Of a stretch of DNA of 32,162 nucleotides, positions 1-32,162 are shown one piece after another. Below the pieces are notes generated by a model. The model saw only the letters and a program-made list of their open reading frames with translations, ran no database searches and was not told the origin of the DNA. Made by a program: the position numbers and the translations under genes. Numbering within the stretch: position 1 is the first letter of the stretch; the number at the start of each line of letters is the position of its first letter. Location: assembly GCA_948356915.1 (NCBI GenBank), contig CAOJCG010000004.1:1-32162 (forward strand). The letters are read 5' to 3'. The DNA is from an uncultured Clostridiaceae bacterium. Lineage in GTDB: Bacteria > Bacillota > Clostridia > TANB77 > CAG-508.

Positions 1-111
1 CCAATTTAATTAAATTATAAAAATTATTTTTACAAAAAATCGAAACTTAAAAGAATTTAGCTTTTCCAATTTGTATTTTTAAATTTGTTTAGTATTTTAA
101 AACATATAGAT
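1..111. other. AT-rich edge, no gene seen
   Basis: This short, very AT-rich edge lies downstream of the minus-strand Rpn gene. I see no hairpin followed by a T-run that would serve as its terminator and no open frame with a ribosome site. Confidence 0.5.
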
Positions 112-994
112 TTATAATTTTTCAATTTCTTCTTTAGTTAAATTAGTAACTTTCATAATTACTTCAATATCAATATTTTCATTTTTTAACTTTTTAGCTA
201 TTTCAATTTTTTGTTTTTTAGAACCTTGTTCAATGCCTTGTTCAATGCCTTGTTCAATACCTTGTTCGAAACCATCACTTAAGCCTTTTTCAAAGCCACG
301 TTCATATCCTGTATCTAATAAATTATTTTGGTCTAATAAGTACTTTTCTCTTAAATGTGCTAAATATTGTTCGTGTTCATTTTCACTTATTTCTTCTAAT
401 ATTTCTTTTGCCTTTTTTACTTGTTCGTTTGCTTTACTCATATCAAAATCACCTACTTCATTGATAAAATTAACCCAAATATCAAGTTCTTTATTTTCTG
501 AGAATTCTTTTACTTTGGACAATTCTATTATATGAATTTCCATAGCATCTGTCAAGATTATATCAGAATAATCTTCTTCTCTGAAATTCCATTTTGTTTT
601 GTATTTTTTTATTGGTTTAAGTTTCTCAATATTAAAGTCAGTAAATAATATTGTAATACACTTATTTGTTTCTTTATACTTTTGACCTTTTCTAACATTT
701 TGACCATACATTTTACTTAAATAAAAAAGTAATCTTTTTTCTATATTTTTTTGGTCAATCACTTGCATTTCAATATCACAGTCAATATTATTGTTTAATT
801 TTGCTCTAATATCTAATATGCCTAGTTTGTCATCAAAAACTTCTCTTTCAAGAATTTCTTTACAATTAAGTTCCACTTTATTTATTGGTTCTTTTAATAC
901 AGCACTTAATAAGTCTTTTGTAATTTCTTCATTCCCAGTAAATCCGGAAAATACGCTTAAAGGTATAATCATTTTTTAATTCTAATAGTGCTAT
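112..994 (-). pseudogene. Rpn family PD-(D/E)XK nuclease, frameshifted near N-terminus
   Basis: Rpn/PDDEXK_2 proteins are 'recombination-promoting nuclease / putative transposase' enzymes. The open part (start 972, 286 aa) has the family signature: DDKLGILDIRAKL (about residues 47-59) followed by DIEMQV, which supplies the D...ExQ nuclease core. It ends in the typical Gly-Glu-Gln repeat tail (GIEQGIEQG) and a helical end. The canonical N-terminus lies upstream in another frame: LKNDYTFKRIF, then GFTGNEE after the break. The break is one extra C before GGA (plus-strand 944-948, CCGGA). An AAAGGAG site (1003-1009, minus) sits 8 nt before an ATA codon at 994-992, and I see no ATG/GTG/TTG in the right frame. 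The gene is therefore either decaying or carries a sequence error. Family confidence is high; whether it is functional is unknown. Confidence 0.8.
225..268 (-). repeat. 12-nt tandem repeat in Rpn tail
   Basis: About 3.7 units of CTTGTTCAATGC lie head to tail at 225-236, 237-248, 249-260 and a diverged partial unit from 261. On the minus strand they encode the repeated G-I-E-Q tail common in Rpn proteins. The number of units can change by slippage without breaking the frame. Confidence 0.8.
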
Positions 995-1205
995 AAAATC
1001 ATCTCCTTTAATTTTATTTTATAAAATAACTTTGGAAAATATTTTAGGAAAGAATTACCTAAAATTTGAATAGATTAAAATACTAAACAAAAATATATTA
1101 ACATAAAATGATTAAAAGTGCAATAGCGAAAAATAAGAAGTTTTGTCAAAAAGAAAAGTAATTGAGGATAATTAAAAGTATATGGCAAAAAATATTGTAA
1201 TAAGC

Positions 1206-1233
1206 TTGCAATAAAGGCAATAAATGGTATAAT
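1206..1233 (+). promoter_or_regulatory. Promoter for the GT2 gene
   Basis: TTGCAA (1206-1211), a 16-nt spacer and TATAAT (1228-1233) match a sigma-A promoter. It lies 44 nt before the glycosyltransferase start. Confidence 0.6.
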
Positions 1234-1276
1234 AGAGTAAATAAAATAATAGGAATTGTTAAAAAAGGAGAAAAGT

Positions 1277-2221
1277 ATGAAGAAAATAAGTATTATAATT
1301 CCAGCATATAACGAAGAAGAATCATTACCATTTTTATACGAAAGATTAGACAAATTAATGAATGAAATAAATACATACGAATTTGAAATATTATTTGTAA
1401 ACGATGGAAGTAAAGATAAAACCATACAAATAATAAAAGAATTAAGAGAAAAAGATAAAAGAATATGCTATGTTGACTTTTCAAGAAATTTTGGAAAAGA
1501 AATAGCAATGCTTGCAGGTTTAGATTACTCAAAAGGTGATAGCGTAATATTTATGGATGCAGACCTACAAGACCCACCAGAATTAATACCAGAGCTAATA
1601 AAATACTGGGAAGAAGGCTATGATGATGTATATGCAAGAAGAAAATCAAGAGAAGGAGAAACATGGCTAAAAAAATTCACATCAAAAATGTACTATAAAG
1701 TATTGCAAAGCTTAACAAGAGTACCAATACAAAAAGATACAGGAGACTTTAGGCTACTAGACAGAAGATGTGTAAATGCACTAAGAAAACTAAGAGAATC
1801 ACAAAGATGTTCAAAGTCAATGTTTAGCTGGATAGGATACAACAAAAAAGAAGTACTATACGATAGAGACCCACGAATAGCAGGAAAAACAAAATGGAAT
1901 TACAGAAAACTAATAGACTTAGCAATAGATGGAATAACATCATTCACAACATCACCACTAAGAGTATCAACATATTTAGCTATACCAACATTTATATTGC
2001 TAGGAATATACTTTATATATGTAATAGCAAAATGCATAGCCCTAAAAGTAGCAATTCAAGCCTTCCAAGCAATAATACTACTAATACTATTCTTCTCAGG
2101 AATACAAATAATGCTATTCGGAATAGTAGGAGAATACCTAGGAAGAATATTCAACGAAACAAAAAACAGACCACTATATTTCGTAAACGAATACAATGGT
2201 GAAAAAGAAACAAACGAATAA
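1277..2221 (+). CDS. GT2 polyprenyl-phosphate glycosyltransferase (GtrB/DPM1-like)
   Basis: A family 2 glycosyltransferase of 314 aa, predicted to transfer a sugar from a nucleotide donor to a polyprenyl phosphate at the inner membrane face. The N-terminal GT-A domain opens with KISIIIPAYNEE, then FVNDGSKD and DADLQDPPELI, which hold the DxD-type donor and metal residues. KDTGDFRLLDRR follows. Two membrane helices lie near residues 228-248 and 262-285. I chose ATG 1277, preceded 6 nt upstream by AAGGAG (1265-1270), over an in-frame TTG at 1256. Length and domain order match GtrB/YkoT-type enzymes. The acceptor and final glycan are not shown by context; ruvB downstream is unrelated. Confidence 0.9.
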   Translation: MKKISIIIPAYNEEESLPFLYERLDKLMNEINTYEFEILFVNDGSKDKTIQIIKELREKDKRICYVDFSRNFGKEIAMLAGLDYSKGDSVIFMDADLQDPPELIPELIKYWEEGYDDVYARRKSREGETWLKKFTSKMYYKVLQSLTRVPIQKDTGDFRLLDRRCVNALRKLRESQRCSKSMFSWIGYNKKEVLYDRDPRIAGKTKWNYRKLIDLAIDGITSFTTSPLRVSTYLAIPTFILLGIYFIYVIAKCIALKVAIQAFQAIILLILFFSGIQIMLFGIVGEYLGRIFNETKNRPLYFVNEYNGEKETNE

Positions 2222-2524
2222 CCTAGTAGGTGGCTAGCTTTGGGGACTGTCCCTGAATGGGTGCCGAAAGATGAGATTGGGTAACTAAAACAAGATAGAA
2301 GATAAAAAACAAATACAGAATAAAAATAATGTAAATAGAATAACAAATGTACCCAATCGGAATTAAAGAAGAAAAAGTTACAAGGATAGAGAAGAACAAG
2401 AAGTAAAAAACAAAAAGCACCCCCTTGGGTAATCGAAGATGTCCCAAGAGGGACTGTCCTAATTAGCGGAAACGAAGAGAGAAATCTAAAAATATATAGT
2501 AAAAGTAAAAAGGAAAACAAAATC
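2222..2524. repeat. REP-like repeat region, no gene
   Basis: This 300-nt gap has no credible gene. It is rich in short palindromes of the GGGGAC/GTCCC type: GGGACTGTCCC near 2241-2251 and TGTCCC-N4-GGGAC around 2440-2454. A 9-bp inverted pair, GATTGGGTA (2275-2283) and TACCCAATC (2351-2359), encloses 67 nt. The GGGGAC cores resemble the REP-like elements at 11376, 11713 and 29160. A ruvB ribosome site (AAGGA) closes the region. Confidence 0.5.
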
Positions 2525-3548
2525 ATGGAAGAAAATCAAAACCTAATTCGTCCAGAACTAGAAAGTAAACAAGAAGAAAAAATAGAAAACACCCTAAGAC
2601 CACAACTATTAAACGAATATATAGGACAAGACAAAGTAAAAGAAAATATGAAAATATACATAGAGGCTGCCAAAAAAAGAGGAGAGCCTCTTGACCACGT
2701 TCTGCTATATGGACCACCAGGACTAGGAAAAACGACACTCGCAGGAATAATAGCAAATGAAATGAAAGCAAACATAAAAATAACATCAGGACCAGCAATA
2801 GAAAAGCCAGGAGACTTAGCAGCAATACTAACAGCACTAACAGCAGGAGATGTACTATTTATAGATGAAATCCACAGACTAAGCAAAAGTGTAGAAGAAA
2901 TACTATACCCAGCGTTAGAAGACTATGTACTAGACATAGTAATAGGAACAGGTCCATCAGCAAAATCAATAAGAATAGACCTACCAAAATTCACACTAAT
3001 AGGCGCAACCACAAAAGCAGGTTCATTAACCACGCCACTAAGAGATAGATTTGGAATAGTAGATAGACTAGAACTATATTCAGAAAAAGACTTATCGACA
3101 ATAGTAAAAAGATCCGCAAAAATATTAAAAATAGAAATAGACGACCCATCAAGTTTAGAAATAGCAAGACGTTCAAGAGGAACGCCAAGAATAGCAAATA
3201 GATTATTAAAAAGAGTAAGAGACTATGCAGCAGTTTTAGGAGATGGAAATATAACATTAAAAATAACAAAGCATGCACTAAACAAACTAGAAATAGACGA
3301 AATAGGTCTAGATAATATAGATAGAAAAATACTAGAAACAATGATAATAACCTATCGGAGGAAGACCAGTAGGATTAGAAACACTAGCAACAACAGTAGG
3401 AGAAGAAGTAGACACACTAGAAGATGTATATGAACCATATCTATTACAAATAGGATATATAGCAAGAACACCAAGAGGGAGAATACCAACGTCGTTTGCG
3501 TATAGACATATAGGGGTAGAATATAAAGGAGAAAACAAATGCCAATAA
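2525..3548 (+). pseudogene. ruvB: Holliday junction helicase RuvB, split by +1 frameshift
   Basis: RuvB is the hexameric AAA+ motor that drives branch migration of Holliday junctions with RuvA. The first 276 or so residues are intact: [18 protein letters not shown], Walker [12 protein letters not shown], Walker [10 protein letters not shown], sensor 1 [11 protein letters not shown] and arginine finger region PLRDRFGIV. At 3356 one extra C (TATCGGAGG) throws the frame; reading on from the following GGA gives [37 protein letters not shown] and the normal winged-helix end, with stop at 3546-3548. The repaired length, about 340 aa, is exactly family size. No second ruvB is visible, so a sequence error or recoding is likelier than gene loss. 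The repaired end overlaps the next start by 10 nt. Confidence 0.9.
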
Positions 3549-5293
3549 TATATACAATATCAATTATAATATTATTTACATTAACAATACTACTAAAAAA
3601 ATCGGAAGAAAAATTAGATATAATAAAGGCAGTAGCTATAAATCTAGTATTATTACTTGCTTATAACACTTTTGTATGCTACATATTAAACTTAATAAAT
3701 ATACCAATAACATTACTAATGCTATCAATAATTAATGTTATAATTTCTATTACATTACTAATAAAAATCGTAAAAAACAAGAAAATACAAAAATATACTA
3801 TAAGCAAAACCAATATAGTTGTTATAATATTACTTGTAATAGTCACGTCTACAATAATAAATATAAATTTTGGAGGTCTTACAAAAATTCGTTATGTTTC
3901 AATGGATTCAAGAGAACATTATAAAGCAGGAAGAGAATTTTCAGAAATTACAAATTTATTTAAAAATAATGAAGAAAATATAACAACACATTCGAGTTTC
4001 ATGCCAGGGGCATATACGAATGTAGGAATAATATTTAAAATATTAAATCCATATATAGGTACAGTAGAACTATATAAAGCATATATCATATTTGAAGCAA
4101 TAGTATACTTACTAATAGGCTTAGTATTTTATATGTTATTAGAAAAATATTGTAAAAAAGTAAATACAAAAATAATAGCAATAATATTCGGAGTAATTTA
4201 TGTACTAGGCTACCCATTAAATGCATGGATATCAGGATTTCATTATTTAATGTTAGGAATATTATATATACAAACTATTTTATACATAGTAAAAGAAAGA
4301 GAAAATATAGATTTTGACTCTACATTAATAATAATGCTTTTATTAAATTTTGGCTTAATTTTATCATATTCACTGTTTGCACCATTTGTATATTTAGCAC
4401 AGTTCATATATTATATATATAAATATACAAAACACAAAAGTAAAATAAAATTATTCTTAGAAACATTAGTAACACTTATATTACCAGGAATAATAGGAGT
4501 GACATATCTAGTGCTTCCGACACTAGGAAAAGTAGGAGAATATATAGCACTAGAAGGATGGCTGTATAAAAACCTATGGTCAAACTTCATATTCTTTATT
4601 CCATTTGCTATATACTACATATATACAAATATAAAAAACAAAAAAATAGAATTTGATAATATAATGTTTGCATTGTTATTTACATTTATGCTAATTTTAT
4701 TTATAGGAACAAAAATAGAAAAATGCTCAGAATATTATTTTTATAAAAATTACTATATATTTTGGATATTAATTATATACTCAAGTATAAAAGGAATGGT
4801 AGAATTTTCTAAAGAAAAGAAAAATAAATTTATAGTAAATACGTATATAATTGTTTATGTAGTACTATTACTATCAGCAATGTATTATAATAGAACATAT
4901 ATATCTTGGGAAGGAAATGATAGTTTAAATACTACAATGGAAATATTTACATTCAATAAAACGATGATAGAAGCAAAAAAAGCAGAATTTATTAGAAAAG
5001 AAGAATTAGAACTTTTAAAAGAAACAGAAAAATTAATAAAAGACAATTGGAAAAGAGAAAAGGATATACTTTTAGTGACAGACCCAAATGAGGAAAGTTG
5101 GATACAATCATTAACAGGATACAAAAACATACTTTATAATAATAAAGAATATGCAATTCAAAATTTAGAACAAGAAAACTATAAATATATAGTGACATTT
5201 GAAAGCAAAAACACTTATAAAAACATAGAACAATATATAAAAAAAGATAATATGAAAATAGTATACGAAAATAAAGAACGGAAAAATATATGA
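3539..5293 (+). CDS. Polytopic membrane protein, possibly GT-C-like
   Basis: A 584-aa protein with about ten or more hydrophobic helices, starting with four in the first 110 residues. It then has an extracytoplasmic-type loop with [14 protein letters not shown] and [12 protein letters not shown], more helices to about residue 450, and a soluble C-terminal part (about 480-584). This layout resembles GT-C glycosyltransferases or YfhO-type proteins, but I see no decisive motif, so the function is left open. The next-to-upstream GT2 gene fits a lipid-linked sugar pathway (inference). The last codons read E-R-K-N-I with an in-frame CGG at 5279-5281. Dropping the C at 5279 gives [14 protein letters not shown] and a stop near 5301, a more natural-looking end that matches the lesion seen in ruvB and polA. 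Confidence 0.7.
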
Positions 5294-5312
5294 AAAGGAG
5301 AAATAGAAACAA

Positions 5313-5870
5313 ATGAAGTTATTATTACATACATGTTGTGCACCATGTAGTGTATATTGTATAGATTCCTTAAGAAAAGAAGGAATAGAGCCAACAGTAT
5401 ATTGGTATAACCCAAATATACACCCATACATGGAATATAAAGCAAGAAGAGACACATTAAAAGAATATACGAAAAGTATAGAAGTAAATGCCATATTTGA
5501 AGAAGAATATGGTCTAGACGAATTTTGCAAAAACGTAATAAATAACTTACAAACAAGATGCATAGACTACTGCTACAAAGTACGTTTAGAACAAACAGCA
5601 AAATATGCAAAAGAAAACGGCTATGACGCTATTAGCACAACACTACTAATAAGCCCATACCAAAAACATGAAGAACTAAAAGAATTAGGAGAAAAAATAG
5701 CAAAAAAATATGGTTTGAAATTTTTATACAGAGACTTTAGAGTAGGCTTTAGAGAAGGACAAGCAAAAGCACGCGAACTAGGTTTATATATGCAAAAATA
5801 TTGCGGATGTGTATTTTCAGAAGAAGCAAGGTATAGAAAGCAAATAGAAAAAGATAAGAAAGAAGGATAA
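5313..5870 (+). CDS. queH: Epoxyqueuosine reductase QueH
   Basis: QueH reduces epoxyqueuosine to queuosine in tRNA using iron-sulfur chemistry. The 185-aa protein carries the family hallmarks: LLHTCCAPCS (residues 3-12), YNPNIHPYMEY, TTLLISPYQ, YRDFRVGFREGQ and YCGCVFSEE near the C-terminus. The central cysteine pair normally reads R-C-x-x-C-Y; here it reads RCIDYCYKVRLE, with three residues between the cysteines, an odd one-residue expansion. The start has a good AAGGAG site 14 nt before the ATG. The gene is followed without a gap by the MazG-like gene (TAATG overlap), suggesting one transcript. Family identity is secure. Confidence 0.93.
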   Translation: MKLLLHTCCAPCSVYCIDSLRKEGIEPTVYWYNPNIHPYMEYKARRDTLKEYTKSIEVNAIFEEEYGLDEFCKNVINNLQTRCIDYCYKVRLEQTAKYAKENGYDAISTTLLISPYQKHEELKELGEKIAKKYGLKFLYRDFRVGFREGQAKARELGLYMQKYCGCVFSEEARYRKQIEKDKKEG

Positions 5871-5875
5871 TGAAT

Positions 5876-6186
5876 ATGAAAGAAGACTTAACTATAAGAA
5901 AATTGCAAGATTGTATTAAAAATATAGACCACAAAATAACTCTAATGACAAATATATGTTAAAACTAATGGAAGAAGTAGGAAAACTAGCAGAAGTTATA
6001 AGAAAAGATAAAAGGATGGAAAAAGGGCAAACTATAAAAGATACAATAGAAGAAGAACTTCAAGATGTTTTGTATTATGTGGTTTGCTTAGCAAATATAA
6101 ATGATATAGACTTACAAGAATGTATATATTTAAAAGAAAAGTTGAATTGTGAAAAATATAAGCGACAAAATATGTTTGATAAGTAA
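5876..6186 (+). pseudogene. MazG-like nucleotide pyrophosphohydrolase, frameshifted
   Basis: MazG-like proteins hydrolyse nucleoside triphosphates to monophosphates. The N-terminal part (ATG 5876, or ATG 5870 overlapping the queH stop) reads MKEDLTIRKLQDCIKNIDHK and then runs to a stop at about 5962. The core continues one frame back: NSNDKYMLKLMEEVGKLAEVIRK, then IEEELQDVLYYVVCLAN, the two helices with E-E-x-x-E and E-x-x-D metal ligands. Joining them needs one extra A in the run at about 5931-5934 (CACAAAATAAC). This is a single-base loss in a homopolymer, unlike the extra-C lesions elsewhere. Repaired length is about 103 aa, normal for the family. Confidence 0.75.
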
Positions 6187-6225
6187 AGATTTATAAAATT
6201 AAGTAAAATATAAAGGAGAATAACT

Positions 6226-8941
6226 TTGAGTAGATTATTATTAGTAGACGGAAATAGTATAATGAATAGAGCCTTTTATGGAATAATGGGCTCTAAAATG
6301 TTAATGACAGCGGATCGGAACATATACAAATGCAGTATATGGTTTTTTAGCAATTCTATTTAAAATAGAAGAAGATCTAAAACCAGACTATATAGCAGTA
6401 ACATTTGACCTAAAAGCGCCAACAGCAAGGCATAAAATGTACGAAGGTTATAAGGCAACTCGCCACGGAATGCCAGATGAACTAGCTAGCCAAATGCCTA
6501 TAATAAAAGAAATATTAAGAAATATGAATATAACTATAATAGAAAAAGAAGGTTATGAAGCAGATGATGTATTAGGAACATTATCAAAAAGGGGAGAAAA
6601 ACAAGGACTAGAAGTAACAATTCTATCAGGCGATAGAGACACATTCCAACTAACCTCAGACCATATAACAGTAAGAATACCACGAACAAAAGCAGGAAAA
6701 ACAGAAGTAGAAGACTTTGATAAAAATAAGGTATTAGAAGTATATGGATTAGAGCCAGAAAAATTGATAGAAGTAAAAGGACTTCAAGGTGACACTTCAG
6801 ACAATATTCCGGGAGTACCAGGTGTAGGGGAAAAAACAGCTTTAAGCATAGTAAAAGAATATGGAAGTATAGAAAATCTTTATAAAGAAATAGAAGAAGG
6901 ACGAGCTCAAAGCATAAAAGGCAAAACAAGAGAAAAAATAATAGAAAACAAAGAATTAGCTTATCTTTCAAAACAATTAGGAACAATAAATACAAATGTG
7001 CCAATAGAAGAAGCGATAGAAAGTTTAGCTAAAAAAGAGTGGAATAGAGAAGCTGTATTAGAAAAATTTAAAGAGCTAAAATTTAATAGATATATAGAAA
7101 GATTTAACCTAAATACAAATGAAACTAATAATAAAGAAATAAAAGAATTATTCAAAATAGTAGAATTAGATAATGAAAATAAAGAAATAGAAGAACTAAT
7201 TAATAAAATAAAACAAAATAAAGAAATAGTATATTATTTAGATAAAGTAGATAACAAAAATAGTAATAATATAATAAAAAAAGAAATAATATCAATAAGT
7301 ATAATACTAGAAAACAAAGTGTATTATATTAATAATGTAAATTTAGAAAAATTAAAAGAAATATTTGAAAATAACGAAATAAAAAAAGTAAGTTACAAAC
7401 TAAAAGAAGACTTTTGTATACTAAAAGAACATGAAATAAACATGCACAATTTAAATTTTGATATAGAAATAGCAGCATATTTACTAAACCCAACAGCTAG
7501 TAAATACATGATAGAAAGTTTAGCCAATGATTATTTAGGGTTAGACAAAAACGAATATATGTCAAAAAATGGAGTAGAAGAAAAACAAGACAAACAAATA
7601 AACCTATTTGACACAAATGCTGAAGAAGGTAAAAACAGCAAAAAATATGAAGTTTCATTTATAACATATGTAATAAATGAATTAAAAAACTTATTAACAA
7701 AAAAACTAGAAGAACAAAACAGTTTGCAATTATTTAGAAACATAGAAATGCCACTTGCCGAAGTTCTTGCAAAAATACAATATGAAGGAATGTATATAGA
7801 TAAAGAAGAACTAATAGCCTTTGGAGAAGAACTAAAAGCAGGAATAGAGAGTTTAACAAAAGAAATATATAATTTGGCAGGAGAAGAATTTAATATAAAT
7901 TCAACACAGCAACTAGGAAATATATTATTTGAAAAACTAAACTTAACAACTTCGAAAAAGACTAAAAAAGGTTACTCAACAGATGTAGACGCATTAGAAA
8001 AAATAAAAAGAGAACATCCGATAGTAGAAAAAATATTAGAATATAGAAGTTTAATGAAACTAAACTCAACATATGTAGAAGGAATGCTACCATATATAAA
8101 TGAAAAAACAAAAAGAATACACTCATACTTCCACCAAACAGTAACAGCAACAGGAAGAATAAGCTCAACCGAGCCAAACCTACAAAATATACCAACAAGA
8201 ATAGAATTAGGAAAACGTTTAAGAAAAGTATTTAAACCAAAAGAAGGATATGTATTTATAGATGCAGACTACTCACAAATAGAATTAAGAGTATTAGCAC
8301 ATATATCACAAGATGAGCATATGCTAGAAGCCTTCAAAAATGGAGAAGATATACACAAACAAGCAGCATCAAAAGTATTAGGAATACCAATAGAAGAAGT
8401 AACTAAAGAGCAAAGAAGTAATGCAAAAGCAGTAAACTTTGGAATAGTATATGGAATAAGCGACTTTGGATTAGCAGAGCAACTAGGAATATCAAGAAAA
8501 CAAGCAAAACAATATATAGAACAATATCTAGAAAAATATAGTGGAATAGACGAATTCATGAAAGAAGTAGTAGAACAAGCAAAAGAAAAAGGATATGTAG
8601 AAACTCTATTTAATAGAAGAAGATATATACCAGAACTAAGCTCAAACAACTATATGGTGCGCCAGTTTGGAGCAAGAGCTGCAATGAATACCCCAATACA
8701 AGGAACAGCAGCCGATATAATGAAACTAGCAATGGTAAACCTAAATAAAGCACTAGAAGAAACAAGCATAGACGCAAAAATAATCTTACAAGTACACGAT
8801 GAACTAATACTAGAAGTAAACGAAAAAGACAAAGAACAAGCAAAACAAATGCTAAAAGAATGCATGGAAAAAGCAGTACAATTAAGCGTTCCATTAGAAG
8901 TAGAAGTATCAGAAGCAACCAACTGGTATGAATGTAAATAA
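6226..8941 (+). pseudogene. polA: DNA polymerase I, N-terminus offset by +1 frameshift
   Basis: DNA polymerase I fills gaps and removes primers. The start is TTG 6226 with AAAGGAG upstream, giving SRLLLVDGNSIMNRAFYG, the 5' nuclease start. At 6316 one extra C (GATCGGAAC) breaks the frame; from GGA the sequence resumes as GTYTNAVYGFLAILFKI and runs to 8941. Repaired length is about 904 aa. The 5' nuclease motifs follow (YEADDVLGTL, GLQGDTSDNIPGVPGVGEKTA). The middle 3'-5' exonuclease-like domain lacks the D-x-E proofreading motif, as in many Firmicutes. Polymerase motifs A (DADYSQIELRVLAHIS), B (RSNAKAVNFGIVYGI) and C (LQVHDELILEV) are intact. With an essential-type gene, an error in the sequence or recoding is likelier than real loss. 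Confidence 0.93.
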
Positions 8942-9062
8942 CAGGTTGGAAGATGGAGGTCGGAAGGCAGAAGTTGGGAAGTAGAAGATAGAAGTTGGAA
9001 GATAAGTAAATTCTTCGAAGAATTTACCCGAATTTCTGACCTCTGACCTCTGACTTCTGATT
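8942..9062. repeat. Purine-rich GGAAG/AGAAGT repeat with inverted partner
   Basis: The left half repeats motifs such as GAAGTTGGGAAG and AGAAGATAGAAGTTGG. The right half has TCTGACC-CTGACC-CTGACTTCTGA, whose complement resembles the left half, so the two arms can pair. Between them lies the 18-nt palindrome AAATTCTTCGAAGAATTT (9008-9025). It probably acts as a terminator-like or REP-like spacer after polA. No gene is seen. Confidence 0.5.
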
Positions 9063-9081
9063 TTTAAAAAAATGTAAAGGA

Positions 9082-9612
9082 GTGAAAAAAATAAACGAAA
9101 ACATATATTTTTATCCAAAAGAAAAAAACAAAGGAATACTAAAATATCCAAAATGCAATATTGAAGAAGAAGCCTATATTGGAAAAAACGGTTTAACAAA
9201 CAAAAAAGAAGAAGGAGATCAAAAAACACCCATAGGCGAATTTGAATTAGGAAAAATACTAAACATGCACAAAAACGGAAAAAACAAAAATAATATAAAA
9301 TATACAAAAATTACAGATAGCATGTACTGGGTAGACGATGCAAACTCCAAATATTACAATCAGTTAGTAAACATAAAAGAGACAGAAAGAGACTGGGAAA
9401 CAGCTGAACACTTAATAGAATACAAAATACAATACGAATATTTAATAGAAATAAAAACAAACCCAAACAATATACCAAAAAGAGGGAGTGCAATATTTCT
9501 ACATTGCACAAACAATACACCAACAGCAGGATGTATATCAACTAATTCAAAAGTAGTAAAACAAATTATACAAAACATAAGTAAAGAAACCAAGATAATA
9601 ATATATGAATAA
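9082..9612 (+). CDS. YkuD-family L,D-transpeptidase
   Basis: L,D-transpeptidases form 3-3 cross-links in peptidoglycan or attach proteins, using a catalytic cysteine. The 176-aa protein shows GDQKTPIGEFELG (about residues 45-57) and the active-site stretch FLHCTNNTPTAGCISTN near residues 137-153, with the H...GC signature. No signal peptide is visible, so export or anchoring is unclear. The start is uncertain: AAAGGAG runs directly into GTG 9082, which is too close for normal initiation, and the next well-spaced in-frame codon is an ATA at 9091. The lytic transglycosylase follows 74 nt later, consistent with a cell-wall pair. Confidence 0.8.
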   Translation: MKKINENIYFYPKEKNKGILKYPKCNIEEEAYIGKNGLTNKKEEGDQKTPIGEFELGKILNMHKNGKNKNNIKYTKITDSMYWVDDANSKYYNQLVNIKETERDWETAEHLIEYKIQYEYLIEIKTNPNNIPKRGSAIFLHCTNNTPTAGCISTNSKVVKQIIQNISKETKIIIYE

Positions 9613-9686
9613 AGAAACAAAATCAATATATGATGCGCATAAAAAAGTTAAAACTAATAAAATATAGCTAAAAAAGGAGAGAAAAC

Positions 9687-10256
9687 TTGAAAGCAAAACC
9701 GAAAAAAATCCAAATAATACTATCAATAATAAGTATTATAATTATACTATTATTTGGAGTACTAAAGATACACAATTACATACTAAAGAAAATATATAAA
9801 ACGAGTTATTCAGAGTACGTATATAAATACTCAGAAGAGAACAATATAGATCCACTACTAACATTTGCCATAATAAAAGCAGAGAGTAATTTCAATCGAA
9901 ACATAAAATCAAAAAGTGGGGCAATAGGACTAATGCAATTAATGGAAAGTACAGCAATAGAAGAAGCACAAGAGGTAAATGAAGAAATAACAGTAACAGA
10001 CATTTTATATAATCCAGAAATAAATATAAAAATAGGAACAAAGTACTATGCAAAGCTAATAAAAAAATATGATGGAAATACTCTATTAGCGTTGGCAGCA
10101 TATAATGCAGGAATAGGAAATGTAGATAACTGGATAAAACGAGGAATAATAAAAGAAGATGGCTCAGATATAGAAAAAATACCATTTAAAGAAACAAATA
10201 GTTATGTAAGGAAGATAGTTAGAGACTATAAAATTTATCAAGAATTATATAAATAA
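9687..10256 (+). CDS. Membrane-anchored lytic transglycosylase (SLT, GH23)
   Basis: The enzyme cleaves peptidoglycan between MurNAc and GlcNAc with 1,6-anhydro product formation. The 189-aa protein begins with TTG 9687 (AAGGAGA 9674-9680, 6-nt spacing). An N-terminal membrane anchor lies at about residues 8-25, followed by the SLT domain: IDPLLTFAIIKAESNF with the catalytic Glu, SKSGAIGLMQLM, NPEINIKIGTKYYAKL and LALAAYNAGIGNVDNW. All classic motifs are present, so it is probably active outside the membrane. It sits just upstream of the repeat-rich region at 10451-10584 and is closed by a hairpin at 10258. Confidence 0.92.
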   Translation: MKAKPKKIQIILSIISIIIILLFGVLKIHNYILKKIYKTSYSEYVYKYSEENNIDPLLTFAIIKAESNFNRNIKSKSGAIGLMQLMESTAIEEAQEVNEEITVTDILYNPEINIKIGTKYYAKLIKKYDGNTLLALAAYNAGIGNVDNWIKRGIIKEDGSDIEKIPFKETNSYVRKIVRDYKIYQELYK

Positions 10257-10257
10257 A

Positions 10258-10288
10258 AAGCCTCAGTAGAAAAACTAAGCTGAGGCTT
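10258..10288 (+). terminator. Hairpin after lytic transglycosylase
   Basis: AAGCCTCAG and CTGAGGCTT form a 9-bp stem with a 13-nt loop directly after the stop codon. The T-run after it is weak (TTAAATATAATTT), so termination may be partial. Confidence 0.7.
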
Positions 10289-10450
10289 AAATATAATTTA
10301 AGTAGTGTAAAAAATATTATAAACATACAGAACAAAAGTTTCAAAAAGTAAATTACCATAATTGAAGATCGAAAAACAACCAAGTTTTCATAAAGAATAT
10401 CAAAAAAATATATTGTGTACAACTGGTACTTTGAACATATTGAAAATACG

Positions 10451-10480
10451 TTATCAACAGAGTTATCCACAGTATCCACA
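10451..10480 (+). promoter_or_regulatory. Cluster of three DnaA boxes
   Basis: TTATCAACA (10451-10459, one mismatch), TTATCCACA (10463-10471, perfect) and GTATCCACA (10472-10480, one mismatch) lie in the same orientation, the last two directly abutting. The consensus is TTATNCACA. A cluster like this can regulate a promoter or titrate DnaA. No dnaA or dnaN is nearby. Confidence 0.65.
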
Positions 10481-10540
10481 AAAATTATTTAACAGGCAAA
10501 AGTAAACCAATATTACGAAAAAAATAAACATAAAACAAAT

Positions 10541-10584
10541 AAATGTAATGAAATTGTAATATTTATGTAATAAAAATGTGAAAA
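10541..10584 (+). promoter_or_regulatory. Four 11-bp-phased TGTAAT repeats (WalR/OmpR-type)
   Basis: TGTAAT starts at 10544, 10555 and 10566, and TGTGAA at 10577, so each hexamer is followed by 5 nt. TGTWAH-N5-TGTWAH is the known WalR (YycF) recognition pattern, and OmpR-family regulators bind 11-bp direct repeats in general. The site lies about 120 nt before the AIM24 start. The regulator encoded at 23231 is a candidate binder (inference). Confidence 0.6.
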
Positions 10585-10705
10585 ATATAAAATTTGCCAT
10601 AGAAATGAAATATAACAAACAAAAGAACATAAAAAACGACAAAAATATTGAAATAAAATTTGTAATATAGTAATATTAGTGTAATAAAATAGAAGGAGGA
10701 TAAAA

Positions 10706-11377
10706 ATGGAAGCAAAGATTTTAGGAGATTCATTACCAGTTGTTACATGTAAATTATCAAAAGGAGAATCTGTAGTAACAGAAAGTGGTGGAATGAGTTG
10801 GATGGATGAAGGTATAAAAATGTCTACATCAACAAATGGTGGAATAATGAAAGGATTAGGAAGGGCATTAGCAGGGGAATCATTATTTATGAATACATAT
10901 ACTGCAGAAAAAGATGATGTAGAAATAGCTTTTTCATCATCTTTCCCAGGAAAAATATTAGAGTTTGATTTAAGCCAAGGAGAAACAATAATAGTACAGA
11001 AAAGAGCATTTTTATGCGCAGAAAGTACAGTAGATATAGCTATGCACTTTAGAAAGAAATTAGGAGCTGGCTTCTTTGGAGGAGAAGGCTTTATAATGCA
11101 AAAAATAACTGGTCCAGGAAAAGTATACTTAGAGATAGATGGAGAAGTAATAAAAAAGGAATTAGCAGAAGGTGAAAAATTAAAAGTAGACAATGGATAT
11201 GTGGCAGCAATGACATCAGGAGTAAACTTAGACATAGAAACAGTACCAGGACTAAAAAATATAGTATTTGGAGGAGAAGGGCTATTCTTAACAACAGTAA
11301 AAGGATCAGGAACAGTATGGTTACAATCAATGCCAATATCAAAACTAGCAAGTCTAATATATGTACCAAGAGGCTAG
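10706..11377 (+). CDS. AIM24 / TIGR00266 family protein
   Basis: A 223-aa member of the AIM24/TIGR00266 family, soluble beta-sandwich proteins found widely in bacteria with no settled biochemical role. Family features are the opening LPVVTCKLSKGESVVTESGGMSWMD split by short strands, the glycine-rich middle GGIMKGLGRALAGESLFMNTY, FPGKILEFDL and the C-terminal half FGGEGFIMQKITGPGKVYLE. The ribosome site is AGAAGGAGG with 7-nt spacing. The stop codon forms the first bases of a REP-like element (11376). Upstream phased repeats suggest control by an OmpR-type regulator. The length is normal and there is no signal peptide. Confidence 0.88.
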   Translation: MEAKILGDSLPVVTCKLSKGESVVTESGGMSWMDEGIKMSTSTNGGIMKGLGRALAGESLFMNTYTAEKDDVEIAFSSSFPGKILEFDLSQGETIIVQKRAFLCAESTVDIAMHFRKKLGAGFFGGEGFIMQKITGPGKVYLEIDGEVIKKELAEGEKLKVDNGYVAAMTSGVNLDIETVPGLKNIVFGGEGLFLTTVKGSGTVWLQSMPISKLASLIYVPRG

Positions 11378-11432
11378 TTCACATTCACATTAGGACGTTT
11401 CAAAATGAGTTATAACGTTACTTTTAGGAACT
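11376..11432. repeat. REP-like palindromic element, copy 1
   Basis: The element starts at AGTTC within the AIM24 stop codon and ends AGGAACT at 11432. It shares AGGACGTTTC and ACTTTTAGGAAC with the copies at 11713 and 29160. Terminal AGTTC/GAACT form the inverted ends. Confidence 0.65.
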
Positions 11433-11455
11433 TTTATTAATTTTAATATCAACTA

Positions 11456-11484
11456 TTGACTTTATCATAAAAAGAGAATAAAAT
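11456..11484 (+). promoter_or_regulatory. Promoter of the T-box/glyS transcript
   Basis: TTGACT (11456-11461), 17-nt spacer and TAAAAT (11479-11484). The predicted transcript starts at about 11491, in front of the T-box leader. Confidence 0.75.
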
Positions 11485-11490
11485 AATACA

Positions 11491-11711
11491 AGTTAGATAT
11501 AAATGCGATGAAAAAGAAAAAGCAAAATTATTTTATTAAAAAGAGAGTTGGGATAGGTGAAAGCCAACAATAAAATATTTGTCGGGGAGCTTTGGAGCAT
11601 GTGAAAATAAAAGAGGGTAATTAAAAAATAATTACCAATTAGGGTGGAACCGCGGAAAAGTAAAACTTTCGTCCCTAGCATTAAAATGCTAGGAATGGAA
11701 GTTTTTTTAGT
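11491..11711 (+). promoter_or_regulatory. T-box leader controlling glyS
   Basis: T-box leaders sense uncharged tRNA and choose between antitermination and termination. The conserved T-box AGGGTGGAACCGCGG is at 11641-11655. The terminator hairpin follows (arms 11664-11681 and 11686-11703, then a T-run to 11709). The 5' part has the stem I features GAGAG and GGTGAAAGCC. The downstream gene makes glycyl-tRNA, so the ligand is expected to be tRNA-Gly. I could not place the specifier codon with confidence; a GGA near 11590 is one candidate. Confidence 0.93.
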
Positions 11712-11712
11712 A

Positions 11713-11763
11713 AGTTCCCATTGGGGACGTTTCCGAATGGGAAGTCTGTCACTTTTGAGAACT
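11713..11763. repeat. REP-like palindromic element, copy 2
   Basis: AGTTCCC...GAGAACT, 51 nt, lies between the T-box terminator and the glyS ribosome site. It shares ATTGGGGACGTTTCC and CACTTTTG with the copy inside the GH15 gene (29160-29228), which is longer by an internal duplication. Confidence 0.75.
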
Positions 11764-11792
11764 AATATAATAAATAAGAAGGAGGAATAAAA

Positions 11793-13181
11793 ATGTCAGA
11801 ATTAACAATGGAAAAACTAGTTGCATTATGCAAAAACAGAGGGTTTGTATATCCAGGATCAGAAATATATGGAGGTTTAGCAAACTCTTGGGACTATGGC
11901 CCATTAGGAGCAGAACTTAAGAAAAATATTAAAGATGCATGGTGGAAAAAATTTATAACCGAAAATAGGCACAATGTAGGAATAGATGCTGCAATAATGA
12001 TGAACCCACAAGTTTGGGTAACAACAGGTCACGTAGGAGGCTTTTCAGATCCATTAATAGACTGTAAGGCATGTAAAACAAGACATAGAGCAGATAAATT
12101 AATAGAAGAATGGGGATTTAAACAAGGAAAAGATATTTCTGGTTTAGATGGTTGGACAAATGAACAATTGGTAGAATATATAAATGAAAATAAAATTACA
12201 TGTCCTAACTGTGGAAAGCAAGAATTTACAGAAATAAGAAAATTCAATTTAATGTTCAAAACATTTATGGGAGTTACAGAAGATGCTAAATCAGAAGTAT
12301 ACTTAAGACCAGAAACAGCACAAGGAATGTTTGTAGACTTTAAAAATGTACTACGTACTACAAGAAGCAAAATGCCAATGGGAATAGGTCAAATGGGACG
12401 TTCATTCAGAAATGAAATAACACCAGGGAACTTCATATTTAGAACAAGAGAGTTTGAACAAATGGAACTAGAATTTTTCTGCAAACCAGGAACAGACTTA
12501 GAATGGTATGAATACTGGAAAAACTTCTGTAAAGATTGGTTAATAAACTTAGGAATAAAAGAAGAAAACTTAAGAATGAGAGAACACTCAAAAGAAGAAC
12601 TATCATTCTATAGTAAAGGAACAACAGACATAGAGTTCTTATTCCCATTTGGTTGGGGAGAACTATGGGGAATAGCAGATAGAACAGACTATGACTTATC
12701 AAGACATATGGAAGCATCAAAACAAGATTTAACATACTTAGACCCAGAAACAAATGAAAAATATGTACCATACTGTGTAGAACCAGCAGTTGGTGTAGAT
12801 AGAATATTCCTAGCAATGTTATGTAACAGCTACGAAGAACAAGAGATAGCAGAAGGAGACACAAGAACAGTATTGCACTTACACCCAGCGATAGCACCAT
12901 ACAAAGTAGCAGTACTTCCACTATCTAAAAAATTAAGTGAAAAAGCAGATGAAGTATATACAAAATTATCAAAGAAATTTATGTGTGACTATGATGAAGC
13001 GGGCTCAATAGGAAAACGTTATAGAAGAGAAGACGAAATAGGAACACCTTACTGTGTAACAGTAGATTTCGACACATTAGAAGATGACACAGTAACAATA
13101 CGTGACAGAGACACAATGGAACAAATACGTTTAAAAATAGATGAAATACCAGCATGGTTAGAAGAAAAAATAGAATTTTAA
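11793..13181 (+). CDS. glyS: Glycine-tRNA ligase (single-chain, dimeric type)
   Basis: A class II synthetase of 462 aa that charges tRNA-Gly in protein synthesis. It starts after AAGAAGGAGG with [23 protein letters not shown] and [14 protein letters not shown] zinc-type insert follows ([20 protein letters not shown]). Motif 2 is seen in [13 protein letters not shown] with [14 protein letters not shown], and motif 3 in [15 protein letters not shown]. The C-terminal anticodon-binding domain begins at PYKVAVLPL. Length and order match the archaeal/Firmicutes homodimer. Expression is set by the T-box upstream. A mutated fragment of the same gene lies at 13531-13768. Confidence 0.97.
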
Positions 13182-13186
13182 AAATA

Positions 13187-13225
13187 ACAAAACAATCGAA
13201 GAATAAAAATTTTCGGTTGTTTTGT
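13187..13225 (+). terminator. glyS terminator
   Basis: ACAAAACAATCGAA (13187-13200) pairs with TTCGGTTGTTTTGT (13212-13225) in a 14-bp stem with one G-U pair. The 3' arm supplies T-rich sequence. The duplicated cassette begins in this 3' arm. Confidence 0.75.
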
Positions 13226-13253
13226 CATATTAATAGAACCTTTGTCGAAGGTA

Positions 13254-13282
13254 TAGAAAAATAAAGTAACATAATATATAAT
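13254..13282 (+). promoter_or_regulatory. Sense promoter of peptide gene, copy 1
   Basis: TAGAAA (13254-13259), 17 nt, TATAAT (13277-13282). It has a perfect -10 and a weak -35 and is conserved in copy 2. The predicted start is near 13289, giving an mRNA of about 140 nt. Confidence 0.6.
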
Positions 13283-13323
13283 AAACAAACCTTTTGCTAA
13301 AAGGTAGAAGGGAGGTTTTCTAT

Positions 13324-13392
13324 ATGAAAAGACTACCAAAGATAATAGCCTTAATCATAGTTTTATACATATTAAAAGAATTCAACGATTAA
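13324..13392 (+). CDS. 22-aa hydrophobic peptide, candidate type I toxin, copy 1
   Basis: The peptide is MKRLPKIIALIIVLYILKEFND: a basic start, one membrane-spanning hydrophobic stretch (about residues 5-17) and a charged tail. AAGGGAGG (13308-13315) lies 8 nt before ATG, the same spacing as in copy 2. Compared with copy 2 (14448) there are eight base changes: five silent and three conservative (P5L, I11V, I12L), so the peptide is under selection. Size and character fit type I toxins such as Ibs or Fst, which insert into the membrane. It lies after glyS and its terminator and has its own promoter. Toxicity is inferred from architecture only; a non-toxic membrane peptide is possible. Confidence 0.8.
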   Translation: MKRLPKIIALIIVLYILKEFND

Positions 13393-13394
13393 GG

Positions 13395-13468
13395 AAAAAT
13401 CCCGTTGTGACAGCAACGGGATTTTTTACTTCTATATGAAAAGATTTACTGCATAAATCTTTAAGACT
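13395..13468 (-). ncRNA. Predicted antisense RNA (antitoxin), copy 1
   Basis: Transcription from the minus-strand promoter at 13475-13503 would start near 13468 and stop in the shared terminator near 13395, about 74 nt. The RNA would fold into a 5' hairpin (13440-13462, 9-bp stem), an unpaired linker (complement of 13429-13439) and the terminator hairpin. The linker with the hairpin edge is the exact complement of 15 nt around the peptide start codon (13318-13332), because TTCTATATGAAAAGA occurs in both places. Binding would cover the AUG. The RNA itself has not been observed. Confidence 0.75.
13399..13428. terminator. Two-way terminator, copy 1
   Basis: The stem TCCCGTTG/CAACGGGA with loop TGACAG is flanked by A-run and T-run, so it can end both the peptide mRNA (+) and the antisense RNA (-). 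Two base pairs differ from copy 2 in a compensatory way (T-A to C-G and G-C to A-T). Confidence 0.88.
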
Positions 13469-13474
13469 AAATAT

Positions 13475-13503
13475 ATAATACTATATTTTCCAATATATGT
13501 CAA
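13475..13503 (-). promoter_or_regulatory. Antisense promoter, copy 1
   Basis: On the minus strand TTGACA (13503-13498), 17-nt spacer, TATTAT (13480-13475). The -35 is a perfect consensus. It fires toward the peptide gene and is identical in copy 2. Confidence 0.85.
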
Positions 13504-13530
13504 TAAAAAAATAAATTTTTTAAAATTTCA

Positions 13531-13768
13531 TGAAAAGGAATAACAGATATAGAAGTCTTATTCGCATTTGGTGGGGGAGAACTATGGAAAATAGCAGATA
13601 GAGCAGACAACGATTTATCAAGGCATATTGAAGCCTCAAAGCAAAAACTAACATATTTAGCCCCAGAGACAAACAAAAGAGATATGTACAATACTGTGTA
13701 GAGACAGCAGTTGGCGTAGATAGAATATTATTAAGTATGCTATGCAACGCCTATGAAGAACAAAAAAT
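13531..13768 (+). pseudogene. Decayed glyS fragment
   Basis: About 238 nt match glyS from position 12614 onward at roughly 80 percent (my estimate by eye): for example AACAGATATAGAAGTCTTATT against AACAGACATAGAGTTCTTATT with shared GGGGAGAACTATGG, then GCAGTTGGCGTAGATAGAATATT. A single-base loss near 13680 breaks the frame and both ends are missing. It sits directly after cassette copy 1 and before copy 2, as expected if glyS plus cassette was duplicated in tandem and the second glyS decayed. Confidence 0.85.
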
Positions 13769-13795
13769 CAAAATCGATTTTTACTATACTATAAA

Positions 13796-13824
13796 ACATG
13801 GATGCTAAATTTTAGCATCCATGT
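13796..13824. terminator. Terminator of the AbrB-like gene
   Basis: ACATGGATGCTAAA and TTTAGCATCCATGT form a 14-bp, almost perfect palindrome. On the minus strand it is followed by TTTTATAG, placing it just after the AbrB-like gene stop. Confidence 0.8.
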
Positions 13825-13843
13825 TGCAATAAAAGCCTGAAAA

Positions 13844-14264
13844 TTAATAATCTACATTTTCTTCATCACGATAAGCTTCGAATGCCTTTAAGGTTTCTTG
13901 TATATTAGCAAGCATATCAGATAATTTTTGCATACCATTTTGACTTTTGTAGATATAAAGATATGATCTTCCTTCAAGTGACGTAGCAAAGTAATAGTCT
14001 TCACCATCTCCTAAAGCTACATCCACATTTTCTGGGATAGCGATTGAATGATTTTCATTGTCATAGTCACAGTTACCCAAAAACTTAAAGTCATCAGGAA
14101 GTGGAAGGAGTTTCAAAATAATAGCTATACCTATTTCTCCCTGATTGTTCATAAAAAATACAAGTTTTGTTTTTTTAGATGTTTCGTAATCTGCAAGGAA
14201 TACACAATCTGCTACAAGATCCTTTGGAATTACAATCCGTCCATTCTCATCTTTTTTTTGCCAT
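13844..14264 (-). pseudogene. AbrB-like DNA-binding protein with A8-tract frameshift
   Basis: With ATG 14264-14262 (ribosome site AAGGAGG, 9-nt spacing) the protein starts MAKK, then DENGRIVIPKDLVADC, an AbrB/MazE-type beta strand and turn. It continues through MNNQGEIGIAIILKLLP to a second strand-turn pattern (HSIAIPENVDVALGDGEDYY) and ends near 139 aa. The frame is broken by one extra A in an A8 run right after the start (14252-14259). A downstream ATG at 14152 would give only 102 aa and no ribosome site. It has its own promoter and terminator. Base composition and codon use, including a CGG, are less AT-biased than its neighbours, suggesting transfer. The AbrB assignment is from motif only. 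Confidence 0.6.
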
Positions 14265-14297
14265 ATATAATTACCTCCTTAGGTTTTTGATAAAAAT

Positions 14298-14326
14298 AGT
14301 ATAGCACAAACAATAAATTATGTAAA
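14298..14326 (-). promoter_or_regulatory. Promoter of the AbrB-like gene
   Basis: On the minus strand TTTACA (14326-14321), 17-nt spacer, TATACT (14303-14298), 34 nt before the start codon. Confidence 0.75.
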
Positions 14327-14377
14327 GAGTAAAAATAAAAAAATTTTGTAATATTAATAGAACCTTTGTCGAAAGTA

Positions 14378-14406
14378 TAGAAAAATATAGTAACATAATG
14401 TATAAT
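14378..14406 (+). promoter_or_regulatory. Sense promoter of peptide gene, copy 2
   Basis: TAGAAA (14378-14383), 17 nt, TATAAT (14401-14406); the same elements and spacing as copy 1. Confidence 0.6.
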
Positions 14407-14447
14407 AGACAAGCCTTTTACTAAAAGGTAGAAGGGAGGTTTGTTGC

Positions 14448-14516
14448 ATGAAGAGATTACTAAAGATAATAGCCTTAGTCTTAGTATTGTACATATTAAA
14501 AGAGTTCAACGATTAA
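14448..14516 (+). CDS. 22-aa hydrophobic peptide, candidate type I toxin, copy 2
   Basis: The peptide is MKRLLKIIALVLVLYILKEFND, 19 of 22 residues identical to copy 1, with the same basic start, single hydrophobic helix and KEFND tail. AAGGGAGG (14432-14439) is again 8 nt from ATG. A 6-bp hairpin, CCTTTT-act-AAAAGG, lies just before the ribosome site as in copy 1. The bases around the start (TTGCATG) differ from copy 1 (CTATATG), and the antisense RNA of this copy carries the matching change. Function as a membrane-acting toxin is inferred from design, not shown. Confidence 0.8.
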   Translation: MKRLLKIIALVLVLYILKEFND

Positions 14517-14518
14517 GG

Positions 14519-14592
14519 AAAAACCCCATTGCTGCAACAATGGGGTTTTTTACTATTGCATGAAAAGATTTATTGTATAAATCTTTGAGATT
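14519..14592 (-). ncRNA. Predicted antisense RNA (antitoxin), copy 2
   Basis: It would start near 14592 and end near 14519, about 74 nt. The layout is a 5' hairpin (14564-14586), a linker (complement of 14553-14563) and the terminator hairpin. Positions 14556-14570 repeat the peptide start region 14444-14458 with one difference (A for G), which becomes a G-U pair in the RNA duplex. All 15 positions can therefore pair with its own mRNA. Confidence 0.75.
14524..14551. terminator. Two-way terminator, copy 2
   Basis: CCCCATTG (14524-14531), loop CTGCAA, CAATGGGG (14538-14545), then T6. A5 on the left gives the T-run for the minus-strand RNA. Confidence 0.88.
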
Positions 14593-14598
14593 AAATAT

Positions 14599-14627
14599 AT
14601 AATACTATATTTTCCAATATATGTCAA
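14599..14627 (-). promoter_or_regulatory. Antisense promoter, copy 2
   Basis: Minus strand TTGACA (14627-14622), the same 17-nt spacer as copy 1, TATTAT (14604-14599). Confidence 0.85.
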
Positions 14628-14662
14628 TAGAAAAACAAAAAATAAAAAATTATAAAAAAATC

Positions 14663-14691
14663 TTTACATTTCCCCATTTTATGGGTATAAT
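14663..14691 (+). promoter_or_regulatory. ppdK promoter with internal dyad
   Basis: TTTACA (14663-14668), 17-nt spacer, TATAAT (14686-14691). The spacer contains CCCAT-TTT-ATGGG (14673-14685), a short dyad that could be an operator (inference). Confidence 0.75.
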
Positions 14692-14787
14692 AAGTTCGTT
14701 CTGGAAAAATATTCTAGTACAAGCTAAAAACGAAAAAGTTTTAACAAAATCATATAGTTAAGACATAAAAAACAAGGAGGTTTTTAT

Positions 14788-17412
14788 ATGAGTCAAAAGT
14801 ATGTATACCTTTTTAGTGAAGGAAATGCAAACATGCGTGAACTATTAGGAGGAAAAGGAGCTAACTTAGCAGAAATGACTAACTTAGGATTACCAATTCC
14901 ACAAGGTTTCACAGTAACAACAGAAGCCTGCACAAGATATTACGAAGATGGTGAAAAAATAGCACCAGAAATAGAAGAAGAAATCTTTGCAAGCTTAGAA
15001 AAATTAGAAGAAATTACAGGAAAGAAATTTGGAGATTTAGAAAATCCATTACTAGTATCAGTTCGTTCAGGAGCTAGAGCATCAATGCCAGGAATGATGG
15101 ATACAGTTCTAAACTTAGGTTTAAATGAAGAAGTAGTTAAATCAATAGCAGCAAAAAATGAAAGATTTGCTTATGATAGCTACAGAAGATTTATTCAAAT
15201 GTTTAGTGATGTTGTTATGGAAATACCAAAGCCTTTCTTTGAAAAAATAATAGATGAAGTAAAGACTGCAAAAGGTGTTAAATTAGATACAGAACTTACA
15301 GCAGAAGACCTAAAAGAATTAGTAGTAAAATTCAAAGAAGTATACAAAAATGCTAAAGGAGAAGAATTCCCATCAGATCCAAGAGTACAATTAATAGAAG
15401 GTGTAAAAGCCGTATTCCGTTCTTGGAACAATGCAAGAGCTATAACATATAGAAGATTAAACGATATACCAGGAAGCTGGGGAACAGCTGTAAACATTCA
15501 AGAAATGGTATTCGGAAATATGGGAGAAGACTGTGGAACAGGTGTTGCCTTCACACGTAACCCAGCTACAGGAGAAAACAAAATATTTGGTGAATACTTA
15601 ATGAATGCACAAGGTGAAGACGTTGTTGCAGGTGTAAGAACTCCTGAGCACATTGACCAATTAAAAAATGTAAATCCAAAAGCATATGAAGACTTCGTAA
15701 TGTATGCAGAAAAACTAGAAAAACATTACAAAGACATGCAAGATATGGAATTTACAATAGAAAAAGGAAAATTATTCTTCTTACAAACAAGAAATGGTAA
15801 AAGAACTGCAAATGCTGCACTTCAAATAGCTGTTGACCTAGTAAACGAAGGAATGATAACAGAAAAAGAAGCAGTATTAAGAGTAGAACCAGCTCAATTA
15901 GACCAATTACTACATCCAAACTTCGATAGCGAAGCTCTAAAAGCAGCAAAAGTAGTAGCAAAAGGATTAGCAGCATCACCAGGAGCTGCAACAGGTAAAG
16001 TAGTATTCACAGCAGAAAGAGCTGTAGAATTACATGAAGCAGGAGAAAAAGACCTAGTATTAGTAAGACTAGAAACATCTCCAGAAGATATAGATGGAAT
16101 GAATGTATGCCATGGTGTACTTACAGTACGTGGTGGTATGACATCACATGCAGCCGTTGTTGCACGTGGTATGGGAACATGCTGTGTAGCAGGTTGTGGT
16201 GAAATAATAGTAAATGAAGAAGAAAAATACTTCACATTACCAGACGGAAGAAAAGTAACAGAGGGTGAATGGATTTCACTTGATGGTTCAACAGGAAATG
16301 TATATGGAGAAAAAGTTGAAACAGTTGAAGCATCAGTTTCAGGAAACTTCGCTACATTAATGGGATGGGCTGATAGGTATAGAGTATTAAAAGTAAAAAC
16401 AAATGCTGACACACCAAAAGATGCACACCAAGCATATGAATTTGGAGCACAAGGTATAGGTCTATGCCGTACAGAGCATATGTTCTTTGCTCCAGATAGA
16501 ATAGCAGCTATTCGTGAAATGATAGTTTCAAGAACAGCTGAGCAACGTGAAAAAGCATTAGCAAAAATACTTCCAATGCAAAGAGGAGACTTCGAAGGAC
16601 TATACAGAGAAATGAAAGGTTACCCAGTAACAATACGTTTCTTAGACCCACCACTACATGAGTTCGTACCACACGAAGATGAAGCAATTGCAGAATTAGC
16701 AAAAGAAATGGGACTATCATTTGAAGAATTAAAAAATATCTGTGAAGGATTAAAAGAATTCAACCCAATGATGGGACACCGCGGATGCCGTTTAGCAGTA
16801 ACATACCCTGAAATTGCAGCAATGCAAACAAGAGCTGTTATAGAAGCTGCTATAAACGTAAACAAAGAAGGAATGAACGTAGTTCCAGAAATAATGATTC
16901 CATTAGTTGGAGAAATAAAAGAATTAAAATATGTTAAAGACGTAGTAGTTAAAACAGCTGACGAAGTTATAGCAAATGCTGGTGTTAACTTAGAATACAA
17001 AGTAGGAACAATGATAGAAATACCAAGAGCAGCATTAACAGCAGACGAAATAGCAAAAGAAGCTGAATTCTTCTCATTCGGAACAAACGACTTAACACAA
17101 ATGACATTTGGATTTAGCCGTGATGATGCAGCAAAATTCTTAGGAGATTACTACGACAAGAAAATATACGAATCAGACCCATTTGCTAAACTAGACCAAA
17201 CAGGTGTAGGAAAACTAGTAGAAATGGCAGTAAAACTAGGAAGACAAACAAGACCAGACTTAGACTTAGGAATATGCGGAGAGCACGGAGGAAACCCAGC
17301 ATCAGTAGAATTCTGCCACAAAGTAGGATTAGACTATGTATCATGCTCACCATACAGAGTTCCAATAGCAAGATTAGCTGCTGCACAAGCTGCAATCAAA
17401 TTTCCTAGATAG
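14788..17412 (+). CDS. ppdK: Pyruvate, phosphate dikinase
   Basis: PPDK interconverts pyruvate, ATP and phosphate with phosphoenolpyruvate, AMP and pyrophosphate in central metabolism. The 874-aa protein has the full family length. The N-terminal nucleotide-binding half has LLGGKGANLAEMTNLGLPIPQGF and SVRSGARASMPGMMDTVLNLG. The swivelling phosphohistidine domain carries GGMTSHAAVVARGMG with the catalytic His. The C-terminal TIM barrel shows FGAQGIGLCRTEHMFF, GHRGCRLAVTYPEI and DLGICGEHGGNP with the catalytic Cys. Ribosome site ACAAGGAGG lies before ATG. Codon use is more mixed than in flanking genes, as expected for a highly expressed gene. It has its own promoter and terminator. Confidence 0.98.
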   Translation: MSQKYVYLFSEGNANMRELLGGKGANLAEMTNLGLPIPQGFTVTTEACTRYYEDGEKIAPEIEEEIFASLEKLEEITGKKFGDLENPLLVSVRSGARASMPGMMDTVLNLGLNEEVVKSIAAKNERFAYDSYRRFIQMFSDVVMEIPKPFFEKIIDEVKTAKGVKLDTELTAEDLKELVVKFKEVYKNAKGEEFPSDPRVQLIEGVKAVFRSWNNARAITYRRLNDIPGSWGTAVNIQEMVFGNMGEDCGTGVAFTRNPATGENKIFGEYLMNAQGEDVVAGVRTPEHIDQLKNVNPKAYEDFVMYAEKLEKHYKDMQDMEFTIEKGKLFFLQTRNGKRTANAALQIAVDLVNEGMITEKEAVLRVEPAQLDQLLHPNFDSEALKAAKVVAKGLAASPGAATGKVVFTAERAVELHEAGEKDLVLVRLETSPEDIDGMNVCHGVLTVRGGMTSHAAVVARGMGTCCVAGCGEIIVNEEEKYFTLPDGRKVTEGEWISLDGSTGNVYGEKVETVEASVSGNFATLMGWADRYRVLKVKTNADTPKDAHQAYEFGAQGIGLCRTEHMFFAPDRIAAIREMIVSRTAEQREKALAKILPMQRGDFEGLYREMKGYPVTIRFLDPPLHEFVPHEDEAIAELAKEMGLSFEELKNICEGLKEFNPMMGHRGCRLAVTYPEIAAMQTRAVIEAAINVNKEGMNVVPEIMIPLVGEIKELKYVKDVVVKTADEVIANAGVNLEYKVGTMIEIPRAALTADEIAKEAEFFSFGTNDLTQMTFGFSRDDAAKFLGDYYDKKIYESDPFAKLDQTGVGKLVEMAVKLGRQTRPDLDLGICGEHGGNPASVEFCHKVGLDYVSCSPYRVPIARLAAAQAAIKFPR

Positions 17413-17431
17413 AAATTAAATAATCAAACTA

Positions 17432-17454
17432 AAAAACCACTTTATGTGGTTTTT
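17432..17454 (+). terminator. ppdK terminator
   Basis: AAAAACCAC, loop TTTAT, GTGGTTTTT: a 9-bp stem whose 3' arm ends in T residues. Confidence 0.85.
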
Positions 17455-17538
17455 ATTTATGTTATAATACTATAAGAGTTGATTAAAAAAATAAATTTTA
17501 AATTAGCTTACTTTTTTGCTTAAAAAATGTAAAAATAC

Positions 17539-17567
17539 TTGAGTTTTACATAAATTTGTGATATACT
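17539..17567 (+). promoter_or_regulatory. Promoter for the zinc-finger gene
   Basis: TTGAGT (17539-17544), 17 nt, TATACT (17562-17567), with TGTG just upstream of the -10. It lies 70 nt before the ATG at 17637. Confidence 0.7.
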
Positions 17568-17636
17568 TTATTAAGCTTATAGTTTGTTTTATAAAGAATT
17601 AATTAATTTTTCATAAAAAAAGGAGGTCTTTGCTAT

Positions 17637-17885
17637 ATGATAAAAATTATGAAAGAAAGTAAGTGTCGGTATTGTAAAGGATCAGGAGAGCAAACGTGTC
17701 ATATTTGTGGAGGAAGTGGATACAGAATGATATATAAAAATCCTTTACCAAACGTATTTGCATTTGTAACATACGACTTTTCCGAAATATCATCTTGTTA
17801 TAAGTGCCATACCGTTGGTACAGTGATTTGTAGGCATTGTAAAGGTACAGGTAAATCAAATTCATTAATTCTTAGGCAAAAATAA
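17637..17885 (+). CDS. Small DnaJ-type zinc-finger protein
   Basis: An 82-aa protein with four CxxCxGxG-like motifs: CRYCKGSG, CHICGGSG, CYKCHTVG (last glycines altered) and CRHCKGTG. This is the zinc-binding module of DnaJ without its J domain, expected to hold two zinc ions. Proteins of this kind often act as stand-alone zinc ribbons; no partner is evident. AAAGGAGG precedes ATG 17637 by about 9 nt, and an in-frame ATG at 17649 is an alternative. The next gene follows 41 nt later with its own ribosome site, so they are probably co-transcribed. It contains an in-frame CGG, which the core genes avoid, hinting at acquisition. Confidence 0.75.
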   Translation: MIKIMKESKCRYCKGSGEQTCHICGGSGYRMIYKNPLPNVFAFVTYDFSEISSCYKCHTVGTVICRHCKGTGKSNSLILRQK

Positions 17886-17926
17886 AAACTTAATAAAAGT
17901 AGAATGAACATTTAAGGAGAAATGAA

Positions 17927-18580
17927 ATGATAAAATATGAAGAAAGTAAACTCGAAACAGAAAAAGCATTAGAAATAGCAAATAAACTTTTGGAAGTATT
18001 TAAATACTGTGTTGAAGCAATTCCGATTATTTTAACATCATACCCTTGCTATTATGATGAAGAGCTTAATAAAGAACGAGAAGAGCGGTCATTTTGCACA
18101 ACAATTAATTTAAATGATAGAACTAATAATGTTAAATTTAAAAAAGTAAGAAAAGAAAGTGAAGAGGACTTATATAATAAATATAATACATATTATATTT
18201 ATTATATAACTCATAATTACCAAATAAAATTCTTTGACAGTCCAGAAGCTTGTGGATCTGGAGAAGATCCCAACTATAATGAAGAAACAGATATGTTTTG
18301 CTCTATAGAACTACTGAATTCAAAAAATGAGGCAGTATATGAAATGAATTTTACATTTAATGTAATAAATATGGAATTTATAGAGTTATATAGCTTAAGT
18401 AGGACATATCGGAAAAAAGAGACATATAAATTAAGTACAAGTAAGGTGTATATAAAAGAAAGTGGAAAAATTATAGTAAAGAAAATAAACTCAAGTAGTT
18501 CAGAAGAACTAAATAGGAATCTGCAAAAAAGGATACTTGTGGATTTTTCAAAATTAATAAATATAAATCCAAAGGTGTAA
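17927..18580 (+). CDS. Hypothetical protein, 217 aa
   Basis: I do not recognise this protein. It is soluble by appearance, with a predicted helical start (residues 1-35: EKALEIANKLLEVFKYCV) and then a mainly beta-like body rich in Tyr, Asn and Glu (NKYNTYYIYYITHNYQIKFF; NFTFNVINMEFIELYSLS). The C-terminus is basic (KIIVKKINSSSS). There is no signal peptide or membrane helix. Ribosome site AAGGAG lies before ATG. It probably shares a transcript with the zinc-finger gene and is closed by the terminator at 18621. It contains two in-frame CGG codons and is less codon-biased than the core genes, suggesting an acquired pair. Confidence 0.7.
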   Translation: MIKYEESKLETEKALEIANKLLEVFKYCVEAIPIILTSYPCYYDEELNKEREERSFCTTINLNDRTNNVKFKKVRKESEEDLYNKYNTYYIYYITHNYQIKFFDSPEACGSGEDPNYNEETDMFCSIELLNSKNEAVYEMNFTFNVINMEFIELYSLSRTYRKKETYKLSTSKVYIKESGKIIVKKINSSSSEELNRNLQKRILVDFSKLININPKV

Positions 18581-18620
18581 AAGTAAACAAAAGAAAAAAT
18601 ATATAGTATTAAATAATAAG

Positions 18621-18650
18621 AAAGCAGGAAAAGAAATTTTTCCTGCTTTT
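18621..18650 (+). terminator. Terminator after hypothetical pair
   Basis: AAAGCAGGAAAA (18621-18632) pairs with TTTTCCTGCTTT (18638-18649), a 12-bp stem ending in T4. Confidence 0.85.
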
Positions 18651-18784
18651 GATGTAGCAATAAAAATATATGAAATAAATTTCGCAAATGCTATTGCAGA
18701 AAATATATAAATATTATAAACTGTATAACATAGAAAATAAGAATAAGAAAATGTATTTTACCTCAAATAAAGGGAGGTGGGCGT

Positions 18785-20473
18785 ATGATAGAAAAAAGGG
18801 GGAAGGTAATGAAAGATATTGAAATTGCAAGAAATGCAAAGTTAGAGCCAATTATAGATATAGCTAAACAAAATGAAATAGAAGAAGAATATTTAGAACC
18901 ATATGGAAAATATAAAGCTAAAATTTCATTAGAAAAATTAGAAAATTTAAAAAATAAAGAAAATGGAAAACTAATATTAGTAACAGCAATTAACCCAACA
19001 CCATTAGGAGAAGGAAAAACTACTATATCAATAGGGTTAGCAGATGGTTTAAGAAAAATTGGTAAAAAATCAATATTAGCATTAAGGGAACCATCACTAG
19101 GTCCAGTATTTGGAATAAAAGGTGGAGCCACAGGTGGAGGCTACTCACAAGTAGCACCAATGGAAGATATAAACCTACACTTTACAGGGGATATACACGC
19201 CATAACCTCAGCCAACAACCTACTTTCAGCCATAATAGATAACCATATATACCATGGAAATGAATTAAATATAGAAAAAGTAACATGGAAAAGGTGTGTA
19301 GACCTAAACGATAGACAATTAAGAGTTGTAAACACAGGCTTATCAAATGAAAAAAATATTGTACCACGTGAAGATGGTTTCGATATAACAGTAGCATCAG
19401 AAATAATGGCAATATTCTGCCTAGCATATAGCTTAGAAGATTTAAAAAGAAGACTAGCAAATATTATAATAGGCTTTAATAAAGAAGGAAAACCTATAAC
19501 TGCACATGACCTAAAAGCAGAAGGAGCATTAACAGTACTACTTAAAGATGCTATTAACCCAAACTTAGTCCAAACCTTAGAACACACACCAGCAATTATT
19601 CATGGAGGACCATTTGCCAATATAGCACATGGATGTAACAGCATTGTTGGGGCAAAACTTGCCTTAAAACTAGCAGACTACACCGTAACAGAAGCAGGAT
19701 TTGGAGCAGATTTAGGAGCAGAAAAATTCTTAAATATAAAAACAAGAAAATTAGGAAAAGTGCCAGATGTAGTAGTTATAGTTGCTACAATAAAAGCTTT
19801 AAAATATCATGGAGGAATTCCAAAAGAAGAACTTGCAAGCGAAAACATAGAAGGTTTGAAAAAAGGAAGCAAAAACTTACTAAAACATATAGAAAACCTA
19901 AAAGATAAATTTGGACTAAATGTAATAGTTGCAATAAACAAGTTTGACCAAGACACAGAGAATGAAATAAATACATTAAAAGAAATGCTAGAAAAAAGAA
20001 AAGTTAATTTAAGCCTAGTAGAAAGCTGGGGAAAAGGCGGAGAAGGAGCAACAGATTTAGCACAGAAAGTAGCAGTATTATGTGATAAACAAGAAAAAGA
20101 ATTTAAACACATATATTCTCTAGAAGATAGCATAAAAGAAAAAATTAAAAAAGTAGCCTGCACAATTTATGGAGCAGAAGGTGTAGAATACACAAAACAA
20201 GCAGAAGAACAAATAGAAAGTATACAAAAATTAGGATACCAAAACCTACCAATATGTATAGCAAAAACACAATATTCTTTCTCAGATGACGCAAAAAACT
20301 TAGAATGTAATTCACCATTTAATATACATGTAAAAGAAGTAAAACTAAAAGCAGGTGCAGAATTCATAGTAATACTAACAGGAAAGGTAATGACAATGCC
20401 AGGACTACCAAAAGTACCATCAGCAGAACAAATAGATATAGATGAAGAAGGAAATATTGTAGGAATATTTTAA
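18785..20473 (+). CDS. fhs: Formate-tetrahydrofolate ligase
   Basis: The enzyme makes 10-formyl-tetrahydrofolate from formate, ATP and tetrahydrofolate, feeding one-carbon metabolism (and the acetogenic methyl branch where present). The ATP-binding loop [38 protein letters not shown] (read as two parts), [32 protein letters not shown] and [12 protein letters not shown] are all family signatures. ATG 18785 has AGGGAGG at 7-nt spacing and gives 562 aa. ATG 18809 ([15 protein letters not shown]) matches the usual family start and gives 554 aa, so the true start is open. A structured RNA and folC follow, keeping folate genes together. Confidence 0.96.
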
Positions 20474-20494
20474 ATAAAAAATAGAGTAGAAAAT

Positions 20495-20778
20495 AAATCG
20501 TTAAGACTTAGTAAACGGGAAGTTGTTACTAAGGCAAAAGCCTTAAAAAGCTTGCGTATTTATTTTCGCATTCCGCTATGAAAAATAAAAGAAGAAAAGT
20601 CTTCTTTCATTTTCGTGTGGAATGAAAATGAAAGGAGAATTTTTTCTATATCGTAGGAATTTTCTGACCAAGGGGAAGAAAATCTACATACGAGATAGTT
20701 ATGGCGAGTTTTAGATTTTACTAAAGCATAACTTATCTGTACGCATTAAAATGCTACAGTTAAGAAATCTTACGATTT
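20495..20778 (+). ncRNA. Candidate pseudoknotted RNA between fhs and folC
   Basis: This 284-nt stretch has no gene. The ends pair: 20495-20501 with 20772-20778, then 20503-20506 with 20768-20771. Inside are CTTAGTAA/TTACTAAG (20507/20526) next to AAGGC/GCCTT (20531/20540), and hairpins at 20559-20589, 20588-20607 and 20604-20634 (11 bp, perfect). The loop at 20570-20576 can kiss the loop at 20617-20623 over 7 bp. An H-type pseudoknot is formed by 20679-20686 with 20712-20719 and 20694-20703 with 20727-20737. A last hairpin lies at 20737-20759. No terminator separates it from folC. It could be a cis-regulator or an independent RNA. I do not recognise the class. Confidence 0.65.
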
Positions 20779-20807
20779 CAATTGTTAGAAAATATTAAGG
20801 AGGCTTT

Positions 20808-22085
20808 ATGAACATAGAAGAATATTTTAATAATTTTTATAAAGGAACAAAAAATCCTACTTTAAAAGCAATGGAATATTTTATGGAAGAATTAGGACAT
20901 CCAGAAAAGCAGTTAAAAATTATTCATATAGCAGGTACAAATGGAAAAGGAAGTACCACAGAAATGCTAGCTAATATTTTAACTAAAAATGGATATAAAG
21001 TAGGAAAATATATATCACCACACCTAATAAAATATAATGAAAGAATTAGTGTAAATGGGCAAGACATAACAGATAAAGAAATGGAAGATATAATAGAAAA
21101 ACTAAAAGATAAAATAGAAAAGTATAATAAACTAAGTGGCACAAAAGTAACCTTATTTGAATTATTAACAACTATGGCATTATACTATTTCAAAGAAAAA
21201 AAATGCGACTTTGTAGTTCTTGAAACAGGCTTAGGAGGTCTATATGACTGTACAAACATAGTATGGCCTCTAGTATCTATTATTACTTCTATTGGATATG
21301 ACCATATGGCAATATTAGGAGAAACATTAGAAGAAATAACAGTGCAAAAAGCAGGAATTATAAAACAAAATTCTAATACTGTTATAATAGAACAAAAAGA
21401 AATGATACAAAAAATAATAGAAGAAAATTGTAAAAGTAAAAACAATACATTAACAGTTGTAAAAAAAGAAGATATAAAAAATAAAAACTATCAAGACGAA
21501 TTTTTAACCTTTGACTATAAAGAAAATAAAAATATAAAACTAAACCTAAAAGGGGACAAGCAATTTGAAAATGCCAGCTTATGTTTAGAAACCATTAATA
21601 TACTAAGAAAAAAAGAACACAAAATTTTAGAAAAAGCAGTAAAAGAAGGACTATCAACTGTCATACATAAAGCAAGGTTTGAAACTATAAATAAAGAACC
21701 AAAAATAATATATGATGGCGGACATAATGAAGAAGCAATTCTGAATTTTATAAATACAGTAAACACATATTATAAGAAAGAAGAAAAAATTTATATTATA
21801 TCAATACTAAAAACAAAAGATTACAAAACAGTATTAAAACACCTACTAAAAGACGAAAATTCTACATTCATATTTACAAGTGGAAATGATGAAAAAAGGA
21901 ATGTATCAAGTGAAGAACTATATGAAACAGCAAGAAAAATGACAAGTAATGAAAATCTATACCAAAAGACTTTGCAAGATGCAATTTTATATATACAAAG
22001 TCAAAGGAAAAAAGTTAGTTTTATTGTGGGGAGTTTTTATATTTATGGAGATGTTATAAAAATGATAAAAAATAAAATTTTATAA
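20808..22085 (+). CDS. folC: Folylpolyglutamate synthase / dihydrofolate synthase
   Basis: FolC adds glutamates to folates (and can join dihydropteroate to glutamate). It is a Mur-ligase-type ATP enzyme. The 425-aa protein has the P-loop HIAGTNGKGSTTEMLANIL (about residues 41-59), YISPHLIKYNERI, ETGLGGLYDCTNI and IGYDHMAILGETLEEI. The C-terminal domain has ARFETINKEPKIIYDGGHN. Ribosome site AAGGAGG stands 6 nt before ATG. It follows the structured RNA and fhs on the same strand, a sensible folate cluster. Length and motifs are normal. Confidence 0.95.
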   Translation: MNIEEYFNNFYKGTKNPTLKAMEYFMEELGHPEKQLKIIHIAGTNGKGSTTEMLANILTKNGYKVGKYISPHLIKYNERISVNGQDITDKEMEDIIEKLKDKIEKYNKLSGTKVTLFELLTTMALYYFKEKKCDFVVLETGLGGLYDCTNIVWPLVSIITSIGYDHMAILGETLEEITVQKAGIIKQNSNTVIIEQKEMIQKIIEENCKSKNNTLTVVKKEDIKNKNYQDEFLTFDYKENKNIKLNLKGDKQFENASLCLETINILRKKEHKILEKAVKEGLSTVIHKARFETINKEPKIIYDGGHNEEAILNFINTVNTYYKKEEKIYIISILKTKDYKTVLKHLLKDENSTFIFTSGNDEKRNVSSEELYETARKMTSNENLYQKTLQDAILYIQSQRKKVSFIVGSFYIYGDVIKMIKNKIL

Positions 22086-22112
22086 AAGCATAATAAAAAA
22101 TCAGTAATCATG

Positions 22113-22141
22113 TTGCAATTGACATAAAAATATGATAAAAT
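22113..22141 (+). promoter_or_regulatory. Promoter of the 289-aa gene
   Basis: TTGCAA (22113-22118), 17 nt, TAAAAT (22136-22141), 77 nt before the start. Confidence 0.65.
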
Positions 22142-22217
22142 ACAAATATCTTTCGTGAATATGCGAAAAAATAATAAAGTAACAAGTACTCAAAAACAAT
22201 TGTAAGGAGGAAAAAAT

Positions 22218-23087
22218 ATGTATACACTATTAAAAGTTTCAAAAGCAGAAGCAAACAAAGGGATTTATCACATACGGGCGAATGGAGATTTTGTAGAAGA
22301 ACTTTTTAGAAAAGATGCAGATCTTGTCTATGAAGTAACAGAAAGAAACAATTATTTTGGTAACAAATATGCATTTTTTATTATTGAAGTAGAACGAGGC
22401 GATAAAATAAAATGTGCTGGGCAAAATCGTTTTATAGATACTGTTCCATATTTTGAAGAATACAGTGTTTATAGGGGATCATGTGAAGTAAATGAAATGT
22501 GTTATCAGCTTGTAAAGCAAAATAAACCATTGCCTGAAAAGATAGAAAATCTTTTAAAGGATAAGCTTTCAATATTCTTTATGCGGCCAATATCATGGGA
22601 AACAAAAGGATATGATAGTAATGCTGTATGGGAAAATTATGAAGGAATATTGAAATACTTAGGCAAGAATGCAAATGAGTTTGTACCACAGGAAAAGATA
22701 GATGGATTTATTCTTTCTCTAATTGAGAAATATGAACTAAGGCAGGTAGAAAAAATTAGCAGAAGCAAATTTATTGATATTAGTTTAGAAAATATCGAGA
22801 AATATGTAAATGCCAAAGAAAGACTAAATGCTACAATTGCTATTGCAAAAGAGCTTGTTTCACAAGCAGGATATAAAGACATTAAATACACAATTGGTGG
22901 AGATCGGAGAGTACTGATATCAGCTAAGGATACTCCATGTGGTGAGATTGGAATCAAAATAATACTAGAATATGGAGAAATGTTTGTCCTATTATATGTA
23001 ACTACTGCTGATGGATATTTTGAAAGTGATGCAATAGATATTTCGAAAGAATGTCAGGAGTATAAAGAGAACTTTATGAAAAAATAA
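22218..23087 (+). CDS. Hypothetical protein, 289 aa
   Basis: I do not recognise this protein. It is a soluble protein with no signal peptide. The first 110 residues look beta-rich (GIYHIRANGDFVEELF; FFIIEVERGDKIKC), the middle is helical (ENYEGILKYLGKNANEF; IDGFILSLIEKYEL; NATIAIAKELVSQAG) and the end is a beta-type module (YTIGGDRRVLISAKD; IGIKIILEYGEMFVLLYVTTADG). Ribosome site AAGGAGG is well placed, and it has its own promoter and terminator, so it is a single-gene unit. It has three in-frame CGG codons and a more balanced codon choice than folC or the regulator next door, consistent with recent transfer. Confidence 0.75.
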   Translation: MYTLLKVSKAEANKGIYHIRANGDFVEELFRKDADLVYEVTERNNYFGNKYAFFIIEVERGDKIKCAGQNRFIDTVPYFEEYSVYRGSCEVNEMCYQLVKQNKPLPEKIENLLKDKLSIFFMRPISWETKGYDSNAVWENYEGILKYLGKNANEFVPQEKIDGFILSLIEKYELRQVEKISRSKFIDISLENIEKYVNAKERLNATIAIAKELVSQAGYKDIKYTIGGDRRVLISAKDTPCGEIGIKIILEYGEMFVLLYVTTADGYFESDAIDISKECQEYKENFMKK

Positions 23088-23099
23088 AATAGTTTATAT

Positions 23100-23133
23100 A
23101 AAGAGGGAACCTATTATTAGGTAGCCCTCTTTT
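23100..23133 (+). terminator. Terminator of the 289-aa gene
   Basis: AAAGAGGG (23100-23107) pairs with CCCTCTTT (23125-23132), with an inner ACCTA/TAGGT stem, then T residues. Confidence 0.85.
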
Positions 23134-23152
23134 ATAGTTGAAAAAGAAATCC

Positions 23153-23169
23153 CTTACAAAAAACTTACA
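23153..23169 (+). promoter_or_regulatory. Likely self-binding site of the response regulator
   Basis: CTTACA-N5-CTTACA (23153-23158 and 23164-23169) is an 11-bp direct repeat, the pattern bound by OmpR-family regulators (on the other strand TGTAAG-N5-TGTAAG, WalR-like). It ends 9 nt before the -35, a usual activator position. Confidence 0.6.
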
Positions 23170-23178
23170 TCCAATCAA

Positions 23179-23207
23179 TTGTAATAAACATAAAAAAATG
23201 CTAAAAT
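23179..23207 (+). promoter_or_regulatory. Promoter of the two-component operon
   Basis: TTGTAA (23179-23184), 17 nt, TAAAAT (23202-23207), 24 nt before the regulator start. Confidence 0.65.
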
Positions 23208-23230
23208 AAAAAAGAAGGGAGCATAAGAAA

Positions 23231-23875
23231 ATGCCAAAAATATTAATAGTAGAAGATGAAAAAAATATATCAAAATTAATACAAGACACTGTAAGCTTAG
23301 CAAACTATGAATTTGATTGTAGTTTTGACGGCGAGGATGCACTTAAAAAGATAAATGAAAATACTTATGATTTAATTTTGCTAGATATAATGCTACCAAA
23401 ATTAGATGGATTTCAAATAGTAGAACAAATGGAAAATAAAAATGTACCAATTATATTCTTATCTGCGAAAAATGATGTAAGCACAATTGTAAAAGGCTTA
23501 AAAAGTGGAGGAAAAGACTATATAACAAAGCCATTTGAGCCATTAGAACTGCTTGCAAGAATTGAACTTCGAATGGAAAGTAAAAGAGAAAAACAATATA
23601 ATTTTAAAAATATAAAAATAAACGAAAATACAAGAACAGTATACAAAAATGAAGAAATAATATATTTAGCACCAAAAGAATATGAACTATTTATATTACT
23701 TATAAAAAATCAAAATAGAGTATTAACAAGAGATGAAATATTAAACAAAGTATGGGATATAAATGCACAAATAGAAACAAGAACAGTAGATTACCACATA
23801 CAACAATTACGAAAAAAATTAGACCTAAAAGAAAATATAGTAACAATAAACAAAATAGGATACATATTAAAATAG
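23231..23875 (+). CDS. OmpR/PhoB-type response regulator
   Basis: A 214-aa DNA-binding response regulator. The receiver domain (about 1-115) has the acidic pair VEDEKN, phospho-acceptor Asp in LILLDIMLPKLDG, Ser in FLSAKND and Lys in YITKPFEPLEL. The C-terminal winged helix (about 125-214) has PKEYELFILLIKNQNRVLTRDEIL and ETRTVDYHIQQLRKKL. Ribosome site AAGAAGGGAG precedes the ATG. The partner kinase follows after a 94-nt gap. Matching 11-bp repeats lie upstream of this gene and upstream of femAB, suggesting autoregulation and an envelope regulon. The family is certain; the orthologue (WalR, PhoP or other) is not. Confidence 0.95.
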   Translation: MPKILIVEDEKNISKLIQDTVSLANYEFDCSFDGEDALKKINENTYDLILLDIMLPKLDGFQIVEQMENKNVPIIFLSAKNDVSTIVKGLKSGGKDYITKPFEPLELLARIELRMESKREKQYNFKNIKINENTRTVYKNEEIIYLAPKEYELFILLIKNQNRVLTRDEILNKVWDINAQIETRTVDYHIQQLRKKLDLKENIVTINKIGYILK

Positions 23876-23969
23876 ATTTTAATATGAAAATATTCTGTAT
23901 TAAGTTATAGAGTAGCGTGGCAAAGCAAATTTTGTCTATCAACAAATAATTTAATAAAAGGAGTAAAAC

Positions 23970-25373
23970 ATGGGATTTGGCCAAAAAATATTTCTAATGT
24001 CTTTTACACTAATTATAATAGCAATAAACTTGATAGGTATAAATATGATAAACTATACATATCAGTCTAACATAGAAAAAGAAACAGATAAAAATATGAT
24101 TCAAATTAACAACATAATAAATGAATTACAATATGGAATTAGTAACATTTCTATGCTGGGTAATACTTATTTGAAAAATAATGTAAATATAGAAATATAT
24201 GATGAAGGAAGAAGAATATATACAAATTTTAAAGAAGATTATTCAAAAATATTAGAAGAAAAATTATTTATTGAAGAAGATAAAATGACAAATGAGGAAC
24301 TACATGATAGATATAGCGAATATAACCAGCAAGAAAAATATGAAACAGATGGAAATATAACCACATATGTAGAAGGCAGTAAATTATTTATGAAAATGAG
24401 AAAATATACAAATGTAGTAGTAATAATGTCAGATATTTCAAAAATAAATAATATGAAAAAAGAGCAGATAGACTATTTTATAAAACTTAGTCTAGCATGT
24501 TCACTTACTATTGCATTCTTATTATCAATAAGTGTAAGTTTCATAACAAGAAAAATAAAGATATTAAATAAAATAGTAAAGGAGGTCACAAAAGGAAACT
24601 ATACAGCAAAAGTCAAAGAGTTAGGAAATGATGAAATAGGAAATGTAGGTAAAAGCTTTAACAAAATGACTGATGCACTTCAAAAAAACATTTCAGAAAT
24701 AGAAAAAGTTTCAGAAAATAGAAAAAGATTTATAGGGAATTTAACACACGAAATAAGAACACCTTTAACTTCAATAGTAGGATATTCAAGCTTAATAAAA
24801 AATAGAAAAGTTGCAGATGAGAAAGTAGTTTTAGAATATAGCAAAAGAATATATGATGAAGGAAAATATATAGAAGAAATATCACAAAAGCTAATGGACT
24901 TAATGCTTTTAGAAAATGGAAGTATTACAAAAGACACAATAAATTTATCAGAAGAATTAAATAGAATAATTAAAGAGATGCAAATTACATTTCCATATGT
25001 GGTATTTCAAAAACAAATTGAAAAAGATGTATATATTAATTTTGACAAAACACTATTAAAAACTTTAATAATCAATTTAACAAAAAATGCAATAAATGCA
25101 TATGAAAATAATCCAATTGTAAGAATAGAACTAGATAAAAGAAAAGTTATAAAAGTGATAGATTATGGAAAAGGAATAAAAAAGGAAGAACTAGAAAAAA
25201 TAAAAGAACCATTCTACACATTAAGTAAAGACAGAAACAGAAAATTTTCAGGAATGGGCTTAGGACTTACACTATGTATACAAATAGTAGAAATGCAAGA
25301 AGGAAAGCTAGAAATAGAAAGTAAAGAAAATGAAGGCACAAAAATTATAATAAAATTAGGAGACAAGGATTGA
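23970..25373 (+). CDS. Sensor histidine kinase with HAMP domain
   Basis: A 467-aa membrane kinase. Helix 1 is at about residues 7-30, an extracellular sensor of about 135 residues follows, and helix 2 is at about 170-190. Then come HAMP (KIVKEVTKGNYTAKVKELG) and the dimerisation helix with His in FIGNLTHEIRTPLTSIVGY. The ATPase domain shows NLTKNAINAYENN (N box), VIDYGKGI (G1) and FSGMGLGLTLCIQIVEMQ (G2). No PAS domain is visible, unlike many WalK proteins. The start has AAAGGAG at 7-nt spacing. It phosphorylates the regulator encoded just upstream (by position). Signal unknown. Confidence 0.95.
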   Translation: MGFGQKIFLMSFTLIIIAINLIGINMINYTYQSNIEKETDKNMIQINNIINELQYGISNISMLGNTYLKNNVNIEIYDEGRRIYTNFKEDYSKILEEKLFIEEDKMTNEELHDRYSEYNQQEKYETDGNITTYVEGSKLFMKMRKYTNVVVIMSDISKINNMKKEQIDYFIKLSLACSLTIAFLLSISVSFITRKIKILNKIVKEVTKGNYTAKVKELGNDEIGNVGKSFNKMTDALQKNISEIEKVSENRKRFIGNLTHEIRTPLTSIVGYSSLIKNRKVADEKVVLEYSKRIYDEGKYIEEISQKLMDLMLLENGSITKDTINLSEELNRIIKEMQITFPYVVFQKQIEKDVYINFDKTLLKTLIINLTKNAINAYENNPIVRIELDKRKVIKVIDYGKGIKKEELEKIKEPFYTLSKDRNRKFSGMGLGLTLCIQIVEMQEGKLEIESKENEGTKIIIKLGDKD

Positions 25374-25478
25374 CACCCATTCAGTTAAGATAGATGTTTG
25401 AGCGATAGCGAATTACAGATATCTTATGCAGTGGTACTATGTAAGTTTTTAAATCTTACAAAATAAAAAGAAAGGAAT

Positions 25479-25510
25479 ATATGTTAGATTTAAAAACTAA
25501 CATATGCTAG
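25479..25510 (+). promoter_or_regulatory. Hairpin and 9-codon leader ORF over the next start
   Basis: ATATGTTAG (25479-25487) and CTAACATAT (25497-25505) form a 9-bp hairpin. A leader frame MLDLKTNIC runs from ATG 25481 to TAG 25508-25510 with AAAGGAA just upstream. The main gene ATG 25504 lies inside the 3' arm, so translation of the leader could open the start (inference). Upstream, 25374-25470 also holds hairpins (TAAGATA/TATCTTA and TGTAAG/CTTACA) but no gene. Confidence 0.4.
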
Positions 25511-26259
25511 GAAAAATGAAAATTAAATCAATTTTAAAATTTATGGCAATAGGTATTATTATTGTATGTTTATATATAAGTTTTATTTTGAATATAGAAC
25601 ATTTTACAACATCATATAATAATAAAAAGCAAGAGCACAAAAATACATATTATAAAAGCGATAATAGTTCGGATATATTATCAAAAATAGGATATGCAAT
25701 AGATGAATGTTATGGTGAGCTAGAAGAAAGAGACATAGATGTAATAAGAAATAGTAATATTATAAGGAACATATTAAAAAAATATAGTTATGTAGAAGAT
25801 AATGAAATAAATCAATATATAAAAAAATTGATAAAAAAAGAAAGAATAAAATTATTATATGATGAGTACATATATATATCGGAAGATGAATACAAATTAA
25901 TATTTACACCAGATGTAAACAATATTGAATACAGGTCTTTAGATATAGGTAATATGGCAGTAGCTGGAGAACAAAATACAAAAGCAAATAAAGATATTGA
26001 TGAAAATAAAAGTAAAATATATGAAAAAGTAAAAATACAACTAGAAGAATTAGGAATAATAGAAAAATTCGGATTTGAACCAGAAACACTATATGTTCAA
26101 TATTTCTACTCAAAAAAAGAAATGCAAAGTGGAAACTTAAATGAAGGAATATATGTAATAGAAGATAACAAAAATCACATAAAAGTAGAAATAGAAATAC
26201 CAAGCTACAAAATTAAAAATTTGCAAGTTGGGTTTGAAGATTATAGAACAGAAGAATAA
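25504..26259 (+). CDS. Membrane-anchored hypothetical protein, 251 aa
   Basis: I do not recognise this protein. It starts with a basic segment and one membrane helix (about residues 12-30: FMAIGIIIVCLYISFIL), then about 220 residues that should lie outside the cell. These are helical and charged at first (SDILSKIGYAIDECYGELEERDIDVIRN), and later have an IYEKVKIQLEELGIIEKFGFEPETLYVQYFYSKKEM stretch of alternating helix and strand. ATG 25516 is an alternative start. Its place right after a two-component pair, before a shared terminator, suggests an accessory or sensor-modulating protein of that system (position-based inference, as with YycH/YycI in other Firmicutes). I see no sequence match to those. 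Confidence 0.65.
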   Translation: MLGKMKIKSILKFMAIGIIIVCLYISFILNIEHFTTSYNNKKQEHKNTYYKSDNSSDILSKIGYAIDECYGELEERDIDVIRNSNIIRNILKKYSYVEDNEINQYIKKLIKKERIKLLYDEYIYISEDEYKLIFTPDVNNIEYRSLDIGNMAVAGEQNTKANKDIDENKSKIYEKVKIQLEELGIIEKFGFEPETLYVQYFYSKKEMQSGNLNEGIYVIEDNKNHIKVEIEIPSYKIKNLQVGFEDYRTEE

Positions 26260-26277
26260 TTATATAAAGCAAAATAA

Positions 26278-26314
26278 CAAAGAAGACATCTAAAAAATAG
26301 ATTTCTTCTTTTAA
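26278..26314 (+). terminator. Terminator of the two-component operon
   Basis: AAAGAAG...CTTCTTTT with inner ATCTA/TAGAT makes a long stem ending in T4, just after the 251-aa gene. Confidence 0.8.
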
Positions 26315-26327
26315 TATAGCCTAAAGC

Positions 26328-26355
26328 CTTACAATTTACTTACAACAAGATTACA
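26328..26355 (+). promoter_or_regulatory. Three 11-bp repeats, site A upstream of femAB
   Basis: CTTACA (26328), CTTACA (26339) and ATTACA (26350), each followed by 5 nt. The hexamer and spacing match the site in front of the response regulator. The remaining stretch to 26502 has no gene. Confidence 0.6.
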
Positions 26356-26416
26356 GAAAAACGATTGAAAAAATATCAATAAAATAATATCCTTCTAATA
26401 GAAGTAGGAAGATAAA

Positions 26417-26444
26417 TGTAAGAAAAAGTTAAGAATTAGTTAAG
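26417..26444 (+). promoter_or_regulatory. Three 11-bp repeats, site B upstream of femAB
   Basis: TGTAAG (26417), GTTAAG (26428) and GTTAAG (26439), again with exact 11-bp spacing but in the opposite orientation to site A. A weak promoter (TTAAAA 26451, TATATA 26473) lies directly downstream. Confidence 0.5.
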
Positions 26445-26502
26445 TAGTTCTTAAAACCTTCTTTTCATTTATTATATACAATCATATTAGGAGGAGAGCT
26501 AA

Positions 26503-27523
26503 ATGGAAAGTTATGAAGAATTTATAAAAAAAGAAGATTTATGTGATTTTCAGCAATCTAGAGAATGGGCAAAAGTAAAGGAATTTTGGAAAAATGAAAT
26601 AGTAATAGTAGAAGATGAAAACAAAAGTATAATAGCAAGTATGAGTATATTAATTAGAAAATTACCTATATTCGGGAATATAATGTATGTACCAAGAGGT
26701 CCAATAGGTGAAATATATGATGAGGAAACTTTAAGAAAACTAACAATTAAAATGAAAGAAGTAGCAAAAAAATATAAAGCATTTGTAATTATAATAGAGC
26801 CAAATGTAAAAAAGGAAAATAAAGAATTTGCTAGTTTGGCAAAAAAGCTAGGCTATAAAATAAATAGTAAAGCCATAAAATTTGACCAAGAAATACAAGC
26901 AAGGCATAACTTTAGGCTAAATTTAGAAAATAAAACGGAAGATGAAATATTCAAAAATTTTGCCTCAAAAACTAGGTATAATGTAAGGTTAGCTGGCAAA
27001 AAAGGAGTAATAGTAGAAGAAAAAAATGAAGATGGAATAGATGAATTCTATGAATTAATGAAAGAAACTGGAAAAAGGGATAACTTTAGGACAAGACCAA
27101 AAGAGTATTTTGAAAAAATACTAAAAGAATTTCCATATCAAACTAAAATATATATAGCTTATTATGAAAATGAACCAATATCAGCAATAATGCCAATAAT
27201 ATATGGAAACAAAATGTGGTACCTATATGGAGCAAGCTCAAATAAACATAGAAACTTAATGTCAACATATTTACTTCAATGGGAAATGATAAAACTAGCA
27301 ATAAAAAATAATTGTAAAGTGTATGATTTTAGAGGGGTCTCAATGGAGAAGCGGAGAAGAAGATGGACTATATAGGTTCAAAAAAGGCTTTGGAGGAGAA
27401 TTTGTAGAACTAATAGGAGAAATATATATTCCATTTAAGCCAATAAAATATCTTTTCTATAAAATTGCTAAGAAAGTATTTTGTAATTTGAGATATGTAG
27501 CTTATAAAATTAAGTCTAAATAA
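26503..27523 (+). pseudogene. FemAB-type peptidoglycan bridge transferase, +1 frameshift
   Basis: FemAB proteins add amino acids from tRNA to the lipid II stem peptide or to related wall precursors. Two GNAT-like domains are recognisable: FQQSREWAKVKEFW, IMYVPRGPIGEIYD, FASKTRYNVRLAGKKGVIVEE, FYELMKETGKRDNF and WYLYGASSNKHRNLMSTYLLQWEMI. Near the end YDFRGVS is followed by a break. Removing the C at 27352 (AAGCGGAGA) restores GEEDGLYRFKKGFGGEFVE, the family's closing motif, and a stop at 27523 (about 340 aa). The exact break could lie anywhere in about 27330-27355. Ribosome site AGGAGGAG precedes the start. The upstream 11-bp repeats tie it to the neighbouring two-component system. Confidence 0.85.
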
Positions 27524-27530
27524 TTAAATT

Positions 27531-27559
27531 TATAGGTAGGCATTCTTTGCCTACCTATA
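27531..27559. terminator. Hairpin after femAB
   Basis: TATAGGTAGGC and GCCTACCTATA form an 11-bp stem with a 7-nt loop just after the stop. No T-run follows on the + strand, so it may only stabilise the mRNA end. Confidence 0.65.
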
Positions 27560-27582
27560 AAAGAATGTTATAAGTGAAAATA

Positions 27583-27867
27583 ATGTCGGAAGTAAATACA
27601 GGAGAAGAAATACAGTTGACAGACGTATTTGAATTATATATAATACAGATACCAAAAGCAAAGAGAATAATAGAAAAAGAAGCAAATAATAAGCTAGCAC
27701 ATGGATGTTATTTTTAAACGATCCAGATGAAAAGGAGAGAAAATTATGAATGAAAATAGAAACAATTAAGAAGCAATGAATGAGTTGGAAGAAATGAGTA
27801 AAGACGAAGAACTATGGTAATACAAGTGCAAAAAAAAGAGAATGAAACGCACAATTTAAGAAGCAAC
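27583..27867 (+). pseudogene. Decayed C-terminal half of an Rpn nuclease gene
   Basis: Pieces in different frames spell the Rpn C-terminal region: IQLTDVFELYIIQIPKAKR, then NNKLAH, MLFLNDPDEKER, EAMNELEEMSKDEEL and NAQFKKQH. At least three frame breaks and several stops show it is dead; the nuclease core is absent. The living or nearly living relative lies at 112-994. This fills most of the 27524-27889 gap; nothing else is seen there. Confidence 0.75.
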
Positions 27868-27889
27868 ATCTAATAAAACGGAGTTAAAT

Positions 27890-29905
27890 ATGGAAAATAA
27901 ATATTACAATGAAGCAATAATAGGAAATAAAGATATAGTAGCAAGCTTTAGTGAAAAAGGAGAAATGCTAAGGCTTTTTTATCCTACGAGAGATTACAAA
28001 CAATTTATAGAAACTATGTATACAGGGGTAAAAGTAAATGACTCTAGCTTAATATATTTTCATGAAGATATAAATAATAGATATGAACAATATTATACGG
28101 AAAACACAAATATAATAAACACAAAAATAAAAAATACATACTTTAATTTAGTGGTATTGCAAACAGATTTTGTACCAATTTCAAGAGATATAATAATAAA
28201 AAAGCTAACATTTACAAATGAAAACATTATAGACCTAAATGTTAATTTCCTAATATACTCAAAACTATTATCAAACTATAATAATATGATAGGTTCAAAA
28301 GTAGAAAATAATGTATTAATGCAATATAGTCATGATTATACATTTTGTATTTTCTCAAAAACATCAATACAATCTTACCGACTAAATAATAGTGGTGAAG
28401 ATATAAAAACAGGTATATTATACGACAAAGACTACATAGGAATGGCAGATGATTCAGGGGTAAGTTTTGATGTAGGAACGCTAAAACCAGGGGAAAGCAA
28501 AGAAATAGAAATATTTATTTATATAAATAATAATAAAGAAAAATATAAATTTGATGAAATAATACAAGAAATAGAAAAAATAAGAGAGATAGATACAAAA
28601 AAGGAACTAGAAAATGCAAGAAAATATTGGGAAGAATTTGTAAGAAAACATGATGGTTTAGAAGTATTTACGCAAGAAGAAAAATGGCAAAAACTTCTTA
28701 CAGGAGAAGAACAAACAAATGAGGCTACATACAAAAAATACTTACAAATGCGAAAAATATATACACGAACCATACTATTATTTCCACTACTATCAAACGA
28801 AGAAACAGGAGGAATATCAGCTGCAATAGAAATAGACGAAAACCGCACAAAAAGTGGAAGATACTCATATTGCTGGCAACGAGATGCAGTATTTGTTACC
28901 AAAGCATTAGATATACTAAAAATGCATGACCAAACCACAAAGTTCTACACAAATTTCAGTAAGCAAACCCAAAGTAAAAATGGAATGTGGGAGCAACGTT
29001 TTTATACAGATGGAAGGTTAGCACCATGTTGGGGGTATCAAATAGATGAAACAGCGAGTATAGTTTATGGAGTATATGAACATTATAAAATGACAAAAGA
29101 TAAGAAATTGTTAGAAGAGACTTATGAAATGTGCCAAAGAGCGACCGAAGCATTGGCCAAGTTCCAATTGGGGACGTTTCCTTTTGGGGTATCTGTCCCT
29201 AATGGGGTATCTGGCACTTTTGGGAACTTTGCATTAAAAAACATTACTAATGAAAACTCAGACTTTTTTGTGAAGTTAAGTGGTAGAGAAAGATTTATAA
29301 CACATGAAAGCTATGACTTATGGGAAATGAACGAAGGAATACATTTATATTCTCTAAGTGCAATATATGCAGCATTTAAAGCAATGATTCAAATTAAAAG
29401 AGAACTTAATATAAGTGAGGGAATAGAAGAATTAGAAAATAGAGCTGAAAATATAAAAAACTATTGCTTAAATAACTTATATGATGAAGAAACTAAAACG
29501 TTTAAAAGAAATAACAAAGATAATATAACAGATATAAGTATGCTAGGTGTAGTAGAGCCATTTGAAATGTTAGATACAAACCAAGAAATTATCAAAAATA
29601 CAATACAAAAGATAGAACTAAATTTAAGAACTTACACAGGAGGTTATATAAGGTTCGAAAATGATAACTACTTAGGTGGGAATAACCCATGGTTAATAGC
29701 TACACTTTGGATGGCATTATATAATATAGAAACTAAAAATATAGAAGAAGCAAGAAAACAAATAGAATTTGTGGGCAAAACCGCAACAAATAATGGATTC
29801 TTAGCAGAACAAGTAGAAAATGAAACAATGAAGGCAAAATGGGTAATAGGCTTAGGCTGGTCACATGCAATGTACATAATTGCATTGACAAAATTGCTTA
29901 AATAA
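27890..29905 (+). CDS. Glycoside hydrolase family 15 (glucoamylase-like)
   Basis: GH15 enzymes release glucose from alpha-glucans or related sugars by an inverting mechanism. The 671-aa protein has an N-terminal beta-sandwich (about 1-250) and an (alpha/alpha)6 barrel. Key stretches are YSYCWQRDAVFVTKALDIL, GYQIDETASIVYGVYEHY, SYDLWEMNEGIHLYSLSAIY with the likely acid Glu, and LAEQVENETMKAKWVIGLGW with the likely base Glu. No signal peptide is visible, so it is probably cytoplasmic (glycogen or oligosaccharide use). Residues near 425-447 (LGTFPFGVSVPNGVSGTFGN) are encoded by an inserted REP-like element. The ribosome site is weak (no clear AGGAGG before 27890), so the start is less certain. 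Confidence 0.88.
   Translation: MENKYYNEAIIGNKDIVASFSEKGEMLRLFYPTRDYKQFIETMYTGVKVNDSSLIYFHEDINNRYEQYYTENTNIINTKIKNTYFNLVVLQTDFVPISRDIIIKKLTFTNENIIDLNVNFLIYSKLLSNYNNMIGSKVENNVLMQYSHDYTFCIFSKTSIQSYRLNNSGEDIKTGILYDKDYIGMADDSGVSFDVGTLKPGESKEIEIFIYINNNKEKYKFDEIIQEIEKIREIDTKKELENARKYWEEFVRKHDGLEVFTQEEKWQKLLTGEEQTNEATYKKYLQMRKIYTRTILLFPLLSNEETGGISAAIEIDENRTKSGRYSYCWQRDAVFVTKALDILKMHDQTTKFYTNFSKQTQSKNGMWEQRFYTDGRLAPCWGYQIDETASIVYGVYEHYKMTKDKKLLEETYEMCQRATEALAKFQLGTFPFGVSVPNGVSGTFGNFALKNITNENSDFFVKLSGRERFITHESYDLWEMNEGIHLYSLSAIYAAFKAMIQIKRELNISEGIEELENRAENIKNYCLNNLYDEETKTFKRNNKDNITDISMLGVVEPFEMLDTNQEIIKNTIQKIELNLRTYTGGYIRFENDNYLGGNNPWLIATLWMALYNIETKNIEEARKQIEFVGKTATNNGFLAEQVENETMKAKWVIGLGWSHAMYIIALTKLLK
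29160..29228. repeat. REP-like element inserted in frame in the GH15 gene
   Basis: AGTTCC...GGGAACT, 69 nt (23 codons), is the same family as 11713-11763: shared ATTGGGGACGTTTCC at the left and CACTTTTG-GAACT at the right. An internal GGGGTATCTG unit is duplicated. It has no stop codon in the GH15 frame, so the gene stays open. Confidence 0.8.
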
Positions 29906-29971
29906 TGTATTATAATATGCGAAACTTTATTAAAAACTTTTGTTATAATTATAAGAAAGGTAGGTATAAAT

Positions 29972-30655
29972 ATGAAACAAGTAATTACTTTTTTAGGTAG
30001 AGACAGTGGTTTTGGAAAGAAGAATACTTCTGCATTTGCAATGATAGGCAAGAGGCTACTTCTAATAGACTGTGGTCAAACAGTAATGACACAGTTGCAA
30101 GAGAAAGAATTACTTAATAATATTTCAGGTATTGATGTAATTATAACTCATATGCATGGTGACCATGTAGGTTCACTTAGCCAGTTAGCTCTTTACAGTT
30201 ATTTTACATTAAGAAAGCCTATAAACATTATTACTGCATGTTCAAAAATAGAAGAATTTCTAACGATAACTGGAGTAGAAAGATATTGCCAAATTCCAGG
30301 TTTTCCAGAAGAGCGTTATACTAGAAACAATAACTTCGTAACATTTATAAAAACAAATCATGTAGGAAATGAGATGGACTGCTATGGTTTTTCTACTAAA
30401 ATTAATGGAACTCATATTGTATATACAGGAGATACAACAACAATAGAACCTTTTATGAATGAACTTACAGAAGGAACACAACTCTTTTTAGATGCTTCTA
30501 CTGTAGGAGGGGTACATCTTAAATTAGAAGATAATATAGGTTTATTAAATGAATTAACCAAAAAAGGCGTAAGAGTATATCTTATGCATTTAGATAATGA
30601 AACTAAAATTAGAGAAATGATAAAAGGAACACAGATTCATATATGTAATGAATAA
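29972..30655 (+). CDS. Metallo-beta-lactamase-fold hydrolase (RNase Z-like)
   Basis: A 227-aa member of the MBL fold. The metal motif THMHGDHVGSL (H-x-H-x-D-H) is at about residues 54-64. Further ligands are likely His in KTNHVGNEMDCYGF, Asp in VYTGDTTTIEP and His in YLMHLDNET near the end. The fold resembles RNase Z and related enzymes, but the substrate cannot be assigned; the protein is shorter than typical RNase Z (about 300 aa) and I see no clear exosite arm. Ribosome site AAGAAAGG precedes the ATG, with TATAAT close upstream. It has a stand-alone transcript with a hairpin after the stop. Confidence 0.85.
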   Translation: MKQVITFLGRDSGFGKKNTSAFAMIGKRLLLIDCGQTVMTQLQEKELLNNISGIDVIITHMHGDHVGSLSQLALYSYFTLRKPINIITACSKIEEFLTITGVERYCQIPGFPEERYTRNNNFVTFIKTNHVGNEMDCYGFSTKINGTHIVYTGDTTTIEPFMNELTEGTQLFLDASTVGGVHLKLEDNIGLLNELTKKGVRVYLMHLDNETKIREMIKGTQIHICNE

Positions 30656-30665
30656 TAAGAAGAAA

Positions 30666-30705
30666 GGGGACGTTTACAAAAGGAAATAACGTCTCCTTTT
30701 GTAAC
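30666..30705 (+). terminator. Interleaved hairpins after the MBL gene
   Basis: GGGGACGTT (30666-30674) can pair with AACGTCTCC (30688-30696). Alternatively GTTTACAAAAGGA (30672-30684) pairs with TCCTTTTGTAAC (30694-30705). The two stems cannot fully coexist. GGGGACGTTT is the REP-like core seen elsewhere. Confidence 0.6.
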
Positions 30706-31043
30706 TTTAATACAAAAAAATATATAGTTAGAAATCCAACAAATAAACATTCATGGTAACGTTTTATAAAATCACCTGATAATTTTATTTTTTAGTAAAA
30801 TGTTAAATCAAGAAATATTTAAACTATAACATTTTACTAGAAAAAAGCGTTTTTTTGCTAATTAAAACAAAAAGTTAACTAGCATTAATATATTTAGAAA
30901 AAATACAAAATATATTGCTTTTTAAAATCTCTTATTTAACTGTACCATCTGAATACCAATTTCAAGATGCAATGGATGACGAACAATACATTCTTTATCA
31001 AAGAGAAGAAAAACAAATAGAGAATGGAGAGAATGATAGATGA
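30706..31043 (+). other. Gap with the tail of an unidentified reading frame
   Basis: Most of this stretch is AT-rich and holds no clear gene. From 30879 a frame is open to TGA 31041-31043. Its last part reads like protein (YLTVPSEYQFQDAMDDEQYILYQ, split here from REEKQIENGENDR). No ATG or ribosome site was found; TTG 30915 is the only possible start. Its stop overlaps the next ATG (ATGA), a coupling arrangement, so it may be the end of a truncated upstream partner gene. Confidence 0.4.
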
Positions 31044-31438
31044 TGAATTTAAACCAAACAAAACTAGTTGGACTAACCATGGAACTCGACTTAAAAGCAA
31101 GAGAATATAAAAGATTATGTGCCAAATTAGAGGAATTAGAACAAAATAATATAAATCCAAATGATGAAAAATTGTTAGAATTAAAACAATTATTTCAGAA
31201 AAACCATAATGAAATAGTAGAAATAAATAGACAAATAAAAGAAGTTAAAGAGGAAGAAGAAGTAAAAGAAAAACAAAAAGAAGAACAATATAATCCAGAA
31301 AATCTATTTAAGAAAAATAATAGAAATAGAATTGAAAAGAATAAAGAAGAAAATACAAATAAGTCAATAGCAAAGGTAAAAGAAAATATATTTAAAAAAA
31401 TAATAAATAAGATAAAACAAATATTATTCAAAAAATAA
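31040..31438 (+). CDS. Coiled-coil protein, 132 aa, unknown
   Basis: I do not recognise this protein. Residues about 10-85 form a long charged coiled coil (LTMELDLKAREYKRLCAKLEELEQ; LELKQLFQKNHNEIVEINRQIKEVKEEEE, each shown in part). The rest is very basic (NRNRIEKNKEENTNKSIAKVK, in part) and ends in an amphipathic KIINKIKQILFKK helix that could touch the membrane. There is no signal peptide. The start overlaps the preceding frame's stop, and a second ATG follows at once (31043). Without a recognisable partner the role is open. Confidence 0.55.
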   Translation: MMNLNQTKLVGLTMELDLKAREYKRLCAKLEELEQNNINPNDEKLLELKQLFQKNHNEIVEINRQIKEVKEEEEVKEKQKEEQYNPENLFKKNNRNRIEKNKEENTNKSIAKVKENIFKKIINKIKQILFKK

Positions 31439-31441
31439 ATA

Positions 31442-31470
31442 TTGACAAGTTATGTAAAATATAGTAAACT
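31442..31470 (+). promoter_or_regulatory. NUDIX gene promoter with dyad
   Basis: TTGACA (31442-31447), 17 nt, TAAACT (31465-31470). ACTATT and AATAGT just downstream form an inverted repeat that could be an operator. Confidence 0.75.
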
Positions 31471-31543
31471 ATTCTAGTAAACAATAGTAACTAAGGAAAA
31501 TAATTAAAATTATTTTTCTACCAACATCCATAAGGAGGTACCT

Positions 31544-32107
31544 ATGGAAAAATTAAAAGAAATGATAGAAAACTATAAACCGTACAACGAACAAGAAGCA
31601 CGGGATAAGGAGCAAATGCTTTGGTATATAGAGCATTTTGGAAAGAAAGCTCTTGAGCGGAAATGTTTATCAGGACATTTTACTACATCTGTATTTATCT
31701 TTAACAAGGAACACACGAAAGTGCTCATGTGCTATCATCTAATAGATAAGTCATGGTCATGGCTCGGAGGTCATGCAGATGGAATTGCAAATTTAAAATC
31801 TGTTGCACTTCGTGAGGTACAAGAAGAGGCAAGCATAAAAAATTATTATTTAATAAATAATGAAAATGTTGCAGCCTTAACAAGCATTCCAATAGGAGGG
31901 CATATTAAAAATGGCAAAAATGTTTCATCACATATACACTTAGACGTAGCATTTGTAGGCGAAGCGGATGAAGGAGAAGAACTTATAATTAAGCCAGACG
32001 AAAATAATGGCTTAAAATGGATTGAAATCCAGAAATTGCAGGTAGAGGTGAAAGATGTATGGAAAATGGAAAATACATATAGAAAGCTAATAGAGCAATT
32101 TAAGTAA
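31544..32107 (+). CDS. NUDIX hydrolase
   Basis: A 187-aa NUDIX protein, expected to hydrolyse a nucleoside-diphosphate-linked substrate. The Nudix box is GGHADGIANLKSVALREVQEEAS: the catalytic R-E-x-x-E-E is intact, but the first conserved Glu of the box is replaced. The N-terminal helices (NEQEARDKEQMLWYIEHFG) resemble those of NUDIX proteins annotated as NTP pyrophosphohydrolases. Ribosome site AAGGAGG has good spacing. It has its own promoter and terminator. It has an in-frame CGG and a more mixed codon use than the core genes, so may be acquired. Substrate unknown. Confidence 0.88.
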   Translation: MEKLKEMIENYKPYNEQEARDKEQMLWYIEHFGKKALERKCLSGHFTTSVFIFNKEHTKVLMCYHLIDKSWSWLGGHADGIANLKSVALREVQEEASIKNYYLINNENVAALTSIPIGGHIKNGKNVSSHIHLDVAFVGEADEGEELIIKPDENNGLKWIEIQKLQVEVKDVWKMENTYRKLIEQFK

Positions 32108-32110
32108 TAT

Positions 32111-32150
32111 AAAATGAACCTAAGTACATATAAAAACTTAGGTTCATTTT
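32111..32150 (+). terminator. NUDIX gene terminator
   Basis: AAAATGAACCTAAGT and ACTTAGGTTCATTTT form a 15-bp stem with T4 in the 3' arm. Confidence 0.88.
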
Positions 32151-32162
32151 AATAAATATAAA

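Follow-up and report, generated by a model that had tools for sequence, protein, structure and literature searches.

Do two short, similar cassettes in the genome of an uncultured Clostridiaceae bacterium constitute a type I toxin–antitoxin system, and if so, how is each peptide gene addressed by its antisense RNA? The cassettes lie within a window of 32,162 nt (the whole stretch of DNA that was analysed). An earlier note had read them as two copies of a probably undescribed locus of this type, and had named par/Fst and Ibs/Sib as parallels.

Architecture of the cassettes

Copies A (13220–13519) and B (14344–14643) share 87% identity across 300 nt, and all of the parts named by the earlier note are present in them (Table 1). 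Both copies are real, but the count of two falls short for the genome, which has six peptide sites together with remnants. Five of the six are intact (including A and B) and one has a broken frame, so that there are four further sites, three of them intact.

Table 1. Positions of the features of copies A and B within the window
Copy	Feature	Positions	Strand	Sequence or basis
A	Predicted peptide promoter	13254–13282	+	TAGAAA-N17-TATAAT, 10/12 consensus
A	Leader hairpin running into ribosome-binding site	13290–13311	+	Fold; modest family support
A	Ribosome-binding site	13308–13315	+	AAGGGAGG
A	Direct repeat 1, across start codon	13318–13332	+	TTCTATATGAAAAGA
A	Peptide gene	13324–13392	+	MKRLPKIIALIIVLYILKEFND
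A	Terminator hairpin with A-run and T-run	13394–13427	Both (predicted)	+ strand scan, fold
A	Direct repeat 2	13430–13444		Complement in predicted antisense RNA matches repeat 1
A	10-bp hairpin near 5′ end of predicted antisense RNA	13440–13462	−
A	Predicted antisense RNA, ~75 nt	13394–13468	−	Start inferred from promoter
A	Reverse promoter	13475–13503	−	TTGACA-N17-TATTAT, 11/12 consensus
B	Predicted peptide promoter	14378–14406	+	TAGAAA-N17-TATAAT, 10/12 consensus
B	Leader hairpin	14414–14435	+	Fold
B	Ribosome-binding site	14432–14439	+	AAGGGAGG
B	Direct repeat 1	14444–14458	+	TTGCATGAAGAGATT
B	Peptide gene	14448–14516	+	MKRLLKIIALVLVLYILKEFND
B	Terminator hairpin, predicted shared	14518–14551	Both	Fold and runs; absent from scan list
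B	Direct repeat 2	14556–14570		TTGCATGAAAAGATT
B	Hairpin near 5′ end of predicted antisense RNA	14564–14586	−
B	Predicted antisense RNA	14518–14592	−	Inferred from promoter and folding
B	Reverse promoter	14599–14627	−	TTGACA-N17-TATTAT, 11/12 consensus

The ribosome-binding site AAGGGAGG ends 8 nt upstream of the start codon in both copies. The predicted antisense RNAs of A and B fold better than all of 200 shuffled sequences (z = −5.4 and −5.9 respectively), and the region of A and B scanned for promoters contains 19 promoter-like sites, compared with 10.2 in shuffles. The forward promoter was checked in A and B and by pattern, and the reverse promoter in the 67 non-redundant loci described below. 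Loss of the latter from relatives that retain the peptide would count against the type I reading; it scores 10 or more of the 12 consensus positions in 65 of the 67 loci, while the same stretch reaches that score on the forward strand in 20. The two loci below it are L105 and L036, the second of which also lacks a significant repeat.

The terminator had been described as two-way. For copy A a terminator-like site is listed by the scan on the + strand, whereas for the hairpin of copy B, and for use of both hairpins from the − strand, it is folding and the flanking A-run and T-run that point to a terminator. Across the family a T-run of at least 4 nt after the hairpin and an A-run of at least 4 nt before it are both found in 52 of the 67 loci, the other 15 lacking one run. 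In 62 loci no more than 18 nt separate the stop codon from the start of a hairpin, which in most cases leaves no downstream operon that a leader peptide could control. The U-turn motif YUNR occurs in the terminator loop of only 22 of the 67 messages. The longest stem in the leader has a mean of 8.2 bp versus 6.1, and in 18 of the 65 loci used for this comparison it exceeds all 20 shuffles.

Distribution of the family

The cassettes occur in uncultured Clostridia, part of which come from animal guts, as well as in a small number of viral contigs. A search of related genomes, as had been proposed, gave matches in 33 of 195 genomes of the family to which the window belongs. Among 291 genomes of the class, the sole match outside that family is one of 14 residues within a 235-aa frame (G575). 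A DNA pattern that combined the ribosome-binding site with the peptide, built from family members and limited to exact matches, matched five viral contigs. Of 600 pattern matches produced by a protein-alignment scan of viral contigs, tblastn at E = 1e-3 confirmed none. Peptide B searched by tblastn against 50,697 records of phages and 72,556 of plasmids gave no match at E ≤ 10, a search with little power for a 22-residue query. By eye, cassettes precede the same downstream sequence in related species (L013, L014 and L017; B and L015).

The sample of loci was drawn from 105 match places, omitting G174 and G300 (matches inside 279- and 99-aa frames respectively) and the remnant G107:C1:108578; the class match G575 was likewise omitted. 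Of these places 104 were read (G298 is not among them), and removal of nine with no usable start or a product of <18 residues left 95. Twelve more were removed for a hairpin of <10 pairs, an insertion, a frameshift or <90 nt of following sequence, leaving 83, of which 67 remain at <90% identity; these loci share descent, and counts over them are not fully independent.

The peptide

Sixty-two of the peptide genes comprise exactly 22 codons, and the hydrophobic core is short (11 residues). Genes A and B differ by five silent and three amino-acid changes. The latter had been called conservative, which is generous because one is Pro5Leu. The five silent changes against three are weak evidence of selection when A and B are taken by themselves, but purifying selection is found family-wide, where pN/pS is 0.27 over 26 independent pairs.

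The earlier note knew of no family with this peptide, and no convincing match was obtained in Pfam, NCBIfam, PADLOC or Rfam. Weak profile matches were each given by one of 30 members, to an ilv operon leader peptide (E = 0.0054 in NCBIfam and 0.065 in Pfam), to TUNAR (0.12) and to an OadG-related subunit (0.27). Among the papers listed by the literature searches, none has a title or opening of an abstract that describes the peptide or the layout in these bacteria, though this does not prove absence. The THF riboswitch elsewhere in the window is the only Rfam match at gathering score.

The direct repeat and its specificity

Each locus repeats its own start region behind the terminator, the copies agreeing at 15 of 15 bases in A and 14 of 15 in B. 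The repeat of the segment from −12 to +36 nt around the start codon scores at 1 in 100 shuffles or better in 74 of 95 loci; loss of the repeat from relatives with the peptide would again speak against the proposal, and most have kept it. Twenty-one loci miss this threshold and 13 miss 5 in 100, among them L050, which has an insertion, and L064, which runs beyond the usual stop. L048 and L049, which are among the 82 that pass 5 in 100, have interrupted genes and match away from the start codon. A second, collinear direct repeat is found in 10 of the 67 loci at 1 in 60 shuffles or better, A and B not being among them, and a leader repeat resembling that of a few loci is significant in only three.

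The repeat is largely specific to its own gene. Over the 67 loci the mean score of repeat against gene is 13.23 for cognate and 7.57 for non-cognate pairs, the best of 10,000 random pairings reaching 8.36. Compared within the same genome the cognate repeat outscores every other in 46 of 47 cases, and the modelled duplex energy is best for the cognate pair in 45 of 47. When the comparison takes in all 67 loci, the cognate repeat ranks alone at the top for 38 and is best or tied for 45. Specificity of the modelled duplexes is incomplete in the window's genome, where the start region of A pairs slightly better with the antisense RNA of C (−20.8 versus −19.3 kcal/mol), and that of B about equally with the antisense RNA of A (−23.9 versus −23.4 kcal/mol). 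The linkers differ between the copies, which predicts that paralogues sharing a cell are for the most part addressed separately.

Evidence for RNA pairing

Bases −5 to 0 agree between the repeat copies at 78 of 84 positions in the register-aligned loci (14 distinct of 18, from six genomes of the same genus), where shuffled pairings have a mean of 40.2 and a maximum of 61 in 10,000. The anchor was fitted to the cognate copy, thus favouring it; when the test was repeated with every pairing re-anchored, 84 of 90 agree, compared with a mean of 50.1 and a maximum of 69. The direction of change is also informative. Of the transitions between repeat copies in 64 of the 67 loci, 38 keep a G·U pair and nine break the pair (Fisher 7.9e-6), while in non-cognate alignments 43 keep and 35 break it. 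By sequence and covariation the predicted antisense RNA is complementary to the predicted peptide message, and the covariation and wobble-direction tests support real pairing of the two RNAs. The par-like reading has come through tests capable of refuting it.

Loss of the peptide gene

Homologues of the antisense part were found with a model, R1, which was used only as a finder because RNAalifold placed a stem in its promoter part. By reading, 38 antisense modules in the genus comprise 22 with an intact peptide gene, one with a different small peptide, and 15 in which the gene is lost or broken. In some of the 15 the antisense promoter is itself affected, being damaged in L242 and weakened in L227. 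L238 and L239 have lost the stretch between the repeats, so that recombination or slippage of the repeats may occur.

DISCUSSION

Could the pairing be only apparent, the cassette being a mobile repeat or MITE whose repeats are kept alike by DNA recombination? The several copies per genome and the missing stretch in L238 and L239 would fit such an element. DNA-level copying predicts no bias towards keeping G·U pairs, yet the bias is strong for cognate repeats (38 against nine) and slight for non-cognate ones (43 against 35); the frame, moreover, is under purifying selection, and by eye the sequence that follows a cassette is shared between related species. This explanation is very improbable. 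It is less improbable, though still unlikely, that the RNAs pair as proposed and that the peptide they control is a non-toxic small membrane or regulatory peptide, as its short core and weak matches to the ilv leader peptide, TUNAR and the OadG-related subunit (one in 30 members each) could suggest. The close spacing of stop codon and hairpin in 62 of 67 loci argues against a leader-peptide operon, while the several copies per genome, the copies in viral contigs and the loss of the peptide beside a kept antisense module fit addiction or defence modules. IbsC is reported in a review to remain toxic after truncation to 15 residues, provided that 10 or more of them are hydrophobic (PMC8309996).

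Is the cassette a true though diverged Fst/par locus, its toxin descended from Fst? The landmarks of par that are present, namely convergent promoters, a shared terminator, start-codon repeats and a possible leader stem, would fit this. However, none of the 67 peptides contains PxxxG or PxxxC, or any tryptophan, and Fst_toxin (PF13955) matches neither the 30 members nor the genome. At E ≤ 10 there are 23 Rfam matches, all below gathering score, and FstAT, the RNA family of the par/Fst antitoxins, is absent from them. Descent from Fst is unlikely, to about the same degree as a non-toxic role, although with only 22 residues to compare a common ancestry keeps some probability. A leader peptide, gene conversion and a MITE were all considered as explanations and are disfavoured by the evidence on these alternatives.

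We are fairly confident that the cassette is a par-like type I toxin–antitoxin module, in which a predicted antisense RNA made from the conserved reverse promoter would end in the shared terminator and pair with the start region of the message. From the promoters and terminator two convergent transcripts would be made. The terminator stem-loop is complementary in the two predicted RNAs, which would allow a first contact as in par, and the antisense linker could then pair with the start region by virtue of the direct repeat. Once paired, the message would be closed to ribosomes, and the duplex might become a target of RNase III. On loss of the antisense RNA the message would be translated. The peptide is likely a toxin and likely membrane-active, and from its composition and known type I toxins it would harm the membrane. 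We are also inclined to think that these are lineage-specific modules of uncultured gut Clostridia and their phages, with one par-like chassis carrying at least two different toxin peptides, and with the short start-codon address rewritten in both RNAs at each duplication, so that up to five paralogues in a cell would act largely independently.

Annotation easily overlooks type I toxins because of their shortness and variability, and this one has no name in any of the libraries searched. The family provides a natural series of matched RNA pairs whose pairing code can be read from sequence, and its strand-specific wobble signature may help to find similar loci without RNA data. It further offers peptide-gene loss between repeats and copies in viral contigs, in bacteria represented here only by metagenome assemblies.

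Comparison with known systems

The predicted antisense RNA of copy A (13468–13394) clears the peptide frame (13324–13392); its overlap is limited to the terminator, and it would contact the start codon by way of the repeat, whereas a Sib RNA is encoded on the strand opposite its ibs gene. Peptide size and hydrophobicity are shared with Ibs/Sib and other very short type I toxins of E. coli, IbsC having 19 residues (PMC8309996). Type I modules of Clostridioides difficile such as CD2907.1–RCd9 are likewise convergent, present in several copies, mostly cognate-only and in some cases located in prophages; their toxins differ in having 34–53 residues and a lysine-rich tail, and the terms 'direct repeat' and 'terminator' are absent from the text of that review (PMC6563280).

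The closest resemblance is to par/Fst of pAD1 (PMC7472228), with which the cassettes share convergent promoters, a predicted two-way terminator, direct repeats overlapping the start codon and co-existing paralogues with different repeat sequences; the stem that par has close to its ribosome-binding site may have a counterpart in the leader hairpin. YUNR, found here in 22 of 67 message terminator loops, is not present in all par homologues (same source). There is usually one strong repeat, with a second collinear one, to compare with DRa and DRb of par, in 10 of 67 loci, and so far the cassettes are known from a single clostridial family and a small number of viral contigs. Compared with Fst and Ldr, the peptide of ~22 residues lacks PxxxG and tryptophan and gives no profile match. 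Of the two parallels named by the earlier note, Ibs/Sib applies to peptide size and not to layout, while par holds for the layout, and the cassettes would represent a par-like type I system with an apparently undescribed toxin family.

Organization of the cassettes

The 300-nt stretches that hold cassettes A and B are 87% identical, and a combination of sequence, consensus scanning and folding locates in both of them the parts described in the earlier note.

Features of cassettes A and B and of neighbouring regions of the window
Feature	Position	Strand	Basis
Stretches compared	A 13220-13519; B 14344-14643		sequence comparison
TTTGTCGAA	within 13241-13282; within 14365-14406		
Forward promoter-like site	A and B	+	promoter consensus scan
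Leader hairpin	A and B	+	scan and folding
AAGGGAGG site, upstream of peptide gene	A and B	+	sequence
Peptide gene, 22 codons	A 13324-13392; B 14448-14516	+	sequence
Hairpin flanked by A-run and T-run	A and B	both implied	folding and sequence
Start-region repeat, then second hairpin, behind first hairpin	A and B		sequence and folding
TTGACA-N17-TATTAT reverse promoter	A and B	-	consensus scan
Gene resembling, we presume, glycyl-tRNA synthetase	11793-13181		by eye
Apparent partial decayed second copy of that gene, between A and B	13530-13740		by eye
ORF, perhaps a decayed gene; possible AbrB-like start upstream out of frame, A-run nearby	13844-14275	-	by eye
THF riboswitch, upstream of an ORF that we take to resemble folylpolyglutamate synthase	20480-20580		Rfam match

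The proposed two-way terminator is recovered by the scan as a terminator-like site in A on the + strand only, while that of B and those of the minus strand are assigned from sequence and from folding. The predicted antisense RNAs of A and B, minus-strand RNAs running from the reverse promoter to the terminator common with the peptide gene, fold better than 200/200 shuffles. Between the peptide genes of A and B there are, as previously counted, five silent changes and three that alter an amino acid; as one of the three is Pro to Leu, to call them conservative is lenient.

TTTGTCGAA lies 27 nt upstream of TATAAT in five cassettes of this genome, including L005. Its pattern has eight matches genome-wide, six of which coincide with cassettes or with the remnant L007, and the reversed control pattern has three. 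It is possibly an operator or promoter element.

A DNA search of the window's genome (1.95 Mb) located a third close copy (L002), two intact but more distant copies (L004 and L006) and a copy whose frame is broken (L005), giving six peptide sites including A and B, of which five are intact. L008 retains the antisense part but is missing the 5′ portion of the peptide gene, and at L007 the promoter side alone remains. With an RNA model of the antisense part, seven antisense modules in the genome score E below 1e-19, and a section of 8 kb on contig C2 contains four of them. Close-set arrays of cassettes and remnants occur in two species, four at G000:C2:164-172 kb (the window's genome) and three at G330:C43:10-16 kb.

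Pairing of the start region with its repeat

Of the 105 hit places selected, 104 were read, and 95 allowed a test for the start-region repeat. Part of the stretch from -12 to +36 recurs behind the terminator in 74 of these at 1/100 shuffles or better, and in 82 at 5/100 or better, two of the 82 being interrupted genes that match elsewhere. For 67 non-redundant loci the mean score of a repeat against its own gene is 13.23, compared with 7.57 against the genes of other loci and 8.36 for the best of 10,000 random gene/repeat pairings. For 38 loci the cognate repeat strictly outscores all others of the 67, and for 45 it has at least a share of the top score. Within its own genome it is strictly the best in 46 of 47 cases. 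Bases -5 to 0 differ among loci, yet the two repeat copies match in 78/84 cells (14 distinct register-aligned loci, six genomes of the window's genus; shuffled controls mean 40.2, maximum 61). With each pairing re-anchored the match is 84/90 (controls mean 50.1, maximum 69).

The copies might be kept alike by copying at the DNA level, or by pairing of the RNAs. If the predicted message and antisense RNA do pair, then, reading from the message copy to the other copy, G-to-A and T-to-C changes preserve a G·U pair and the opposite transitions, C-to-T and A-to-G, destroy the pair. Cognate copies contain 38 preserving against 9 destroying transitions (64 loci; Fisher 7.9e-6), compared with 43 against 35 in non-cognate alignments; transversions account for 42 further differences between the copies. 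Because of this bias, RNA pairing on the predicted strands is favoured over DNA-level copying. The modelled duplexes are cognate-best in 45/47 same-genome comparisons, but in the window's genome A with the antisense RNA of C, and B with that of A, pair as well as the cognates, which counts against a neat pairing specificity.

The peptide

All 62 genes of exactly 22 codons specify Lys or Arg at position 6; Leu stands at position 10 in 61 of them and Lys at position 18 in 52. As judged from the sequences the peptide is under purifying selection, with pN/pS = 0.27 in 26 independent pairs of genes. The hydrophobic core is short; over 43 peptides the mean Kyte-Doolittle value of residues 7-17 is 3.46 and the mean net charge +1.4. 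We infer that the peptide acts at the membrane. According to one review, IbsC is still toxic when shortened to 15 residues, at least 10 of them hydrophobic (PMC8309996).

A second and different family of peptides, of DLVWRLVELLLQK type and about 40-45 aa, occurs in a similar setting in 6/117 family genomes (L009/L231 at G000:C2:127291-127410, L232-L237 and L241). By eye, its loci have a ribosome-binding site, a terminator, and a locus-specific start-region repeat, and most also have a reverse promoter with TTGACA. The antisense-part RNA model R1 matches their antisense part weakly (E 0.014 in G000, E 2.4e-4 in genome G630).

Reverse promoter and loss of the peptide gene

The earlier note proposed a search of relatives for the peptide with its reverse promoter; 65 of the 67 non-redundant loci retain at least 10/12 consensus bases (L036 and L105 fall below), with a 17-nt spacer in 62. 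Read on its forward strand, that stretch reaches this level in 20/67, and shuffles average 8.6/12.

The genus contains 38 antisense modules in 10/27 genomes (39 rows minus one sense-strand artefact). In our own reading the peptide gene is intact in 22 and lost or broken in 15, in some of which the antisense promoter is also damaged; one module has a different peptide of 40-45 residues. L238 and L239 lack the peptide gene and terminator between the two direct repeats, as if these had been deleted through recombination or slippage. A lost peptide beside a retained antisense part fits a toxin with its antidote, but the peptide and module searches each have detection biases of their own.

Distribution

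Within the family the peptide profile matches 33/195 genomes and 19/39 genera (E up to 0.01), including at least one chance case, inside a longer frame in genome G174. A wider profile (E up to 0.001) matches 56/287 genomes of the order, all 56 from the window's family, the number of the 287 that belong to other families not being stated. In the class it matches 3/291: the window's genome, one congener and a 14-residue match in a 235-aa frame.

A DNA pattern of ribosome-binding site, start and peptide core, searched in 84,980 species with one genome each, finds 61 stretches, all of them titled as metagenome assemblies of Clostridia, Clostridiaceae, Clostridium or Eubacteriales; sheep ileum, water-deer cecum or 'Lapin' is named in some of the titles. 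Translation gives 21-24 residues in 57; of the remaining four, L164 and L168 reach a stop at codon 3, and the frames of L159 and L182 are longer. The pattern is also present on five viral contigs, two of which were checked for phage genes. On that of L188 the cassette adjoins a tape-measure gene on the opposite strand, and the contig also encodes major head and tail proteins; that of L191 carries terminase and anti-repressor genes.

In L079 and L091 (two species) the third codon following the best start is likewise a stop; these and L164 and L168 may reflect decay or another start. L048, L049 and L050 (three species) carry similar inserts, a little over 100 nt long and resembling a small mobile repeat, which interrupt the peptide gene behind one and the same codon.

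Proposed mechanism and relation to known systems

Complementarity at the terminator and at the repeat, conservation of the promoter and selection on the peptide are evident at the sequence level, and the cassette is best read as a par-like type I module. Two transcripts would be made, message and antisense RNA, whose pairing would block translation of the peptide. The peptide would be toxic, with the membrane as target, and the benefit may lie in stress response, phage defence or phage maintenance.

Across Pfam, NCBIfam and PADLOC the peptide had weak matches and no convincing one, and Rfam gave no convincing match for the cassette RNA, in agreement with the view that no known family has this peptide; the literature searches listed no description of peptide or cassette. 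The suggested parallel with par/Fst holds for the layout, the main features of which, as outlined in a review (PMC7472228), are present in the cassettes. The PxxxG motif, essential in Fst toxins according to the same review, is absent from 67/67 peptides, the Fst toxin profile PF13955 has no match among 30 of the family's peptides or in the genome, and the FstAT RNA family (Rfam) has none. We therefore describe the cassette as working in the manner of par and do not classify it as Fst.
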